Position numbers and translations under genes: made by a program
From: an uncultured delta proteobacterium
Lineage (GTDB): Bacteria; Desulfobacterota; Desulfovibrionia; Desulfovibrionales; Desulfovibrionaceae
DNA: 64,000 nucleotides
Assembly: GCA_903843965.1 (NCBI GenBank)
Contig: CAIMRY010000023.1
Span: 1 to 64,000 of the forward strand
Direction: 5' to 3'
In this document: in pieces, positions 1 through 64,000 of the stretch
Layout of the letters: every line of letters starts with the position of its first letter
How positions within the stretch are numbered: position 1 is the stretch's first letter
The notes under the pieces: model-generated
Database searches by the model: none
What the model saw: only the letters and a program-made list of their open reading frames with translations
Told to the model about the DNA's origin: nothing

Positions 1-12
1 ACTCAAGCGAGA

Positions 13-38
13 GAGCCAGCGAGTTGCCCCGCTGGCTC
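13..38. terminator. Stem-loop, possible terminator of an upstream gene
   Basis: A perfect 9-bp stem (positions 13-21 pairing with 30-38) with an 8-nt loop lies at the left edge of the window. No strong T-run follows directly on the plus strand, though an AT-rich stretch with TTTT occurs about 14 nt further on. It may close a gene that ends before the window; direction is uncertain. Confidence 0.4.
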
Positions 39-89
39 CACGAATACAATCATTTTAGGAATCACAAGTCGTTACAAAGGAAAACGCCC

Positions 90-140
90 ATGAGTCGTAT
101 CGGCGAGAGAGTGAACAACGTCTTGCAACTCCACAGCTAG
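90..140 (+). CDS. Possible 16-residue leader peptide
   Basis: A 17-codon frame starts at ATG 90 after an AAAGGA ribosome-binding-like sequence spaced 8 nt upstream, and stops at TAG 138-140. The predicted peptide (MSRIGERVNNVLQLHS) resembles nothing I recognise. It lies 45 nt upstream of the small gene at 186 and could be a leader or chance. Only the start signal supports it, so confidence is low. Confidence 0.25.
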   Translation: MSRIGERVNNVLQLHS

Positions 141-185
141 AGGGCGAGCCCCCCTCGCCCCGGCGAACCCCCGGAGGCCACAGCC

Positions 186-473
186 ATGAGCAAGAGCCGC
201 ACGCCTTTCGCCAGCGCGTCCGACACCCCGGACACCGCCGTCAAGCCCAGCCACCACCACCCCGTGGGCCTTTTGTACACCCTGCTGCGCCACGGCCGCG
301 GCCTGACGCACGAGGAGGCCCGGCGCCGCAGCACCGAGTCCATTGGCGGCCCGCCCGTCAACGGCCCATCCGTCAACAACACGCATGTCAAAAGCACATC
401 CGTCAACAGCACATCTGTCAACAGCCCATCCTCCAACAGCTCACACGCCGACGGCCCGCCCAAAGCGGCCTGA
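186..473 (+). CDS. Hypothetical 95-aa protein with a repetitive tail
   Basis: Unrecognised small protein. The start at ATG 186 is supported by GGAGG at 173-177. Residues 1-55 are basic and non-repetitive, including HHHP and an Arg-rich stretch (EEARRR). From about residue 57 the protein becomes a run of near-repeats of the type PSVNSTSVN, encoded by a roughly 15-nt tandem repeat at about 345-435. Such tails recur in other genes of this window and are probably slippage products rather than a fold. There are no membrane segments or cysteines. It is convergent with the cyclophilin gene at 542-1159. A real gene is likely but not proven, because the DNA is GC-rich and the protein is short. Confidence 0.5.
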   Translation: MSKSRTPFASASDTPDTAVKPSHHHPVGLLYTLLRHGRGLTHEEARRRSTESIGGPPVNGPSVNNTHVKSTSVNSTSVNSPSSNSSHADGPPKAA

Positions 474-541
474 GGCCCAAAAAAAGGCGGCCCCGCAGGA
501 CCGCCCTTGTCTGTAAGCAATGGGCCGGACAGGCGCGCCGA

Positions 542-1159
542 TTATTCCGACAGCACCACGACCTTCTTGATGATGACGGGCCTCAGCGGCACGTCGGAGA
601 ACGGCCCGCGCATGCCCGTGGCCACGCCTTTGATCTCGTCGACCACGCGCTTGCCGTCCACGACCTTGCCGAACACGGCGTAGCCCCAGCCCTGCTCGGT
701 CTTTTCGCGGTAGTCCAGGGAGCGGTTGTCCTTCACGTTGATGTAGAACTGGGCCGAGGCCGAGTGCGGTTCCGCAGTGCGGGCCATGGCGATGGTGTAC
801 AGCGTGTTCTTGAGCCCGTTGTCGGCCTCGTTTTTGATGGCCGGGCCGGTGGGCCTCTCGTTCATGGTGATGTCGAAGCCGCCGCCCTGGATCATGAAGC
901 CGTTGATGACGCGGTGGAAAATTGTGCCATCGTAGTGGCCGCTTTTGGCGTATTGCAGGAAGCTGGCCACGGAGAGCGGGGCTTTGTCCTTGAACAGCTC
1001 CAACACGATGTCGCCCTTGGTGGTCTCCATCTTGATCAGGACCTTGCCGGGCTGCGGGGTGATCGCCGATCCGGGGGCCGCATCGGCGGCCAGGGCCGAA
1101 CCGTACAAGGAGAGGACAAACAGGGCCGAGAACAAGGCCAGGCGGAAGAGACGCTGCAT
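542..1159 (-). CDS. ppiA: Periplasmic cyclophilin-type peptidyl-prolyl cis-trans isomerase
   Basis: The 205-aa protein catalyses proline cis-trans isomerisation in exported proteins. It has a signal peptide at residues 1-24 (cleavage after ALA), so it acts in the periplasm. The cyclophilin fold spans about residues 40-203. Hallmark active-site motifs are present: FHRVINGFMIQGGGF at 81-95 with the catalytic Arg83, MAR at 125-127 and QFYIN at 137-141. Length and motif order match bacterial PpiA. It stands alone between a small convergent gene and an intergenic repeat, so it is probably monocistronic. Identification is firm; the symbol follows the exported cyclophilin A of enterobacteria. Confidence 0.95.
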   Translation of the reverse strand: MQRLFRLALFSALFVLSLYGSALAADAAPGSAITPQPGKVLIKMETTKGDIVLELFKDKAPLSVASFLQYAKSGHYDGTIFHRVINGFMIQGGGFDITMNERPTGPAIKNEADNGLKNTLYTIAMARTAEPHSASAQFYINVKDNRSLDYREKTEQGWGYAVFGKVVDGKRVVDEIKGVATGMRGPFSDVPLRPVIIKKVVVLSE

Positions 1160-1273
1160 TTCGCAAACTCCTTCTGTGGATGGTTACAGGCGGTCGTGCC
1201 GCTACGGCTTTCTAGCAGACCCGCGCAGCCACGGCAACGGCCTGGACAAGCCCAAGCCCGGTCGCCTCCTCCG

Positions 1274-1311
1274 GCCGCCTGCTCCTGCCGCCTGCTCCGG
1301 CCGCCTGCTCT
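1274..1311. repeat. 13-bp tandem repeat, three copies
   Basis: The unit GCCGCCTGCTCC(T/G) occurs at 1274, 1287 and 1300 with a period of 13 bp. It lies between divergently transcribed genes (ppiA minus, 1382 plus). The period is not a multiple of three, which suits non-coding DNA. No function is evident. Confidence 0.65.
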
Positions 1312-1381
1312 GGCCCAGCGCATTGTCTTGCCTCCGGATGTGCGCTAGGGTAGCTTCGTGCGTTCAACCCAGGAGGCCGCC

Positions 1382-2506
1382 ATGATCCCTTGCCCCTGCG
1401 CCAACCCCACTGCCCCGCCCACGTCGAAACGCAAGTCTCCGGTCGTCCTGCTGGCGCTCGTTGCGCTGGCGCTGCTGGTTGTTCCGGGTGTTCCGGCGCT
1501 GGCCCTGGCCGCCCAGGCGCAGCCCCCACAGGACGCGGCACAGGCCCAGACAGCGTCGGGCCAGACGGAGTTGGACCGAGCTGTTCTGACGCAGGACATG
1601 CCGGCAAACGCCGCGCAGGCTCAGGTCAAGCTGGCCAGCGCCGCTGCGGTCGACGCGGATGACCGGGGCCTGAGCCCCGCCGCCTTGCCGCGCTACGTCA
1701 TCGTCAAGGCCGTGGGCCAGGGCGTGGGCCCAAAAGAGGCCGAACAGAAGGCCCTGCTCATCGCCCGCCTCCTGGCCGCCAAGCGCTATGCCGCCCTTGG
1801 CGGCGACAAGGTCCTGGACCTCTCGCCCCAGGGCATGCGCATCATCGCCAGCCACGCCACGTTGCCCATGGGCCTGGCCACGGTGCGCGCCGTGGTCCTG
1901 GTGGAGCTGCGCCTGCGCCCCCTGCCCGAACCGCCGCCCGTTGCCCTCGGCCTGCCGGTGCTGCGCGTCAACGTGGACGCCACGCCCCAGGTCATTGTTG
2001 AATCCAACCGCCCCTGTGAGGTCCTGATCGCCATCGACTCTGGCAGCGAGGCCGAGCCGGAGTTTTTGCCCGGCGGCAGCGGCGCGGTCTATCGCCTGGC
2101 CCCGGGCAAGCCCATGCTGCTGGCCCTGCCGCCAGTCAACACCTCGGCCAACGCACAGGCCAACGCACAGGCCAACAAACAGGCCAGGCTGCGCGTGCAG
2201 GCCTGCACCGGCGGGCTGGCCGCCCCGTCCATGGACGCCAGCCTGGACGAGACCTTTGCCAGGGCCAGGGCGGGCAGGTCCCGGCTGTCCACCCTGGAGG
2301 GCGTGGTCTCGGAATGCGTGGAGGCCCGGGCGGCCCTGCCGAACCAGGCGGCCCAGCCCGAACGGACCGAGCGGACCAAACAGGCCGACATGCCCAAGCG
2401 CTCCCTGCGCCAGAAGTCACCGCAAGCCCCGGTGAACATGACCGGCGCGGCCGGACGCGAGGCCGGGCTGCCGGTGCCGAACGACCCGGGCAGGAATCAG
2501 CCCTAG
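1382..2506 (+). CDS. Secreted protein of unknown function, partner of the CHASE2 cyclase
   Basis: The start at ATG 1382 is chosen because AGGAGG lies at 1371-1376; an upstream in-frame ATG at 1358 has no such signal. The 374-aa product begins with a basic region and a hydrophobic stretch (about residues 18-43) ending in ALALA, a likely signal peptide. Residues about 105-180 contain a region rich in alternating A/L and basic residues (PKEAEQKALLIARLLAAKRY) that loosely recalls LPP20/FlgT-type exported domains, but I would not name it. A 12-nt repeat gives ANAQANAQANKQ near residue 256. The C-terminus is basic and low in complexity. The next gene starts 13 nt downstream, so the pair is probably co-transcribed; a periplasmic partner for the CHASE2 sensor is an inference. 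Confidence 0.75.
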   Translation: MIPCPCANPTAPPTSKRKSPVVLLALVALALLVVPGVPALALAAQAQPPQDAAQAQTASGQTELDRAVLTQDMPANAAQAQVKLASAAAVDADDRGLSPAALPRYVIVKAVGQGVGPKEAEQKALLIARLLAAKRYAALGGDKVLDLSPQGMRIIASHATLPMGLATVRAVVLVELRLRPLPEPPPVALGLPVLRVNVDATPQVIVESNRPCEVLIAIDSGSEAEPEFLPGGSGAVYRLAPGKPMLLALPPVNTSANAQANAQANKQARLRVQACTGGLAAPSMDASLDETFARARAGRSRLSTLEGVVSECVEARAALPNQAAQPERTERTKQADMPKRSLRQKSPQAPVNMTGAAGREAGLPVPNDPGRNQP

Positions 2507-2518
2507 GCGGCCCCGGCC

Positions 2519-4519
2519 ATGCCCGACCCCACAGCCAGCCTGCCTGCCACTCTGCCCTCCAACCTGCCCAGGAAGGCGCGCGGCCTGGCCGCTGGCTGCG
2601 CCCTGCTGGCGCTTTTCTGCGTTCTTCTGGCGGCCTTTCCCGGCGTTTTCACGCGCCTGGAGCTCTCCCTGTCCGACCTGCGCTTCCGGCTGGCCACGCG
2701 GCCCCTGGCCCACCCGGACATCGTGTTCGTGGACATCGACGACGACTCGGTGCGCCTGTTCGGCGCGTGGCCCATTGCGCGCTCGGCCCACGCCAGGGTG
2801 CTCGACATTCTCACCGACTGCGGCGTGTCCCTGGTGGCCTTTGACATCGTGTTCCACGGCCCCTCGGCCAAGGACGGCGACCACGGCGCGGGCGAGCGGG
2901 AGGACGCGGCCCTGGAGGCGGCCATCGCCCGCAATGGCCGGGTGGTGTTTCCTGTGGGCGTGGGGCTGGTGCGCGAGCCCGAGGTGGTGCGCCTGAGCCC
3001 GGATGCGGACGACCTGCCGCTTCTGCCTTCGCTGCTGCCGCCGGGGCAGGTGCATGTGCCGGACCTGCTCCAGGCCGAGACGACCTTTCTGCCCCTGGCC
3101 CGGCTCTCGCGCCAGGCCATCGGCCTGGGGCACGTTGCCGCCACCCCGGACGCGGACGGCGTGTACCGGCGCATGCCGCTCTATGTGGGCTACCACGGCC
3201 AGCTCTTGCCCTCCCTGGCGCTGACGTGCGTGCTGCGGCACCTGGGGGCCAAGGCCCTGGCCCGGCCCGGCGCGCTGGACATCACCTGGCCGGGCGGGCG
3301 CATCAGCGTGCCCACGGACGACCAGGGCCTGCTGCCCGTGAACCTGCCCGCGCCCTGGGGCCGGGGATTCTGGCATGTGTCCTACGCCGAGCTGATTGAA
3401 GCCGCCGCTGACCCGGCGCGCATGGCCTTCCTGCGCCAGGGGCTCAAGGGCAAGATCGCGCTTATTGACCTTGCGGCCTCCGGCACCACGGACATCAAGG
3501 CCACCCCGCTGTCCGAGGCCGAGCCCCTGGCCACCCTGCACGCGGGGCTGATGAACACCATCCTCACCGGCGCCTTCTTGCGCCAGACCCCGGCCTGGAG
3601 CTCCGCAGCCCTGGCCGGCGGCTTTCTGTTCCTGCTGACCCTTTTGTACCTGCGCCTGCCCATCCGCCGCTTTTTGCCCGTGGGCGCGCTTGTGTGCGCC
3701 CTGTGCCCGGCCAGCGTGCTCGGCATCTATCTGGCCAGCGGCCTGGCGTTGAGCCTCACGGCCAGCACCGGGGCCTGCGTCTTCTTCCTCCTGGGCCTGC
3801 TGGCCGAGGGCCTGGCCCGTAGCGCACGCGAAAGCGCGCGGCAGCGGCGCATGCTCGAAGCCTATTTTTCTCCGGCCATCGCCCGGCAGATCCTGGAGTC
3901 CGGCACGGACATCATGGAGGGCCGGGGCGTGGACCTGTCGGTGCTGTTTTCGGACATCGCCGGGTTCACGGCCCTGAGCGACCACATGGAGCCCGCCGAG
4001 GTGCAGCGCTTCCTGGGAGAATATCTGGAGGAGATGACCGCCTGCGTGTTCCGGCACGGCGGGGCCGTGGACAAGTTCATGGGCGACGGGGTCATGGCCT
4101 TTTTCGGCTACCCCGAGGCCCCAGGCGTGGACTCTGTGGAGAACGCCCGGCGCTCGGCCCTGGGCGCCGTGTCCGCCGCCGTGGACATGCAGGCCGCCTT
4201 GCGCCGCCTGAACGCGCGCTGGCGCGCCCAGGGCCGCCACGAGATCCAGATCCGCATCGGGGTGAACACGGGCCACTGCGTGGTGGGCGACATGGGCTCC
4301 AGGTCGCGCCGCGAGTTCACCCTGCTCGGGCGCAACGTGAACCTGGGCCAGCGCCTGGAGTCCAACGCTTCCAAAGGCGGCGTGCTCCTCAGCGCGCGCA
4401 CGGCGGCCCTGGTGCGCGCGCACTTCAACCTGAGCGAGCCCGCGCTGATCAAGGTCAAGGGCTTTGACCAGGAGGTGGAGGTCGTCAGCGTGGTGCTGCC
4501 CGAGGGCGATGGGGCGTAA
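2519..4519 (+). CDS. CHASE2 sensor adenylate cyclase (class III)
   Basis: Membrane-bound class III nucleotide cyclase, 666 aa. An N-terminal hydrophobic segment (about 21-41) precedes an extracytoplasmic CHASE2 domain (about 42-355), then a cluster of transmembrane helices (about 360-435) and a cytosolic cyclase domain (about 470-645). Metal-binding aspartates are present: Asp479 in LFSDIAGFT and Asp523 in KFMGDGVMAFF. The Lys of DKFMGDG with the Thr of FTLLG fits adenine rather than guanine selection, and NVNLGQRLE supplies the Asn/Arg transition-state pair. It should make cAMP in response to a periplasmic signal. It follows the secreted protein gene by 13 nt. The palindromic element downstream (4531-4836) separates it from the convergent dsr operon. 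Confidence 0.95.
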   Translation: MPDPTASLPATLPSNLPRKARGLAAGCALLALFCVLLAAFPGVFTRLELSLSDLRFRLATRPLAHPDIVFVDIDDDSVRLFGAWPIARSAHARVLDILTDCGVSLVAFDIVFHGPSAKDGDHGAGEREDAALEAAIARNGRVVFPVGVGLVREPEVVRLSPDADDLPLLPSLLPPGQVHVPDLLQAETTFLPLARLSRQAIGLGHVAATPDADGVYRRMPLYVGYHGQLLPSLALTCVLRHLGAKALARPGALDITWPGGRISVPTDDQGLLPVNLPAPWGRGFWHVSYAELIEAAADPARMAFLRQGLKGKIALIDLAASGTTDIKATPLSEAEPLATLHAGLMNTILTGAFLRQTPAWSSAALAGGFLFLLTLLYLRLPIRRFLPVGALVCALCPASVLGIYLASGLALSLTASTGACVFFLLGLLAEGLARSARESARQRRMLEAYFSPAIARQILESGTDIMEGRGVDLSVLFSDIAGFTALSDHMEPAEVQRFLGEYLEEMTACVFRHGGAVDKFMGDGVMAFFGYPEAPGVDSVENARRSALGAVSAAVDMQAALRRLNARWRAQGRHEIQIRIGVNTGHCVVGDMGSRSRREFTLLGRNVNLGQRLESNASKGGVLLSARTAALVRAHFNLSEPALIKVKGFDQEVEVVSVVLPEGDGA

Positions 4520-4577
4520 GACGAAATCGGCCTCCGGCGGCTGTGGGGCCTGAGGCCCCCCAGACCCTCCCATTGCG

Positions 4578-4620
4578 CCGAAAGGGCTGTTTCAGGAGGA
4601 ACCTGAAACAGCCCTTTCGG
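4578..4620. terminator. Perfect 19-bp hairpin downstream of the cyclase gene
   Basis: Positions 4578-4596 pair exactly with 4602-4620 around a 5-nt loop. It lies 58 nt after the cyclase stop codon and probably ends that transcript. The T-content after the stem is modest, so efficiency as an intrinsic terminator is uncertain. Confidence 0.6.
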
Positions 4621-4698
4621 CTTGTGTGGGCCAGGGGAAGCACAAGCGGGCGATTTCTTTCTTTGCCCTTTCACCAAGCTTCTTAAAACGGCCAACCG

Positions 4699-4738
4699 TG
4701 CGCTGGTTTTCGAGCGTCTCCGCTCGAAAACCAGCGCA
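4699..4738. terminator. Perfect 18-bp hairpin downstream of the dsr-linked CobB gene
   Basis: Positions 4699-4716 pair exactly with 4721-4738 around the loop TCTC. The stem contains a TTTTCGAGCG/CGCTCGAAAA core. It is placed to receive minus-strand transcripts leaving the CobB-like gene, about 100 nt after its stop. Confidence 0.55.
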
Positions 4739-4837
4739 CATTGCCAGGGCCAGGCCAAGCCGAGGCTTTGGACGTGGTTGCCCCGGCCCAGGCCCTACGG
4801 GGGGTCCGGGGGCCTCAGGCCCCAGGCCGCCGGAGGG

Positions 4838-6253
4838 CTATTGACCTTTGTGCTGTTGATGCGCCAGGGCGGCGCGGACGAAGCTGGGCGCCCAGTGCGG
4901 GGTGCCCAGGGCGTGGATGTGCGTGTATGCGGCGAAGGTGTTGGCTGTGACGAGCCCGTCGCGTTTGCCGAGCATGCCCTGGCCGCGCAGCATGCGCAGG
5001 GCCGTGGGCAGGTTCTGCGTCTGGCCGCTCTGCTCCATGCAGGCCGAGTAGTGGAACTCGTGCCCGGTGAGGTGCGCGCCCAGCGGATGGAAGGGATTTT
5101 CGGCCTCGACCAGGGCCTCCACATAGCCCAGGCCCTGGGGCCGGGGGCACAGCCGCGTGGTCAGCGGGAAGACTCCGGCCAGGGCGTGCTCGCCGTTGTC
5201 GCCGTTTTGGTCGATGGCCAAGCTGGCGCAGAGGTACATGAAGCCCCCGCACTCGGCGTAGATGGGCAGCCCGGCCTGGGCCAGGGCGCGCACATGCGCG
5301 CGCACCAGGGTATTGGCCGAGAGCGCCTTGGCGTGGGTTTCGGGGAAGCCGCCGCCCAGGTACAGGCCGTGGATCTCCGGCCAGGGCTCGTCCGAGAGCA
5401 GGCTCAGGCGCGTGAGCTTTGCGCCCGCGTGCTCCAGGGCCTGGAGGTTTTCCGGGTAGTAGAACCACAGGGCCGCGTCGTAGACGTAGCCGATGACCGG
5501 GGCCTGCCCGGCGGCCACAACGGGCGCGGGCCAGGGCACGGGCGGGGCCGGGTCCGGGGCGGGCGCGCTGCGGGCGATGGCGAGCACGCGGTCCAGGTCC
5601 ACGCAGGCGGCCACCGTGTCGGCGATGGCGTCCAGGGCCTGTTCGCGGCCAGCGTGCTCCTGGTCGGAGACCAGGCCCATGTGGCGCTCGGGGATGGGGT
5701 TGTGGACGGCTTTGGGCAGGGCGCCCAGCACCGGCACCCCGGCCAGGCCCTCGATGCACTCCTTCAAAATATTGCGGTGGCGCTCGCCCGCAGTGCGGTT
5801 CAGGATGACCCCGGCCAGGTTCAGGCCCGGTTCAAAGGCCCGGCACCCGGCCACGATGGCTGCGGCCGTACGGGTCATCTTGGTGGCGTCGAGCACGAGG
5901 ATGACGGGCGCGGAAAGCTGGCGCGCCAGCTCGGCCGTGGAGCAGGTGCCCTCCCGGTCCTTGCCGTCGAACAGGCCGCGGTTGCCCTCGATGATGGAGA
6001 GATCAGCATGGGCGGCCTTTTCCTGGAACAGGGCGGCGATGACGGCCTGCGGCAGCAGGAAGGGGTCGAGGTTGCAGGCCTGGGCTTTGGCCGCATGGGA
6101 CAGCCAGGAGGCGTCGATGTAGTCCGGGCCCTTCTTGAAGGGCTGGACCGACAGGCCCCGGCGGCTGAGGGCGCGCATGAGCCCGGCGGAGACAAAGGTC
6201 TTGCCCGAGCCGCCGGAGAGTCCGGCCAGGATGATGCGGGGGAAGGCTGTCAT
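4838..6253 (-). CDS. CobB/CbiA-family glutamine amidotransferase linked to dsr (DsrN-like)
   Basis: A 471-aa protein of the cobyrinate a,c-diamide synthase family. It uses ATP and glutamine to amidate side-chain carboxylates of a tetrapyrrole. The N-terminal DTBS-like ATPase has the P-loop GLSGGSGKT (residues 10-18); the C-terminal class I amidotransferase domain has the nucleophile Cys335 in YAECGGFMYL and the GHEFHYS motif near the end. It is the last gene after dsrA-dsrB-dsrD, separated from dsrD by a hairpin. A second, longer family member lies at 35931-37541. Because sulfite reductases of Desulfovibrio carry siro(heme)amide and the homologue DsrN of sulfur oxidisers has been proposed to make it, I infer that this copy amidates sirohaem rather than a corrinoid. 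The family call is firm; the substrate is inference. Confidence 0.92.
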   Translation of the reverse strand: MTAFPRIILAGLSGGSGKTFVSAGLMRALSRRGLSVQPFKKGPDYIDASWLSHAAKAQACNLDPFLLPQAVIAALFQEKAAHADLSIIEGNRGLFDGKDREGTCSTAELARQLSAPVILVLDATKMTRTAAAIVAGCRAFEPGLNLAGVILNRTAGERHRNILKECIEGLAGVPVLGALPKAVHNPIPERHMGLVSDQEHAGREQALDAIADTVAACVDLDRVLAIARSAPAPDPAPPVPWPAPVVAAGQAPVIGYVYDAALWFYYPENLQALEHAGAKLTRLSLLSDEPWPEIHGLYLGGGFPETHAKALSANTLVRAHVRALAQAGLPIYAECGGFMYLCASLAIDQNGDNGEHALAGVFPLTTRLCPRPQGLGYVEALVEAENPFHPLGAHLTGHEFHYSACMEQSGQTQNLPTALRMLRGQGMLGKRDGLVTANTFAAYTHIHALGTPHWAPSFVRAALAHQQHKGQ

Positions 6254-6298
6254 GCGGCTTTGGCCTGGGCTGTCCGGGGCTTGGACGATGGAAACGAG

Positions 6299-6327
6299 AA
6301 AAGCCTTGCCCAGGGTCTGGGCAAGGC
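6299..6327 (-). terminator. Intrinsic terminator or attenuator after dsrD
   Basis: A perfect 11-bp stem (6303-6313 with 6317-6327, 3-nt loop) is followed on the minus strand by TTTT (6302-6299). It lies between dsrD and the CobB-like gene and should reduce read-through, keeping the structural sulfite reductase transcript more abundant than the amidotransferase. Confidence 0.75.
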
Positions 6328-6358
6328 CCCTCGAACAAAGCCTTTGCGCGGGAGGAGG

Positions 6359-6601
6359 TTAGTCCTCGCCGTCGGCATGCTTGCCGGCGCCGGCAAGGCC
6401 ATACATGGACGTGCTGCCGCTGGACCAGAAGACCAGGGTTTCCTCGTTGATCATCTGGGTCAGGATCTTCTTGACGTCACGGCCTTTCTCCTCAGGGAAA
6501 AGGGCGGTGAAGTCGTTGAAGTAGAACTTGCTCTTCATCTTGGCCTTGGAGGTGATGAACTCGATGATCTTGGCCTTGGCTTCTTCAAAAACGAGCGCCA
6601 T
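6359..6601 (-). CDS. dsrD: Dissimilatory sulfite reductase accessory protein DsrD
   Basis: The 80-aa product matches DsrD in length and sequence (it starts MALVFEEAKAKIIEFI and contains the FYFNDFTALFP and INEETLVFWSSGST segments). DsrD is a small cytoplasmic winged-helix protein that stimulates sulfite reduction by DsrAB. It lies 65 nt downstream of dsrB in the same transcription unit, the order found in Desulfovibrio. A short acidic C-terminal tail (KHADGED) is present. It is followed by an intrinsic terminator-like hairpin at 6299-6327. Confidence 0.97.
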   Translation of the reverse strand: MALVFEEAKAKIIEFITSKAKMKSKFYFNDFTALFPEEKGRDVKKILTQMINEETLVFWSSGSTSMYGLAGAGKHADGED

Positions 6602-6666
6602 GGTGTTGCCCCTTTTGTTGTGAGGGGCGCGGAAGTTGCCCTCCGCGCCCCGTTCTCAGTCGTCGG

Positions 6667-7812
6667 CTAGAACTTGAACTGCGTGGTCTGGCGCCAAGTG
6701 TAGTACGCCGGATCACGGAAGTCGTCGATCAGATGGGCGGAGAACTCCAGCTCGCACTTCTCGAAGAAGCGCTCCCAGCCGATGCGGTTGGCCCAGTCGC
6801 CCAGGCGCTCGTACTTGCGGGCGTCGGCGGCGTAGGTGTCCAGGATCTTCTTGATGACCTTGGTCATTTTCGGCCAACGCGGGGGCTCGTTGGGGATGAA
6901 GGGCACGACGACCTTGGAGAACTTGGGGGTCGTGATGCGGTTAGAGATCTTGCCGCCGACCATGATGGCGATGCCGTCACCGGTCTTGTCGGCAAGGGGC
7001 ATGGCCGGGCACATGGTGTAGCAGTTGCCGCAGAACATGCAGCGCTCGTTTTTCACGGCGACGGTGTTGACCTGCTTGCCCTGGAACTCGATCTTGGTCG
7101 GGCGGATGGCGCCGGTGGGGCAGGCCGCCACGGCCAGGGGCACTTCGCAGATGTTGTCCACGCTCTCGTGGTCGATGATCGGGGGCTTGCGGTGGATGCC
7201 CAGGATGGCGATGTCGGAGCAGTGCACCGCGCCGCACATGTTCAGGCAGCAGGCCATGGAGATGCGCACGGGCGCGGGCAGACGCATGTTCTGGAACTCT
7301 TCGAACACCACGTCCATGGTCGCCTTCACGGTGCCGGAGGCGTCCGTGGCGGGCGTGTGGCAGTGGACCCAGCCCTGGGTGTGCACGATGTTGGTGACGC
7401 CGGCGCCGGTGCCGCCGACCGGGAACTTGTGGGAGCCGCCGGGGAACTTGCGGCTGTTCAGGTCAGCCTTGAGGGCCTTGGCGTCCTCAAGGGTGCCGAC
7501 CATGAACTCGATATTGTTGCGGGTGGTGAAACGCAGGTGGCCGCCGCAGAACTTGTCGGCGATGTCGCAGATCTCGCGGATGTGGGTGACGCTCATGAGA
7601 CGGGCGCCGCCGCAACGCACGGTGTAGACCTTGTCGCCGGAGAGGCCGACGTGCAGCAGCATGCCGGGCTCGATGATCTCGTGGTAGTCCCAGGCGCCTT
7701 TGTTCTTGGCCAGGACCGGGGGCAGGAAGTCGGTGAAGTGACGCGGACCGATGTCGGTGATGCGTCCCTCCATCGGTTTCGCGGGATTGTATCCGGAAGA
7801 AATGAAAGCCAT
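6667..7812 (-). CDS. dsrB: Dissimilatory sulfite reductase beta subunit
   Basis: A 381-aa beta subunit of the alpha2beta2 sirohaem enzyme that reduces sulfite with electrons from the respiratory chain and DsrC. Siroheme/[4Fe-4S] ligand cysteines are visible in the [11 protein letters not shown] segment. A ferredoxin-type domain carries [16 protein letters not shown] around residues 258-275 for an extra [4Fe-4S] cluster. The N-terminus ([20 protein letters not shown]) is typical of DsrB. The start at 7812 has a strong GGAGG about 5 nt upstream in the 20-nt gap behind dsrA. The enzyme is cytoplasmic, and this subunit binds the catalytically competent sirohaem. Confidence 0.98.
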
Positions 7813-7832
7813 GATGTTTCCTCCTGTCCTAC

Positions 7833-9146
7833 TTATTTCTGGTGTCTGGAGCGGTAATCAGAGATCTCACGCTGCCAGCCGCCTTCCACTTCCTCTTCCT
7901 TCCAGAAGATGTAGGGGTTGTGGCGGGGTTCCTTCACGTGGCGCGGATCAGCCTTGGTGCCGGTGACTTCAAGCAGCTTGGCAAAGCCGAGGCGCTTCAG
8001 GGTCTCACCGATGCGCTCGCGGTTCTTGCCTTCTTCCATCCACCAATCCCAGGTGGCCTCGATGAATTCCTTGACTCCAGCGTAGTCGTCGTCGACCTTG
8101 ATGAAGGGGATGGCCAGCGAGCCCATCTGCGGACCGTCGAGGATCGGGGCCTTGGCGCCGACCAGGATGGAGCAGCCGCGGTCGTTGCCGATCTTGAGCG
8201 CGCGGGGCATGACGCAGATGCAATGCATGCAGCGGACGCATTCCTTGTTGTTGATCTCCAGCTTGCCGCCCTCAAAGCGGATGCACTGGCTGGGGCAGCG
8301 CTCAACGACTTCCTTCTGGATGTCGAACTTGCCCCAGTTGCGACCCGAGTAGGCGCCGGCGTTGGGGGCCAGCTCGCCGCCGACGTACGCGGCAACGACC
8401 TTCTGGTCGACGCGGATCTCGTCGCGCCAGGTGCCGATGAAGCTCATGTCGGAACGGGCGATGGCGGCCACGCAGCCAAGCGAGCAGCCGTCGAACTTGA
8501 ACTTGAACTTGTACGGGAAGGCCGGGCGGTGCAGCTCGTCCTGGTACTCGTTGGTCAGGTTGAAGCACATTTCCTGCGAGTCGTAGCAGGCGTACTCACA
8601 GCGGCTCTCGCCGAGGCAGCAGGAAGGGGTGCGCAGGTTGGAGCCCGAGCCGCCCAGGTCGTTGTTCATGTTGTGGGTCACTTCCCAGAAGATCTCTTCC
8701 AGCTGGGGAGTGCTGGTGCCAAGCAGCACGATGTCGCCGGTGGCGCCGTGCATGTTGGTCAGGCCGGAGCCGCGCAGTTCCCACAGGTCGCAGAGCTGGC
8801 GCAGGAAGTCGGTCTTGTAGAACATGCCGGAGGGCTGGTTCAGACGCACGGTGTGGAAGTGGGCCACGCCGGGGAACTTCTCGGGCTGATCGCAGTAGCG
8901 GCCGATGACGCCGCCGCCGTACCCGAACACGCCCACGATGCCGCCATGCTTCCAGTGGGTCTCACCTTCGACATAGGACAGCTCAAGGATACCCAGCAGG
9001 TCGTCCGGGCACTCCGCAGGGATCTGGAAGTCGACTCCCTTCGGATTCGCGTATCTGTGTGCTACTTCCTGCTTGATGTCGGACACAAAGCTGGGCCACG
9101 GGCCGCTTTCCAGCTGGTCCAACAAGGGGGTTTTGTGTTTCGCCAT
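7833..9146 (-). CDS. dsrA: Dissimilatory sulfite reductase alpha subunit
   Basis: A 437-aa DsrA starting [20 protein letters not shown]. The start at 9146 is preferred because GGAGG lies 8 nt upstream and because longer in-frame starts add a sequence foreign to the family. Sirohaem/Fe-S ligands lie in [12 protein letters not shown] and CSLGC, and a ferredoxin domain contains [12 protein letters not shown] followed by [10 protein letters not shown]. It forms the cytoplasmic DsrAB complex with the downstream beta subunit. It is the first gene of dsrA-dsrB-dsrD-cobB. The 371-bp upstream gap holds the presumed promoter. This locus is the strongest taxonomic marker in the window: dissimilatory sulfate/sulfite reduction. 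Confidence 0.98.
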
Positions 9147-9517
9147 TCCCTTAACCTCCGTTGTTTGATTTAAGATGTTGCCACACTCCAAAAACCATCC
9201 AGCCATCGCCCGCTGGCGCGCGGACCTCTGCCGGATGCCTTTCCTCCATCCTGCGAAACGCCTTAAGAACGCATTGGCGGGATGAGCCCCGCCCCGTCCA
9301 AGTCCAGCGCATGATTCCTGTTCTGTTACGGAAAATCCACCGTCTTTGTCAACATAAATCCGGTAAAACGCACTCTCCAGCAAGCATTCCTGCCCGCCGC
9401 CCTCACGACTTCCAGCCATGTCCGCAGGTTGCTTTCCGGCCCGCGCCAGGATAAGCACCGGGGCTTGAGAACTGGCTACTGCACGGTCCAAAAGCAGCCC
9501 ACCGGGCGACACGCACC
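9147..9517. other. Divergent intergenic region upstream of dsrA
   Basis: This 371-bp stretch separates dsrA (minus) from a YkgJ-type gene (plus). It is less GC-rich in the 9300-9370 part and contains the promoter candidate at 9323-9352. No coding frame with a ribosome-binding site was found. The dsr message would have an untranslated leader of roughly 170 nt if that promoter is used. Confidence 0.6.
9323..9352 (-). promoter_or_regulatory. Candidate promoter of the dsr operon
   Basis: On the minus strand a perfect TTGACA (9352-9347) is followed after 18 nt by TAACAG (9328-9323), which matches the -10 consensus at three of six positions. The -35 box is convincing, the -10 box weak, so an activator may be needed or the start may differ. 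Confidence 0.35.
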
Positions 9518-10300
9518 ATGGGAAACAACGCCGACGCCACCACCGCCGCCTGCCGCCGTTGCGGAGCCTGCTGCCGCAAAAGCGGGCCGGCCCTGCACGC
9601 CCAGGACCTGCACCTGTTTAAGGGCCCCGGCGCGCTCAGCCTGTCCCTGGTGGTCACCCTGCGCGCGGGCGAGCTGGCCCTGAACCAGCCCAAGGGATGC
9701 CTGGAGCCCCTGACGGACGAGGTTCTCAAGCTGCGCGATCTGGCCGAGGCCGCCAACAGCGACCGGATCACCGGCGGCAGCGGCTGGGCCTGCCCGCTCT
9801 TGACCCAGCCCGGCAACGCCTGCGCCCTGTACGAACGCCGCCCGGTGGAGTGCCGCGTGCTGTCCTGCCGGGACACCACGGCCCTGGCCGCCATGTACGA
9901 AACCGGCCGCCTGTCACGCGCCGATCTTTTGCCCGCCGGGCACGGGCTTTTGGCCGTCATGGCCGAGCACCAGGCCCTGGCGCCTCCGGCGCGCATCCTC
10001 CCCCTGGCCCAGGCCCTGCGCGCAGGCGGCCAGGAGGCCCTGGACGCCCAGGAGGAGCTGACGCGCATGGCGCTGATCGACCGCGCCTTCCGCACCGGCC
10101 TGGCCGAGCGCGCGCACATCGGCCCGGAGCTCCACGAATTTTTCCTTGGCCGCGAGATCGGGGCCCTGTTCGCCGCCGCCGGACTTTCCCTAAGGCCGGA
10201 TGCCCGCACCGGCCTGCGCGTGCAGGCCGACCCCCTGGGCCAGCCCGAGCACATGCCCACGCCCACGCTTTCGCCAACGCCCTCGGAGGACCCGTCATGA
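9518..10300 (+). CDS. YkgJ-family cysteine-cluster protein
   Basis: A 260-aa soluble protein with the YkgJ/CxxxxxCC cluster: CRRCGACCRKSGPAL at residues 12-26, and further conserved cysteines in WACPLL and RPVECRVLSCRD. The family probably binds Zn or an Fe-S cluster; its cellular role is unsettled. The C-terminal half is Ala/Leu/Glu-rich and helical. The start ATG at 9518 lacks a clear Shine-Dalgarno sequence, so it may be translated weakly or the true start could differ slightly. Its stop overlaps the next start (ATGA at 10297-10300), indicating translational coupling with the small downstream gene and probably one transcript with the antiporter. Confidence 0.85.
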   Translation: MGNNADATTAACRRCGACCRKSGPALHAQDLHLFKGPGALSLSLVVTLRAGELALNQPKGCLEPLTDEVLKLRDLAEAANSDRITGGSGWACPLLTQPGNACALYERRPVECRVLSCRDTTALAAMYETGRLSRADLLPAGHGLLAVMAEHQALAPPARILPLAQALRAGGQEALDAQEELTRMALIDRAFRTGLAERAHIGPELHEFFLGREIGALFAAAGLSLRPDARTGLRVQADPLGQPEHMPTPTLSPTPSEDPS

Positions 10301-10554
10301 AGGACCAGCTCGGCCTGTACTACTACCCCAACCCCCAGCACACCGAGGCGCGCATGTACGTGCGCCGCTTCGGCGGGCGCATCGAATTCCGCATGTGGCA
10401 CCGGGACAACCAGAGCGTGTGGGACAAGCACAACTGGCTGCCCTTTGAGGTCATTGAGCAGGCTGCGGCCATGTTCAAGGCCAGCGGCAAGGAGAGCGAC
10501 CCCACCACCTTGTACGATGTCAGCATCGCCGAGCGTCTGCTGGCCGACGGCTAG
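10297..10554 (+). CDS. Small conserved hypothetical protein (85 aa)
   Basis: This gene starts at ATG 10297, overlapping the preceding stop codon by four bases, with GGAGG at 10285-10289. The 85-aa protein (MKDQLGLYYYPNPQHTEARM...) is rich in aromatic and basic residues, with no signal peptide, membrane segment or cysteine. Its composition looks like a real compact protein rather than chance coding, and similar small proteins occur in sulfate reducers from memory, but I know no function. It sits between a YkgJ protein and a cation antiporter (next gene 19 nt downstream), suggesting an operon. Confidence 0.8.
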   Translation: MKDQLGLYYYPNPQHTEARMYVRRFGGRIEFRMWHRDNQSVWDKHNWLPFEVIEQAAAMFKASGKESDPTTLYDVSIAERLLADG

Positions 10555-10573
10555 CCGGACGCCCCCCACCGCG

Positions 10574-11815
10574 ATGAACAGAAAGTCCCTGCCGCTCATT
10601 CTGGCCGCCCTGGCCACCCTGCCGGGACTATGGCTCCGGCTCTCCGGCGCGGTTCTGTCCCCGCCGCCCGCCGCGCTGCTGTCCGGGCTGGCCATCCTGG
10701 GCGCGTCGTTCCTGCTTTTGTGGGCCTGCGACGTGGCCCAGATGGACATCCCGCAGACGCTGGCCCTGGCGGTGGTGGCGCTCATCGCTGTGCTGCCGGA
10801 ATACGCGGTGGACATGTACTTCACCTGGCAGGCGGGCAAGCACCCGGGCTCGAGCTACGCGCACTACGCCATCGCCAACATGACCGGGGCCAACCGCCTG
10901 CTCATCGGCGTGGCCTGGACCAGCATCGCCGCCATCCACTGGTTCAAGACGGGCCGCCGCGTGTTTTTGAACCAGGACCAGCGCACCGAGGTGCTGTTTC
11001 TGGGCCTGGCCACGGCCTACGCCTTCTTCATCCCCATCAAGGGCAGCCTTGCCTGGTACGACGGGCTGGTGTTCATCGCCATCTACGCCTGGTACATCCG
11101 CCTGGCTTCGCAGCGCCCGTGCGAGGACTGCGAGCTGGAGGGCCCGGCCGAACTCATCGGCGCGCTGCCGAAAGACCGCCGCCGCCTGGCCACCATCGCG
11201 CTGTTCCTGTTCGCCGCCGGGGTCATCCTGGCCAGCGCGGAGCTGTTCAGCGAAAATCTGGTGGCCTCGGGCAAGGTCTTCGGCATCAACGAATTTCTGC
11301 TGGTGCAGTGGCTCGCGCCCATCGCCAGCGAGGCCCCGGAGTTCATCGTGGCCATCATGTTCGTGCTGCGCGGCCAGGCGGCGGTGGCCATGGGCAGCCT
11401 GCTTTCGAGCAAGCTGAACCAGTGGACGCTGCTCGTGGGCATGATTCCCGGCGTATACGGCTTGGCCAGCGGCGGGTTCGCGCATCCGCTGCCGCTCGGC
11501 CCCTACCAGTTGCACGAGCTCTTTTTGACGGCGGCGCAGTCGCTGCTCGGCGTGGCGCTCTTGGCCTCGCTGTCGCTGGGCCCTGGCGCGGCCATGCTGC
11601 TCTTCTGCATGTTCGCGGGCCAGCTGGTGGGCCAGCAGGTGCTGGAGTCCCTGAACCTGACCCTGCCCGCCCTGCCCTGGGGCTCAGGCACGGACGGCGT
11701 GCACCAGCTCTTCAGCGCGGGCTACGTGGCCCTGTTCCTGGTGGTGGTGTGGATGAAGCGCCGGGACGTGTGGGAGCTCAGGAAGGGAACGCGGGTGGTG
11801 CAGAGGATTATGTAG
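10574..11815 (+). CDS. Sodium/calcium exchanger family (CaCA) antiporter
   Basis: A 413-aa polytopic membrane protein with about ten hydrophobic segments. The two inverted CaCA alpha-repeats are recognisable: the first with VLPEYAVDMYFTW and IANMTGANRLL (about residues 73-118), the second with APIASEAPEFIVAIM and GSLLSSKLNQWTLLVG (about 247-295). The acidic residues in these repeats bind Ca2+ in the family. A cytosolic loop near 180-200 contains CEDCELEG. The start at ATG 10574 gives a normal N-terminal helix; an earlier in-frame ATG lies inside the previous gene. It probably exports Ca2+ (or another cation) in exchange for Na+ or H+. Ion specificity cannot be read from the sequence. Confidence 0.88.
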   Translation: MNRKSLPLILAALATLPGLWLRLSGAVLSPPPAALLSGLAILGASFLLLWACDVAQMDIPQTLALAVVALIAVLPEYAVDMYFTWQAGKHPGSSYAHYAIANMTGANRLLIGVAWTSIAAIHWFKTGRRVFLNQDQRTEVLFLGLATAYAFFIPIKGSLAWYDGLVFIAIYAWYIRLASQRPCEDCELEGPAELIGALPKDRRRLATIALFLFAAGVILASAELFSENLVASGKVFGINEFLLVQWLAPIASEAPEFIVAIMFVLRGQAAVAMGSLLSSKLNQWTLLVGMIPGVYGLASGGFAHPLPLGPYQLHELFLTAAQSLLGVALLASLSLGPGAAMLLFCMFAGQLVGQQVLESLNLTLPALPWGSGTDGVHQLFSAGYVALFLVVVWMKRRDVWELRKGTRVVQRIM

Positions 11816-11851
11816 CTATGCGACGACGAAAATGGCAATCCAATTCTCCTC

Positions 11852-12517
11852 TTAAAACGAAGGTTTTATCCCTAAATAGACATTATATCCCCCAACAAGA
11901 AACGCCGCTAGCGATGCTGCACCAACCACAATCGATGCATATATCGATACATTACGCAGTAACACTCTCCAGCGAAAGTTTTCTGTCGTCAATCGAGCTG
12001 CTCCTAAAACATAGTCAACGCCTGTAGCTCCGGCAGCTAGGCCTGCGCCGAGAAATAGTGAAACAAGCCCATAACGGATTGATTGAATGTTTAAAGCATA
12101 TGGTGGCGTCCCTTTCGCATTTGCAAGTGTCGCCAAAAACGCCAACAGAGCTGCTGCACCACCTCCGTTGAGCCAGAGCAATGCCTTTACAGATGCAAGC
12201 CCGGCTTGGCTCAGTAGCCCAGCCTTAATTCTATGTGCTTCAAATTTGTACATGGCGCGGATTTTCCAGCTTTCGCGCTTCCACTGTGACTTGTCAGCCC
12301 ACTCATCCCAAATTCTCTGCCTCTTATTCTTCCATATTTCTAACTTTCGCTGAGCTCGTAGAGAGTTCAATCTGTCTGTCTCAATTTGAATTCTTTCCTG
12401 TTCCTTAAGTTCCTCAATATACTGCTCAAGCCTCTCCAAAGTGACATCCTTCGATCCTTTCGCTTTGGCGTCAGCAATGTCCGCCTTGATGCGATGGACA
12501 ATCGGTGTTGTGCTCAT
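11852..12517 (-). CDS. Hypothetical membrane protein with long N-terminal coiled coil
   Basis: A 221-aa protein I do not recognise. Residues about 25-95 are charged and heptad-like (RLEQYIEELKEQERIQIE), a likely coiled coil. Three hydrophobic segments follow at about 112-132, 148-170 and 188-212. GGAGG lies 7 nt before the start at 12517. Its DNA is clearly richer in A and T than the neighbours, and codon choice differs (many AAA, ATT, TCT codons), pointing to horizontal acquisition. It is convergent with the antiporter gene. No transposase, integrase or toxin motif is seen next to it. It could be an orphan phage or island gene. Confidence 0.75.
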   Translation of the reverse strand: MSTTPIVHRIKADIADAKAKGSKDVTLERLEQYIEELKEQERIQIETDRLNSLRAQRKLEIWKNKRQRIWDEWADKSQWKRESWKIRAMYKFEAHRIKAGLLSQAGLASVKALLWLNGGGAAALLAFLATLANAKGTPPYALNIQSIRYGLVSLFLGAGLAAGATGVDYVLGAARLTTENFRWRVLLRNVSIYASIVVGAASLAAFLVGGYNVYLGIKPSF

Positions 12518-12740
12518 GCTTGGGCCTCCATTTCGTCTGGATATTTATACATGGCATCGTGTTTCAAAAGAGTCAATCACACCCCAGCGGATGACACATC
12601 TATCTACTTTTTGTCTGTATTTGCTAGAGTTAGCATACCTGAACACTTGCACACTGAAAGATATCTACTGCACGGCAGCGTCGTGCTGCCCCGATCTAAA
12701 GGACACGCCACACCAAAATAGCCCCGCCCCGCCCCACCCC

Positions 12741-12784
12741 AAAAAAAACGCAAAGACGCCCAGGCCGTTTCCAGCCCGGGCGTC
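12741..12784 (-). terminator. Intrinsic terminator of the lysine-rich secreted protein gene
   Basis: On the minus strand an 11-bp stem (12784-12774 with 12765-12755, one G-T pair) is followed a few bases later by a run of eight T (complement of 12741-12748). It lies 22 nt after the stop of the gene at 12806-13153. Confidence 0.85.
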
Positions 12785-12805
12785 CGAGAGTCGCGTTGCG
12801 GAAAG

Positions 12806-13153
12806 TTACTTCAAGGAGTCCACAGTGGCCTTGGCGTCCTTCTTCTCGCCGGCGGCTGTGTCGACAACGCCCTGCTTCTGAGCCTTGAGCTCATCCTTCT
12901 TGGCCTTGCCAGCGTCCTTCAGCCCCTGCTTGGTGTCCTTGGCCGAGGTCTTCAGGCCCTCTTTCTTGGCCTTCAGGTCGTCCTTGGTGGTCGCCGCGCT
13001 GGTCTTGTAGGCGTCCTTCTTGGCCTTCACGTCATCTGTCTTGGCCTGGGCCTGGTCCACCTTGTCGACGGCGTCCATGAGCCCGGCGGCCATGACGTAG
13101 GACGAACCCAACAGGACGATGCTCAGGACCAGGGCGGGGATCAATTTTTTCAT
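12806..13153 (-). CDS. Small secreted lysine/alanine-rich coiled-coil protein
   Basis: A 115-aa exported protein. The start at 13153 follows GGAG 6 nt upstream; a longer frame to 13309 has no such support. Residues 1-22 are a classical signal peptide (cleavage near VMA-AG). The mature part is almost wholly K, A, D, T, L and Q in imperfect 11- to 14-residue repeats (KAKKD, LKAKKEGLKT, LKDAGKAKKDELK), an amphipathic helical rod reminiscent of LEA-like or apolipoprotein-like stress proteins. There is no cysteine. A promoter at 13207-13234 and a strong terminator at 12741-12784 make it a single-gene unit, probably well expressed. A protective or envelope-associated role is only a guess. Confidence 0.85.
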   Translation of the reverse strand: MKKLIPALVLSIVLLGSSYVMAAGLMDAVDKVDQAQAKTDDVKAKKDAYKTSAATTKDDLKAKKEGLKTSAKDTKQGLKDAGKAKKDELKAQKQGVVDTAAGEKKDAKATVDSLK

Positions 13154-13206
13154 ACGGAACTCCTTGGTTTGGCAGGGGCGTGGCCCAGCAGGGTTGAAGG
13201 TGCGCC

Positions 13207-13234
13207 ATTCTAGCAATCGCCCCGCCGAACACAA
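13207..13234 (-). promoter_or_regulatory. Sigma70-type promoter for the 12806-13153 gene
   Basis: On the minus strand TTGTGT (13234-13229) and TAGAAT (13212-13207) are separated by 16 nt. Transcription would start near 13200, giving a leader of about 47 nt before the ATG. Confidence 0.55.
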
Positions 13235-13392
13235 CAAAAATTTTGTGCCGCCATTGCGTTTGCTGATGCCAGAAAGTGTTGCAACCAAGCCCTGGCAGGC
13301 TTGCGCCACCAGAAACCATGCAGCGCACGGAGGCGGAGCATCCGGCCAAGTCTAGGGCCAGGACCGGGCCGAAGGGCCGACCGCCCTGCCGC

Positions 13393-13848
13393 CTACGCCG
13401 CAGCCTGTTCCCGCGCCACGGTGAGCCGCACCCAGGCCGTAAACGCCGCCAGCCCCAGCAGCGCTGCGTCGCGGCCAATGTAGAAGAGCATGGGTGTGGG
13501 CTCTGCGCCGGGGTCCGCAGGCCTGGTGGAGAAGCAGCCGCAGGTCACGTCGATGCCGCGCGCCGCGCTGACGAGGAGCAGCACCCAGAACGCGGCGAAC
13601 AGCCCGGCAGTCAGCGTTGTCGCGCCCTCGCACCAAAAGCCGGAGATGAGGCACAGGCCCAGCAACAGCTCCAGCCACGGCAGCCACACGGCCACGGGGT
13701 TGACGAGCAGGTCCGGCAGGGCGTGGTAGCCCGCCACAAGGTTCGCAAAGTCCTGCGGGTGCAGCAGCTTGTCCGCGCTGGCATAGAGCAGCACCAGGGC
13801 CAGGGCGAAGCGCAGCACGAAGTCCGCCTGGCGCGGCGGCACGGGCAT
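13393..13848 (-). CDS. MauE/DoxX-family redox-associated membrane protein
   Basis: A 151-aa membrane protein with four hydrophobic segments (about 10-27, 48-68, 74-93, 120-138). Sequence RFALALVLLYASADKLLHP near the N-terminus and the TCGCFS cysteine pair after helix 3 are typical of MauE/DoxX-like proteins, which help supply or recycle disulfide/thiol redox partners at the membrane. Its ATG overlaps the stop of the upstream rhodanese gene (TGATG), so the two are translationally coupled and likely work together, for example in periplasmic sulfur or thiol chemistry. The assignment to the family is good; the exact partner is inferred from gene order. Confidence 0.85.
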   Translation of the reverse strand: MPVPPRQADFVLRFALALVLLYASADKLLHPQDFANLVAGYHALPDLLVNPVAVWLPWLELLLGLCLISGFWCEGATTLTAGLFAAFWVLLLVSAARGIDVTCGCFSTRPADPGAEPTPMLFYIGRDAALLGLAAFTAWVRLTVAREQAAA

Positions 13849-14459
13849 CAGTTGGTGCAGTCGGTGCACAGCTTCTCCTGGCCCTTGGGCTTGGCCGCGC
13901 CAGGCTTGGCCGCGACGGCCTTGGCCGTCTGGGAGGCCGCCGCCTGGGTCGCGGGGGCGGACTGGGCCGCCCGGCCCTTGGCCACGGGCAGCTTTTCGGC
14001 CTGCCACAGGGTCCAGCCGTTCACCAGCACGTAGACGTTCTTGACCCCGGCCTCGATCAGGTGCTTGGCCAGGGCGTGGCTCAAGGGGCATTCCGGGCCG
14101 TCGCAGTAGGCGATGACCGCATCCTTGCCCGCCAGCCGGGACTTGATGTCCTGGAAGTCCGAGGCGAAACTGCGCACCGGCAGGTTGATGGCCCCCTGGA
14201 TGTGCCCGAGCTCGAACTCGTACTGCGAGCGCGCGTCGAGGAACACGGCGCGGCCGGACAAGAACAGCATGGCCGCGTCCTTGAGCGCGATTTCGCCGCC
14301 TGCCGGGGCAAGCTGCACGGCGCTGGGCGCGGGCTCGCTCTTGGCGGCCTGGGCCAGGGGCAGGCCGTCTGGCCGGGCGGCGTTGACGGCAAAGGCGCAC
14401 AGGGCGGACAGGGCCAAAAGGCCCAGGGACTGGCCGAGGATTTTGGGAACAAGGCGCAT
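13848..14459 (-). CDS. Exported rhodanese-like protein
   Basis: A 203-aa protein with an N-terminal hydrophobic signal segment (about 8-27) and a rhodanese domain at about 55-160. The active-site loop carries a cysteine in YCDGPECPLS, with LDARSQYEFELGHI matching the domain's conserved acidic/His segment. The C-terminal tail is Ala/Lys-rich low complexity and ends in CTDCTN, a CxxC-type pair that may bind metal or cycle redox. GGAG lies 6 nt before ATG 14459. It is coupled to the MauE-like gene downstream. A periplasmic sulfurtransferase or persulfide-handling role fits a sulfur-metabolising organism but is inferred. Confidence 0.88.
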   Translation of the reverse strand: MRLVPKILGQSLGLLALSALCAFAVNAARPDGLPLAQAAKSEPAPSAVQLAPAGGEIALKDAAMLFLSGRAVFLDARSQYEFELGHIQGAINLPVRSFASDFQDIKSRLAGKDAVIAYCDGPECPLSHALAKHLIEAGVKNVYVLVNGWTLWQAEKLPVAKGRAAQSAPATQAAASQTAKAVAAKPGAAKPKGQEKLCTDCTN

Positions 14460-14765
14460 GTGGATCTCCGGTGCTGGCCAAAATTTTTGCGCGGCCCCGT
14501 ACGTCAGAGGGAAGGGCCAATCGCAATCGTCTACTCCAAGCCCAGCCGGAATGCAATTTCCGCCTGCGCCGCGCAGGGCTTGATTTTCACTGCCGGGGCA
14601 GGCCGTTTCCACCTGCTTTGCTTCACCGGGTTTAGACTCCCGCACAGCAATGTACCGAGAGTTTTTAGAGAAACACTGGCACGGGACAGAAGCACGGGCA
14701 GCGGCCTCCGGCAGGCTTGCGGCCCGCGCCTGCCCTCCGGTCCAGCGGCCTGCGCCCGGCCAGGC
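14460..14765. other. Intergenic stretch without a supported gene
   Basis: About 306 bp lie between the start of the rhodanese gene and the stop of the channel-like gene (both minus strand). The 14500-14690 part is less GC-rich and probably holds the rhodanese promoter, but only a weak box pair (TTGCAT, 17 nt, TAGACG on the minus strand near 14538-14566) is visible. No convincing coding frame or hairpin was found. Confidence 0.5.
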
Positions 14766-15131
14766 TCAGAGCCGCTTCTCGCCCAGGTCCAGGTGCAGCT
14801 TGTGCATGAAGCGGTGGTAGAACGGCGTGAACAGCACTCCGCAAAAGGTCAGGAAGGACACCCCGCTGAAGATGGCGTACAGGCTGGCGAAGATCTTGGC
14901 CGTGTCCGTGGGCAGCCTGTCCACAGGCCCCATGCCTGTCAGGATCATGGACGCGTTCAGGAAGGCGTCGACCCAGCCGAGGTCTGCGGTGAGGTGGTAG
15001 CCCACGGCGCCGATGCCCAGGCTCACCGCCAGGAACAGCCCGCCGAAGAGCGCGTACCAGAAGACCCGGACCAGAAAGACCTGCCGGGGCAAGAGCCCTG
15101 CCGAGGTGTGTTCCAGCTTCAACGTGCCCAT
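14766..15131 (-). CDS. Two-helix potassium-channel-like membrane protein
   Basis: A 121-aa protein with hydrophobic helices at about 20-46 and 82-105 flanking a re-entrant-like segment NASMILTGMGPVD (about 59-71). This arrangement (TM1, pore helix, filter, TM2) is that of a minimal ion-channel subunit, but the filter reads TGMGP instead of the potassium signature TVGYG. The N-terminus is cytosolic and the C-terminus basic (YHRFMHKLHLDLGEKRL). GGAGG precedes ATG 15131. It is the last gene after the chromate transporter on the same strand, with a 76-bp gap. Fold similarity is my reading of the pattern; selectivity is unknown. Confidence 0.6.
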   Translation of the reverse strand: MGTLKLEHTSAGLLPRQVFLVRVFWYALFGGLFLAVSLGIGAVGYHLTADLGWVDAFLNASMILTGMGPVDRLPTDTAKIFASLYAIFSGVSFLTFCGVLFTPFYHRFMHKLHLDLGEKRL

Positions 15132-15207
15132 GGGGCCTCCGATGCCTGTGTTGCGGTTCTCGAAAAGGACGGGCGGGCGGTTGCGCTGGCCCGGCCACCC
15201 GGAAAAT

Positions 15208-16710
15208 TTAGCCCAGCAGGCTCAGGGCCGCGCCTGCCGCGCCGCTGGCCAGCACCAGGATGTGCACCCCGGTGTTCCAGCGCCACAGGGCCAGCCCGCA
15301 GGCCAGGGCCACGGCCAGGGCAAAGGCGTCGAGGCCGCCCCAGTTGGCGGCCCACAGCCCGCCCAAAAGCCCGCCGCCCGGGACCCTCGGCCAGAAGGTG
15401 GCCGTGGCGAAGACCACGCCGAGCTTCAGGATAACCCCCACCACAGCGGCGGTGATGCCCGTGAGCATGGCCTGGAGCCGGGGGTTGGCGGTCAGGGCCT
15501 CCAGAAACGGCGCGCCCGCGAACACCAGCAGGAAGCTGGGCAGAAACATGCCGAAGGTGGTCAGGAGCCCGCCCAGAATGCCCGCCGACAGCGGGGTCAG
15601 CACGCCCGGATGGTTCCAGGCCGTGAGAAAGCCCACGTACTGCGTGACCATGATCAGCGGGCCGGGCGTGGTCTCGGCCAGGCCCAGGCCCTGCACCAGC
15701 TGCTCCTGCCCCACCCAGCCCAGGCGCAGGGCCATGTCCGAGACGTAGGACAGCACCGCGTAGGCCCCGCCAAAGGTCACGAAGCTGGCCCTGGTGTAGA
15801 AGCTCAGGATCTTCGGCAAGAGCGACCCCGGCCCGGAGAAGAGAAACACCGGCAGGGCCACGGCCAGCCACAGGCCAAGGCCCACCCCGGCCACGCGGGC
15901 AACGTGGTGCAAGGGGCGCAGGGGGCGCAGGGGGCGGGGTTTTGGCGCGGGCGCGCCGCTCGGAGTCAGCTCGCCCGGCGGCGCATTGTCCGGGGTTTCA
16001 TCTTCGGGCGTCTCATCGTCGGGCGTCTCATCGTCGGGCTCGCACACGCCTTGCGGGCAGAATATCTCCGGCCGGACAAAGCCCAGCCACAGGCCCATGA
16101 GCCCAGCGGCCACCACGATTCCGGGGAACTTCAGCTTCAGCGCATAGCCCATGAGGAAGCTGGCGGCGGCAAAGCCAAGGAGCACCGGATGCGTGAGGTT
16201 TTTTTTGCCGATGCGCCACACGGCCTGGGCCACGATGGCCACCACGGCCCCGGCCACGCCCCGGAACAGGCCCTGGACCAGCGGCGCGCCGCCGTGGGCC
16301 GCAGCCAGCCAGGACAGCAGGAGCATCAGCCCCACCGAGGGCAGCAGGAAGAACAGCCCGGCCACCAGGCCGCCGCCATAGCCGAACAGCCGCCAGCCCA
16401 GGTACACGGCCAGCTGCTGCGCCTCTGGTCCGGGCAAAAGCATGCACAGGCCCAGGGCGCGCTGGAAGATCTTTTCCGGCACCCAGCGCCGCTCGTCCAC
16501 CAGGTCCTTGTGCAGCATGGCGATCTGGCCCGCTGGCCCGCCAAAGTTGATGAAGCCCAGGCGCAGCCAGTAGCGGAAGAACTCGCGGAAGGCCGGGCCG
16601 GATGTCGGTTCGGGCGCCGGGCCGGGCGTTGAACTGGCGGCCGGGCCGGATATCGGGCCCGATGTCGAACTGACGGTCGGGCCGGAAGCGGGAGTGCTCG
16701 GTGCGTCCAT
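15208..16710 (-). CDS. chrA: Chromate transporter (long-chain CHR family)
   Basis: A 500-aa bidomain CHR protein. The N-terminal CHR domain (about 40-230) shows the family signatures LGFINFGGPAGQIAML and LLPGPEAQQLA; the C-terminal domain (about 285-500) repeats them as SFVTFGGAYAVLSYV and TPGPLIMVTQYVG. About ten to twelve hydrophobic helices are present. It is predicted to expel chromate or a related oxyanion, possibly sulfate. Two low-complexity stretches are odd: an N-terminal run of S/G/P repeats (residues 8-38) and a linker DDETPDDETPEDETPD (about 234-249) encoded by a 15-nt tandem repeat at about 15999-16035. The rhodanese gene upstream is on the same strand. Confidence 0.92.
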   Translation of the reverse strand: MDAPSTPASGPTVSSTSGPISGPAASSTPGPAPEPTSGPAFREFFRYWLRLGFINFGGPAGQIAMLHKDLVDERRWVPEKIFQRALGLCMLLPGPEAQQLAVYLGWRLFGYGGGLVAGLFFLLPSVGLMLLLSWLAAAHGGAPLVQGLFRGVAGAVVAIVAQAVWRIGKKNLTHPVLLGFAAASFLMGYALKLKFPGIVVAAGLMGLWLGFVRPEIFCPQGVCEPDDETPDDETPEDETPDNAPPGELTPSGAPAPKPRPLRPLRPLHHVARVAGVGLGLWLAVALPVFLFSGPGSLLPKILSFYTRASFVTFGGAYAVLSYVSDMALRLGWVGQEQLVQGLGLAETTPGPLIMVTQYVGFLTAWNHPGVLTPLSAGILGGLLTTFGMFLPSFLLVFAGAPFLEALTANPRLQAMLTGITAAVVGVILKLGVVFATATFWPRVPGGGLLGGLWAANWGGLDAFALAVALACGLALWRWNTGVHILVLASGAAGAALSLLG

Positions 16711-16810
16711 GGGCTCCCCGTGCGTTGTCTCAGGTTGGGTGTGCTCGCACCCGGACCGATTGCGTTCACTCAGACCGACCGCGTTCGACCGGGAGTGCCG
16801 GTGGCCGCCC

Positions 16811-17125
16811 TCAGCCCTTGGACTGCGTGCCCTGCCAGGCCGCCAGCCCGCCCTCCAGGAAGCGCGCCTTGACCCCGCGCGACGCCAGGTCCGCCTGCAC
16901 GCCCTGGCTCACCGAGCCGCCGCGCACGCAGTAGACCACCACCTCGGCCCCGGCCGGAAGCCCGCCCGCCCAGTCCTCCAGCAGCGCCGGGGCGCGCCAG
17001 TCCGCGCCGGGAACGCCTTCCGGGCTGCGCTCATAGTCTTCCACCCGGCGCACGTCGACCACCAGGGGCGGTGTGGCCGAGGCCAGCTCGCGGCGCAGTT
17101 CGTCAGGGGTCAGGGCATTTTTCAT
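16811..17125 (-). CDS. Cytosolic single-domain rhodanese
   Basis: A 104-aa rhodanese starting at ATG 17125, chosen because GAGGAG lies 7 nt upstream; a longer frame from 17188 has no such signal. The active-site loop is CVRGGSVSQG with the catalytic cysteine in VVVYCVRGG (near residue 66), and the conserved VVDVRRVEDYERSPEG segment is present. There is no signal peptide. It transfers sulfane sulfur, for example from thiosulfate or persulfides. It lies 100 nt upstream of the chromate transporter on the same strand and may be co-transcribed; a rhodanese beside a CHR transporter is a recurring association, functionally unexplained. Confidence 0.9.
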   Translation of the reverse strand: MKNALTPDELRRELASATPPLVVDVRRVEDYERSPEGVPGADWRAPALLEDWAGGLPAGAEVVVYCVRGGSVSQGVQADLASRGVKARFLEGGLAAWQGTQSKG

Positions 17126-17360
17126 GGGCTCGCTCCTCTGCGCCGGGCGCAGGGTCAGGTGTTCCAGCGGCGCGCGCGCCCCGGCCAAGTCAGCAGAGTC
17201 TCTTTACGCGCCATTACGGATAGCTATAGCACAACCCACAACGCCAAGGCCAGCCGGAAATCCCGCCCGGTCAGGAGCCCTGTCCGGGCAGGCTCGCGCC
17301 CGGCCACCGGGCAGGACCGTCAGCCAGGCCGAACGTCAGAAAGTCAGCCAGGCCGTCCGC

Positions 17361-17413
17361 CGGACAATGCACCAGACAATGCGCCGGACAATGCGCCGGA
17401 CAATGCGCCGGAC
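17361..17413. repeat. 12-bp tandem repeat, four copies plus part of a fifth
   Basis: The unit CGGACAATGCGC repeats from 17361 with two early variants (ending AC, starting CAG) and then exact copies to 17408, followed by CGGAC. It lies in apparently non-coding DNA. No palindromy or spacer structure suggests CRISPR. Confidence 0.8.
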
Positions 17414-17991
17414 GGTCAGCCGGATCGTGGCAGTATCGGTTTCCGGGACAGCGCAGACAGCGGGGAGCTGGCGGCGGCGCGCATGCGCCAACCCCTGGAG
17501 TTGCGCCTGTGTGCGCCTGCACGCGCCTGTGCACGGCTGGGAAATCCCTGCCCACAGCGCGGCCCCAGGCCCGCAGTCTCCGGCGCTGTGCGCGGAAGCA
17601 GCGCCAAGGGCGGCGACTTGCGGGCCAGGACGCGGCTGAACCGGGCCGGGGCAGAGGGAAACGCCCTCGGCAGTCAAGCCTGCCAAGGAGGAGGGAGGAT
17701 GCGGGCCAGCCTCGCCGTTGAAGCCCCGGCCGTAACCGCGCGCCAGGCTGGTGCGTCTGCATATGATGCCCCTGATGGATACGCCAGGCCTGCAACACAC
17801 GACAATTCAAAGAGCGCCGCCGCCGGGCTGTCGCCAGACTGTCGTCAGGTCGGCGCACGCGCCCACGCAACGCAACTTCCTGCACAAACACGTGCAGACA
17901 TCTGCACACAATCGCCCACAATACCTGGAATATGCTCTATTTTTGGGGTTTGATCTTGGCACGCTTTTCGCTATGTCGCCTGCTGTGCAGC

Positions 17992-18020
17992 TTGACGAAA
18001 CAACTACAGGGGCCTACTGT
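17992..18020 (+). promoter_or_regulatory. Promoter of the marR-macAB operon, probably leaderless
   Basis: TTGACG (17992-17997) and TACTGT (18015-18020) are separated by exactly 17 nt. Transcription would begin about 7 nt later, that is at or next to the A of the marR ATG (18027). No Shine-Dalgarno sequence lies before that ATG. The start region also contains the palindrome GCATATGC (18023-18030), a possible autoregulatory site. Confidence 0.5.
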
Positions 18021-18026
18021 TAGCAT

Positions 18027-18593
18027 ATGCAATATTCTACATCTGAAACAATCCCTGCGCCAAACATCCATAGCTGCGCCGAGACCCTGCTGGCCGTGGC
18101 TCCCGCGCTGATGCAGTTCCTGCGGCTGGGCATGCGCGGTCGGCGCAGGCCGGAAGTCTCGGTGCCGCAGTTCCGCGTGCTCGTGCATGCCTGCATGCGC
18201 CCCGGCGCAACCCTGCGCCAGCTGGCCGAGCCCCTGGGCGTGTCCACGGCCACGGCCTCGCGCATGGTGGAGACCCTCGTGCTGCGCGGCCTGCTTGCGC
18301 GCAGGCCCGGCGAGACCGACCGCAGACAGGTGGCCATCGCCTTGACTCCCGCCGGCCAGCAGGTGCTGGACATGGCCCACGTCCATATGCGCGCCCTGTT
18401 CGAGTCGCGGCTGACCGGGCTGGACGCGCCGGCCCTGGCCACCCTGGCCGCCGCCCTGGACCTGCTGCACACCGTCTTCGACATTGAGCGCAGGCCCTGG
18501 CCCGCGCCGGTTGCCGCCTCTGGACACGCCCTCCCTGAATACTCCCTCCCTGAAAACGACCCCCCCGCACACGATCATGAGGAGCGCAGCTGA
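18027..18593 (+). CDS. MarR-family transcriptional regulator
   Basis: A 188-aa winged-helix regulator, first gene of a four-gene efflux operon. The MarR domain spans about residues 18-145: TLRQLAEPLGVSTATASRMV is the recognition helix region and RRPGETDRRQVAIALTPAG the wing. It probably represses its own operon and is relieved by an effector exported by the pump; that is a family-based inference. The start at ATG 18027 lacks a ribosome-binding site and coincides with the predicted transcription start, suggesting leaderless translation. The C-terminal 35 residues are Pro-rich and unlike usual MarR proteins. Its stop overlaps the next start (TGATG at 18591-18595). Confidence 0.9.
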   Translation: MQYSTSETIPAPNIHSCAETLLAVAPALMQFLRLGMRGRRRPEVSVPQFRVLVHACMRPGATLRQLAEPLGVSTATASRMVETLVLRGLLARRPGETDRRQVAIALTPAGQQVLDMAHVHMRALFESRLTGLDAPALATLAAALDLLHTVFDIERRPWPAPVAASGHALPEYSLPENDPPAHDHEERS

Positions 18594-19801
18594 TGCCCAC
18601 CTTCGCCAGCACAAAACCCTTCAAGTTCGCCGTGAGCGCGGCCCTGCTGCTGGCCCTGGCGGGCGGGGCGTACCATTTCCTGCGGGGCGGCAAGCAGACC
18701 GCGACGTACCGCACGGCCAGCCCCACGCGCGGGGAGATCACCTCCACGGTCACCTCCTCGGGCACCATCAACCCCGTGGTCAGCGTCAGCGTGGGCACGG
18801 CCGTGTCCGGCACGATCAAGGAGCTGTACGTGGACTACAACTCCGTGGTGAAGAAGGGCCAGGTCATCGCCCAAATCGACCCGGCCACGTACAGCGCGCA
18901 GGTGGAGCAGAGCCAGGGCAACTATTTGGCCGCGCAGGCCAATGTGGACAAGGCCAAGGTGACCCTGGCCGACACCACGCGCACCCTGGCCCGCTACAAG
19001 GCCCTGGTGAAGGACGGCTCCGTGTCCCAGAGCGACTACGACACCTCCGCCACGGCCGCCGCCTCGGCGCGGGCTGCCCTGGCCTCGGCCCAGGGCGGCG
19101 TGGCCCAGGCCCGCGGCTCGTACGCCCAGGCCAAGACCAACCTCGAATACGCCACCATCCGCTCCCCGGTGGACGGCATCGTCATCTCCCGCGCCGTGGA
19201 CGTGGGTCAGACCGTGGCCGCCAGCTTCACCACGCCCACCCTGTTCACCATCGCCCAGGACCTGACCAAGATGCAGATCCTGGCCACGGTGGACGAGTCG
19301 GACATCGGCAAGGTGCACGAGGGCGGCAACGCCACCTTCACCGTGGACGCCTACCCCGAGGCCCGCTTCTCCGGGCTCATCACCCAGGTGCGCAACGCGG
19401 CCACCACCGTGTCCAACGTGGTCACCTACAGCGTGGTGGTGGGCGTGGACAACGCCGACCTGCGCCTGAAGCCCGGCATGACCGCCAACGTGACCTTCAT
19501 CACCGCCAACAAGGCCGACGCGCTGAAGATACCCACCGCCGCCCTGCGCTTTCGGCCCAAGAACGCCACGGCCGAGGCCGCCCAGAAGCTCAATCCCGGC
19601 GAGAAGCGCCTGTACGTGCTGAAGAACGGCAAGCCCGCGCCTGTGGCCGTCAGCGTGGGCGTCGGCAACGACAAGGAGACCGAGATCACCGGCGGCCTGG
19701 CCCCGGACGAGCTTGTGGTGCTGGAGGCCCAGAACGAGGCAGCGGCCAAGACGGCGACCAAGAACCCCCTGGGGACGGGCGGCGGCATGGGACCCAGGTA
19801 G
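18593..19801 (+). CDS. macA: Periplasmic adaptor subunit of a MacAB-type efflux pump
   Basis: A 402-aa membrane-fusion protein (HlyD/RND-MFP family). An N-terminal membrane anchor (about 8-26) is followed by a beta-barrel/lipoyl segment (GTAVSGTIKELYVDYNSVVKKG), a coiled-coil hairpin (about 100-180), the second half-lipoyl (IRSPVDGIVISRAVDVGQTV) and a C-terminal membrane-proximal domain. It links the inner-membrane ABC permease to an outer-membrane TolC-type channel, which is not encoded here. It overlaps marR by one base and is followed 3 nt later by the ATPase gene. The substrate (macrolide, lipid, peptide or siderophore) cannot be deduced. Confidence 0.93.
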   Translation: MPTFASTKPFKFAVSAALLLALAGGAYHFLRGGKQTATYRTASPTRGEITSTVTSSGTINPVVSVSVGTAVSGTIKELYVDYNSVVKKGQVIAQIDPATYSAQVEQSQGNYLAAQANVDKAKVTLADTTRTLARYKALVKDGSVSQSDYDTSATAAASARAALASAQGGVAQARGSYAQAKTNLEYATIRSPVDGIVISRAVDVGQTVAASFTTPTLFTIAQDLTKMQILATVDESDIGKVHEGGNATFTVDAYPEARFSGLITQVRNAATTVSNVVTYSVVVGVDNADLRLKPGMTANVTFITANKADALKIPTAALRFRPKNATAEAAQKLNPGEKRLYVLKNGKPAPVAVSVGVGNDKETEITGGLAPDELVVLEAQNEAAAKTATKNPLGTGGGMGPR

Positions 19802-19804
19802 GCC

Positions 19805-20617
<813 letters not shown>

Positions 20618-20620
20618 GCC

Positions 20621-21847
20621 ATGGACCTCCTGCTTCCCCTCACCATCGCCGCGCGCGCCCTGCGCGTGAACCTCATGCGCTCGTTCCTCACCATGCTGGG
20701 CATCATGATCGGCATCGGCGCGGTCATCGTCATGGTCGCCGTGGGCAGCGGCGCCACCAAGATGGTCGCCGACCAGATCGCCACCATGGGCTCCAACCTC
20801 ATCCTCATCCTGCCCGGCAGCACCACCAGCGGCGGCATCCGCGCGGGCGGCGGCTCCGCGCCCACCCTGACCTACGACGACGTGAAGGCCGTGCGCGCCG
20901 AATGCCCGGCCGTGGCCCTGGCCGCCCCGGAGCAGCGCGGCACGGCCCAACTGGTGGCGGGCAACATGAACTGGTCCACGGGCATCAGCGGCACCACGCC
21001 GGAGCTGCTGCTCATCCGCGACTGGAAGATCGCCTCCGGCCGGGAGATGACCACCGGCGAGGTGGACACCGGGCAGAAGGTCTGCATCCTGGGCGCCACC
21101 GTGGCCGAGAACCTCTTCGGCGGCGAGGACCCGGTGGGCAAGCAGGTGCGCATCAAGGGCGTGCCCTTCCAGGTCATCGGGCTTTTGGTGTCCAAGGGCC
21201 GCAGCGCCCAGGGCTCGGACCAGGACGACATCGTCTTCCTGCCCATCACCACGGCCCAGCACAAGATTCTGGGCAACCCCTTTCCGGGCATGGTGGGTCC
21301 GGTGCTGGTGCAGGCCAAGAGCGAGGCCCTGCTGCCCCAGGCCGAGGCCGAGATCACCTCCCTGCTGGACCAGCGCCACCACGTGAGCCCCACCAAGGAG
21401 CGCGACTTCACCGTGCGCAACCTCTCGGAGATTCTGGCCGTGTCGCAGCAGTCCACCCAGATCATGAGCCTGCTCCTGGGCGCGGTGGCCTCCATCTCGC
21501 TCATCGTCGGCGGCATCGGCATCATGAACATCATGCTCGTCAGCGTCACCGAGCGCACGCGCGAGATCGGCATCCGCATGGCCATCGGCGCGGGCGAGTC
21601 GGACATCCTGCTCCAGTTCCTGGCCGAGGCCGTGCTGCTGACCCTGCTGGGCGGCATCATCGGCATCCTGCTGGGCGTGGCGGCGGCCTACGCCATCTCC
21701 ACGCTGGTGGGCTGGCCCACGCTCATCTCCACCAGCGCCATCGGGCTGGCCGTGGCCTTTTCCAGCGCCATCGGCATCTTCTTCGGCTTCTACCCGGCGC
21801 GCAAGGCCGCGCGCCTGAACCCCATCGACGCCCTGCGCTACGAGTAG
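20621..21847 (+). CDS. ABC transporter permease of the MacAB-type pump
   Basis: A 408-aa type VII ABC permease (MacB_PCD plus FtsX domains). TM1 lies near residues 20-43 (MLGIMIGIGAVIVMVAVGSG), a large periplasmic domain fills about 45-275, and three C-terminal helices follow (about 283-307, 333-360, 372-393). The family motif MLVSVTERTREIGIRMAIGA near 310-330 couples to the ATPase, and PARKAARLNPIDALRYE is the typical C-terminus. Such permeases drive periplasmic mechanotransmission rather than transmembrane transport. It is the last gene of marR-macA-ATPase-permease, with a hairpin 9 nt after its stop. Confidence 0.94.
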   Translation: MDLLLPLTIAARALRVNLMRSFLTMLGIMIGIGAVIVMVAVGSGATKMVADQIATMGSNLILILPGSTTSGGIRAGGGSAPTLTYDDVKAVRAECPAVALAAPEQRGTAQLVAGNMNWSTGISGTTPELLLIRDWKIASGREMTTGEVDTGQKVCILGATVAENLFGGEDPVGKQVRIKGVPFQVIGLLVSKGRSAQGSDQDDIVFLPITTAQHKILGNPFPGMVGPVLVQAKSEALLPQAEAEITSLLDQRHHVSPTKERDFTVRNLSEILAVSQQSTQIMSLLLGAVASISLIVGGIGIMNIMLVSVTERTREIGIRMAIGAGESDILLQFLAEAVLLTLLGGIIGILLGVAAAYAISTLVGWPTLISTSAIGLAVAFSSAIGIFFGFYPARKAARLNPIDALRYE

Positions 21848-21856
21848 GCGAACAAA

Positions 21857-21876
21857 AAGGCGGGCTGCCCCGCCTT
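21857..21876 (+). terminator. Hairpin after the MacAB operon
   Basis: An 8-bp stem (21857-21864 with 21869-21876) with a 4-nt loop begins 10 nt after the permease stop. The following sequence (CAACGCTTCTT) is only moderately T-rich, so termination may be partial. Confidence 0.6.
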
Positions 21877-21963
21877 CAACGCTTCTTGTCGCCGCCCGGC
21901 TGCGTGGCCGATCGCCTCAGGCCGGAAGTTTCAGGCCGACAGCCTCAGGCCGGAAGGCTCACA

Positions 21964-22076
21964 CCGAGTGTCGCGTCCACGAAGAAAATCCATATTTCTG
22001 GCTGGGCAGAAACCGCTTAGAGTCTGCGCTCCCAGGTGGCGTTTATGTCGACGAAAAGCGAGGACGCGACACTCGG
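21964..22076. repeat. 113-bp unit bounded by 15-bp perfect inverted repeats
   Basis: CCGAGTGTCGCGTCC at 21964-21978 is matched by its exact inverse at 22062-22076. The 83 bp between contain no frame. It directly abuts the large palindrome at 22075-22224. It may be a miniature mobile repeat or part of a compound intergenic element between the convergent permease and GAF genes. Confidence 0.65.
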
Positions 22077-22224
22077 GTCTGTTTCCAACTGATGGATTTT
22101 GTTCCCTGGCGAGGAGAGAGCCGATTTTGGGGCCAGGGGGTGTACTCATACAGTACAGCCCTGGACCAAAATCGGCTCGCGACGACGTCCAGGGGGCAAA
22201 AGACGCTTTTAGAAACAGGCCCTA
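22075..22224. repeat. 150-bp imperfect palindrome between convergent genes
   Basis: The left half (GGGTCTGTTTCC... from 22075) pairs imperfectly with the right half (...GAAACAGGCCC to 22222). Perfect sub-stems are 22118-22130 with 22166-22178 (13 bp, GAGCCGATTTTGG) and 22141-22146 with 22152-22157 (TGTACT/AGTACA) around a 5-nt loop. Its right end touches the stop codon of the GAF gene. A single transcript across it would fold into one long hairpin, suiting a bidirectional terminator or a dispersed intergenic repeat. Confidence 0.7.
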
Positions 22225-23424
22225 GTCGTCCTCGTCCTGGGGGCTGCGGGGGTCCAGGTCAAGGACCTCCTCGCCCCGGATGTAGTGCATGATGCGCGGG
22301 TGGTCCACGGCGTCCAGCAGGTTGGCGATGGCCCCCTGCAAGCGCTCGGCCCCGCCCAGGGCGCAGCCGATGAGTTCGACCTCGCGCGGCAGGTCGAGCG
22401 TGGACCGGAGCTGGCGCAGCACGTCCACCGGCCCGGCCAGAATGGCGGCTGCCAGGTCTTCCTTGACCAGCTCCAGGCAGTTCTTGACCACCGAGAGTGC
22501 ATTGTTGCCCACGTGGGCCATGCCGCCGGAGGCCTTGGCCAGGGCGTCGCGGCCCACCTCCAGGCGCGAGCCCACGGTGAGCGAGACGATGCGCGAGCAG
22601 TCGACCAGGAACTGGTGGTCGTAGCCGCTGAAAAAGGCCTCCACGCGGGAGTAGAGCATGATCAGGCCAAAGGGCTTGGTGTCGTGCCCGCGCAGGATGA
22701 AGGCCAGACGCGAGCGGTAGCCCTCCTGATAGGCCACGCAGTCGTACGACTCGCCCCCGCGCTCGGAGCTCATGAGGTTGTTCGAGAGCACGTAGCTCCA
22801 CTTCTTGCTGGCCACGGCCTGCATCACCGGGTGGCCGGGGATGCTCTCCTCCATGGAGCGCACCAGGATGGGCGTGCTTGCGCCGTGCAGGGTGTTGGCC
22901 GCCACGTTGACCCATTCCTCGAACTCGTCGCGCAGGCGGCAGACGAACAGGTCGGCCTCCAGCAGTTCGATGAGCACCTCGGCGCTCTGCTCCAGCACCT
23001 CCTCCGGCGTCTGGAACTCCCCGCCCACGTTGACCAGGGCGTAGGAGATCTCGAACATCAAGGACATCTGCTCGTGCGCGCGGCGCAGCAGCGCGAACTG
23101 CCCCTCCAGCCGGGCCAGCTCGGTCTTGGCCTTGCCCCGCCGCCGCAATCGGGCAGCCACGGGCCGGTCGAGCTTGGCGCGGATGTCGGTGAGCATGGGC
23201 AACAGGTTGCGCCAATCATACACGCGGGCCTGGGCGTCGACGAACTTTGGGGTCTGGCCTGCTGCTTCGAGTCCGGCCTTGACCGAGAGCAGGAGGTCGC
23301 CCAGGGCGCGGCGCACCGGGGCCGGGGCTGCGGCCATGATGGCCATGAGCTCCTGGCGGATGGGCTGGGGCGGCGCGGGGCAGACCCTGGCGGCCTGGAC
23401 TGCGGACTTCTTGCTGCGGGGCAT
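22222..23424 (-). CDS. GAF-domain sensor with a kinase-like helical segment but no ATPase
   Basis: A 400-aa cytosolic protein. Residues about 95-130 form a coiled coil (RRRGKAKTELARLEGQF) leading into a GAF domain at about 130-300. After it comes GGMAHVGNNALSVVKN (about 317-332), which resembles the H-box of HisKA domains (normally AHEINNPL), followed by a helical region. There is no HATPase_c domain and the frame ends in an acidic tail (SPQDEDD). It may be a degenerate histidine kinase, a phosphotransfer-like scaffold or a sensory protein acting by interaction. Gene order gives no partner. It faces the MacAB operon across the palindromic element. Confidence 0.75.
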   Translation of the reverse strand: MPRSKKSAVQAARVCPAPPQPIRQELMAIMAAAPAPVRRALGDLLLSVKAGLEAAGQTPKFVDAQARVYDWRNLLPMLTDIRAKLDRPVAARLRRRGKAKTELARLEGQFALLRRAHEQMSLMFEISYALVNVGGEFQTPEEVLEQSAEVLIELLEADLFVCRLRDEFEEWVNVAANTLHGASTPILVRSMEESIPGHPVMQAVASKKWSYVLSNNLMSSERGGESYDCVAYQEGYRSRLAFILRGHDTKPFGLIMLYSRVEAFFSGYDHQFLVDCSRIVSLTVGSRLEVGRDALAKASGGMAHVGNNALSVVKNCLELVKEDLAAAILAGPVDVLRQLRSTLDLPREVELIGCALGGAERLQGAIANLLDAVDHPRIMHYIRGEEVLDLDPRSPQDEDD

Positions 23425-23550
23425 GGCGGGTGCGTTCCTTGCTCGTAACCCGGCGGCGGGGATCGCCGCGCGAGGGGGTAACTATAACCGCGCCCGGGGT
23501 TTTGGCAAGTATTGTGCGGAAAGGGACAAGGGAGGGAGGGGGGGGCCCCC

Positions 23551-25662
23551 TTATTTCTTAAAGTAGAACAGCTTTTGTCGTTTCCGCTCATCTTCGAACG
23601 CATCCGCGAATCCAACTGGTTCGCGCGCTGCAGATTTGTGCGTCTGGCAGTAGTAGAATTCATCACCCTTTGGTTTCTCTGCAATAAGCGATACGACGTT
23701 CTCCATTTTCTTCGTTCTGTAATCATATACGGTTTTCTCTTCAAGATCATAGATAAACGCCAAGTCACCAGGAAGTATTGTAGTTCTCTTCTCTTCATCC
23801 GGCTGGAAGCTGTGCACACATTTCCTGATCATATCCATGAGCGTCACCTGCAACTGCTTGAGCTCTTCCCCGAACTCCGAAACAACGGCCAGACGTGGCC
23901 GTAGGTTCACAATGACCTGCACCGTGCCCATGAGACCAAGATGGTTTGGATAAAATATATTCTGAAGCGCAGTGTGCCAGGAGGCTTTGAATTCCTCTTC
24001 TTTTACGGAGCCGATGTGTGGGATGAGCAGATGCAGGGACTGGGACTTCATCTTGTACTGCGTCCATATCTCATCGCTCTCGGTGTCAGCATAGCCATCC
24101 TTCTGCTGGAACAAGCCCGTGTCTGAGGTGATGATGACGTTTGTGGTCCCAATGCCTTTCTTCTTCCATTGGAAGTGCAGCCCCACTGCATATTTCTTAG
24201 CCACCACCTCGTCGTGGTAGGCGGGCAACGCCCGCAAAGTCAGGCCCTCGCCCAAATCGTAGCTGTGATCTGGCATGAGGGTCTGCACATCTTCCAGGTA
24301 GTCCGCGCCGCGCAGGTCAAGCAGGCCGGAGAACTTTTTCTGGCATCCGGCGTTGAGGAAGAGCTTGACCGCCTTGGGCTTAACCTTTGCAGTCTCTCGG
24401 CTTTTCCGGTTGTCCTCGGCATTGAACTTGTAAAGAAGAGAAAGAATGGATTCGAGATCAGCAGTATGGTCGTTGTGGGCATGGGTGATGACGATATTAT
24501 CGATATCCGTGATGCGCCCGCCAATGCGGTTGAAATTCTCAAGGAAGTTGTATCCGGGATCAACGACCGTTCCCTTGCCATTGACAAGGAAGAAATAGCC
24601 GCCGCCGATGCTGCGCTCCCCATCCTCACGTGGTATGCACCGCGTGTAGGAGTTCCACTTGCGCAGGACGAAGAACAAGGCCAAGTCATTACGCAGCAGC
24701 GACGCCCCGCCAAGAAAGCCGGTGATATGCTGGGTGTTGTCCTTCATGGTTTGAAGGATTTCCTCGACCAGGCCTTTGGACTCGTCGCGCACCCTTTCCA
24801 CTACGGCCTTGAGGTCGTCCATCTGCTGGTTCTTGGGGCCTTTCGTCGGCGCAGCAGGCGGCGTTTTGCCTTGGAGGACGTTGAGATAGCGATGGATGCT
24901 CTGCGCATAGTCATGGGCCGGGTTCGCTTTGGCCACCTCTTCGATGAGCGCCAGGGCCTCCGCTATTTGCCCCAACTGATACAGTTCGTAGGCTTTGTCA
25001 GTGCGCGCATTGGCGTCCCCAGGCTTCAACTCCAACGCCTTGATCGTGCACTTCAGGGCCATATCATCCTGACCCTGATTGACCAGCGAAACACCCTTCT
25101 GACGCCATGAAGCGAAGTCCTTGGGGTTCAGCTCTAGCGCCTTCTCATAGCAGGCAATGGCCTCATCATCCTTGTTCTGCTTCGACAGCGAAACACCCTT
25201 TCTTTGCCAGGAATTATAATCATTTTGGTCCAATTCCAGAGCTTTGTCAAAGCACATGCTGGCCTCGGACTCCCTGCCCTGATTGGACAGCGAGACGCCC
25301 TTACCCCGCCAGGAAGCATGGTCCTTGAGATTCAACTTCAGGGCTTTCTCATAGCAGGCAATGGCCTCGTCCTCCTTGCCCTGTAGTGAGAAAGAAACTC
25401 CACTGTTTCGCAACAGGAAGTAATCGTCGGGTCTGTGCTCCAGGGCCTTGCGGAACAACGCCTCCTGGTGCATGCGGTCCTTCTGAAGGTAGCTTGCCTG
25501 CTCCCCCTGGAAGAACAGCGTATAGGCCGGGTCAACGCCCTCCGCTTCCCTCAGAGCACGCTCCAGGAGCGCCGCGCCGCCGACATCGTCGCCAGCGGAA
25601 TAGAGTTCGTCGATTTCTTTGCTGAGCGCCCGTAGCCGTTCAATCTGTTCTTCCGTCGCCAT
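23551..25662 (-). CDS. TPR protein fused to a metallo-beta-lactamase-fold hydrolase
   Basis: A 703-aa fusion. The start at 25662 (MATEEQIERL) is preferred for its AGGGG ribosome-binding site; an alternative ATG lies at 25683. Residues about 15-250 contain at least five tetratricopeptide repeats, four of them nearly identical (DEAIACYEKALELNPKDFAS type). A linker rich in charged residues follows, then an MBL domain from about 335 with the metal motif HAHNDH at residues 394-399 and later ligand candidates in LTLRALPAYHDE and IITSDTG. No signal peptide. The gene is visibly less GC-rich than neighbours, with nothing else in its transcription unit. It could hydrolyse a nucleotide, RNA or lactone; repeats suggest partner recognition. 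Function unknown; horizontal acquisition likely. Confidence 0.85.
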   Translation of the reverse strand: MATEEQIERLRALSKEIDELYSAGDDVGGAALLERALREAEGVDPAYTLFFQGEQASYLQKDRMHQEALFRKALEHRPDDYFLLRNSGVSFSLQGKEDEAIACYEKALKLNLKDHASWRGKGVSLSNQGRESEASMCFDKALELDQNDYNSWQRKGVSLSKQNKDDEAIACYEKALELNPKDFASWRQKGVSLVNQGQDDMALKCTIKALELKPGDANARTDKAYELYQLGQIAEALALIEEVAKANPAHDYAQSIHRYLNVLQGKTPPAAPTKGPKNQQMDDLKAVVERVRDESKGLVEEILQTMKDNTQHITGFLGGASLLRNDLALFFVLRKWNSYTRCIPREDGERSIGGGYFFLVNGKGTVVDPGYNFLENFNRIGGRITDIDNIVITHAHNDHTADLESILSLLYKFNAEDNRKSRETAKVKPKAVKLFLNAGCQKKFSGLLDLRGADYLEDVQTLMPDHSYDLGEGLTLRALPAYHDEVVAKKYAVGLHFQWKKKGIGTTNVIITSDTGLFQQKDGYADTESDEIWTQYKMKSQSLHLLIPHIGSVKEEEFKASWHTALQNIFYPNHLGLMGTVQVIVNLRPRLAVVSEFGEELKQLQVTLMDMIRKCVHSFQPDEEKRTTILPGDLAFIYDLEEKTVYDYRTKKMENVVSLIAEKPKGDEFYYCQTHKSAAREPVGFADAFEDERKRQKLFYFKK

Positions 25663-25745
25663 GCAACACCCCTGAATGGACATCTTTCGTCGAGCCTATA
25701 CCAAGATCGCGCGCAACTCCAGCACCTTCACCCAGCCCCAGGCGC

Positions 25746-25773
25746 AAAAAAACAGGGGAGCCAAAGCCCCCCT
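25746..25773 (-). terminator. Intrinsic terminator after livF
   Basis: On the minus strand an 8-bp stem (25773-25766 with 25761-25754, 4-nt loop) is followed by a run of seven T (25752-25746). It lies 39 nt after the livF stop and ends the liv operon. Confidence 0.85.
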
Positions 25774-25811
25774 CACGATTTCGTCAAAACGACGTTCCCG
25801 TCGCGCCAGCA

Positions 25812-26546
25812 CTACCCGCCCAAATACGCCTTCTTGACCTCCGGGTCGGCCAAAAGCTGCTCGGAGGAGCCGGAAGCCACGATCTCACCGGTGTCCAGCA
25901 CGTAGCCCCGGTGGGCGAAGCGCAGGGCCAGGTTGGCGTTCTGCTCGATGAGCAGGATGGTCATGCCCTCCTGGTTCAGCACCTTGAGCGTGCGGAACAT
26001 GTCGTACATGAGAAGCGGGGCCAGGCCCATGCTCGGCTCGTCGAGCATGATGAAGCTGCACTTGCTCATGAGCGCGCGGCCCACGGCCAGCATCTGCTGC
26101 TCCCCGCCGGAGAGCGACTCGCTGCGCTGCTTGCGGCGCTCGGCCAGGCGCGGGAAGAGCTGGAACACGCGCTCGAAGTCGCGCTCGATGGGCTCGCCGC
26201 CGTCGGTGCGGGCATAGGTGGCCAGCTTCAGGTTCTCCTCCACCGTGAGGTTGCCGAAGATCCTTCGGCCCTCGGGCACCAGCGCCATGTTCAGCTCGCT
26301 GACGATCTTGTGCGGCGGCATGTTCAAAATGCTCTTGCCCTTGAACAGGATGTCGCCCTCGATGACGCGCGGGGCCTCTGGCGGGGGCAGGCGGCAGATG
26401 GACAAAAGCGTGGTGGACTTGCCCGCGCCGTTGGCGCCGATCAAGGTCACGATCTCGCCCTGCTTCACGTCAAAGGAGATGCCGTGCAGGGCCTCGATGT
26501 TGCCGTAGCGAACCTTGAGGTTTTTTACTTCAAGCAGCGTGTTCAA
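25812..26546 (-). CDS. livF: Branched-chain amino acid ABC transporter ATPase LivF
   Basis: A 244-aa ATPase of the LivF type. Walker A is GANGAGKST, signature LSGGEQQMLAVGRAL, Walker B FIMLDEPSMGLAP and the switch His region LLIEQNANLAL, where Gln-Asn replaces the usual His as is typical of LivF. The start is the TTG at 26546-26544, which overlaps the livG stop by four bases (TTGA); the next in-frame upstream starts add an unrelated sequence. It pairs with LivG to drive uptake through LivHM. It is the last gene of livKHMGF and is followed by a strong terminator. Confidence 0.95.
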   Translation of the reverse strand: MNTLLEVKNLKVRYGNIEALHGISFDVKQGEIVTLIGANGAGKSTTLLSICRLPPPEAPRVIEGDILFKGKSILNMPPHKIVSELNMALVPEGRRIFGNLTVEENLKLATYARTDGGEPIERDFERVFQLFPRLAERRKQRSESLSGGEQQMLAVGRALMSKCSFIMLDEPSMGLAPLLMYDMFRTLKVLNQEGMTILLIEQNANLALRFAHRGYVLDTGEIVASGSSEQLLADPEVKKAYLGG

Positions 26547-27310
26547 ATGGTGTCGTCTCCCAGGTAGGCTTTGATGACCGCAGGGTTGGCCTGGATCTCC
26601 GTCGGCGTGCCGTCGGCGATGGTGGCCCCGAAGTCCACGACCTTGATGCGCGTGCACAGGCTCATGACCACCTTCATCTGGTGCTCGATCATCCAGATGG
26701 TCACCGGGAAGGTCTCGTGGATCCAGCGCACCAGCTTGATCAGGCCCTCGACATCGGCGGAGTTCAGGCCCGCCGCTGGCTCGTCGAGCAGCAAAAGCGA
26801 GGGTTTGAGGCTCATGGCCCGGGCGATCTCCACCCGGCGCTGCAGGCCGTAGGAGAGGTTGCGCGGCAGCTCCAGGGCGTATTCCTTGAGGTCCATGGCC
26901 TCCAGCAGCTCCCAGGCCACGCGCTCGATCTCGGCCTCGCGGCCCATGTACTTCTTGGTGCGCAGAAAGCAGTCCAGCAGGCTGTAGCCCGCGCGGTAGT
27001 GCTGCGACACGCGGATGTTGTCCAGCACGGTCATCTCGCCCCAGAGGCGGATGCCCTGGAAGGTGCGCGCCACGCCCAGGCTGGTCACCTGGTGCGGGCG
27101 CATGCTGCGGGTGTCCTTGCCGTTGATGGTGATGGCGCCCTCGCTCGGCTGGTAGAACCCGGACACGAGGTTGAACACCGTGGTCTTGCCCGCGCCGTTG
27201 GGGCCGATCAGGGCCACCATCTCGCGCTCGCCAAGCTCGATGTTGAAGTCATTCACGGCGATGAGGCCGCCGAAGCGGCGCGTCAGTCCTTTTGCTTCAA
27301 GAAGGGGCAT
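26543..27310 (-). CDS. livG: Branched-chain amino acid ABC transporter ATPase LivG
   Basis: A 255-aa ATPase with Walker A GPNGAGKTT, signature NLSYGLQRRVEIARAM (the YG variant usual in LivG), Walker B LLLLDEPAAGLN and the switch segment WMIEHQMKVVM. It carries the LivG-specific FQGIRLWGEMTVLDNI helix region. It acts on the cytosolic face with LivF. It starts 15 nt after the livM stop and its own stop overlaps the TTG start of livF, so the stoichiometry of the two ATPases is probably fixed by translational coupling. Confidence 0.95.
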   Translation of the reverse strand: MPLLEAKGLTRRFGGLIAVNDFNIELGEREMVALIGPNGAGKTTVFNLVSGFYQPSEGAITINGKDTRSMRPHQVTSLGVARTFQGIRLWGEMTVLDNIRVSQHYRAGYSLLDCFLRTKKYMGREAEIERVAWELLEAMDLKEYALELPRNLSYGLQRRVEIARAMSLKPSLLLLDEPAAGLNSADVEGLIKLVRWIHETFPVTIWMIEHQMKVVMSLCTRIKVVDFGATIADGTPTEIQANPAVIKAYLGDDTI

Positions 27311-27325
27311 GCTCTCTCCATCGGC

Positions 27326-28339
27326 CTATTTGAACGAATAGTACTTTTTGAGCTTGGGAAAGAGGTCGGACAACTCCTTGTTGCCCATGATGCCCTCGGG
27401 CCGGAACTGCATGAGCAGGATGAGGAGCAGCGGAATGACCACCCATTTCCAGATCTCCAGCGGCCGCAGGACCTCCAGCAGCACCGTGAACAAAATGGCC
27501 GAGAGCGTGGCGCCGGAAAGCGAGCCCATGCCGCCCAGGTAGACCATGACCATGACCTCGGTGGACTTCATGATGTCGAACGAGTGCGGGTTCACGTAGC
27601 CCAGGATGTGCGCGAACAGCCCGCCCGCCAGCCCGGCCAGGCCGGAGGAGAGCATGAAGGCGATGAGCTTCATGCGGTTGGTGTCCACGCTCATGATCTC
27701 GGCGGCGATCTCGTCCTGGGCGATGGCCGGCACGCCCTTGCCCAGCGTGGAGGACACGAAGCGGCGCAGCAGCCACACGGTGAACACCGTGCCGAAGAGC
27801 ACCCACAAGAGCATCCAGGGGATGTCGAGCAGGCCCTCCATGCCGTTGACCGTGGCGTTCATGCCCATGAAGCCGCGCGGGCCGCCGATGATCTCCATGT
27901 TGTCGATGGCCGAGATGACTATATAGTTGGCCGCCAGCGTGATGATGGCCAGGTAGTCGCCACGGGTCTTGAAGGACGGGATGGCCACCACGAGCCCGGC
28001 CACGGCGGCCACGGCGGCCCCGGCGAAGAGCGCCAGGGGGAAGGCGAACAGCGCCAGCGAGGGCGGCAGGAGCGGCGCGCCCAGGATGTGGTTCTTGCTG
28101 AACAAAAGCACCGTGACGATGGACGACACGTACGCGCCCACGCACATGAACCCGCCGTGTCCGCAGGAGAACTCGCCCATGTAGCCGTTGACCAGGTTCA
28201 GGCTGGTGGAGAGCATGATGTTCACGCCCATGAGCATGATCACCGAGACCAGGTACTGGTTGATGACGCCGAACTGGGCCATGGCGGTGAGCACAAAGAT
28301 GCCCGCGAAAAGAGAGATGGTGAACGTGTGTTTCTGCAT
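27326..28339 (-). CDS. livM: Branched-chain amino acid ABC transporter permease LivM
   Basis: A 337-aa polytopic permease starting at ATG 28339 (MQKHTFTISLF), preceded by GGAAAGG; a longer frame overlaps livH and is rejected. Eight to nine hydrophobic helices are visible. Family motifs include NLVNGYMGEFSCGHGGFMCVGAYVS (N-terminal conserved segment, residues about 50-74) and the coupling loop GKGVPAIAQDEIAAEIMSVD (about 197-216) that docks to LivG/F. GLAGLAGGLFAH follows. It forms the translocation pore with LivH, encoded 23 nt upstream on the same strand. Confidence 0.95.
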   Translation of the reverse strand: MQKHTFTISLFAGIFVLTAMAQFGVINQYLVSVIMLMGVNIMLSTSLNLVNGYMGEFSCGHGGFMCVGAYVSSIVTVLLFSKNHILGAPLLPPSLALFAFPLALFAGAAVAAVAGLVVAIPSFKTRGDYLAIITLAANYIVISAIDNMEIIGGPRGFMGMNATVNGMEGLLDIPWMLLWVLFGTVFTVWLLRRFVSSTLGKGVPAIAQDEIAAEIMSVDTNRMKLIAFMLSSGLAGLAGGLFAHILGYVNPHSFDIMKSTEVMVMVYLGGMGSLSGATLSAILFTVLLEVLRPLEIWKWVVIPLLLILLMQFRPEGIMGNKELSDLFPKLKKYYSFK

Positions 28340-28362
28340 GGACCTTTCCCGTTGTATGGCCG

Positions 28363-29292
28363 CTAGATCTTCGTGGTCTGGGCGACGCCGAAGAGCCCGG
28401 TGGGTTTGAGCCACAGGATGCCCAGCAGCACGGAGAAGGCGAACAGGTCGCGCAGGGTGCTGGGGAACACGGCCACAACGCCGATCTCGATGAAGCCGAG
28501 CAGAAACCCGCCCACGATGGCGCCGCGGATGTCGCCGATGCCGCCGACAACGGCGGCGATGAAGGCCTTCCAGCCGATGAGCGCGCCCATGTACGGCTCA
28601 AGGATCGGGTAGCTCATGGCGTAGAGAATGCCCGCCAGACCGGCCATGCTCGAACCCAGGATGAAGGTGAAGACGATGATGGTGTCGAGCGGGATGCCCA
28701 TGAGCGGGATGGCGAACTTGTCGTAGCTGATGCCGCGCATGGCCATGCCGATCTTGGTCTTGCTGACGATGAACTCCAGCAGCACGAAGACCACGATGGC
28801 CGCCACGATGACGACGACCTTCAGGTTGGTCACGGACACGCCGCCAAAGGTCCAGACGACCTTGTGCATCAGCTCCGGGAAGCTCTTGCGGCTGGCGCCC
28901 AGCAGGGCCAGGTTGCCGTTTTCCAGCATCAGCCCGGCCATCAGCGCGGTGATGACCACGTAGAGCCTGTCCGCGCCCTTGCGCCGCAGCGGCCGGTACA
29001 TGGTGCGCTCCAGGGTCACGCCCACAAGGGAGGTCAGGATCATGGTCACGGGCACGGTGATGGCCAGCGTCATGGCGGGCGTGAGGCCCAGGCCGGACAT
29101 GCCCTCCCCGCCGAGCAGCAGCACGGCCACGAAATAGGCGATGTACGCGCCGACCATGAAGATGTCGCCGTGGGCGAAGTTGATCAGGCGCAGCACGCCG
29201 TACACCAGGGTGTAGCCCAGGGCGATGAGGGCGTAGAAGCTGCCGAACTGCAACGCGTTCAAGAAATGCTGAAAGAATTCCACCGGGGACAC
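28363..29292 (-). CDS. livH: Branched-chain amino acid ABC transporter permease LivH
   Basis: A 309-aa permease with about eight hydrophobic segments. Typical LivH sequences are YTLVYGVLRLINFAHGDIFM near the N-terminus and the coupling loop GMAMRGISYDKFAIPLMGI near residues 182-200. It is read from GTG 29292; a second GTG three codons later is an equally possible start. It lies downstream of livK, separated by a 190-bp gap containing a hairpin that probably lets only part of livK transcription continue into livHMGF. With LivM it makes the membrane channel. Confidence 0.94.
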   Translation of the reverse strand: MSPVEFFQHFLNALQFGSFYALIALGYTLVYGVLRLINFAHGDIFMVGAYIAYFVAVLLLGGEGMSGLGLTPAMTLAITVPVTMILTSLVGVTLERTMYRPLRRKGADRLYVVITALMAGLMLENGNLALLGASRKSFPELMHKVVWTFGGVSVTNLKVVVIVAAIVVFVLLEFIVSKTKIGMAMRGISYDKFAIPLMGIPLDTIIVFTFILGSSMAGLAGILYAMSYPILEPYMGALIGWKAFIAAVVGGIGDIRGAIVGGFLLGFIEIGVVAVFPSTLRDLFAFSVLLGILWLKPTGLFGVAQTTKI

Positions 29293-29423
29293 CTTGCCTT
29301 GGGGGCTGCTAAAACCGATTCCGCCGGGCCGCGCGGCCTCTTGGCCACTCTGCCGGGCGGCCTAGCGGGCCGACTGCGGGGGCCGACTCAGGGAGGGCAC
29401 GGGCGCCGGGCCGCTGCTTCCGG

Positions 29424-29461
29424 AAAAACAAGGCGGGCGGGGACCACCATTGGTCCCCGCC
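29424..29461 (-). terminator. Attenuator-like hairpin between livK and livHMGF
   Basis: A perfect 11-bp stem (29461-29451 with 29446-29436, 4-nt loop) is followed on the minus strand by a T-run (29428-29424) after a 7-nt gap. It should terminate part of the transcripts after livK, which explains the usual excess of binding protein over transporter. Confidence 0.7.
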
Positions 29462-29482
29462 ACGCTCAAAACGCTTGCTTGT

Positions 29483-30667
29483 CTACTGGGGGCAGACGGA
29501 TTCCTTGAACTCGAACTTGCCCTCGGGGCTGATCTGGACAACCACGGCGCACTTGTCCGGGTCGCCGGTGCCGTGGAACTTCATGGTGCCGGTGATGCCG
29601 GCGAATTCCTTGATGTTGGCCAGGGCGTCACGCACGATCTTGCGCTCGGCCTTGATGTCCTTGTCGACCTTGCCGGCCTCCTGGATGGCCTGGAGCACCA
29701 GGCGGGTGGCGTCCCAGGTCAGGGCGGCCACGTCGTCGGGCACGTACTTATACTTGGTGTTGTAGCGGTCGATGAATTCCTTGGTGGCGCCCTGGGCGCC
29801 GGCGGCGGCGTAGTGGGTGCTGAAGAACTGGCCGATGCAGTCCTTGCCGCACAGGGTCATCAGCTCAGCCGAGCCCCAGGCGTCGGAGCCCATGAACGGG
29901 CCCTTGTAGCCCAGGTCGTGGGCCTGCTTGATGATCAGGGCGACCTGATTGTAGTTGTCGGGCACGAAGATGAAGTCGGGCTTGGCGGCCACGATCTTGG
30001 TCAGCTGGGCCGAGAAGTCCTGGTCCTTGGTGCCGTGGGACTCGAAAGCAACCACGGTGCCGGCGCCGCTCTTCTTCTCCCATTCGGCCTTGAAGATCTC
30101 GGCCAGGCCCTTGGAGTAGTCGTTGGCGATGTCGAAGAGCACCGCAGCGGTCTTGGCGCTGAACTGCTTGGCGGCGAAGTTCGCGGCCACAGGACCCTGG
30201 AAGGGGTCGAGGAAGGCGGCGCGGAACACCCAGGGGCGGTCCTTGGTGGTGTCGGGGTTGGTCGACCAGGGGCTGACCATGGGGGTCTGGTTGTCGTTGC
30301 AGATGCCGCCGGCCGGAATGGCCTGCTTGGAGGAGTTGGGGCCGACGATGGCCACGACGTTGTCCTGGGTGATCAGCTTGAGCGCGGCGTTGACGGCGCT
30401 GTCGGCCTTGGCCTCGTTGTCCTGGTACACGAACTCAAGCTTGTACTTCTTGCCGGCCACTTCCAGGCCGCCCTTGGAATTGATGTCTTCCTTGAGCATC
30501 TCGGCCGCGAACTTGGAGGCCTCGCCCACCTTCGGGATGTCGCCGGTGAGCTCCAGGTTGAAGCCGATCTTGATCACGTCGCTGTCCTTGCCGCAGCCCA
30601 TGAGCGCAAAGGCGCCCAGGGCCAGAGCCAGGACGGCCACCAACACTTTGACGGTCATCCTTTTCAT
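29483..30667 (-). CDS. livK: Branched-chain amino acid-binding lipoprotein LivK
   Basis: A 394-aa periplasmic binding protein (Peripla_BP_6). The signal peptide ends in the lipobox LMGC with Cys25, so it is anchored to a membrane by lipid rather than free. The mature part begins with VIKIGFNLELTGDIPKVGE, the usual ligand-binding start, and has IVGPNSSKQAIPAGG and the two-lobe fold pattern. GGAGG lies 4 nt before the ATG at 30667. It is the first gene of the liv operon and delivers amino acids to LivHMGF. The exact ligand (Leu/Ile/Val or an amide) is not resolved by the sequence. Confidence 0.94.
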   Translation of the reverse strand: MKRMTVKVLVAVLALALGAFALMGCGKDSDVIKIGFNLELTGDIPKVGEASKFAAEMLKEDINSKGGLEVAGKKYKLEFVYQDNEAKADSAVNAALKLITQDNVVAIVGPNSSKQAIPAGGICNDNQTPMVSPWSTNPDTTKDRPWVFRAAFLDPFQGPVAANFAAKQFSAKTAAVLFDIANDYSKGLAEIFKAEWEKKSGAGTVVAFESHGTKDQDFSAQLTKIVAAKPDFIFVPDNYNQVALIIKQAHDLGYKGPFMGSDAWGSAELMTLCGKDCIGQFFSTHYAAAGAQGATKEFIDRYNTKYKYVPDDVAALTWDATRLVLQAIQEAGKVDKDIKAERKIVRDALANIKEFAGITGTMKFHGTGDPDKCAVVVQISPEGKFEFKESVCPQ

Positions 30668-30892
30668 CGTTCCTCCTCAAAATTGTAGAAATTGGTGCAA
30701 CCCAAGCCTATGTGCACACAGCCTTACCTGAATCAGGCCGGGAGTTCAAAGCATTTCTTGCAGAACAACGACCGGTGCAAGGGGCCGAACATTCTTCGGC
30801 GCTGCCAGGGGAACCGGCGCGTTGCCAGCGCTTTCAAAACCGGGTAAGGAAGCCCTGGTTTGCGAAACATCGCCCGATCCACCGGAGACCCC

Positions 30893-31507
30893 ATGTCTGA
30901 AAAAGCCATCCGCAAGGTTCTGGAACACTCCCGCGAGGGCCTGCGCGTCCGCGAGGCCTTTTTCGAGGAACACGCCGCCCACCTGGTCGACATCGCCCGG
31001 GTCATGGCCCTGTGCCTCACCGAGGGCGGCAAGGTGCTCTTCTGCGGCAACGGCGGCAGCGCGGCCGACAGCCAGCACCTGGCTGCGGAGTTCGTCAATC
31101 GTTTCAAATTGGAGAGGCCGCCCCTGCCAGCCATGGCGCTGACCACCGACAGCTCCATCCTCACCGCCATCGGCAACGACTACGGCTTCGACCTCGTGTT
31201 CGTGAAGCAGGTCCAGGCCCTGGGCCAGGCCGGAGACATCCTGGTGGGCTTAAGCACCTCCGGCACCAGCCGCAACGTGCTGGCCGCCCTGCGCGAGGCC
31301 AAGCAGCGCGGGCTGACCACCCTTGGTCTGTGCGGGGCCATGACCGGGGAGATGGAGCCCTTGTGCGACCACCTCTTAAGCGTGGGCAGCAAGGACACCC
31401 CCCAGGTGCAGGAGGTGCACATCGCGGCCGGGCACATGCTCTGCCACGTGGTGGACCACTTCCTGTTCGAGTCCGTCATGGAGCTGGGCGCGCGCCCCCA
31501 GAGCTAG
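30893..31507 (+). CDS. gmhA: Phosphoheptose isomerase (sedoheptulose-7-phosphate isomerase)
   Basis: A 204-aa SIS-domain enzyme that converts sedoheptulose 7-phosphate to D-glycero-D-manno-heptose 7-phosphate, the first step of ADP-heptose synthesis for lipopolysaccharide core. Signatures are FCGNGGSAADSQHLAAEFVNR (phosphosugar-binding, residues about 51-71), the STSGTSRNVL loop and the C-terminal HIAAGHMLCHVVD helix with catalytic His. The start ATG 30893 has GGAG 5 nt upstream. It is divergent from livK and is followed by an orphan receiver-domain gene 57 nt downstream. Confidence 0.95.
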   Translation: MSEKAIRKVLEHSREGLRVREAFFEEHAAHLVDIARVMALCLTEGGKVLFCGNGGSAADSQHLAAEFVNRFKLERPPLPAMALTTDSSILTAIGNDYGFDLVFVKQVQALGQAGDILVGLSTSGTSRNVLAALREAKQRGLTTLGLCGAMTGEMEPLCDHLLSVGSKDTPQVQEVHIAAGHMLCHVVDHFLFESVMELGARPQS

Positions 31508-31563
31508 CTCACGGGCGGCGTGTGGCCGCATGATTTCATGGAGGGGACGGGCCGTGGACCGTC

Positions 31564-31980
31564 ATGGGGGAGCCGATGCTGCGCATCCTGATCGTGGAGG
31601 ACGAGCCCGTGAACCGGGAGTTCATGCTGCTCTCCCTGCGCGGCCTGGGCCAGTGCCAGGCCGTGGCCACGGGCGAGGACGCCGTGCTGGCCCAGCAGAA
31701 CGCCCTGGAAAGCGCCCAGCCCTTTGACGTGATCTTCCTGGACATCATGCTGCCGGGCATGAACGGCCTGCAGGCCCTGGAGCAGCTGCGCGCGCTGGAG
31801 CTGCGGCACGAGGTTCCGCCGGAGCGGCACGTGCCGGTCATCGTCACCACCGGCCTGGACGACGACCAGGCGGCCTCCCGCGCCTTCATCCAGGGCCACG
31901 CCCTGTCGTACATGACCAAGCCCTTCCGGCCCGGGCAGATCTCCGAGGAGCTGCGCAAGCTGGGTCTCATCCGGGACTAG
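31564..31980 (+). CDS. Stand-alone response-regulator receiver domain
   Basis: A 138-aa single receiver domain with no output domain. The acidic pocket (ILIVEDEPVNREF), the phospho-acceptor Asp in VIFLDIMLPGMNG, the conserved Thr in VIVTTGLDD and Lys in SYMTKPFRP are all present, so it should be phosphorylated normally. A second in-frame ATG at 31576 would also encode a full domain. There is no kinase gene next to it. Such proteins act by protein-protein interaction, for example in chemotaxis or phosphorelay. The YbaK-type gene follows 22 nt downstream. Confidence 0.92.
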   Translation: MGEPMLRILIVEDEPVNREFMLLSLRGLGQCQAVATGEDAVLAQQNALESAQPFDVIFLDIMLPGMNGLQALEQLRALELRHEVPPERHVPVIVTTGLDDDQAASRAFIQGHALSYMTKPFRPGQISEELRKLGLIRD

Positions 31981-32002
31981 TCCGCACGACCGCACCCCGG
32001 CC

Positions 32003-32599
32003 ATGCACGCCGCCTTGCCCCAGCCAGCAGCAACAGCCCCCACCGGCGCCGTGTTTTCGCGCCTGCTTGAAATCGTCACAGCCAGCGGCCTGCCCCACGC
32101 GCTGCACGCCCACCAGGCCACGCGCACCATGGCCGACGCGGCCCAGCACCTGTCCTTCGACCTCACGCGCCTGGTCAAGACCGTGGCCTTCCGCACCCGC
32201 GCGGGCGCGCTGGCCCTGGCGGCCCTGCGCGGCACGCGGCGGGTGGACTACGCCCGGCTGGCGGCCCTGCTCGGCGTGAACCGCCGGGACCTGGCCGCGC
32301 TTTCGCCGCCGGAGGTGCTGGCGGAACTCGGCGTTCTTCCGGGCAGCGTCTCGCCGCTGGGCTGCCTGTTGGGACGGTCGGACGTGGATGGGGTGACGCT
32401 GCCGGTGGCCGGTGAGGAAGCATTGCCGGGCAGCGCCGGACACGCGCGGCTGCTGGTGGACGAGGACGTGCTGGAGATCAGGCCCAGCCTGTACTGCGGC
32501 ATCGGTCGGCCGGACCGCACCCTGGAGATTTCCGCGCAGGACCTGCTGCTTCTGGTCCAGCACGACATACGGGTTTGCACCGGGGTCTTCTCGCGCTGA
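32003..32599 (+). CDS. YbaK/EbsC-family aminoacyl-tRNA deacylase
   Basis: A 198-aa YbaK-domain protein that probably hydrolyses mischarged tRNA (for example Cys- or Ala-tRNA-Pro type substrates) in the cytosol. Recognisable parts are LVKTVAFRT (about 52-60), the LLGVNRRDLAALSPPEVL segment and GVLPGSVSPLG with the conserved Gly-Ser/Pro loop. The catalytic-site Lys53 of LVKT is present. The Shine-Dalgarno signal is weak. It follows the receiver gene closely and may share its transcript. The substrate cannot be fixed without comparison to characterised members. Confidence 0.85.
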   Translation: MHAALPQPAATAPTGAVFSRLLEIVTASGLPHALHAHQATRTMADAAQHLSFDLTRLVKTVAFRTRAGALALAALRGTRRVDYARLAALLGVNRRDLAALSPPEVLAELGVLPGSVSPLGCLLGRSDVDGVTLPVAGEEALPGSAGHARLLVDEDVLEIRPSLYCGIGRPDRTLEISAQDLLLLVQHDIRVCTGVFSR

Positions 32600-32709
32600 G
32601 GCGCGCCCTGGCGGCTTCCGGGGCTTTGCCCCTGGCCGGGTCCAGGGTTCGGCGCGTCGGCTTGCCCCCGCCACGTCAACGGTTCGTCAAGCTGAACGGG
32701 CCGTCAAAT

Positions 32710-33240
32710 TCAGCGCTGCGTGGGCCCCTCGGGCATCTCCCGGCGCACCACAATGGCCAGGCCCTTCTCGCGCAGGCGTTTGGCCAGCATGCGCGCGCGC
32801 TCCAGGGTCGGCAGGGTGGCCAGCACCAGTTGCGCCCGGCCCGAGAGATCCCAGACCCAGACGTTTTCGCCCACCAGGATGCCCGCCCGGCGCACCCGAG
32901 CCAGCAGGGCCTCGCGCGCGGCCTCCCGCGCGGCAAAGTCCGACTCGTCCAGCGCCCCGCCCTGGGCCAGCACCCACCAGCCCCGGCCCGGAGCCTCCTG
33001 CTCCTGCCCGGCCCCGGCAATGCCGCCCGACGAACACCTTCCGGACGAACACCCCCCGGACGAACAGCCGCCGCCGAACGCCCCCTCTCCAACGGCATTC
33101 CCGTTGGAGTTTCCGCTGGAATTCCCGGCAGCCGGGCCGCCGGGCCCGGTCAGGTCAACGGCGGCGCGCACAAACAGGGCCATGCGCCGGATGTGCAGGG
33201 CCAGCTCCCGCACGTTGACCCCGGTCGCCAGGCGGCTCAT
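32710..33240 (-). CDS. Hypothetical protein coupled to a metal ABC importer
   Basis: A 176-aa protein with no domain I recognise. Residues 1-32 and about 85-176 look like a folded protein (GILVGENVWVWDLSGRAQLVL, then the helical TLERARMLAKRLREKGLAIVV). In between lies low complexity: GNSSGNSNGNAV and a cysteine-bearing repeat (CSSGGCSSGRCSSGG), encoded by a 15-nt tandem repeat at about 33020-33075. It starts at 33240, overlapping the permease stop by four bases (ATGA), so it belongs to the metal importer operon. The cysteines could bind metal, but they sit in a repeat expansion, so this may be accidental. Confidence 0.75.
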   Translation of the reverse strand: MSRLATGVNVRELALHIRRMALFVRAAVDLTGPGGPAAGNSSGNSNGNAVGEGAFGGGCSSGGCSSGRCSSGGIAGAGQEQEAPGRGWWVLAQGGALDESDFAAREAAREALLARVRRAGILVGENVWVWDLSGRAQLVLATLPTLERARMLAKRLREKGLAIVVRREMPEGPTQR

Positions 33241-34055
33241 GCCGGGCCCCGGCGGCCCCGGCCTGCGGGAACCAGCAGCGAGAGCACAAAGCCCAGGCAG
33301 GCCACGGCGATGATCGAAGCCCCGGAGCTTAAGTCCAGCGCGTAGGACAGATACAGCCCGGCCACGCAGAAGACCGCGCTCAAGACGGCGGAAAGCAGCA
33401 TCATGCCGCCGAGCGAGCTGGCCCGGCGCTCGGCCATGAAGGGCGGGATGGTCAGAAGCGCCATGACCAGGATCAGGCCCACCACGCGGATGACCATGAC
33501 CACGCACGCCGCCACCAGGGCCATGAGCAGGAAGTGCAGAAAGCGCACCGGCACCCCGCGCGAGCGCGCGAACTCCGCGTCGAAGCTCATGACCAAGAGA
33601 CCGCGCGAGAACAGCCCGGCCAGCAGCAGCACCAAAGCCGAGAGCCCGGCCATGAGCGCGAGGTCGCTTCGGGGCACGGCCAGGATGCTGCCGAAGAGGT
33701 AGCTCATGAGGTCGGAGTTGTAGCCCGGCGTCAGGTCCAGCAGGATGATGCCCAGCGCCATGCCTGCGGCCCAGAGCACGCCGATGACCGTGTCCGAGCG
33801 CTCGCGCGCGTCCAGCGTGACCCAGGCCATGCCCAGGGCCGCCGCAGTGGAGAAGCCCGTGGTCACGGGCAGCACGGGCAGCCCCAGGTAGAAGGCCAGC
33901 CCCACCCCGCCGTACGAGGCGTGGGCCACGCCCCCGGCCAGGAACACGATGCGGTTGACCACCACCAGCGAGCCGATGACCCCGCAAATGACGCTGGCGA
34001 GCAGGCCAGCCAAAAGCGCGTTACGGAAGAATTCGAAGCCGAGGGCCTCCATCAT
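33237..34055 (-). CDS. Zinc/manganese-type ABC transporter permease (ABC-3 family)
   Basis: A 272-aa permease of the ZnuB/TroC family with about eight hydrophobic segments. Family features include VNRIVFLAGGVAHASYGGVG near residues 33-52 and the cytosolic coupling segment FDAEFARSRGVPVRFLHF near 154-171. It imports Zn2+ or Mn2+ with the ATPase encoded upstream (four-base overlap, ATGA). The periplasmic metal-binding protein is absent from the neighbouring genes, so it must be encoded elsewhere. The downstream partner is the unknown protein at 32710-33240. Confidence 0.92.
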   Translation of the reverse strand: MMEALGFEFFRNALLAGLLASVICGVIGSLVVVNRIVFLAGGVAHASYGGVGLAFYLGLPVLPVTTGFSTAAALGMAWVTLDARERSDTVIGVLWAAGMALGIILLDLTPGYNSDLMSYLFGSILAVPRSDLALMAGLSALVLLLAGLFSRGLLVMSFDAEFARSRGVPVRFLHFLLMALVAACVVMVIRVVGLILVMALLTIPPFMAERRASSLGGMMLLSAVLSAVFCVAGLYLSYALDLSSGASIIAVACLGFVLSLLVPAGRGRRGPA

Positions 34056-34966
34056 GCCGCGCCCCCTTTGTCCTTGCCGTTGGCATGAGCATTGGCCGTG
34101 CCGATATTCTTGCCCTTGTCCGGGCCGTTGTCCTTTTTCTCTGGGCGGTGCGCGCCGCCGCAGCAGTCCGGGTGGTCGTGATCCAGCAGCACGCGGTGCG
34201 GCACCGGGCCGTGCGCCACCAGCTCCACCGGGCAGGTGGCGCGCAGGTCCACGCCCGCAGCCTGGGCGAAAATCTCCGGGGTCAGCCGACTCTCGGCGTG
34301 GTGGTGCAGGCTCTGGTTCACGCAGGCGATGGAGGTCACGCAGCCGTCCACGGTGCTCATGTCGTGGCTGACCATGACGATGGTCATGTCGCGGTTGAGT
34401 TCTGCGAGCAGGGCCATGAGCTCCTGGCGGCTCTTGCCGTCCACGCTGGCCGTGGGCTCGTCGAGCAGCAAGAGCTCCGGGCCGGACACGATGGCCCGGG
34501 CGATGAACACGCGCTGGCGCTGCCCGCCGGACAGATCCGAGAGCCTGCGCCCGGCCTGGTCGGCCAGGCCCACGCGCGACAGGGCCAGGAGGGCGGCCTC
34601 GCGCTCGGCGCGGCGCGCGGCGGGGTTCAGCCAGCCAGTCAGACCGGAAAATCCTGGCCGCACCAGGCCCAGGGCCACGGCCCCGAGCACGGTGATGGGA
34701 AAGCTGGCCGACACGGCGGTGAACTGCGGCAGGTAGCCGATCAGCCCGCCGGTCTGGCCGGGCTGCTGGCCCAGCACGCGCAGGGAGCCGCCGCCGGGCT
34801 TGACCAGCCCGAGCAGCAGCCGCAGCAGGGTCGACTTGCCCCCGCCGTTTGGCCCCAGCACGGCCAGGAACTCGCCTGCGGGCAGGGTCAGGCTGACCTG
34901 GTCCAGCACGCGCTGGCCGCCATAGGCGAACCAGAGGTTTTTCATTTCAATGGCCGGGTGCTGCAC
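34052..34966 (-). CDS. Zinc/manganese-type ABC transporter ATPase with His-rich tail
   Basis: A 304-aa ATPase of the ZnuC/MntB group. Walker A is GPNGGGKST, signature [15 protein letters not shown], Walker [13 protein letters not shown] and the switch His is in VMVSHDMS. I place the start at GTG 34966 (GGGAG 10 nt upstream); an ATG at 34945 gives a slightly shorter protein, and an ATG at 35011 is ruled out because the predicted promoter overlaps it. The C-terminal extension from about residue 255 is odd: [19 protein letters not shown] then [11 protein letters not shown], rich in His, Cys and Lys and absent from typical ZnuC. It might sense or buffer cytosolic metal. Confidence 0.9.
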
Positions 34967-35388
34967 GTCGGGTCGTCTCCCAAAAATTTGTCGCGGGGCG
35001 TATTCGCCCATTCTAGCCCCACGAACGGGGCCAAGGCAACGGGTTTTGCGCATGGGCAGGCCAGGGGGGCAGGGGGGCCGATAACGGGCGGGCGACAAGT
35101 TGGCGGAGAGTTGGCGGGAGGCGTGTTTGCGGCGTCTTGGCGACGGGCTGGCGGCGGGCTGGAGTGCTGGGGCCGATAACGGGCAGATAACGGGCAGATG
35201 TCGAGAAGACGGCGGACAGAGATCGCAGGGGCCGGGCCAGGGGTGGGGCCGGGCGGACGGTTGCCCGCGCGACCGGCTTCGGGTATCAGTGCGGGCTTGT
35301 GGCGCGGCGCGCCCGGAATCAACAGCACAACGGACCCGCAGCGGCTTAAGCCGACAGCGGCTGGGACCAGCAAGCACGGGGACGCGGC
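34967..35388. other. Divergent region between metal importer and SemiSWEET genes
   Basis: About 420 bp with no supported gene. It holds the importer promoter at 35010-35039 and direct repeats of GATAACGGGC at about 35080, 35173 and 35184. I could not identify a Zur-type palindrome by eye. Frames crossing the region are Arg/Pro-rich and lack ribosome-binding sites. Confidence 0.5.
35010..35039 (-). promoter_or_regulatory. Promoter of the metal importer operon
   Basis: On the minus strand TTGCCT (35039-35034) and TAGAAT (35015-35010) are separated by 18 nt. Transcription would start near 35003, giving a short leader before the GTG at 34966. Confidence 0.5.
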
Positions 35389-35934
35389 ATGATTGAATTG
35401 AACTGGGTGGAGTACATCGGACTGGGCGCGGGAGCGCTGACCACAACGGCCTACCTGCCGCAGGTCTACCGGACCTGGCGCACCAAGGCCGTGGCCGATA
35501 TCTCGCTGGTCATGTACAGCTTCATGTTCCTGGGCGTGCTGCTGTGGCTGGTCTACGGCATCCTGATCAAGGCCCCGGCGGTCATCGCGGCCAACGCCCT
35601 GGGCCTGACGCTGGTGGGCGGCATCCTGCGCATGAAGGTCACCTACGGCAGGCGCGCCAAGGCGGACGCGCGCGCCGCCCGTGCCGCCCTCGCCGACAGT
35701 TCCGCCCTCGCCGACAGTTCCGCCCGTGCCGCCCTCGCCGACAGTTCCGACCGTGGCGCACCGGACCAGCCCTCTGCGCCACAGGCCCCGGCGGGCCAGT
35801 CAGCCACGGGCCAGGCCGCCCCAGGCCAGGAACCGGGCCCGTCCCTGGCCGTCCAGCTCGGCCGCGGGCTACGGCAGCTCAAGCCCTATGCCGAGCGGGT
35901 CAAGGAGCAGGGCAAGACCTGGGGCAAGGACTAG
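35389..35934 (+). CDS. SemiSWEET/PQ-loop transporter with a long C-terminal extension
   Basis: A 181-aa protein whose first 88 residues are a complete three-helix SemiSWEET unit (helices at about 8-24, 41-60, 64-82). The PQ-loop motif is TTTAYLPQVYRTWRT and the conserved NxxGxxxVG-like segment is ANALGLTLVGG. SemiSWEETs dimerise to move sugars across the inner membrane. The remaining 90 residues are an unusual cytosolic tail: basic KADARAARA, then an Ala-Asp-Ser-Ser repeat from 15- and 18-nt tandem units (about 35690-35760), Pro/Gln low complexity and a helical end. Its stop codon overlaps that of the convergent CobB gene within the palindrome CTAG (35931-35934). Confidence 0.88.
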   Translation: MIELNWVEYIGLGAGALTTTAYLPQVYRTWRTKAVADISLVMYSFMFLGVLLWLVYGILIKAPAVIAANALGLTLVGGILRMKVTYGRRAKADARAARAALADSSALADSSARAALADSSDRGAPDQPSAPQAPAGQSATGQAAPGQEPGPSLAVQLGRGLRQLKPYAERVKEQGKTWGKD

Positions 35935-37541
35935 CCGGGGCCTGAGCCCCTGCCCTGCCCCCGGCACGCCGCCACAAAACTCTGCGCCGCGTCCGGGTTT
36001 GATGAAAGGTGCGCGTGGAAATACCCGCCGACCACGTTGCCCAGGGCCGCGCCGTCCAGCGTTGTCGAGCCGTCCGCAGCCGTGAGCGCAAAGGCCGCCT
36101 GATCCCCTCCGGCGTTGCCCGCACCGCCAGCAGAGGCCGCCCCGCCCTGCTCCAGCTCCGAATAGTGGAACTCGTGCCCGCGCAGCAGCGTTCCCGCAGG
36201 CCCCAGCGGGCCGGGCCCAAGGGTGCGCGCCTCGCGATAGCCCAGGGCCGCGCGCCGCGCGCGCATCACCGCCCGGTGCGGAAAAACCCCGCACAGCGCA
36301 TGCTCCACGCCCTCGGCGTCCACCAGCGCGCGCTGCAAATACATGAACCCGCCGCACTCGGCCCAGACCGGCCTGCCCGAGGCGCAGAAGGCGCGCACCG
36401 CCGCGAGCATGGGCGCATTGGCCGCCAGCGCGCGCGCGGAAAGCTCCGGGTAGCCGCCGGGCAGGTACAGGCCGTCCAAGTCGTCCGGCAGGGCCGCGTC
36501 GTCAAGCGGCGAAAAGGGCGCGAGCTCGGCCCCGGCGGCCTTCAGCAGGCGCAGGTTCTCGGCGTAGAGGAAGCAGAAGGCGCGGTCCCGCGCGAGGCCG
36601 ATGCGCACCGGGCGGACGGCGGGGCTGGCGGAAATGGCGGGCGGCGGCAGGCCGGTGTCGGGCAGACCACGATCAGGCAGTCCGATGCCTGGCAGATATA
36701 CTTCGGGCAGGCCGATTTCTGGTAGATAAACATCGGGCTTATCAATTTCCTGCAGGGCAATGTCGGGCAAGCTGGCCAAGAGCGCAGGAATGTCCACGCC
36801 CCGCTCCACCCAGTCGGCCAGGGCCTCCAGCCGGGCCTTCAGCCCCCCGTCCTCGTTCGCCGCGCCCTCCGCATCTGCCACATCCTCTGCCACATCCTCC
36901 GCCGCATCCTCCGCCGCATCCTCCGCAGTCACCAGCCCCAGGTGGCGCGAGGCCAAAACCAGTCCCTCGGCGCGCGGCAGGCAGCCAAGCAGCGGTACAT
37001 TTGGCAGGGGCGCGCCCGGCAGGCCAACATCTGGAAGCGCGGCCAGGGCCTGGCGCAGGATGGCCTCGTGGCGCGGGCTGGCCACGCGGTTCAGCAGCAC
37101 CCCGGCCAGGGAGAGCTGCGGGTCGAAACGCGCAAAGCCGAGCACCACTGCGGCGGCGGAGCGCGCCTGAGAGGCCGCGTCGACCACCAGCAGCACCGGC
37201 AGGCCCAGCAGCTTGGCCAGATGCGCGGTGGAGCCGCTCTCGTCCGCGCCGTCGCGGCCGTCGAACAGGCCCATGACCCCTTCGACCACCACCACGTCCG
37301 CCCCGGCGGCCTGCCGGGCGAAGCAGGCGCGCAGGGCGGCTGCGGGCTGCATCCAGGTGTCGAGGTTGAAGCTTTCGCGGCGGGCGGCACGGACGTGCAG
37401 GCCGGGGTCGATGAAGTCCGGTCCGGCCTTGAAGGGCTGCACCACCAGGCCCCGGCGCGAAAGCGCGCGCATCAGGCCCAGGGCCACGGAGGTCTTGCCG
37501 CAGCCGCTTCTGGTCCCGGCCAGCACCAGGGCCTTTGGCAT
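35931..37541 (-). CDS. cbiA: Cobyrinate a,c-diamide synthase (second copy)
   Basis: A 536-aa CobB/CbiA enzyme that amidates the a and c side chains of cobyrinate (or its Co form) in cobalamin synthesis. The ATPase domain opens with GTRSGCGKTSVALGL (P-loop, residues 8-22); the amidotransferase domain has nucleophile Cys396 in WAECGGFMYLQ and GHEFHYSELE. The start ATG 37541 lies 5 nt after the TPR gene stop. Compared with the dsr-linked copy it is about 65 residues longer, mostly from a central linker with two repeat runs: AEDAAEDAAEDVAEDV (about 210-226) and a series of LPEIGL/LPEVYL-type units (about 268-300). No other cobalamin gene lies beside it. The symbol is by family; cobB is equivalent. 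Confidence 0.92.
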   Translation of the reverse strand: MPKALVLAGTRSGCGKTSVALGLMRALSRRGLVVQPFKAGPDFIDPGLHVRAARRESFNLDTWMQPAAALRACFARQAAGADVVVVEGVMGLFDGRDGADESGSTAHLAKLLGLPVLLVVDAASQARSAAAVVLGFARFDPQLSLAGVLLNRVASPRHEAILRQALAALPDVGLPGAPLPNVPLLGCLPRAEGLVLASRHLGLVTAEDAAEDAAEDVAEDVADAEGAANEDGGLKARLEALADWVERGVDIPALLASLPDIALQEIDKPDVYLPEIGLPEVYLPGIGLPDRGLPDTGLPPPAISASPAVRPVRIGLARDRAFCFLYAENLRLLKAAGAELAPFSPLDDAALPDDLDGLYLPGGYPELSARALAANAPMLAAVRAFCASGRPVWAECGGFMYLQRALVDAEGVEHALCGVFPHRAVMRARRAALGYREARTLGPGPLGPAGTLLRGHEFHYSELEQGGAASAGGAGNAGGDQAAFALTAADGSTTLDGAALGNVVGGYFHAHLSSNPDAAQSFVAACRGQGRGSGPG

Positions 37542-37546
37542 GGCGC

Positions 37547-38302
37547 CTAGGCCCCGCCCTTGCGTCGGCGCTTGATGAAGATTTCGAAGCGCCTGGCCTC
37601 GGCATGGACCGGGTTGAGCGCGAGGCACTGATCCAGGTGCAGTATGGCCTCCTGGATCTCACCCATGTTGAACGAGGCCCTGGCCATGTTGTAGTGCAGG
37701 TTCTCGTCGCTGGGGCACAGCTCCAGGGCCCTGGAGTAGTAGGTCAGGGCCTCGGCGTCCATGCCGCTCTTGCGCAGGGAGATGCCGAACTCGTTGAACA
37801 GGTGCTTGTGCTCGTCCTCAAAGGCCGCCTCCAGCCGCACCAGCCGCCCCAGCACCACGCGGGCCTTTTCCGTATCGCCGCGCTCCACGTAGCACAGGCC
37901 GATGCCGAAATTGGCGCGGATGTTCTCCTCGTCGAGCGCCAGGGCCTTGCCGTACTCGTACTCGGCGGAATAGGTCTTGCCCTGCTTGTAGAACTTGTCG
38001 CCCCGGGCCACGGCCTTGCGTATCTCGCCCTCGTGCGCGGTCTCGGCCTTGGCGCGCTGCTGCGACAGCTGCGGCTCCGGCATGTACTGCGCCAGGAACT
38101 CGTCCAGGCTGACCTTGACCGGCTCGCCGAAGACCACACTGTCCCCCAGGGGCTGCACCTCCAGAAGGCCGTCCTCCAGCTCGCGGGCGAAGAAGTAGGA
38201 CACGGTCTCCGACCTGCGCGCCGTGGTGCCGGTGCCGATGGTGCTGACCTTGGTCTGCGAAAAGACGCCCGAAATGGGCGGGCGGTTAAACTTCGCGGGC
38301 AT
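37547..38302 (-). CDS. TPR protein, tandem paralogue A
   Basis: A 251-aa soluble protein. The N-terminal 75 residues form a conserved non-TPR segment beginning ISGVFSQTKVSTIGTGTTARR and ending LDEFLAQYMPEP; three to four tetratricopeptide repeats follow (about 95-235), for example YSAEYEYGKALALDEENIRA and AEALTYYSRALELCPSDENL. It is closely similar to the next gene upstream (38362-39123), from which it probably arose by duplication. TPRs suggest a scaffold role. It is placed between that paralogue (59-nt gap) and cbiA (5-nt gap), all on the minus strand, so the three may be co-transcribed. Function unknown. Confidence 0.88.
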   Translation of the reverse strand: MPAKFNRPPISGVFSQTKVSTIGTGTTARRSETVSYFFARELEDGLLEVQPLGDSVVFGEPVKVSLDEFLAQYMPEPQLSQQRAKAETAHEGEIRKAVARGDKFYKQGKTYSAEYEYGKALALDEENIRANFGIGLCYVERGDTEKARVVLGRLVRLEAAFEDEHKHLFNEFGISLRKSGMDAEALTYYSRALELCPSDENLHYNMARASFNMGEIQEAILHLDQCLALNPVHAEARRFEIFIKRRRKGGA

Positions 38303-38361
38303 CGTCCCAACCGTCCGTGCAGCAGGAGGTGGAGGAACAGCGTGTTCCGGAAGCCATGGGT

Positions 38362-39123
38362 CTAAATGCCCGCAACGTTCTTGTGCCGCAGAAACTCCAC
38401 GAACTTCGTGGCCTGCTCATGGGTTGGGTTGAGCGCCAGGCAGGACTTGAGGTACACCAGCGAAAGCCCGATGTCCTTGTTGTCGTAGGCCGCCCTGGCC
38501 ATGTTGTAGTGCAGGTTCTCGTCCTCGGACGAGAGATCGAGCGCGCGGCGGTAATACTCCATGGCCTCGGCGTGCATGCCGCTCTTGCGCAAGGAGATGC
38601 CGAACTCGTTGAACAGGTGCTTGTGCTCGTCCTCGAAGACCGCGTCGATCTTGACCACGCGCTCGAAGACCTCCTTGGCCTTTTCCCCCTCGCCCCGGGA
38701 GATGTAGCACAGGCCGATGCCGAAATTGGCGCGCACGTTGCGCTCGTCCATGGCCAGGGCCTTGTTGTACTCGTACTCGGCGGTGAAGTTCTCGCCGCGC
38801 TTGCGGAACTTGTCGCCCCGGGCCACGGCCTTCTGGATGTCCATGTCCTGGGGGCTCATGGCCGCGCGGGCGCGGGTCAGGGTCTTCTGCGGCTCGGGCA
38901 GGTAGTTCGCCAGCAGCTCCTCGCGGGTGATCTCGCTGATGGGGCCATAGGGCACATCGCCGGGGGTCAGGGCCTGAACCTGCATGACGCCGTTCTCGCG
39001 CTCCTCCACCGCGTAGTAGAAGACGACCTCGGTCCTGCGGGCCGTGGCCCCGGTGCCGATCTTGGCCTTCTTTTTCTGGGAGAACACGCCGCTTAGGCGA
39101 TCAAGGTCGGAACTCTCGCTCAT
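38362..39123 (-). CDS. TPR protein, tandem paralogue B
   Basis: A 253-aa protein starting at ATG 39123 (MSESSDLDRLSGVFSQKKK). It shares with paralogue A the N-terminal SGVFSQ-K-IGTG-TARR-E-V block, the MPEP/LPEP hinge, and almost identical TPR stretches (FEDEHKHLFNEFGISLRKSGM occurs in both with no or one change). Differences are concentrated in the N-terminal strand region (FYYAVEERENGVMQVQ) and the last repeat. The IGTG-TARR motif at residues about 22-30 is the most conserved part and may be a binding site. A longer reading to 39327 is rejected because it lacks a start signal. No enzymatic motif is visible. Confidence 0.88.
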   Translation of the reverse strand: MSESSDLDRLSGVFSQKKKAKIGTGATARRTEVVFYYAVEERENGVMQVQALTPGDVPYGPISEITREELLANYLPEPQKTLTRARAAMSPQDMDIQKAVARGDKFRKRGENFTAEYEYNKALAMDERNVRANFGIGLCYISRGEGEKAKEVFERVVKIDAVFEDEHKHLFNEFGISLRKSGMHAEAMEYYRRALDLSSEDENLHYNMARAAYDNKDIGLSLVYLKSCLALNPTHEQATKFVEFLRHKNVAGI

Positions 39124-39348
39124 TTTGGCCTGCCTGGGTGGAGGTGCCGGGATGGCGCAAAACCTACACCACTTCCTGGCGGCGGGAAAGAGGAGAATTG
39201 TGGCGGCCCAAAGTGCGGGCGCGCCGGAGGCCTGGATTGCCCGCGCAGACCTGTGCAACCCGCCGTGACGCACGCTTTTTCCGGTCGCGGCGAGCCCTGG
39301 CGCTGCGCCTGTCTGCCCGGCCCGCACGGGCAGGAGCCCGCCAAGGGC

Positions 39349-39609
39349 TTACCTGCGCTCGGCCTCGTGGAGCAAAAGCAGGCATTCCGCGCACACGTCC
39401 CCGCGATACTCCACCGCGCGCTCCAGCATCCTGGGCCCGGTCAGGCACATGCATCCCTCAACCCCGGTGGTGACGGCGGTGTTCGCCATCTGGCACAGGG
39501 ACTTGGGCTGGCAGATGCAGCCCTTGCCCGCGCCGGGCGCGGCGGCGAAGATGTGCGACTCGACCATGCCGCCGCCCTGCTTCGGCATTCTCAACGTGTA
39601 GATGGCCAT
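39349..39609 (-). CDS. Small cysteine-rich protein
   Basis: An 86-aa cytosolic protein with seven cysteines arranged as GCICQPKSLC, GCMC and VCAEC. This spacing suggests a Zn-binding or Fe-S-binding module. AGAGG lies 5 nt before ATG 39609. There is no signal peptide or membrane segment. I do not recognise a named family. It stands alone between the TPR gene and the AT-rich lipoprotein pair. Confidence 0.75.
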   Translation of the reverse strand: MAIYTLRMPKQGGGMVESHIFAAAPGAGKGCICQPKSLCQMANTAVTTGVEGCMCLTGPRMLERAVEYRGDVCAECLLLLHEAERR

Positions 39610-39735
39610 GGTGCCCTCTTGATGTTGGTTCCGTTCGCCGTGGACATCACGAGCCGCAACGGCGCAAGCATAGTTCGCAAGGCTGCCCTCCGTCCAGCCT
39701 CACGCGCTGTTGTCCTCCGGCCATATTCCGTCGGA

Positions 39736-39816
39736 TTACGTCTGCGGCAGGTTGGCCTGCGGGGCGCAGGCGGAGAGGATGGCAAGGCAGAGGAGCAAAG
39801 AGGAGGGCCTGCGCAT
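39736..39816 (-). CDS. Tiny lipoprotein (26 aa)
   Basis: A 27-codon frame too short for usual gene finding: MRRPSSLLLCLAILSACAPQ followed by six residues to a TAA stop at 39736-39738. It has two N-terminal arginines, a hydrophobic core and a good lipobox (LSAC, Cys17), leaving a mature lipopeptide of about ten residues, in the style of entericidins or phage/colicin lysis peptides. AGGGGGG lies 3-4 nt before ATG 39816. It starts 16 nt after the stop of the exported protein at 39833-40384, so the two are likely co-transcribed. Confidence 0.45.
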   Translation of the reverse strand: MRRPSSLLLCLAILSACAPQANLPQT

Positions 39817-39832
39817 ATTCCCCCCTAAGATC

Positions 39833-40384
39833 TTATCTTTTGGGCTTGGATGTTGGTTTCTGGTTGGCTACTAAGATAGCTTGGTCTAAACGATCACTCC
39901 CTACCGAGAGGATGCGGGGCGCCACTATGTCAACAAGGATATACTGGCCGCCGCCATTTGTCCTCGTCATTATGACGCCTCCATCCTCGTAACGTTTATT
40001 TATTTCTGGAAAGCTCTGAATGATCTCTTCGGCGAGCTGGAATATTTTATCTCCTCCAGTAGGTAAGCCAATAGAATTAATTGACATAGTCTTATATTCC
40101 AAAATGTATTTAGCACCGACATATGCCTGTAATGCCTTGTCCAATTCAGCAAGAATCAATTTATCTTTTTGTGTTTTTGCGTGTTCTTTTAAATTGCCAA
40201 TCTGGTATATTACATCACCAAGTTCTTTTGTATAGTCATCATATGTCATGCCTACTGTTGTCTTAGCGCGCAGCTTTTTCATTGATTCCAACGCGGCTGA
40301 TGATTGCGATTGTGCCAATGCTATGCAACCGTTGAATACGATAAATAATATCAGAGCAAGTGCACAAAGGCGAATTTTGTTCAT
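39833..40384 (-). CDS. Hypothetical exported protein in AT-rich DNA
   Basis: A 183-aa protein with a signal sequence (residues 1-25, MNKIRLCALALILFIVFNGC then IALAQ); cleavage may be at ALA-Q or, less likely, lipid attachment at Cys20. The mature part is mixed alpha/beta with helical segments (YDDYTKELGDVIYQIGNLKE) and no cysteine. No known domain. The DNA is strikingly AT-rich and uses codons such as AAA, ATA and TTA that are rare in neighbours, so it was probably acquired horizontally. It is followed by the tiny lipoprotein. No mobility gene flanks it. Confidence 0.8.
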   Translation of the reverse strand: MNKIRLCALALILFIVFNGCIALAQSQSSAALESMKKLRAKTTVGMTYDDYTKELGDVIYQIGNLKEHAKTQKDKLILAELDKALQAYVGAKYILEYKTMSINSIGLPTGGDKIFQLAEEIIQSFPEINKRYEDGGVIMTRTNGGGQYILVDIVAPRILSVGSDRLDQAILVANQKPTSKPKR

Positions 40385-40533
40385 ACCATCCTCATAGCGT
40401 CTGCATCACCTAAACGGCCCGGCCCACTACGAACCCGTCGCTGGTGCTCGGAGTTGATGCCCCACAGTACCAGCCTCTCGGCCTTCGGGTCAACAAATAC
40501 ACATATGACGATCGCGTCCGCTTGCCGCAGGCA

Positions 40534-43500
40534 TCACCCTCCCGGCAGCTCCGGGAACCCCGGCCAGGCCTCTGCCGCGCCCGCGCCGATGAGCTCCAGG
40601 GCCTCGGCCTCGGAAAGGGCCGGGGCAAAGAGGTAGCCCTGGGCGTACTGGCAGCCCAGGCCGGAAAGGTAGGCCAACTGCTCCACGGTCTCCACGCCCT
40701 CGGCCACGACCTTGAGGTTCAGGCCCGCGCCCAGGGTCGTCAGGGTCTTGACGATGGCCTCGCTGCCGCCGCCCGCCTCCCGGCCCAGCCCGGCCACGAA
40801 ATCCCGGTCGATCTTGATGGCGTCGACGCTGAAGCGCCGGATATAGGACAGCGAGGAGTAGCCGGTGCCGAAGTCGTCGATGCACAGGCCCAGGCCCAGC
40901 TCGCGGATCCTGGCCGCCACCTCCCTGGCGCCGCCCATGTTGTCCAGGAGCACGCTCTCGGTGATCTCCAGCGCGATGCCCCTGGGGTCCACCCCGCAGG
41001 AGCGCAGGGTCTGCTCCAGGTGCCCCACCAGCATGGGGCTGCGGAAGTGCTTGGCCGAGATGTTGATGTTCGTGGCGAAGTCCGCTCGGCTCCGGGCCGG
41101 CCGGGCCTCCAGCGCCTGCTCGAAGTTGCGGATGGAGCAGCAGGCCTGGGCAAAGACCCAGTAGTCCAGGGGGTAGATGATGCCGGTTTCCTCGGCCAGG
41201 GGGATGAACTCGCCGGGCAGCATCTCGCGCCCGCCCTCGCGCCGCCAGCGCAGCAGCACCTCGAACCCGGCAAGGCGGCGCGCGCGGATGTTCAAGATGG
41301 GCTGGAACAGCAGCACCAGCTCCTCCAGATCCAGGCTCGGGTCCAGGGCCCGGCGCAGGGCCACCTCGATCTCCATGGTCTCCAGGGCCTTGGTGTGCAT
41401 CTTCTGGTTGAAGACCTTGAAGCGGCTCTTGCCCATGGTCTTAGCGTGGTACATGGCCGTGTCCGCGTCGCGCAGGAGCGCCTCGGGCCGGTCGTAGCGC
41501 TCGGTGCGCAGCACTATGCCCAGGCTGCCGGAGGTCATGACCTCGCGCCCGTCCAGGTCCAGCGGCTGGCAGATGTCGTCCAGGATGCGCCGGGAGAAGT
41601 GGATGGCGTCGCGCGGGGCGGTGATGTCCTCCAGCAGGATGGCGAACTCGTCGCCGCCGAAGCGGGCCACGGTGTCCGTGCTGCGGGCGCAGTTCAAAAG
41701 CGCCCTGGCCACGTGGCGCAGCAGTTGGTCGCCGATGTCGTGGCCCAGGCTGTCGTTGATGACCTTGAAGCGGTCCAGATCCATGTACAGCACGGCGAAA
41801 CGGAAGTCCGGGCGGCGGCGGGCGCGCTCCATGGCCATGCGCAGGTGGTCCATGAACAGCTGGCGGTTGGGCAGGCCGGTGAGGGAGTCGTGGAAGGCCT
41901 GGTGCATCAGGCGATCCTCGGCCTCTTTGCGCAGGGTGATGTCGCTGACGAAGCCCTCGTAGAACAGGGTCTGCCCTGCGGGGTTCACGACCTTGCGCGC
42001 GTTCTCGGAGATCCAGATCACCGAGCCGTCGCGGCGGCGCACCTGGGACTCGAAGTTCCGCACCTGGCCCTGCTCCTCCATGGTGGCCAAAAACACGTCG
42101 CGCCGGGACTCCTCCACATAGGGGCTGACGTCGGACAGGGCGCTGATGTGCTCATCCGGCGTGGCGTAGCCGAAGATGTGGGCCATGGCCGGGTTGGCCG
42201 AAAGGTAGCGTCCTTCTGGCGAGAACTGGTAGATGCCCTCGGCCGCGTTCTCGAAGATGCCCCGGAACTTGGCCTCGGCCCGGCGCAGGGCGTCGCCCAC
42301 CACCTTGCGTTCGGCCACCTCGATCTTGAGCTGGGTGTTGGTGCGCGAGAGGTCGCGGGTGCGCTCGGCCACCATGCGCTCCAGAAGCGCGCGCGACTGC
42401 TCGCGCTCCTGCTCGGCCTTCTTGGCCACGGAAACGTCGCGCAGGATGCAGACCTGCACCGCACCGCCCGTAAGCCGCACGCCGGACACGGTGATCTCCG
42501 CCGGGAAGCTGGCGCCGTCCGGCCGGGTTGCCAGCACCTCGCGCGGGGCCGCAGTGGCCCGCAGGGCGTCGGCCCGGGACAGGGTGGCCGCATGGCCCAC
42601 CTCCGCGCCAAAGACCTCGGTGCAGGGACGCCCGGCCAGGTCCTGCCCGGCCAGGCCGAACATGCGCAACAGCGCCGGGTTGTGCCGCACGATGAGCCCG
42701 GCCTCGTCGACCACCAGAAGTCCGTCGGCTATGTTGCCCACGATGGCCGAGAGCGAGCCCAGGGCGTCCTCCAGCCCGCTGGTGGCCTCGCGCACGCTGC
42801 TCTCCAGCTGGGTCACGTGGCCCTCTATCTGCCCGGCCATGCTGCGCATGGCCTCGGCCAGGGAGCCGATCTCGTCGTCGGAACGCACCTCGCAGGTGGC
42901 CGAAAAGTCGTGGTTGGCCACGCGCTGGGCGTAGTCCGCCAGCTTGCGCAGGGGACCGGTGACGCCCCGGCTGAAGAAGAAGGCCAGGAAGATGAAGGCC
43001 AAAAACACGCCCAGGGTCAGCATCTGCTGGCGGAAGATGGCCTGGCCGATGGCCTTGCGGATGGGCGCCTTGTCCAGGCCGATGTGCACATAGCCGCCCT
43101 TGCCCCCCAGCACGGGCTGGGCCACGTGGATGACCTCCATGTCCGGGGGCAGGGTCAGGGTGCTGGTTTCGTGCCCGGCGCCGAAGTGTGCCTGGCCCGG
43201 GGTGTCGCGCACGATGGCCAGGACCTCCTCGGGCACCACCGGGGTGAAGGTGTGGGCCACCACCTCGCCGTGGGGGTCGACCACGAGGATGTACGACAGG
43301 CCGCCCATTTCCTGGTGCAGGTCGATGGCCGCCTGGATGGCCCCGGCGTTCTGGCTCAGCAGGGTCTCGGTGTTGCCGTCGGCGATGCTGCGGGCCAGGG
43401 CCACGGCCCGGCCCTCGTACTCGCGCACCATGGAGTCGTTGAGCTCCCGGCCGGAGAGGATCGACGTGGCCACGGCCATGACGCCGAAGGCCGCGACCAT

Positions 43501-43539
43501 GAACACCAGAAGGCGCAGGAACAATCCCTGGAACCTCAT
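40534..43539 (-). CDS. Membrane PAS-GGDEF-EAL cyclic-di-GMP signalling protein
   Basis: A 1001-aa bifunctional candidate. An N-terminal TM (about 7-29), periplasmic sensor domain (about 30-170), second TM (about 172-192), HAMP (about 193-247), two PAS domains (about 265-395 and 430-555), GGDEF (about 560-720) and EAL (about 740-985). The cyclase motif is intact (GGDEF at 628-632), and the phosphodiesterase motif reads E760-V-L with DFGTGYSSLSYI and AEGVET also present, so both activities are possible. Its ATG overlaps the stop of the solute-binding protein gene by four bases; the periplasmic protein probably reports ligand to this sensor. It controls a c-di-GMP output such as attachment or motility, by family inference. 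Confidence 0.95.
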   Translation of the reverse strand: MRFQGLFLRLLVFMVAAFGVMAVATSILSGRELNDSMVREYEGRAVALARSIADGNTETLLSQNAGAIQAAIDLHQEMGGLSYILVVDPHGEVVAHTFTPVVPEEVLAIVRDTPGQAHFGAGHETSTLTLPPDMEVIHVAQPVLGGKGGYVHIGLDKAPIRKAIGQAIFRQQMLTLGVFLAFIFLAFFFSRGVTGPLRKLADYAQRVANHDFSATCEVRSDDEIGSLAEAMRSMAGQIEGHVTQLESSVREATSGLEDALGSLSAIVGNIADGLLVVDEAGLIVRHNPALLRMFGLAGQDLAGRPCTEVFGAEVGHAATLSRADALRATAAPREVLATRPDGASFPAEITVSGVRLTGGAVQVCILRDVSVAKKAEQEREQSRALLERMVAERTRDLSRTNTQLKIEVAERKVVGDALRRAEAKFRGIFENAAEGIYQFSPEGRYLSANPAMAHIFGYATPDEHISALSDVSPYVEESRRDVFLATMEEQGQVRNFESQVRRRDGSVIWISENARKVVNPAGQTLFYEGFVSDITLRKEAEDRLMHQAFHDSLTGLPNRQLFMDHLRMAMERARRRPDFRFAVLYMDLDRFKVINDSLGHDIGDQLLRHVARALLNCARSTDTVARFGGDEFAILLEDITAPRDAIHFSRRILDDICQPLDLDGREVMTSGSLGIVLRTERYDRPEALLRDADTAMYHAKTMGKSRFKVFNQKMHTKALETMEIEVALRRALDPSLDLEELVLLFQPILNIRARRLAGFEVLLRWRREGGREMLPGEFIPLAEETGIIYPLDYWVFAQACCSIRNFEQALEARPARSRADFATNINISAKHFRSPMLVGHLEQTLRSCGVDPRGIALEITESVLLDNMGGAREVAARIRELGLGLCIDDFGTGYSSLSYIRRFSVDAIKIDRDFVAGLGREAGGGSEAIVKTLTTLGAGLNLKVVAEGVETVEQLAYLSGLGCQYAQGYLFAPALSEAEALELIGAGAAEAWPGFPELPGG

Positions 43540-44852
43540 GGCTGGCCCCCGGGCAGCGCCTTCACGTTCTGGAAGCCGCCGCCCCGGTAGACCACCAGGT
43601 AGGTCTGGCGCAGGCCCTGGTTGTGCCCCGGCCCGAAGCTGACCTTTTCGCCGATGCCGATGTCCAGGCCCTTCATGCCCTGCAGCATCTCGATCAGGCG
43701 GGCGCGGGTGGGCGCGTCGGCCATGCGGCGCACGGCCTCGGCCAGCACCTGCCCGGCCAGGAAACCCTCAAAGCTGACGAAGCTGCGGCTGTTCGGGATA
43801 TACTCCTCGTGCATCAACTGGGCCGGCAGGGCCACGCGCGCCTGGTCCATGACCTGGCGGTACAGCCTTGCCGCTGGCAGGGCCGGGTCGTCGAAGCTGG
43901 GCACCACCTGGGAGAAGACCAGCCCGGTGGTGTAGTCGCGCTCGGTCACCTTTGCCTGCGCCAGCAGGAACTTGATCAGGTTGTCGGCGTCGGCGAAGGA
44001 CAGGGTGGCGATGGGCGCGCTGACGCCTGCGTCGCGCGCGTCGCGGATGAAGGCCGCACAGGCCGGGGCCGTGCCCACGGTGATGATCGCGTCGGGCCGG
44101 GCGGCCTGCAGCAGGCCCACCTCGCGGCGGAAGTCCTGGGTGTAGGCCGCGCCCCGGCGGTAGGTGGCGTCGGCCACGATGGACAGGCCGTGGGCCGAAA
44201 GGGCCCGGCGCACGCCGTCCCAGCCGTTGCGGCCGTACACGTCGCCCTGGTGGAACACGGCGATGCGGCGCTTGCCTGCGGCGTACAGGGCCTCCATCAG
44301 GCCCCGGGTCTCGTCGAAATACGAGGCCCGCAGGTTGAAGACAAAGGCGTCGTAGGGCCGCTCGCGCAGGAGGTCGGCCCCGGTGAAGGGAAAGAGCAGG
44401 ATCATGCGCTCGGACTCGTAGTGCTTGAGCAGGGGCAGCACGCGGGCCGTGGTGGGCGTGCCCACGTAGCCCAAGAGCGCGAACACGCGCTCCTGCTCCA
44501 CAAAGCCGATGGTGTTGGAAAGCGCAGGCAGCGGGGCGTAGCCGTCGTCGCGCACAGAGAGCACCAGCCGCCAGCCCCTGGCCCCGCCGTGGGCGTTGGT
44601 ATGCTCGAAGCTGGCCATGAGCCCCCGGTAATACTCCATGCCCAGGCCGCGCGCCGGACCGCTGAAGGCCGCCGACATGCCGAAGACCAGCTCGCGGCTG
44701 GCCGCCTGGGCCGGTGCGGCCCAGCCCAGGGCCAGGACCAGGCATTGCGACAGGCACAGGGCCAGGCGCAGCACAAGGCCCGGGCCCCGGCGCGCAGGGC
44801 GGGCGCAGGGCGTTCCGGCCAGGGCCTTGACGGTGCTGGAGGGATGAAACAT
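43536..44852 (-). CDS. Periplasmic ligand-binding protein (Peripla_BP_6) for a c-di-GMP sensor
   Basis: A 438-aa exported protein related to branched-chain amino acid-binding proteins. The start at 44852 is chosen for GGAG 5 nt upstream; ATGs at 44891 and 44933 are alternatives. The signal peptide ends near AAPAQA-AS (residue 51). The mature part opens LVFGMSAAFSGPARGLGMEYY, the standard ligand-binding start, and keeps the two-lobe pattern. No transporter genes accompany it. Instead it overlaps the PAS-GGDEF-EAL gene, a recurring arrangement in which the binding protein acts as extracytoplasmic input to a signalling enzyme rather than in uptake. Confidence 0.9.
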   Translation of the reverse strand: MFHPSSTVKALAGTPCARPARRGPGLVLRLALCLSQCLVLALGWAAPAQAASRELVFGMSAAFSGPARGLGMEYYRGLMASFEHTNAHGGARGWRLVLSVRDDGYAPLPALSNTIGFVEQERVFALLGYVGTPTTARVLPLLKHYESERMILLFPFTGADLLRERPYDAFVFNLRASYFDETRGLMEALYAAGKRRIAVFHQGDVYGRNGWDGVRRALSAHGLSIVADATYRRGAAYTQDFRREVGLLQAARPDAIITVGTAPACAAFIRDARDAGVSAPIATLSFADADNLIKFLLAQAKVTERDYTTGLVFSQVVPSFDDPALPAARLYRQVMDQARVALPAQLMHEEYIPNSRSFVSFEGFLAGQVLAEAVRRMADAPTRARLIEMLQGMKGLDIGIGEKVSFGPGHNQGLRQTYLVVYRGGGFQNVKALPGGQP

Positions 44853-45044
44853 GGTGCTCCGGGCCGCATGCGGGCACACGCCCGCGTTCATAAATCCACC
44901 TTGCAATATCGGCCTATTCCCTGGAAAGATCAAGACCTGGGTTTTTCTGGCCCTTTTGCCACTGTTCCGGCCGGTTTATTTCCGCCGGGCGCGGCTGCCG
45001 GGTCGGGCAGCGGTTCGGCTGCCGGGACAGACCGTTGCGCGCCT

Positions 45045-45926
45045 TCACTCCCCGCCTATCTCCCCGGTGCCCGCACGCGCATCCGCACGCGCATCCTCTC
45101 GCGCATCCTCTCGCGCATCCACGCACGCATCCACGCACGCATCCACGCACGCATCCACGCACGCATCGGCCCGCGCATCGGCCCGCGCATCGGCCCGCGC
45201 AGCCACCCAGCGCACCTGGCGGCACACGCCCATGAGCAGGTTGAACTCGTTGCGCCGCAGGCGAAACCGGGCGAAAAAGCGGCGCACCGGCAGCATCCAG
45301 TAGTCCTGGTTCTGGTCCTTCAGAAAGCCGATGGCCGAAAGCGCCACCTGCATGCTGGCGAACAGAGCGTCGCGCTCCTCAAAGGACGCATCACGCTCCG
45401 TCGGCGGGCCCTTGGGCGCAAAGGGCTGTTCCAGCGAACCCACGAAACACTCGTAGAGCAGGATCAGCACGGCCTGCGACAAATTGAGCGAGGTGCACTC
45501 AGGACTGGCCGGGATCATCACCAGCTGGTCGCACAGGCTGGTCTCCTCGTTGGTCAGGCCCCGGTCCTCGGGTCCGAAGACGAGCGCCACGCGGCCGCCC
45601 TCGGCCAGGCGCGGGAGCACGTGCTCTTGGGCCATGCCCGCCGGGGAAAGCAGGCCCTTGCGCCAGCCGCCGGTGCGCGCCGTGGTGCCGATGGCCAGGG
45701 CCGTGCCGGAGAGCGCCTGGCGCAGGTCCGGCACGATGCGCGCGGACTCAAGAATGTGCCGGGCGTGGAAGGTGGCCAGCGGCGCGGCCTTTTCCAGGTC
45801 AAAGCCCTGGGGGTCAACCAGGATCAGATTCCGTGCGCCCATGTTGAGCATGGCCCGGGCCACGGAGCCGATGTTCTCCGGGTACTTGGGGCGAAAGAGC
45901 ACGATGTCGAGGTTCGAAAGGGGCAT
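45045..45926 (-). CDS. trmJ: TrmJ-like tRNA (cytidine/uridine-2'-O-)-methyltransferase with a repeat tail
   Basis: A SPOUT-fold RNA methyltransferase, 293 aa. Signatures are VLFRPKYPENIGSVARAM at the N-terminus, the knot sequences ALVFGPEDRGLTNEE and IPASPECTSLNLSQAV, and the helical C-terminal extension typical of TrmJ (RNEFNLLMGVCRQV). TrmJ modifies position 32 of certain tRNAs. The start at 45926 has GGAG 5 nt upstream. After residue about 243 the protein ends in a bizarre tail made of tetrapeptide units (ARAD, ACVD, ARED) from a 12-nt tandem repeat at about 45065-45210. The tail is not part of the fold and contains four cysteines. Divergent from the malic enzyme gene. Confidence 0.9.
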   Translation of the reverse strand: MPLSNLDIVLFRPKYPENIGSVARAMLNMGARNLILVDPQGFDLEKAAPLATFHARHILESARIVPDLRQALSGTALAIGTTARTGGWRKGLLSPAGMAQEHVLPRLAEGGRVALVFGPEDRGLTNEETSLCDQLVMIPASPECTSLNLSQAVLILLYECFVGSLEQPFAPKGPPTERDASFEERDALFASMQVALSAIGFLKDQNQDYWMLPVRRFFARFRLRRNEFNLLMGVCRQVRWVAARADARADARADACVDACVDACVDACVDAREDAREDARADARAGTGEIGGE

Positions 45927-46052
45927 GCGGGCTCCGGCTGTTGGTGTGCTTCCCGGCGCGGGCCTTGACGGGGCTCTCTGGGCCAACTAAAGTCCGGGGA
46001 CGTGCCTGTGTCGGCACAACCCCGGAATCCACCTCTAACAGGAGAACCCGTC

Positions 46053-47369
46053 ATGGCGCTGTATACCAAGGAAGAGGCCCTCAAGTACCATTCGATGAAG
46101 CGCAAGGGCAAGCTTGAGGTCGTGTCCATCAAACCCTGCGAGACGCAGCGGGACCTGTCCATGGCCTACACCCCCGGCGTGGCCGACGCCTGCCGGGCCA
46201 TCCACGCCGATGTGGAGAAGGTTTACGAGTACACCAACAAGGGCAACCTCGTGGCCGTGGTTTCCAATGGAACCGCAGTGCTCGGCCTGGGCAACATCGG
46301 GCCCGAGGCGGGCAAGCCGGTCATGGAAGGCAAGGGCGTGCTCTTCAAGATCTTCGCCGACATCGACGTCTACGACCTGAACATCCGCCAGCTCGACCCG
46401 GACAAGGTCATCGAGTTCTGCAAGATGCTCGAGCCGACCTTTGGCGGCATCAACCTTGAGGACATCAAGGCCCCGGAATGCTTCAAGATCGAGCAGACGC
46501 TGATCAAGGAGATGGGCATTCCCGTGTTCCACGACGACCAGCACGGCACGGCCATCATCTCCGGCGCGGGCCTCATGAACGTGCTCGAGATCGGCGGCAA
46601 GAACATCAAGGACCTCAAGGTCGTGGTTTCCGGCGCGGGCGCAGCCGCCATCTCCTGCTCGCGCTTCTACGAGGCCATGGGCCTGAACAAGGGCCAGATC
46701 TGGATGTTCGACTCCAAGGGCCTGCTGCACACCGGCCGCACGGACATGAACGCCGAGAAGACCTACTATGCCCAGCCCAAGGCCTGCACCATGGCCGAGG
46801 CCATGACCGGCGCGGACATGTTCCTGGGCCTGTCCGGCAAGGACGTCATCAACGCCGAGAACGTCAAGTCCATGGCCAAGAACCCGGTGATCTTCGCCTG
46901 CGCCAACCCGGACCCGGAGATCGCCTACTCCGTGGCCAAGGGCGCCCGCACCGACCTGATCATGGCCACCGGCCGCTCGGACACGCCCAACCAGATCAAC
47001 AACGTGCTGGGCTTCCCGTTCATCTTCCGCGGCGCGCTCGACGTCCGCTCCAAGGTCATCAACGAGCAGATGAAGCTGGCCGCAGCCAAGGCCCTGGCCG
47101 CCCTGGCCAAGGAGCCCGTATCGCCCGAGGTCTGCGCCATCTACGGCGTCAAGGAGCTCAAGTTCGGCATAGACTACATCATCCCCAAGGCGCTGGACCC
47201 ACGCGTGCTCGAGTGGGTGTCCCCGGCCGTGGCCCAGGCAGCCATGGATTCCGGCGTGGCCACCATCCAGCTGGACATCAAGCAGTACAAGAAGGACCTC
47301 GCCGCGCGCATGACCGCCTCCAAGGCGCGCACCAAGATGATCGTCGAATCCTTCGGCTACGACCTGTAG
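46053..47369 (+). CDS. maeB: NADP-type malic enzyme
   Basis: A 438-aa malic enzyme of the short bacterial type (without the phosphotransacetylase-like C-terminal domain of E. coli MaeB). It decarboxylates malate to pyruvate with reduction of NAD(P)+. Conserved stretches are [13 protein letters not shown] (substrate site), [28 protein letters not shown] and the Rossmann segment [20 protein letters not shown]; the last supports NAD(P) binding. AGGAG lies 7 nt before ATG 46053. A strong terminator follows at 47397. Cofactor preference cannot be certain from sequence alone. In sulfate reducers this enzyme links C4 acids to pyruvate oxidation. Confidence 0.94.
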
Positions 47370-47396
47370 CCCGGACGGCGAGATCGCCAGACATGC

Positions 47397-47426
47397 AAAG
47401 GCCCGGGGGAGACTCCGGGCCTTTTT
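47397..47426 (+). terminator. Intrinsic terminator of the malic enzyme gene
   Basis: A 10-bp stem (47397-47406 with 47415-47424) with an 8-nt loop runs into TTTTT (47422-47426), 28 nt after the stop codon. The A/T tracts on both sides allow it to work in both directions. Confidence 0.88.
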
Positions 47427-47543
47427 CGTGGGGGGGGACTTGTATTTCGTGGGCTGAACAGAGGGGACGCCGATCATGCGCGGCCAAGCCCAAACCCGGC
47501 TGCGGCGCGGACGGCTTGGACGATTTGGACGGGGCGGGCAGGT

Positions 47544-48869
47544 CTATTGCTGCGGGCACTGCCTGCTGGCCATGGAGTCCTTGAGCCCCTGCACCTTCCA
47601 GCGCAGCTTGGCCATTTCGCCCTCCATGACGGCCTGGTTGCGGCGGTACTCGGCCAGGTCCGCGGCGCTGATGCCATAACCGATGGCCGCGACCTGGAGC
47701 TTGATGCCGATGACCGCGGCCTTGAAGGCCAGCTTGCCCGCCGGGCCGCCGCCGTACTCCGCCAGGTGCTCGCCCGCGAACTCCCAGCCTCCGGCGTCGT
47801 TCATGAACTTGTCGTTGAAGTCGTCCACGGCCCGCAGCAGCTTGGCCCGGACGGTCGGGTCCGGCTCGTGGCCCGCCCTGGCCGCAGTCGCATACTGATA
47901 GGTCATGTCCGTCAGGTCCGCCGCAGTGCCGCCAGCCTCCATGCCCTTGTCGACCCACTCCCTGGCCTGCCTGATCTGCTGGGGCGTGAGCTTGCGCGCA
48001 TTCTTGCGCAGGCCCCCGGTCTTCTCCAGCTCGTCCAGGCCTTTCTTCATGCTTTGCAGGCTGTTCTTGGCCTTGATGAAATTCTGCAGCCGGTCCTGGA
48101 AGGCGTCGATTGCGGCTCCCCCCGCCGCCTCGGCGACCGTCTGCGTGGCGTCGCCTATGGCCTCTTTCTTGCCCGCCTCGGCCTCGCGGATGAACACCTC
48201 GTTCTTGGCCATGACGTTTTCGGCCCGCTCGACCCCGATGCGCAGGCGCGCCAGGGTCTCGGCCATCTCCTTGCATGCGGCCGGGTCAGCGGCCTGCGTT
48301 GCTGTCGGCTTGCGCCGCGCCTCCGCGCTGACGGCCGAAAAGTCCAGCCCCGCGCTTTCGGGCAGGCCATGCAGGCTCCCGCCGATCTCCTGCGCATTCC
48401 TGTTGCGGTCCGCCTGGGCCTCTTGCGCGGCCCGCAAGCGGCGGGCTTCCTCGGCCTGCTGGGCCGCAAGCTGGGTGTCCTGGAGCTGCTGCGCCGCGTC
48501 CATCTGTTTCTGGTTCGAGCGCTCGATGGCGGCGTGGTCGATGGTCAGCGACTGGTTCAGGCCATCCTGGATGCCTTTCAGGGCCGCCGCCTTGGTGCTG
48601 TACTGGTAGGAGCTGCGGCCATGCCCCGCTGAACCGGAGGAGGAGGAGGAGCCGCTGGAGGTGCTGGTGCACACGGGCATGTTCGAATTTCCGTTGCTGC
48701 AGTCGCACTGGTGGGTTTGCAGGTATTGCCGCATGCCGGGGTCCTGCTGCCAGGCCCGGAGCGTTCCATCGCAGACCACCCCGGCCCGGCAGGGCGCCGC
48801 CGCAAGCAGCAGGCCTCCGGTCAGGGTCAAGGCCAGGGCCAAGTTTCGTCGCGCCGGGCAGGTCGGCAT
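47544..48869 (-). CDS. Exported coiled-coil protein, partner of the ankyrin lipoprotein
   Basis: A 441-aa exported protein I do not recognise. The signal peptide covers residues 1-29 (cleavage near CRA-GV). A Ser/Gly-rich low-complexity stretch (about 70-85) is followed by long helical regions: Gln/Ala-rich (AAQQLQDTQLAAQQAEEARR, about 125-145), then several helices to the C-terminus including a small hydrophobic segment near 395-412. Cysteines are clustered in the N-terminal 75 residues (CDGTL, CDCSN, VCTS), consistent with periplasmic disulfides. The gene starts 7 nt after the stop of the ankyrin lipoprotein gene, with GGAG upstream, so they form one operon. Role unknown. Confidence 0.8.
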   Translation of the reverse strand: MPTCPARRNLALALTLTGGLLLAAAPCRAGVVCDGTLRAWQQDPGMRQYLQTHQCDCSNGNSNMPVCTSTSSGSSSSSGSAGHGRSSYQYSTKAAALKGIQDGLNQSLTIDHAAIERSNQKQMDAAQQLQDTQLAAQQAEEARRLRAAQEAQADRNRNAQEIGGSLHGLPESAGLDFSAVSAEARRKPTATQAADPAACKEMAETLARLRIGVERAENVMAKNEVFIREAEAGKKEAIGDATQTVAEAAGGAAIDAFQDRLQNFIKAKNSLQSMKKGLDELEKTGGLRKNARKLTPQQIRQAREWVDKGMEAGGTAADLTDMTYQYATAARAGHEPDPTVRAKLLRAVDDFNDKFMNDAGGWEFAGEHLAEYGGGPAGKLAFKAAVIGIKLQVAAIGYGISAADLAEYRRNQAVMEGEMAKLRWKVQGLKDSMASRQCPQQ

Positions 48870-48876
48870 GGCGCGC

Positions 48877-50628
48877 CTACTCCGCCGGCACGAGCTGGCG
48901 GCTCACCTGATTCGTGGCGGTGACCGTCGCGGCATCGCAGATCACATCGCAGAACATGCAGCAGTTGGACGGCACGCCCATGAGGTTCTCGCAGTGGAAG
49001 TTCGCCTTGTAGCTGGACCAGAGGAACTCCAGGCTGATGCTCCGCGCATCGGGCGAGATCCTGCCGGTCACCGGGTGCACCTGCCCCGGAATGGAGCAGC
49101 CGTGCTCCCCGTTGTACGCGCCGCCCTGCACCGAGCCCTGCAGGGCGCCGTTGTTCAGGGTGAGCGTGTAGGTGAGGTTGCCCGAGCCGATGGTCATCTT
49201 GTCGCCGTTCATGGCCACGGCATAGCTGCCGCCGGAGGCGTCGACCCAGCGGCCCTGCATGCCGCGTATCCGTTCCGCCTCCTCCTTGGCGATGTTGATC
49301 TCGAAGATCTTGTCCTGGGCCGCCTGGACCCTGGGGTCGCCGGGGGCGGCGGCCATGAACAGCCGGAGGTTCTGCGTGGCCTGCTCGAACTTGTTCTGCC
49401 CCGCCTGGAGGATGCCGAGGTTGTAGTAGCCCTCCAGCCACCAGGGGGCCAGGCGCAGGGCCTCGACGATCTCCCGCTCCACCAGGCCGATGTCCTGGCC
49501 CTTCTTGAGCAGGTAGGAGCTGCGCACGAGGTGCTCCCGCGCCTTCTCAGGGATGGCGGGCGCTTGAGGCAATCCTGCGGCATAGTTCACGATCTTTGTG
49601 CGGATGTTCTGCTCGGCCTCGCCGCCCAGGTCCTGGGCCTTCACCAGGGCGGAGGCGTACAGGGCGAGGGCCTTGGCGGACTGGCCCGCCTCGGCCAGGG
49701 AGTCGCCGGTGGCCAGCTCCTGCTCCAGCAGCTGCTGCAGCCGCTGTTCGATGAGCGCGGCGACGGCGGACTGGTTGGCCGCACTCTCGGGCGCGGCAGC
49801 GGCAGGCGCAGCGGCAGCCATGCGGGCCATGCGGGCCATGCGGCCCTGGTTGCCGACTGCGCCGCCGCCCGCCGCGCCGCCGCCGGAACGGGCCAGCATC
49901 AAGGAGGTGGCGTCATTCCTGTTCCGCAGCCCGAGATCAACGCCGCGCTCAATGAAGAAGCCCGCCAACGCGACGTTGGAGTTTCTGGCGGCGAGGTGCA
50001 GCCCGGACTCGCCGTTGGCGGTCCTCGCCAGCGGGTCGGCCCCCTGGTCGGCCAGCAGCCTGGCCGTGTCCACGTCGGCGGCCAGGAGCAGCGCGGTTTC
50101 GCCAGCCCTGTTGGCGGTCTTTGCGGAAGCCCCGCTTTTCAGCAACAACTCGACGAGCGCCCGGTTGCCCTTCCTGGCGCAGACCATGAGGGCGGTGTTG
50201 CCTGCGGCGTCAGTGCTGTCCAGCTTCGCGCCGGACTGGGCCAGCAGCCGCACCACGCCGTCGCGGCCATACATCGTGGCCAACATGAGCGGCGAAAGGC
50301 CTGTGCCCGTGGCCAGGTTGATGTCGGCCCTGCCCGCCAGGAGCTTTTTCACGATGTTTTCATGCCCGGCGCAGGCCGCAGCCTGCAGGGGGGTCAACAG
50401 GCTCTGGCCGGGGCAGCTGGCCTGGGCTTCCCTCACGGGGGCCGGGGTGTTCACGACCTGGGCATCGGAGGCCAGCAGGCTGTCCAGGGTGGCCGTGTCG
50501 CCCGTGAGCGCAGCCGTCGTCATCTGCTCCTGCGGCGTGGCGCAGGCGGCCAGAAGAAGCAGGAGGAGCAGGAGCATCAACATGCAGGCTTTCACGGCCA
50601 GCGAAGCAGCAACTGAGCACTTTCTCAT
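48877..50628 (-). CDS. Ankyrin-repeat lipoprotein with TPR-like region and C-terminal beta domain
   Basis: A 583-aa protein with a very hydrophobic signal peptide ending in lipobox LAAC (Cys29). Residues about 35-250 contain six to seven ankyrin repeats (TPLQAAACAGHENIVKKLLA, SPLMLATMYGRDGVVRLLAQ, NTALMVCARKGNRALVELLL). A Gly/Ala/Met linker follows, then a helical tetratrico-like region (about 285-440) and a C-terminal domain (about 445-583) beginning MQGRWVDASGGSYAV that looks like a small beta fold and has five cysteines near its end. AGGAG precedes ATG 50628. It is probably anchored in the outer or inner membrane facing the periplasm and acts as a protein-binding scaffold. It heads a two-gene operon. 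Confidence 0.85.
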   Translation of the reverse strand: MRKCSVAASLAVKACMLMLLLLLLLLAACATPQEQMTTAALTGDTATLDSLLASDAQVVNTPAPVREAQASCPGQSLLTPLQAAACAGHENIVKKLLAGRADINLATGTGLSPLMLATMYGRDGVVRLLAQSGAKLDSTDAAGNTALMVCARKGNRALVELLLKSGASAKTANRAGETALLLAADVDTARLLADQGADPLARTANGESGLHLAARNSNVALAGFFIERGVDLGLRNRNDATSLMLARSGGGAAGGGAVGNQGRMARMARMAAAAPAAAAPESAANQSAVAALIEQRLQQLLEQELATGDSLAEAGQSAKALALYASALVKAQDLGGEAEQNIRTKIVNYAAGLPQAPAIPEKAREHLVRSSYLLKKGQDIGLVEREIVEALRLAPWWLEGYYNLGILQAGQNKFEQATQNLRLFMAAAPGDPRVQAAQDKIFEINIAKEEAERIRGMQGRWVDASGGSYAVAMNGDKMTIGSGNLTYTLTLNNGALQGSVQGGAYNGEHGCSIPGQVHPVTGRISPDARSISLEFLWSSYKANFHCENLMGVPSNCCMFCDVICDAATVTATNQVSRQLVPAE

Positions 50629-50862
50629 CGGGGACTCCTTTCAGCCATTCGTGACGACCCTGGCCGTTTCGGCCATGAAGCCCGTGCGTTGCCTGTTGCG
50701 AAGGTCCGCTCCGGCGCATCGCCTTCTTCCCTGGACTCGTATCCTGACGATATTGCAAACACTCATCTTTAGGCAAGGGGTTAGACCCACTTACCAGACA
50801 GCGCCCTGGCCGCTCATCCGGGCAGGCCCCGGCGCAGCAGGCCCGAGGTCGGCAGGGCCGAC

Positions 50863-52539
50863 TCAGCCCCAGGCTTCGGTCAGGGATGTGAACGCGCCCC
50901 GTCCGCCCAGCATGGCCCCGGCAAAACCGCCGCCGGGATTGCCCCAGGCGCTGGCCAGGTACAGCCCCGGCACGCCGGTCTCGTTGGGCAGGCGGGTCAT
51001 GAAGGAGTTGCCCACGGTCTGGTTGTAGCCGTAAATCGCGCCGCCGGGGTTCAGGGTGAAGCGCGCGTTGGTGAGCGGGGTGGCGGCCTCGCGCATGACG
51101 ATCATCTTCGAGAGGCCGGGGATGGCCCGCTCCTCGGCCAGGCGGATGAGCAGATTGGCCAGGCGCTGCTTCTCCTCGGCGTAGGCCTGCTTGCGCCCGG
51201 CGCGGTAGTCGGCCTCAAAGGGCTTCCAGTGGTCGTGGCCGCACAAGGCCGTGATGCTCACCGTGGAGCAGCCCGGCGGGGAAAAGCCGGGCACGAGCTT
51301 GTCGTAGGCCATGAGCGCGAAACTGGCGCCCGCGAAGTCGTTGGCCATGGCCCGGGCGTAGTCCGCCTCCATGTCCAGGCCGCCGTAGTGGAAGGCGTCC
51401 GCGTAGGGAAGGCTGGCCGTGATGTCGCGGTCCAGCCCCAGCCAGACCAGAAAGCTGCCCATGCTCGGCTCCAGGGCGTCCAGCCGTGCGCGCTCCTCGT
51501 CCTTCATCGCCTTTGCGGGCAGCAGGCCGCGCACCAGCCCCGGCGCGCTGGCGTTGCAGACCACGGCACGGGCCCTGTGCTCCCGCCCTCCTGCCACGCG
51601 CACGCCCACGGCCCGGCCGTTCTCCACCAGCACGGCCTCCACCAGGGTGTTCAGCCTCACTTCACTCCCGGCCTGGCCCTTGACCCCGCCCTTGGCCTGG
51701 CGCACGGCGTCGGCCAGGGCGTTGGACAGGGTCTGGGAGGTGCCCTTGAGGTACATGCCGCCATACTCCAGGTACTGCGCCGTGGGGAAAAGATAGTAGA
51801 AGGCCGAGAGCCGCGACGGCGGCAGCCCATAGTAGCCCCAGGTCTGGGTGAGCGCGGCCCGGAGCCTGGGGTCGCGCACGTGGCTGTCCACCAGCTGGCC
51901 CAGGGTCTTGTCCCGGATGCTCCACAGCGTGGGGTAGAGCAGCGGGAACGCGGCCTTCTTGGCCAGGGGCAGGCCGTTTTGCACCTCGGCGGTTTCCGCG
52001 GCCATGCCGCGCCACAGGGTGAAATACTTGGCCAGGCCAGGGGCCTCCTGCGGGCAGAGCTCGGTGAGCTGCCGCTCAAATCCGGCCAGCCCGGCGCGGC
52101 TGGGAATGGTCAGCGTGAAATCAGGGAAGTGCGAGACCCAGGCGTGCGGGTGCGGGGCGAATTCCAGCCTGTCCCACACGCCCAGGTCCACGAGCATCCG
52201 ACGCATGGAGGGTTCGCTGAAGGCCGAGGCGTGCAGCGAGACCTCGCAGGAGAACTCACGCGCGCCGGGCTGCCGGGTGCCGGTTTGTCGGGTGAAGGAC
52301 TGCCGGGCGAAGGACGTGGCGTAGCCGCCGGGCGCGCTGTGCTGCTCCAGGACCAGGGTGCGCAGGCCGCTCCGGGCCAGGTAGGCCCCGCAGGTCAGGC
52401 CGCCCAGCCCGCCGCCGATGACGATGACGTCGTGCTCGCCCTCCCCGGCCCTGGACCGCAGGGGGCGCGAGCAGCTCCAGCCGCCCAGGCCCGAGGCGGC
52501 GACAAGGAACAGGAACCGCAGGAAGTTTCGCCGGTCCAT
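50863..52539 (-). CDS. Tat-exported phytoene desaturase-like FAD oxidoreductase
   Basis: A 558-aa flavoprotein of the phytoene dehydrogenase/retinol saturase group. It starts at ATG 52539 with a twin-arginine signal (MDRRNFLRFLFLVAASGLGG), so it is likely exported folded with FAD; a cysteine at residue 23 (GGWSC) might even be lipidated. The dinucleotide motif VIVIGGGLGGLTCGAYLARSG lies at about 38-58, and the C-terminal family signature GLYLASAWGNPGGGFAGAMLGG is intact. A 15-nt repeat inserts TRQTGTRQPGAR-type residues near 95-105. Its substrate (carotenoid, retinoid or other polyene) is unknown. It is divergent from the TPR-CHAT gene across a 284-bp gap. Confidence 0.9.
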   Translation of the reverse strand: MDRRNFLRFLFLVAASGLGGWSCSRPLRSRAGEGEHDVIVIGGGLGGLTCGAYLARSGLRTLVLEQHSAPGGYATSFARQSFTRQTGTRQPGAREFSCEVSLHASAFSEPSMRRMLVDLGVWDRLEFAPHPHAWVSHFPDFTLTIPSRAGLAGFERQLTELCPQEAPGLAKYFTLWRGMAAETAEVQNGLPLAKKAAFPLLYPTLWSIRDKTLGQLVDSHVRDPRLRAALTQTWGYYGLPPSRLSAFYYLFPTAQYLEYGGMYLKGTSQTLSNALADAVRQAKGGVKGQAGSEVRLNTLVEAVLVENGRAVGVRVAGGREHRARAVVCNASAPGLVRGLLPAKAMKDEERARLDALEPSMGSFLVWLGLDRDITASLPYADAFHYGGLDMEADYARAMANDFAGASFALMAYDKLVPGFSPPGCSTVSITALCGHDHWKPFEADYRAGRKQAYAEEKQRLANLLIRLAEERAIPGLSKMIVMREAATPLTNARFTLNPGGAIYGYNQTVGNSFMTRLPNETGVPGLYLASAWGNPGGGFAGAMLGGRGAFTSLTEAWG

Positions 52540-52823
52540 GGCACCCCCTTTGTATGCAAGGCCCGCATACACCGGAATCCGTAAAAACACCACCACGCCT
52601 GCGCAGCGCCCAGCCCGGCAATGGGCGGAGACCGGGATCGCGGCGGACGTCGGTCTCTGCGCGCAGGGCTGTGCGCAGACGGACAGGCGCGCCGCATGCG
52701 GACAGAAGCGCAGGGGGCGTTTTGCCATGGAAATCCAGGAAGGCGCTTGCTTTATCCTTGTCAATGGTGGAGTATGCAGCAAAAGTCTTCTGTTGCTGTC
52801 GCCGGGGCCTTGGGAGGTGAACG

Positions 52824-55535
52824 ATGTTCGTTGTCTCATCGATTCCAAAGCGTTGCACTGTGGCCTGCGCTCTGGCCTGCCTGACGCTGTCCCTCTCCGG
52901 CTGCATCCTGGCCTACATCCCGCAGCCCCTGCCGATCTTCCCCTATGCCCCGGACGCCCAAGCCATTGCGGACCGCAAGGAACTCTCCGTGGTCGACCAG
53001 ACCCTGACGGCGGATTCCAACAGCACGGGCAGCACGGGCAGCACCCGCTCGGTGTTCATCGCCCTGCGCGGCGCCCGCGTTGTGGGCAAGGAGAAGAGGC
53101 TGGCCGAGCAGGACGTGCTCCGGGAGATGCCTGCGCCGGACTTCAAGCCCTCGATCATCAGCTACGTGCCGCCGCCCATGTTCCATACGCCCAAGGAAGG
53201 CGACCGCCACTATTTCAACTTCACCATCAGCAAGGACTTTGCCGAAGGCATCACCGCGTTCTTCGCCGGGGAGAGCGAGAAGTCCGTCGCGGCCTTCGAG
53301 CGCGTGCTGGCCGACCCGAAGGTCAAGAGCGCGGCGGGCTGGCAGGCCTCCATGCACCTGGTGTACCTGCACCTGATGATGGGCCGCCCGGACCTGGCCG
53401 AGACCGAGGTGCAGCGCACGGAGTTCTGGGAAAAGAAGATGACCGACGGCAACAACGTCTATTCCCGCGCCGTGCGCGCCGAGGTGCGGTACTGGGCCGG
53501 CGACTTCGAGGGGGCCATAGCCGACGCCAAGGACGTGCTGGCCTCCATCGGCGACTGGACCATCCCGACCATCTACCCCTCCCCCCCACGCGACCAGGTG
53601 GACGTGATCCGTTTCGGCACGGCCAAGGTCCGCGCCATGACGGTGCTCGGCATGCTGTACACGGCCAAGGGCATGTACAAGGAGGCCCTGCCCTGGCTGG
53701 AGCAGTCGGCCAAGGAGATGACCCACGTCGTGTTCCTGCACTGGGTGCCGCTCTACGCCCTGTACATCACGGCCAACAACTGGGAGGTGTTCTACGGCGA
53801 AGGCTGGAGCCTGACGAGCCTGGCCACCGCCCTGCTCGCCCAGGACCCGGACTCCAAGCGTGCGGCAACGATGTTCACCGATGCGCAGAAGTTCTTCGAC
53901 GCCATCGGCTACGTGGCGGGCAAGGTGCTCATCGAAAGCTTCAAGGCCCAGGTGCTGCTGGCCACCGGGCAGCACCAGCGGGCGGAGCAGCAGGCCGCCG
54001 TGGCCCTGGAGCACGCCCAGAAGAGCAGGCTGCTGGACTTCATCTGGCGGCTGGAGGCCGTGCGCGGCGAGGCCCTGCTCAAGCTGGACCGCTGGGACGA
54101 AGCCGAGCATTCGCTGCGCGCCGCCCAGACCGTGGTGGACCAGCTCTCCGGCACCATTGTCAGCGACATGGCCAAGGTCCGCTTTGGCGTGGGCAAGGAG
54201 ATCATCACCAGGAACCTGGTGCAGATCGACATCCGCAAGCGCGACTGGCCGACCCTGTTCCAGGACCTGGAGCGCGGCCGGGCCCGGGCCTTTGTCTCCA
54301 TGCTGGCCAACCGCACCGTGGGCGCGGGGGCCAACGTCGAGCAGACCGCGCGCATCCACGTGCTGGACAAGGAGATCCTCGTCGAGCGCCAGCGCAAGTA
54401 CGGGTTCATGCAGAACGGGACCATGGAGTCCGACCGGGAAGAGGACCTGCTGGCCCAGCGCCAAAAGCTGGTTGAGGAGCTGCACGCCACGAACCCGGAC
54501 CTGGCCGAGGCGTACGCCGTGTCCACCGTGGAACTGGCCAGGGTCCAGGCCTCGCTCGCCGCCGGGGACCTGATGGTCTACGCCCTGCCGGCCCAGAGGG
54601 AGGAGCCGCTGTCGCTCTTGCTGGTGACGGCTCGGGACGTGCAGCTGCGCATCCTGCCGGTGACGGGCCGCCAGTTCGGCCAGCACCTGAAGGACTTCGT
54701 GGCCACCCTGTGGACCGCGCAGCCCAAGAGCCAGTACGCGGCGCTGTCGCAGCTGCGCCAGGACCTGGCGCTGACCTCCTGGGGCAAGCCCGCCAATGTC
54801 CTGGTGGTGCCCAGCGGCGATCTGCACTTCGTGCCCTGGGGCGCGCTGGACGTGTCCTTCACCGTGGGCGTGCTGCCCACAGGCGGCTGGATCGTGCGCT
54901 CGCCGCACAGGTCCAAGGGCGCGGTGCAGGCCTGCATCGTGGGCGACCCGGAGTTCGGCGGCGTGCTGCCGCAACTGCCCGACGCGCGCGACGAGGCCGT
55001 TTCGCTGGCGAAGCTGTACGGCACATCGGCCATCATCGGGCCGGACGCCACAGAGACGGCCCTGCGCCAGCGGGTCGGGACCGGGGTCGACGTGCTGCAC
55101 CTGGCCACCCACGCCCTGTATGATCCGCTGTACCCCTTGCAGTCCTCGCTCATCTTGAGCGACGGCCAAAAGGCCGTGCCCCTGTCTGCGGAAAAGCTGT
55201 ACAAGAATCCGCTCTCGTCCCGGCTGGTGGTGCTTTCCGCCTGCGAGACGGGCATGGGCCAGGTCATCTCCGGCGACGACCTGCTGGGCCTGACGCGCAG
55301 CTTCTATCTCGGCGGCGCCAACGTCATCTTAAGCAGCCTGTGGCCGGTGAGCGACGAGGCCACGCGCATCTTCATGGAGCAGTTCCACAAGAGCGCCCGC
55401 AGCGGCGACTACGGCCTGGCCTGGCTGGCCGCGCGCGACGCGGTGCGTGCCAGGGGCGCAACCCCGGCGGAATACGGGGCCTTTGTTCTGGGCGGCATGC
55501 CCAGCGAACGGCAAACCCTCAGACCGGGCAGATGA
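52824..55535 (+). CDS. TPR-CHAT protease lipoprotein (first copy)
   Basis: A 903-aa protein with an N-terminal lipoprotein signal (lipobox LSGC, Cys27), TPR-like helical repeats over about 150-480 (GKVLIESFKAQVLLATGQHQ, RAEQQAAVALEHAQKSRLLD), a coiled region and a CHAT domain at about 590-895. CHAT is a caspase-related peptidase; the catalytic dyad is intact: His763 in LHLATHALYD and Cys807 in VVLSACETGMGQV. The signature segment GGANVILSSLWPVSDEAT follows. GGGAGGTG lies 4 nt before ATG 52824. Most described TPR-CHAT proteases are cytosolic defence or death effectors, whereas this one is predicted to be lipid-anchored outside the cytoplasm. It opens a plus-strand series with caspase, OmpA and second CHAT genes. 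Confidence 0.93.
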   Translation: MFVVSSIPKRCTVACALACLTLSLSGCILAYIPQPLPIFPYAPDAQAIADRKELSVVDQTLTADSNSTGSTGSTRSVFIALRGARVVGKEKRLAEQDVLREMPAPDFKPSIISYVPPPMFHTPKEGDRHYFNFTISKDFAEGITAFFAGESEKSVAAFERVLADPKVKSAAGWQASMHLVYLHLMMGRPDLAETEVQRTEFWEKKMTDGNNVYSRAVRAEVRYWAGDFEGAIADAKDVLASIGDWTIPTIYPSPPRDQVDVIRFGTAKVRAMTVLGMLYTAKGMYKEALPWLEQSAKEMTHVVFLHWVPLYALYITANNWEVFYGEGWSLTSLATALLAQDPDSKRAATMFTDAQKFFDAIGYVAGKVLIESFKAQVLLATGQHQRAEQQAAVALEHAQKSRLLDFIWRLEAVRGEALLKLDRWDEAEHSLRAAQTVVDQLSGTIVSDMAKVRFGVGKEIITRNLVQIDIRKRDWPTLFQDLERGRARAFVSMLANRTVGAGANVEQTARIHVLDKEILVERQRKYGFMQNGTMESDREEDLLAQRQKLVEELHATNPDLAEAYAVSTVELARVQASLAAGDLMVYALPAQREEPLSLLLVTARDVQLRILPVTGRQFGQHLKDFVATLWTAQPKSQYAALSQLRQDLALTSWGKPANVLVVPSGDLHFVPWGALDVSFTVGVLPTGGWIVRSPHRSKGAVQACIVGDPEFGGVLPQLPDARDEAVSLAKLYGTSAIIGPDATETALRQRVGTGVDVLHLATHALYDPLYPLQSSLILSDGQKAVPLSAEKLYKNPLSSRLVVLSACETGMGQVISGDDLLGLTRSFYLGGANVILSSLWPVSDEATRIFMEQFHKSARSGDYGLAWLAARDAVRARGATPAEYGAFVLGGMPSERQTLRPGR

Positions 55536-55669
55536 AAGGACAGAACGCGGGCTGTGAACGGCGCCGCGTGCGCCGCGAAGGAAATGCGCCCGCGCGTGAA
55601 ACGCTGGTGGGCCGACAGGGCCGTTGTCTTGTGAACCATATGTTTGACCGCGCCGCAGGAGGTGTATCC

Positions 55670-57073
55670 ATGCCACGGAAGTTGCTGCTCATACTGGCCT
55701 GTCTGCTTGTCTGCTTCTGTGTCCTGGCTGCCCGGCCCGCGCAGGCCGAACGCCGGTCCGCCCTTGTGATCGGCAACGGCGCGTACGCATCGGCGCCGCT
55801 GCGAAACCCGGTCAACGACGCCAGGGCCATGGCCGCAACGCTGCGGAGCCTGGGCTTCGAGGTCATCCACCTGGAAAACGCCAGTCAGGCCATGATGGAG
55901 GACGCCCTGAACGCCCTGGGCAGGCTGCTCGCCAAGGGCGGCGTGGGCCTGTTCTACTACGCCGGGCACGGGGTGCAGGCGCAGGGCCGCAACTACCTCA
56001 TCCCGGTGCAGGCCAGGCTTCTGAGCGAGAGCGACCTGCCCCAGCAGGCCGTGGACGCCTCCGCAGTGCTGGAGCGCATGGAGCAGGCCAACAACGACCT
56101 GAACATCATCATCCTGGACGCCTGCCGCAACAATCCCTTTGCCATGAAGCTGCGCTCCGGCAAGGGCGGGGCGGGCGGCCTGGCCGCCATGCAGGCCCCC
56201 AAGGGGTCGCTCATCGCCTTCGCCACCTCGCCGGGGTCCGTGGCCTCGGACGGGTCCGGAGAAAACGGCGTGTACACCAAGCACCTGCTCGAAAACCTGC
56301 GCACCCCGGGCCTGCAGGTGGAGCAGATGTTCAAGCTCGTCCGCAGCGGGGTCATTGCGGAGACGAACAGCCAGCAGCGGCCCTGGGAGACAACCTCAAT
56401 CCAGGGCGATTTCGTCTTTGCCGATGCCGGGGGAGCCGCCCCGGTCGCCGAGGAGCCGCACGCCGCAGCAGCACCGGCAACGACGCCTGCGACAACATCG
56501 GCGGCGACGCCCGCGCCTGCCGACGTTGCGGCGCAGCCGACGCCGAAGTCGCGCTCCAACCCCATCCAGGTGGAGTTCGCCATGTTCCGGGAAAACGGCA
56601 AGAAGCCGCCCACGCCCGTCAGCACAGGAGGCAGCATGCGCTCCGGCGACGCGTACTTCTTCCACGTCAGGCCCAGCCAGGACTGCTTTCTGTACCTGTT
56701 CCAGGTGGACGCCACGGGCAAGGCCTTTCGCCTGTTCCCCAACGACGCGTACCATACCCAGGCCAACCCGGTGCTGGGCAAGGCGAACCTGACCCTGCCC
56801 AACCAGACCGAGGTGTTCTACCTGGACCAGACCGTGGGCAAGGAGGAGTTCTATTTTCTCGCCTCCGAGGAGCCGGTTGCGCAGTTGGAGAACCTCGACG
56901 CCAGCACCGTGGACGGCATCATGCGCTCCGGGATGACCCTGCGCGGCCCGGCGGGCGTCAAGGCCGCCATGGGCGCCGTCGCGGCCAGCGGCGCCGGGGA
57001 GCAGGCCCTGAAGGTGCAGGAATTCTCGTTTGTGAACAGCTTCGTGCACGCCATCGCCATCAAGCACAAGTAG
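55670..57073 (+). CDS. Exported caspase-domain protein with DUF4384-like C-terminal domain
   Basis: A 467-aa exported caspase homologue. The start at ATG 55670 has AGGAGG 6 nt upstream. Signal peptide residues 1-26 (cleavage after AQA). The caspase p20 fold spans about 27-250 with RRSALVIGNGAYASAPLRNP at its start, catalytic His100 in YYAGHG and Cys152 in ILDACRNNPF. An Ala/Thr/Pro linker (about 260-300) leads to a C-terminal domain (about 305-420) with GDAYFFHVRPSQDCFLYLFQ and FRLFPNDAYH, as in DUF4384, a frequent partner of bacterial caspases. Near the end lies the motif TLRGPAGVK, repeated in the OmpA gene downstream. Stop-to-start distance to that gene is 12 nt. Confidence 0.93.
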   Translation: MPRKLLLILACLLVCFCVLAARPAQAERRSALVIGNGAYASAPLRNPVNDARAMAATLRSLGFEVIHLENASQAMMEDALNALGRLLAKGGVGLFYYAGHGVQAQGRNYLIPVQARLLSESDLPQQAVDASAVLERMEQANNDLNIIILDACRNNPFAMKLRSGKGGAGGLAAMQAPKGSLIAFATSPGSVASDGSGENGVYTKHLLENLRTPGLQVEQMFKLVRSGVIAETNSQQRPWETTSIQGDFVFADAGGAAPVAEEPHAAAAPATTPATTSAATPAPADVAAQPTPKSRSNPIQVEFAMFRENGKKPPTPVSTGGSMRSGDAYFFHVRPSQDCFLYLFQVDATGKAFRLFPNDAYHTQANPVLGKANLTLPNQTEVFYLDQTVGKEEFYFLASEEPVAQLENLDASTVDGIMRSGMTLRGPAGVKAAMGAVAASGAGEQALKVQEFSFVNSFVHAIAIKHK

Positions 57074-57085
57074 CAGGAGAGGAAC

Positions 57086-57766
57086 ATGCTGCACGCGACG
57101 AGATACCGCACGCTTTGCCTGGCCTGCGCGCCCTGCTTGCTGGCCGGGGTGCTGGCCGGGCTGCTGGCCGGGCTGCTGTGCACGGCTCTGGCCCTGGCCC
57201 AGGGCACAGCGGCGGGCCAAAGGGAGCACCAAAGGACGGACCAGGGGGCGAATCGGGAGGCGGGCCAGATGGTGCCCAAGGACGAGTTCATCCGCCAGTT
57301 GGGAGGCCAGGAGCCCACCGCGCCGCCTTCAGGATCGCGCACAATGCGGCTGCGCGGCCCGGCCGGGGTCAAGACCGTCGACGGACAGCCCGGCCAGCCC
57401 GAGCAGGCGCCCAGACCCAAGGAAGTCGCCATCCTGATCCACTTCCGCTACGGCTCCACCGAGCTGGCGGACGAGTTCTCGCGCAGCCAGCTGCGCGAGG
57501 CGGGCCAGGCCTTCTCGTCCCCGGAGCTCTTCGGGCTGGCGTTTGAGATCGGCGGGCACACCGACTCCCAGGGCTCGGAGGCGTACAACCTGGAGCTCTC
57601 GCGGCGGCGGGCCCAGGCCGTGAAGGACGCCCTGTGCCGGGGCTACAAGGTTGACTGCGGCGCGCTGGAGGTCAAGGGCTACGGCAAGTCCGAGCCCGTG
57701 GCCGGGAACGACGACGAGGCGGGCCGCAGCCAGAACCGCCGGGTGGTGTTCAAGAGGCTGCGCTAA
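57086..57766 (+). CDS. OmpA-domain peptidoglycan-binding protein
   Basis: A 226-aa exported protein. Signal peptide about 1-38 (long hydrophobic core, ALA-QG). A Gln/Arg/Gly-rich linker carries RLRGPAGVK (about 90-98), matching the motif in the caspase C-terminus. The OmpA/MotB domain covers about 110-226: VAILIHFRYGSTEL, GHTDSQGSEAYNLELSRRRA and the conserved GRSQNRRVVF end, with the Asp and Arg residues that hold diaminopimelate in peptidoglycan. There is no beta-barrel or lipobox, so it is probably soluble periplasmic and cell-wall bound. It lies 12 nt after the caspase gene and could tether or localise the caspase. Confidence 0.92.
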   Translation: MLHATRYRTLCLACAPCLLAGVLAGLLAGLLCTALALAQGTAAGQREHQRTDQGANREAGQMVPKDEFIRQLGGQEPTAPPSGSRTMRLRGPAGVKTVDGQPGQPEQAPRPKEVAILIHFRYGSTELADEFSRSQLREAGQAFSSPELFGLAFEIGGHTDSQGSEAYNLELSRRRAQAVKDALCRGYKVDCGALEVKGYGKSEPVAGNDDEAGRSQNRRVVFKRLR

Positions 57767-57871
57767 GGGCCAGGGCGCGGACCTCCGGCCGGACGACCTC
57801 CGGTCGCAGGAATGCTGGCCGACGCCGGAAAGCGCCTGTTTTCCGGGCGAAGCGTGCAAAGGAGGACTTCC

Positions 57872-60157
57872 ATGAGAAGGGCTCTGTTGCGGTTTGCTCT
57901 CATTGTTCTGACGCTTCTGAACAGCGCCTGCGCCGCAGGCATCTACCACGCCATCGCCCCCGAGGGCGACGAGAACAACCTCAAGGCCCGCTACGAGGAG
58001 AACATCGCCCTGTTCGAGCCCCGCTTCGAGCAGAATGCGCTGAACAACACCCAGCTCATGTACCTCTGCGAGGCCTATTCCAAGACCAAGCGGTTCAACA
58101 AGCTCACGGCCTGCCTGGACAGGATGGTCGACCGCTACAACCAGGGCGAAACCAAATACTTCAATTTCGATCTGTACGAGCTGGTGGTCATCGGCCGGAC
58201 CAAGGCCAAGATCGACCTGGGCGACTATGCCGGGGCCGCAGCCTACAGCCAGGCCTATCTGGACCGGAAGAAGGAGGACATCGCCCGCTACTCGCTGGTG
58301 CAGCTGCTGGCCTTCAACGGCCTGGCCAAGGCCCTGTCCGGCGACGCGGCCGGTGCGCTGTCTGTGGTGGCGCAGCTGGAGGCCATCTATCTCGGCTATC
58401 CGTTCAGCATGATGCAGCAGGACCGCGACGAGGGCGAGGCCAGGATCTACATGGCGCTTCAGGACTATCCGAAGGCCTACGAGGTCATGCAGCGCGAGAG
58501 CGGATTCTCGTTGTTCGCCGTGGCTGTAGCCGAGACGGCCTTCGGCAGCTCCGGCTGGTTTGTGTTCCGCGAGCTGCCGAACAAGTTCATGCGGGCGCGG
58601 GCCGCCTACCTGTCCGGGCGCAAGGAAGAGGCCAGGAAGGGCTACGACGAGCTGCTGGCCAATGAGCGGACCAGGGCCAACGGCGAGATTCTGTGGCAGC
58701 TTTTGTACGACCGGGCCCGCATGGCCGAGGATGAGGGCAAGGGCGACGTGGCCCTGCGCTTCTACCTGCAAAGCATCGAGGTGGTGGAGCAGCAGCGCAG
58801 GTCCATCTCGTCCGACGCCTCCAAGATCGGCTTTGTGGGCGACAAGCAGGCCCTGTACGAGAGCGTGGTGGACCTGCTGGTGCGCCAGGGGCGGACGGCC
58901 CAGGCCTTCGAGTACGTGGAGCGGGCCAAGTCCCGCGCCCTGGTGGACCTTTTGGCCGAGCGCCAGGACTTCGTGCCCGGGGCCCAGGCCAACGCGGCCG
59001 CGACCCTCAAGCAGCTGGCCAGCCTGGAGCAGCGCTATCAGGTCCTGACCCCCGGCCTTGAGGAGCACGCCAGGCTGCGCAGCGCCATGAGCGCCCTGGA
59101 GGGCAACCTCCGGCAGCAGACCCCGGAGCTGGCCTCCCTGGTCACGGTCGAGTCCACGGCCGCCGCCGAGATCCAGGCCCGGCTCGCCCCGGACGAGACC
59201 CTGCTCGAATACTACGGCCTGGGCGACGAGCTGTACGCCTTCACCGCCACCCGCGAGTCCATCACCGCGCAAAAGCTCGACGGCAAGGGCATGGAGGCCG
59301 ATGTGCGCGCCCTGCGCGAGGCCATGCGCAACGTGGGCTCCGACGCCTGGAGGCCTGTCTCGCGCAGGCTCTACGGGCGGCTTTTGGCCCCGGTGGAGGC
59401 CGCCCTGGCCAAGCCCCGGCTGATCATCGTCAGCCACGGCGCGCTGCACTACCTCCCCTGGTCCGCCCTGTTCGACGGCCAGCGGTTCCTGGTGGACCGG
59501 GTGACCCTGCAGCAGCTGCCCTCGGCCAGCGTCATGCAGTTCCTGGCGGCCCGCAAGCCCTCCACCCTGCGCGACATGCTGCTTTTGGGCAACCCGGACC
59601 TGGGCGACACGGCCATGGACCTGCCCGGGGCCGAGGCCGAGGTGCGCGCCATCAAGACCCTGTGGCCCAACTCGACCCTGCTCCTGCGCAAGGCCGCCAC
59701 CAGGGACGCCCTGAGCAAGGCCGGGCAGCTGTTCAGGATCATCCACGTGGCGGCCCACGGCGAGTTCGTCACCGACCAGCCGCTCAACTCGCGCCTGCTG
59801 CTCTCGCCCACGGGCGCGGACAACGGCCAGCTCACCGCCGGGGACCTGTACGGCATGCGGTTCAGCGCCGACCTGGTGACGCTCTCGGCCTGCGAGACGG
59901 GCATGGGCAAGGTGCTTTCCGGCGACGACGTGGTGGGCCTGACGCGCGGGTTCCTGTACGCCGGGGCCAACTCCATCGTGGCCAGCCTGTGGCCGGTGTC
60001 GGATGACGAAACCAAGTTCCTGATGGCCAGCTTCTACAAGAACCTGAAGGTGCTGCCCAAGGCCCAGGCCCTGCGCCAGGCCCAGCTGGACACGAAGAAG
60101 AGGTACCCGCACCCGTTCTACTGGTCGGCCTTCCAGCTCACGGGCATGGGCAGGTGA
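57872..60157 (+). CDS. TPR-CHAT protease, exported (second copy)
   Basis: A 761-aa paralogue of the CHAT protein at 52824. The start at ATG 57872 is set by GGAGG 6 nt upstream; an earlier in-frame ATG at 57812 has none. The signal sequence MRRALLRFALIVLTLLNSAC could be a lipoprotein signal with Cys20, although Asn at -3 is unusual. Helical TPR-like repeats fill about 40-400 (GRTAQAFEYVERAKSRALVD leads into the CHAT linker). The CHAT domain (about 440-755) has the dyad His629 in IIHVAAHGEF and Cys674 in LVTLSACETGMGK, and SIVASLWPVSDDET. Compared with copy one the N-terminal half is only loosely similar, suggesting different substrates or triggers. Confidence 0.93.
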   Translation: MRRALLRFALIVLTLLNSACAAGIYHAIAPEGDENNLKARYEENIALFEPRFEQNALNNTQLMYLCEAYSKTKRFNKLTACLDRMVDRYNQGETKYFNFDLYELVVIGRTKAKIDLGDYAGAAAYSQAYLDRKKEDIARYSLVQLLAFNGLAKALSGDAAGALSVVAQLEAIYLGYPFSMMQQDRDEGEARIYMALQDYPKAYEVMQRESGFSLFAVAVAETAFGSSGWFVFRELPNKFMRARAAYLSGRKEEARKGYDELLANERTRANGEILWQLLYDRARMAEDEGKGDVALRFYLQSIEVVEQQRRSISSDASKIGFVGDKQALYESVVDLLVRQGRTAQAFEYVERAKSRALVDLLAERQDFVPGAQANAAATLKQLASLEQRYQVLTPGLEEHARLRSAMSALEGNLRQQTPELASLVTVESTAAAEIQARLAPDETLLEYYGLGDELYAFTATRESITAQKLDGKGMEADVRALREAMRNVGSDAWRPVSRRLYGRLLAPVEAALAKPRLIIVSHGALHYLPWSALFDGQRFLVDRVTLQQLPSASVMQFLAARKPSTLRDMLLLGNPDLGDTAMDLPGAEAEVRAIKTLWPNSTLLLRKAATRDALSKAGQLFRIIHVAAHGEFVTDQPLNSRLLLSPTGADNGQLTAGDLYGMRFSADLVTLSACETGMGKVLSGDDVVGLTRGFLYAGANSIVASLWPVSDDETKFLMASFYKNLKVLPKAQALRQAQLDTKKRYPHPFYWSAFQLTGMGR

Positions 60158-60254
60158 CCCCCAGTGCGGCTGCGGAGCGGCAGGAGGCACATGTGGCTGA
60201 ATGCGCGTTTCCATTAGTGCCTCGCCAAGGCGTAGCGTTTGAAATTCACACACA

Positions 60255-60279
60255 GGGAAGGATGGGCCTTCCCTATAAT
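60255..60279 (+). promoter_or_regulatory. -10 box with adjoining inverted repeat upstream of the small secreted gene
   Basis: A perfect TATAAT (60274-60279) is directly preceded by the inverted repeat GGGAAGG/CCTTCCC (60255-60261 and 60267-60273). No -35 box stands 16-18 nt upstream; the repeat occupies that space, so it may be an activator site or an operator. The ATG lies 31 nt downstream of the -10 box. Confidence 0.45.
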
Positions 60280-60309
60280 CACCACCGACCCACCAAGGAG
60301 TCTTTTGTC

Positions 60310-60570
60310 ATGAAAAAATCCATCATCGCCATGTCCATGGTCCTCGCATTCGCCGGCGTTTCCTTCGCCGCCCCCGGCAAGATGGACGAAGTAGCTCCCG
60401 GCGAAGGAAACGAAGCCACCGCGCAAATCAAGAAGGCCCCCGGCAAGGAGAACCCCAGCAAGATGGACAAAGTAGCTCCCGGCGAAGGAAACGAAGCGTT
60501 AATCAAGCAGGCCCCCGGCAAGAAGGCCCCCTTCAAGGGTGCCCCCGGAACCGTGAAGAAGGCCGAGTAA
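60310..60570 (+). CDS. Small secreted protein with a duplicated PGEGNEA repeat
   Basis: An 86-aa exported protein. Signal peptide residues 1-20 (cleavage after SFA), AAGGAG before ATG 60310. The mature 66 residues contain two near-identical units, KMDEVAPGEGNEA and KMDKVAPGEGNEA, followed by basic KKAPGK-type segments, so it alternates acidic and basic patches and is probably unfolded. The duplication is also clear at DNA level (about 60381-60417 and 60462-60501). It has its own promoter signals. It lies 152 nt behind the second CHAT protease gene and is a conceivable substrate or peptide signal, but nothing in the sequence proves a link. Confidence 0.85.
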   Translation: MKKSIIAMSMVLAFAGVSFAAPGKMDEVAPGEGNEATAQIKKAPGKENPSKMDKVAPGEGNEALIKQAPGKKAPFKGAPGTVKKAE

Positions 60571-60583
60571 TTCAGCCTGATCA

Positions 60584-60611
60584 TCCCAGGGGCGCTTAGG
60601 CGTCCTTGGGA
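60584..60611. terminator. Stem-loop after the small secreted gene
   Basis: A 12-bp stem with two G-T pairs (60584-60595 with 60600-60611) and a TTAG loop starts 13 nt after the stop codon. No T-run follows directly, so termination may need another factor. Confidence 0.55.
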
Positions 60612-60667
60612 CATCGCAAGATTTACCGGACGGGCTCCCGGGTTTCGCCGTGGTCCTTTTTTGGGGT

Positions 60668-60811
60668 TCATCCGGTTAGAGCGTACTTGGCCTCATGAAT
60701 GCCCAGGATTCTGAGTTTGAAATACTCAAGTTCCCTGTACCCGTAGGCCTGCCTCTTCATCGTCTTGATCTTGTTGTTTGTTCCTTCCATGAGCCCAACA
60801 GACTTCGTGAC
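60668..60811 (-). pseudogene. C-terminal remnant of an ISL3-family transposase
   Basis: The last 47 codons before a stop at 60668 read VTKSVGLMEGTNNKIKTMKR and continue QAYGYRELEYFKLRILGIHE, which is the highly conserved C-terminus of ISL3 transposases (glutamate of the DDE site in EGTNNKIK, then the KRQAYGYR block). Upstream of about 60811 the frame no longer resembles a transposase, so the rest has been lost. The fragment lies 240 bp from tRNA-Pro. No matching inverted ends were found. It marks past IS activity at this site. Confidence 0.8.
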
Positions 60812-61005
60812 CCTGTTCAACCAAGGTGGTCTTGAGGCTACAGAGCCAAGCTTGCTCAGCGGCGATGAAGAGGGGACCCGCGAGGTAGATCCTGGGGAAG
60901 AAATAGCAGGGAACCAAGGGCATTGGAACCATGAGTTTGGGCTGTTCATCCCATGCAAAGGCCCTGTGCAAAACCGGCAATGGTTCCACAAATGGTTCCG
61001 CTCAA

Positions 61006-61040
61006 TGAAAAAGGCTGAGAGGCAAAAACCTCTCAGCCTT
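61006..61040 (-). terminator. Intrinsic terminator of the tRNA-Pro transcript
   Basis: On the minus strand a perfect 12-bp stem (61040-61029 with 61022-61011, 6-nt loop) is followed by TTTTT (61010-61006). It lies 10 nt after the CCA end of the tRNA. Confidence 0.9.
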
Positions 61041-61050
61041 ACTGATTGCT

Positions 61051-61127
61051 TGGTCGGGGCGACATGATTTGAACATGCGACATCCTGCTCCCAAAGCAGG
61101 CGCGCTACCGAGCTGCGCTACGCCCCG
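61051..61127 (-). tRNA. tRNA-Pro (anticodon UGG)
   Basis: Read on the minus strand, the 7-bp acceptor stem CGGGGCG/CGCCCCG (61127-61121 and 61061-61055), a D-arm with AGCTCGGTAGC, the anticodon stem-loop CCTGC-TTTGGGA-GCAGG and a T-arm with TTCAAAT are all present. The loop centre gives anticodon TGG, reading CCA and probably other proline codons. CCA is encoded at 61053-61051. A strong terminator follows. Confidence 0.96.
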
Positions 61128-61234
61128 ATCGTGTTGAGCGCTCTTCCTTACGGGAATTCCCGCGCGGTATCAAGCCGCACCTTGCGGCCCGGCCCGGCGC
61201 GGGCCTGGGTTCAGGCCTGGATTCAGGCCTGGGT

Positions 61235-61441
61235 TCAGGGCTGCCCGGGGGCGGGCGGGCTGCCGGTCCAGGCGGCCAGGGCGCAGGCCTCGTCCACCAG
61301 CATCACCGGAATGCCGCCGCGCACCGGGTAGACCTTGGCGCAGGCCGCGCAGAACAGCCCGTCCTGCGCTGGCAAAAGCTTAAGCGCACCCAGGCACTCG
61401 GGACAGACCAAAAGGCGCGAGAGTTCCGTATCCAGGCCCAT
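61235..61441 (-). CDS. Trm112/YcaR-family zinc-ribbon protein
   Basis: A 68-aa protein with the Trm112 pattern: LLVCPECLGALKLL near the N-terminus, FCAACAKVYPVRGGIPVML in the middle, and an acidic/short C-terminus (VDEACALA). The four cysteines (CPEC and CAAC) form a zinc ribbon. Eukaryotic and archaeal Trm112 activate methyltransferases; bacterial YcaR-like members are of unclear function. GGAGG lies 6 nt before ATG 61441. The downstream side (61190-61240) has a 12-bp direct repeat CAGGCCTGGGTT. Divergent from the PHP gene. Confidence 0.92.
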   Translation of the reverse strand: MGLDTELSRLLVCPECLGALKLLPAQDGLFCAACAKVYPVRGGIPVMLVDEACALAAWTGSPPAPGQP

Positions 61442-61655
61442 GGGCCACCTCCAGTGCAATGTGCCCAAGGCATACCCGAGCGCGCGGCCAGGCACAAGTT
61501 TGGATTTGCCGCGCAGGCCGAGCTTGACGCAGGCCCGGATTCTGTGTCTAGCATGTGGCGGAAATTCTCGCCCTGGCGGAGGAACGCGGACCACGGTCCA
61601 CGCGCCGCCACGGCCCCTGAACCGCACGCACCCGCAACCGGAGCCGTTGAAGCCC

Positions 61656-62504
61656 GTGCAGCAGCGCATCGACCTGCATACCCACTCCACCGCCTCGGAC
61701 GGGACCTTCTCGCCCACGGAGCTCCTGCGCGCCGCGGCAGAGGCGGGCCTGGCGGCCATCGCCCTGACCGACCACGACACCCTGGACGGCCTGCCCGAGG
61801 CCCGGACCGAGGCGGACAGGCTCGGCATCGAGCTGGTGCCCGGCTGCGAGCTGTCGCTGGAATACGCCGGGCTGCCCACGCACATGCTGGCCCTGTTCGT
61901 GGACAATCCCGCCGGGGCCGTGGCCGGGGAGCTGACGCGGGTCATGCTGGCGCGCGGCAGGCGCAACGAGCGCATGGTCGAAAAGCTGCGCACCGTGGGC
62001 GTGCACCTGGACATGGCCGACGTGGCCAGCTACGCCGACGGGGTGGTGGGCCGCCCGCACATCGCCCAGGCCATGCTGGCCGCCGGGGTGGTGCAGAGCT
62101 TTGAGGAGGCCTTTGCGCGCTTTTTGGGCCAGGGCGGCTCGGCCCACATCCCCAAGGAGAAGCTCACCCCCAGGCAGGCCATCGACGCCGTGCACGCCGA
62201 CGGCGGCCTGGCCATCCTGGCCCACCCCTACCTGCTGACCCAGCAGCCGCGCCACCTGGAGACCATCCTCAGGGAGCTCAAGGGCCTGGGCCTGGACGGG
62301 GTGGAGGTGTTCTACACCGAGCACTCCGAGCGCTACACGAGCGAGGTGGCGCGCCTGGCCGAGTCCCTGGGCCTGCTCAAGAGCGGCGGCTCGGACTTCC
62401 ACGGGGCCGTGAAGCCCGGCGTGCGCCTGGGCCGGGGCCGGGGCGCGCTGTTCGTGCCCGGCGGCCTGCTCGACGCCATGAAGGCCGCCCTGGGTCGGGC
62501 CTGA
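61656..62504 (+). CDS. PHP-domain phosphoesterase (nucleoside/ribonucleotide 3',5'-type)
   Basis: A 282-aa PHP-domain metallo-phosphoesterase of the TrpH/RNase AM type. It opens with IDLHTHSTASDGTFSP (metal ligands His-x-His), followed by IALTDHDTLDGLPEA, GCELSLEY, GLAILAHPYLL and GSDFHGAVKPG, the complete ligand set. The family cleaves short RNA or nucleotide 3',5'-bisphosphates; YciV/RNase AM is the best known relative. I start it at GTG 61656, which gives the usual short N-terminus; TTG 61647 is possible and no ATG is available without overlapping the divergent Trm112 gene. The PilZ gene follows on the same strand about 105 nt later. Confidence 0.9.
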   Translation: MQQRIDLHTHSTASDGTFSPTELLRAAAEAGLAAIALTDHDTLDGLPEARTEADRLGIELVPGCELSLEYAGLPTHMLALFVDNPAGAVAGELTRVMLARGRRNERMVEKLRTVGVHLDMADVASYADGVVGRPHIAQAMLAAGVVQSFEEAFARFLGQGGSAHIPKEKLTPRQAIDAVHADGGLAILAHPYLLTQQPRHLETILRELKGLGLDGVEVFYTEHSERYTSEVARLAESLGLLKSGGSDFHGAVKPGVRLGRGRGALFVPGGLLDAMKAALGRA

Positions 62505-62608
62505 GGCCTGGCAGATGCCCCGGCGGGCTTGTGCAGTCCGCCCGCGCAGGCTATGGTGGCTTGACCATTCGGCTACGCACGGTACACCATATGGACAGAG
62601 GGCAGCGC

Positions 62609-63391
62609 ATGAGCGACGAGCCATCCGCAAAGATACCGCCGCCGGGCTCTCCCGTCCCAGGCGCCCCCGGCCCCGCTGCGGCCAGTGCGGACGCGCCCGG
62701 CCTGGGCCAGACCGGCCCGAAGCAAAAGCGCAACGAGCCCCGCCGCGTGGAGCGCCTGTCCGGTGCGCACCTGGAGATCAGCATCGGCGAGCCGTTGAGC
62801 CTGGACTTTCCCACCCAGGGCAAAAAGTACGCCGGCAAGGTGGTGGGCTACGAGCCGTACGCCTTCATCGCCGTGATGGCCCGCCTCCCGAAGGAAGTCC
62901 TGGACCACACGGTCGGCGGCGCGGGCATCGTGGCCCACCACGTGGTGGACGGCGTGGTCTTCGGCTTCCGCGTGGAGCTTTTAAACCGCATCACCAATCC
63001 CGCCCCGATCCTGTTCCTGAGCTTTCCGGAAACCGTGGACCGCATCGCGCTGCGCCACGACCCGCGCCTGAACGTCAACCTGCCCGGCAAGATCAATGGC
63101 AAATACGGCGAGCAGGCGGTCCTGGTTCAGGACCTGACCTTGACCGGCTGCCAGCTCTCGGCCAGGGTCGACCTGAAGACCCCCCTGCGCGAGGCCCAGG
63201 TGAACGACCGGCTCATGCTGCAATGCGAGATGGGCGGCAATTTGCGCATCGTCGAGCCCATCGAGCTGCGCCGCGTGGTGACCGAAAAGGGCCTGCTGCG
63301 CCTGGGCGCGCAGTTCGTGGAGCTCTCGCCCGGGGCCCAGGAGCAGTTGCAGGCCTACCTCGGCGACCTGATGCGGTTTATGGAGCACTAG
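62609..63391 (+). CDS. YcgR-like PilZ-domain c-di-GMP receptor
   Basis: A 260-aa cytosolic protein. After a Pro/Gly-rich leader (1-45), residues about 50-135 resemble the YcgR N-domain (IGEPLSLDFPTQGKKYAGKV), and a PilZ domain fills about 150-250 with the c-di-GMP motif RHDPR (RxxxR) and DLTLTG (D/NxSxxG with Thr for Ser). It probably slows flagella or alters surface behaviour on binding c-di-GMP. The start at ATG 62609 has GAGG 7 nt upstream; ATG 62591 is the alternative. An intrinsic terminator follows. The GGDEF-EAL protein at 40534-43539 is the only visible producer or degrader of this messenger in the window. Confidence 0.93.
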   Translation: MSDEPSAKIPPPGSPVPGAPGPAAASADAPGLGQTGPKQKRNEPRRVERLSGAHLEISIGEPLSLDFPTQGKKYAGKVVGYEPYAFIAVMARLPKEVLDHTVGGAGIVAHHVVDGVVFGFRVELLNRITNPAPILFLSFPETVDRIALRHDPRLNVNLPGKINGKYGEQAVLVQDLTLTGCQLSARVDLKTPLREAQVNDRLMLQCEMGGNLRIVEPIELRRVVTEKGLLRLGAQFVELSPGAQEQLQAYLGDLMRFMEH

Positions 63392-63412
63392 CGAGCCCGC
63401 CGCAAATCAAAA

Positions 63413-63447
63413 CGCCGCCGGGAGCAGCCCCCTGGCGGCGCTTTTTT
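63413..63447. terminator. Intrinsic terminator shared by convergent genes
   Basis: A stem CGCCGCC/GGCGGCG (63413-63419 with 63434-63440) runs into TTTTTT (63442-63447). It ends the PilZ gene transcript; on the opposite strand it lies just beyond the YedE-like gene and may serve both. Confidence 0.85.
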
Positions 63448-63456
63448 GCGCCGGGC

Positions 63457-63981
63457 CTACAGCCCGCGCTTGTGCAGCCAGCGCAGCAGCCACACCCCGA
63501 GCAGGCAGAACCAGGGGATGAGCACCCAATGACTCTGGTCCATGAGCTGGGGCAGGGTCAGCTTGCCGTAGTCGCCCCAGGTCAGCACCGTGGCCTTGAG
63601 CAGGGGATAGGCCTCGGCAAAGACCGCCGCGCCCACCAGCATTCCGGCCATGCCCGCCAGGGCGTCCACGCGGCCCTCGCCCAGGGCCCCGCCCGCCGTG
63701 CCCGGACAATAGCCCAAAAGACCCCAGCCCGCGCCGAAGAGCAGCCCGCCCAGCACCGTGCCGCCCAGGATCAGCGGCTTGATGGACAGCTTGGCCAGCC
63801 CTAAGTCCACCAGGAAGTACACGCCGACCATGCCCACCAGGATGGTTGAGAGCATGAACTTGACGATGGTCATGTCCTTCAAGAGCAGCGCGCCCAGCTG
63901 GCGGTCGTAGCGGATGACCTCCGCGCGCTGGAGCAGCACCCCGAACAAAACGCCGGTGACGAGTCCGAAAATATGGTCCAT
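63457..63981 (-). CDS. YeeE/YedE-family sulfur-compound transporter subunit
   Basis: A 174-aa membrane protein with about five hydrophobic segments. It matches half-size YeeE/YedE proteins by LKDMTIVKFMLSTILVGMVG, GGTVLGGLLFGAGWGLLGYCPGTAGGALGEG (the conserved Gly-Cys-Pro loop, here GYCPGT) and HWVLIPWFCL near the C-terminus. YeeE imports thiosulfate through conserved cysteines; here only the loop Cys and one near the C-terminus are present, and a partner half-gene may lie just outside the window. GGGAGG lies 6 nt before ATG 63981. The family fits the sulfur-based metabolism shown by dsrAB. Confidence 0.88.
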   Translation of the reverse strand: MDHIFGLVTGVLFGVLLQRAEVIRYDRQLGALLLKDMTIVKFMLSTILVGMVGVYFLVDLGLAKLSIKPLILGGTVLGGLLFGAGWGLLGYCPGTAGGALGEGRVDALAGMAGMLVGAAVFAEAYPLLKATVLTWGDYGKLTLPQLMDQSHWVLIPWFCLLGVWLLRWLHKRGL

Positions 63982-64000
63982 GCCCTACCTCCCCTTTCCC

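Follow-up and report, generated by a model that had tools for sequence, protein, structure and literature searches.

The role and targets of the caspase homologues of bacteria are largely open. The domain DUF4384 is described as an accessory domain of cyanobacterial orthocaspases, and for a wild-type orthocaspase arginine at P1 is reported from docking and simulation (PMC8283722). Short similar motifs in the products of adjacent genes are known from the bacterial amyloid signalling sequences (BASS), which link Bell and NLR proteins (PMC9815663). At the cell envelope, YfiB of the Pseudomonas aeruginosa YfiBNR system is a small protein that has an OmpA domain and, N-terminal to it, a linker containing a helix; this linker rearranges, and the periplasmic partner YfiR is sequestered at the envelope (PMC4655355).

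The window analysed here, a stretch of 64,000 nucleotides from an uncultured delta proteobacterium, holds a gene cluster with a caspase, a small OmpA-family protein and two TPR-CHAT proteins (Table 1). The caspase has a C14 domain in which both the AGHG and the DACR motif, and hence His and Cys motifs, are present, and its C-terminal part is a member of the DUF4384 family (49.7 bits, above the Pfam gathering cut-off of 27). Signal peptides judged by eye indicate that the caspase and the OmpA protein are probably exported, as TPR-CHAT protein 2 probably is, while an LSGC seen by eye makes TPR-CHAT protein 1 likely a lipoprotein.

Table 1. Features of the caspase-OmpA cluster and its short shared peptides, in window coordinates
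Feature	Position	Strand	Basis
TPR-CHAT protein 1, cluster member	52824..55535	+	PF12770 E 3e-39
LRGARVVGK, weaker and possibly a third copy, close to the TPR-CHAT protein 1 N-terminus	53064..53090	+
Caspase (Peptidase_C14) with C-terminal DUF4384, 467 aa	55670..57073	+	PF00656 E 3.1e-39, PF14326 E 3.8e-13
DUF4384 domain, Pfam extent	56639..56875	+	PF14326 match
Shared element copy 1, LRGPAGVK in DUF4384 tail	56939..56962	+
Last stretch of caspase protein, QEFSFVNSFVHAIAIKHK	57017..57070	+	By comparison with strand 173-183 in the L136 model
Small OmpA-family protein, 226 aa	57086..57766	+	PF00691 E 2.4e-17, residues 120-218
Helix-like segment PKDEFIRQL, N-terminal to the OmpA element	57275..57301	+	Alignment A1; helix at the corresponding position of the L136 model
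Shared element copy 2, LRGPAGVK in linker preceding OmpA domain	57350..57373	+
OmpA peptidoglycan-binding domain	57443..57739	+	PF00691 residues 120-218
TPR-CHAT protein 2, cluster member	57872..60157	+	PF12770 E 1.1e-70

As the original prediction had it, the peptide LRGPAGVK is present in both proteins (caspase residues 424-431 of 467, OmpA residues 89-96 of 226) and lies outside the Pfam-matched domains, the DUF4384 match ending at residue 402 and the OmpA match beginning at residue 120. The near identity of the underlying DNA was likewise seen: CTGCGCGGCCCGGC starts at 56939 and 57350, its sole two exact matches in the window. The claim that TLRGPAGVK is the end of the caspase is wrong, since 36 further residues follow the motif. 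The shared peptide exceeds chance, as 8 residues is the longest peptide common to the two proteins, and in 1000 shuffles the longest common peptide had 3 to 6 residues in 999 cases, 7 in one and 8 in none. The likeness of the DNA is limited to the motif, with flanks of 60 nucleotides on either side matching at 16/60 and 18/60 positions. Near matches to the 14-mer are common because the DNA of the window is GC-rich (20 with at most two mismatches vs. 7.3 expected). For identical residues of the 8-residue core, the same codon is used about equally often within a genome (21/29) and between proteins across genomes (57/87). The counterpart of the possible third copy reads MRGTRVVGK in the G009 orthologue (L032) of TPR-CHAT protein 1, the one orthologue compared.

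It had been proposed that absence of the motif from one partner in orthologous loci would point to chance or local recombination. No such loss was observed, as both partners keep the motif in all four orthologous or paralogous pairs (the window, G000:C26, G009:C25 and G003:C18). The caspase copy of LRGPAGVK is invariant in the 4/4 aligned proteins, and the OmpA copy shows small changes, reading LRGPAGVK twice, RRGPAGVR and LRGPGGVK. I searched the genus with a degenerate DNA pattern for RGP[AG]GV plus one further codon, which gave 59 matches in 15 genomes vs. 97 for the reversed pattern used as control. Among 30 match loci examined, four fall in the known gene pairs (G003 twice, G009 and the window); the motif is probably non-coding at the other 26, because another frame has the higher GC3. 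Two matches beyond these 30 loci lie in the window's own genome, at C23:98830 and C43:119950. Genome G009 holds two classes of the motif, GPAGVK in the linked pair and, unlinked, LSRGIKIS (DUF4384) with SFRGIRIN (OmpA).

The LRGPAGVK of the window appears to be the local version of a broader element, T-R-[GSA]-hydrophobic-x-hydrophobic, which recurs family-wide at the same two places, the DUF4384 tail and the OmpA linker; window-type tails, the GPAGVK form included, do not fit the strict pattern. In the genomes searched for caspases, the strict element is found in 50/130 DUF4384 tails vs. about 1.4% expected from shuffles, at 24-64 and mostly about 30 residues from the C-terminus, and the Pfam match of DUF4384 stops short of it. 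At the key position in DUF4384 tails arginine is observed 51 times vs. 4.5 expected and lysine once vs. 4.3 expected, and Gly, Ser or Ala follows; as an exception, methionine replaces the arginine in G468, G1024, G351 and G538. A looser pattern occurs in 21/50 OmpA linkers near DUF4384 (3.9 expected), in 3/8 near a caspase only (0.45 expected) and in 12/135 elsewhere (5.5 expected). A scan of genome contigs gave mostly unrelated OmpA proteins, which served as controls. Fusions of DUF4384 with OmpA occur in G468, G1024, G1063 and G458 and in L129, L136 and L171. Other genera have class-matched copies with other letters; the two genes are divergent in G224 and lie about 4.5-6 kb apart in G231. 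In newly fetched stretches the copies are matched in G538 and G1024 and unmatched in G390, G505 and G1063:C78, and most element-bearing tails of one locus set had no OmpA gene within the stretch examined. Viral contigs searched for relatives contained none, a PADLOC search gave weak general matches only, and a plasmid search held nothing relevant in the two records examined. A resemblance of the motif to the loop that follows DACRNNPF in the caspase itself (LRSGKGG) was examined by eye in 107 caspase-like frames; it was dropped, since in the DACRxNPF type this loop is often [FLY]RS irrespective of motif class.

In order to see whether the paired copies change together, cognate copies were compared with re-paired ones without chosen registers, using 39 of 47 pairs after eight near-duplicate loci (by genus or sequence) had been dropped by judgement; this test gave 10 of 20,000, with several pairs from one genome included, and here as in the tests below phylogeny is not corrected for. 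Within the 18 pairs of the window's phylum, cognate copies are more alike than re-paired ones (5 of 20,000), and the signal becomes weaker without the window (54 of 20,000) and without the window and G351 (636 of 20,000). The sample of 21 pairs from the Pseudomonadota showed no pair signal (10,667 of 20,000). There OmpA linkers retain their copy although the tail does not match it: the strict element is present in only 7/65 tails, while many OmpA linkers still read TRG, TRA or TRS. A profile-registered test gave 31 of 20,000 for eight pairs, from eight genomes with both elements above threshold, the window pair lying below it; two of these genomes (G522 and G1063) have dissimilar copies. In 13 pairs registered by hand, a set that excludes G1024 (close to G468), unlinked genus pairs, G202, G929, G390, G505 and second G1063 pairs, the Arg/Met state agrees in 13/13 (p 0.004) and the residue at +2 in 10/13 (p 6e-5), or in 11/11 and 8/11 without the window and G224; the likeness scored here lies C-terminal to the arginine. 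Other poorly matched pairs are those of G227, G202, G929, G338, G1092, G390, G505 and G522, and of G1063 with G458. The tendency of the two tags to change together in related bacteria suggests that one partner may read both.

DUF4384 and tail of the window caspase, modelled from the single sequence, reached a pLDDT of 38.5, whereas the model of the fused protein L136 has a mean pLDDT of 80. Its element, RTRAIR, follows a helix and has a pLDDT below 50, and from this low confidence it is likely exposed. By analogy with the L136 model, QEFSFVNSFVHAIAIKHK is perhaps the final strand of DUF4384. The best 50 rows of a fold search with this model consist almost throughout of OmpA-type domains, YfiB-YfiR complexes being among the listed matches to the OmpA part, and none of the 50 convincingly covers DUF4384. 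In the OmpA protein of the window, a segment resembling PKDEFIRQL recurs in relatives, and L72 and R90, the latter within the OmpA copy, are invariant in alignment A1 (15 chosen rows).

Among the three explanations originally offered for the repeat, a cleavage site, a docking peptide or a relic of gene rearrangement, docking is the best reading, and I give it a probability of about 0.4. In this view the envelope system would use one short recognition peptide in two places: in the caspase it separates the core of DUF4384 from the final stretch of the protein, and in the OmpA protein it sits in the linker that joins the signal peptide to the OmpA domain. Most probably the OmpA linker would imitate the DUF4384 tail, and a single binding site could then accept either copy; this site may be a groove of DUF4384. 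The OmpA protein would thus keep the exported caspase on the peptidoglycan while displacing its tail, and might in this way switch the caspase, much as YfiB sequesters YfiR. Like YfiB, the OmpA protein of the window has a C-terminal OmpA-like domain, and an OmpA relative in G161 aligns to the NCBIfam YfiB model NF053585 with its linker included (stretch residues 39-192, model positions 10-156). However, both the window protein (75.7 bits) and the G161 relative (93.2 bits) score under the 128-bit cut-off of that model, no clear lipobox was seen by eye in the window protein, and its proposed partner is a DUF4384/caspase protein, not YfiR. YfiB is not known to have a linker that copies a segment of a partner.

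Cleavage is the main rival explanation and is somewhat less probable. The caspase or the adjoining TPR-CHAT proteins would cut after the arginine of the element, one protease reading both copies; a cut in the OmpA linker would free something from the wall, and one in the DUF4384 tail would sever the caspase or its sibling. As in the substrate sites of orthocaspases (Peptidase C14), arginine is followed by a small residue beside a C14 caspase, and the arginine preference of the tails, the P1 arginine of the orthocaspase and the probable exposure of the element in L136 all agree with this. Moreover, C14 matches occur in 18/20 genomes searched for OmpA proteins or pairs, often in the same protein or locus; the tail element is present in 41/72 DUF4384 genomes with a C14 match vs. 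6/26 without; and G468, in which no C14 match was detected, has TMG in the linker and in two tails. However, conservation and matching are found on the C-terminal side of the arginine, whereas caspase-like proteases mainly read residues ahead of the cut. The caspase of G351 has both His and Cys motifs, yet both its tail and the OmpA partner have methionine in place of arginine. The six genomes that keep the element without a detected C14 match also argue against cleavage by C14 caspases, although the absence of a caspase from such genomes is not firm, because the C14 search missed caspase-like frames in two of the 26 (G274 and G1092) that my own caspase profile finds. Binding as a pseudo-substrate would give the same picture as cleavage.

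It is unlikely that both copies bind the same third protein, for example a TPR-CHAT lipoprotein, rather than DUF4384. This would explain why some OmpA linkers carry the element although it is missing from the DUF4384 tail, and CHAT relatives are present in a number of element loci. However, orthologues of both TPR-CHAT proteins are present in L032; L033 has that of the second alone, adjoining the gene pair as in L032, and L031 has neither, its CHAT protein being at 24-26% identity. Even less probable is that like binds like, the copies stacking as matching strands as do amyloid signalling motifs of adjacent genes. Bacterial amyloid motifs were indeed found by their repetition in adjacent genes (PMC9815663), and here similar peptides with alternating hydrophobic residues occur in otherwise unrelated neighbouring proteins. 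Nevertheless, the element has only about 8-10 residues, is internal, lies in probably exported proteins and is often present in one partner only. A Pfam scan of five window proteins showed no NLR domain, and where the BASS motif is shared by an NLR protein and its effector, the pair here is C14-DUF4384 and OmpA, with a shorter motif. The possibility that the repeat arose by chance, or was left behind by gene conversion or a local duplication, is very remote, even though near matches are frequent in this GC-rich DNA. Chance is rejected by the shuffles and the conservation in both partners, and a relic is disfavoured because there is no likeness beyond the peptide, the codons are not homogenised and class-matched copies with other letters recur in other genera.

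No description of the tail element was found in the available parts of the DUF4384 literature searched, nor a report there of a DUF4384-OmpA or caspase-OmpA-CHAT link. The observations may hint at an envelope code, in which a peptidoglycan-bound OmpA protein copies the tail peptide of its cognate exported caspase or DUF4384 protein and the copies coevolve per lineage, each anchor holding, or being cut by, its own partner only; in this full form the proposal is tentative and rather improbable. It is unusual to find a caspase, apparently exported, together with a peptidoglycan anchor and two CHAT-domain proteins. DUF4384 is a domain of unknown function, and a conserved element is now marked in its tail, past the Pfam match. 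The matched peptide names a concrete contact, with residues to mutate, a partner to test and natural swaps in the TRG, TMG and GPAGVK classes, and the matched tags thereby offer a connection of bacterial caspases to the cell envelope that can be tested.

The motif LRGPAGVK, shared by the window's caspase protein and the small OmpA-family protein, is real and conserved in both partners. The original prediction had its coordinates and DNA right, and erred in letting the caspase protein end with the motif, since 36 more residues follow. In 1000 shuffles a shared 8-mer between the two proteins never arose (the longest was 7, once), and the motif 14-mer has two exact matches within the window. The 59 genomes searched, own included, hold four full pairs of caspase-DUF4384 and OmpA genes: the window's, a second in the same genome (G000:C26), G009:C25 and G003:C18. 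Aligning these orthologous pairs, as had been proposed, shows the motif kept in both partners in 4/4; the caspase copy always reads LRGPAGVK followed by AA, and the OmpA copy, with small changes, LRGPAGVK twice, RRGPAGVR once and LRGPGGVK once. An origin as homogenised DNA repeat is disfavoured by codon usage (same codon for identical core residues in 21/29 cases within a genome vs 57/87 when the two proteins come from different genomes) and by unlike flanks, with 16/60 and 18/60 matches in the 60 nt on each side. Nor is the motif DNA special as such, because a degenerate pattern for RGP[AG]GV hits fewer sites across 15 genomes of the genus (59) than its reversed control (97). Four of its 30 returned match loci fall in the gene pairs; at the other 26 another frame has higher GC3, so that the motif is probably non-coding there.

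Features in the window (forward-strand positions) and in fetched loci (L numbers)
Feature	Record	Position	Strand	Remark
Ankyrin-repeat protein	window	48877-50628	-	lipobox-like LAAC start
TPR-CHAT protein 1	window	52824-55535	+	lipobox LSGC, by eye
STRSVFIALRGARVVGKEK	window	53064-53090		near N-terminus of TPR-CHAT protein 1
Caspase with DUF4384	window	55670-57073	+	
LRGPAGVK, copy 1	window	56939-56962	+	caspase residues 424-431
Small OmpA-family protein	window	57086-57766	+	
LRGPAGVK, copy 2	window	57350-57373	+	OmpA residues 89-96
TPR-CHAT protein 2	window	57872-60157	+	
Small exported-looking protein	window	60310-60570		repeats such as APGK, VAPGEGNEA
DUF4384-OmpA fusion	L129	5347-6342		title Myxococcota
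DUF4384-OmpA fusion	L136	5398-6354		title Myxococcota
DUF4384-OmpA fusion	L171	5368-6372		title Deltaproteobacteria
OmpA and divergent caspase	L207	3067-5489		Bradyrhizobium plasmid
G468 cluster	L441	4649-11049		three DUF4384 proteins, one fused to OmpA
G505 OmpA protein	L492	4899-5768		KLRGLAGMKK before OmpA domain

All four cluster proteins start with a signal peptide, as judged by eye, which together with the lipobox of TPR-CHAT protein 1 suggests that they probably act in the cell envelope; the ankyrin-repeat protein is a further sign of an envelope-facing neighbourhood. STRSVFIALRGARVVGKEK resembles the shared element and is possibly a third copy; the orthologue in genome G009 reads SRSVFIAMRGTRVVGKES. 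The caspase protein is matched at 12 places in its own genome and at 10-13 in four others of the genus, an unusually large set of homologues.

OmpA relatives carry SFRGIRI, TRGIKI, TRGFVI, TRGLAGV and similar peptides at the same place, and in 15 hand-chosen OmpA sequences (alignment A1) the Arg is invariant behind a helix-like segment. Among the C-terminal tails of DUF4384 proteins from the genomes searched for caspases, 50/130 contain the strict pattern [TSVMQC]R[GSA][IVLFM]x[IVLFM], vs about 1.4% expected from shuffles; extending the count to all 188 DUF4384 frames leaves it at 50. With the Arg as anchor, the tails give the consensus D-[IL]-G-x-[RK]-T-R-G-[IV]-K-[IV], which lies 24-64 residues before the C-terminus, mainly about 30. 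This key position is Arg in 51 of 206 tails (4.5 expected) and Lys in one (4.3 expected), and in 65 OmpA linkers it is Arg in 12 (2.1 expected), Ala in 9 (3.6), Leu in 6 (2.0) and Met in 4 (0.9). The window-type tails fall outside the strict pattern (4/4); where LRGPAGVK sits and how it behaves in pairs lead me to infer that it belongs to the wider element. A looser linker pattern, which admits LRGPAGV, matches 21/50 OmpA linkers near DUF4384 against an expected 3.9, 3/8 near a caspase only (0.45 expected) and 12/135 elsewhere (5.5 expected). Two of the matches near DUF4384, QRAMTLL in both L270 and L274, appear coincidental. Of the 12 elsewhere, L006, L007, L036, L093, L332 and L335 come from genomes whose DUF4384 lies at a greater distance or on a different contig, and L004 from G005, which has no DUF4384 at 1e-6. 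In L207 the OmpA linker has LTRSLSV and KTRSLSS, and the adjoining caspase TTRSV directly after DACRDNPF.

Paired copies of the element in individual genomes (G numbers)
Genome	OmpA linker	DUF4384 tail	Remark
G161	TRGLAGVAADA	TRGVKGVVEDA	
G224	TRGFVISGA	TRGFVVESA	divergent genes
G231	TRGFVVTKE	TRGFVVIQA	frames ~4.5 kb apart
G218	TRGIKIGSSK	VRGIKVGSKT	
G034	TRGIKIESK	VRGIKIAAP	
G468	TMGVRVRTE	TMGVKGTRE	one fused protein; no C14 (caspase) match in genome
G351	KTMGIEDYTV	NLMGIEDYTV	
G538	LMGFKNETA	TMGFAQYSV	

In G468, KTMG recurs in a second DUF4384 protein; its cluster has TMG in two tails and the OmpA linker. To compare pairs without a fixed register, I set the best ungapped linker-tail score of true pairs against that of re-paired ones in 20,000 permutations that ignore kinship. 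The observed mean of 39 pairs was reached in 10 permutations, or 26 when permuting within two groups, and that of the 18 pairs from the window's phylum in 5 (2 in a rerun, 54 without the window, 636 without the window and G351). The 21 pairs of a second sample (the class of G543 and the phylum of G547) show no pair signal (10,667/20,000). A profile-registered test of 8 genomes, two with dissimilar copies, gave 31/20,000, kinship ignored. All 13 hand-registered pairs share the Arg/Met state and 10 of them the residue at +2, kinship again ignored (11/11 and 8/11 without the window and G224); the register-free tests are safer, because registering by hand favours similar pairs.

Other results speak against matching. 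The strict element occurs in 7/65 tails of the second sample, with no OmpA gene beside these seven in the stretches fetched, and TRG, TRA or TRS is retained in many OmpA linkers close to the remaining DUF4384 genes of that sample; the OmpA element thus persists without need of a matching tail. In one survey of DUF4384 loci, most element-bearing tails have no OmpA gene within the stretch fetched. The pair match is poor or absent in G227, G202, G929, G338, G1092, G390, G505 and G522, and the copies differ in G1063 and G458; among further stretches, G538 and G1024 are matched, and G390, G505 and G1063:C78 unmatched. The G505 OmpA peptide is close to the window's LRGPAGVK, and the adjacent DUF4384 tail is without the element.

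Common descent of a pair does not by itself make the copies alike, because they sit in unrelated proteins. One reader of both would account for their likeness, and three are conceivable: the DUF4384 domain by docking, a protease by cleavage, or a third protein. The two domains are linked by DUF4384-OmpA fusions (G468, G1024, G1063, G458; L129, L136, L171); in the last three a helix and TRS or TRA lie between them. In a model of L136 built on ten sequences (mean pLDDT 80), DUF4384 consists of strands, a helix and a final strand, and is followed by helix 192-200, RTRAIR and the OmpA domain; RTRAIR, with pLDDT under 50, is probably exposed and flexible, which would suit docking and cleavage alike.

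Docking by imitation is tentatively the best explanation, at a probability of about 0.4. It is preferred because the conserved and matched residues come after the Arg, because 6/26 DUF4384 genomes without a detected C14 match retain the tail element, and because a caspase with His and Cys motifs occurs in G351, where both copies have Met. The second argument is weakened, since two of the 26 genomes (G274 and G1092) hold caspase-like frames that my own profile finds and the C14 search overlooked; that profile finds none in the loci of the six retaining the element. Cleavage, the main rival and somewhat less likely, would fit the strictly held Arg of the tails, the C14 matches in 18/20 genomes searched for their OmpA proteins or pairs, and the tail element in 41/72 DUF4384 genomes with a C14 match vs 6/26 without, a difference confounded by lineage. 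PMC8283722 counts DUF4384 among the accessory domains of cyanobacterial orthocaspases; from docking and simulation it infers Arg-P1 specificity.

The literature search found no paper on a DUF4384-OmpA motif. The window's OmpA protein may at most work like YfiB, because it scores below the YfiB cut-off and has a different partner. Amyloid signalling motifs common to adjacent genes (PMC9815663) follow a similar logic, but belong to NLR systems. LRGPAGVK probably represents a family-wide element in its local form, and the copies of that element in the DUF4384/caspase protein and the peptidoglycan anchor tend, as far as their sequences suggest, to be matched to each other.
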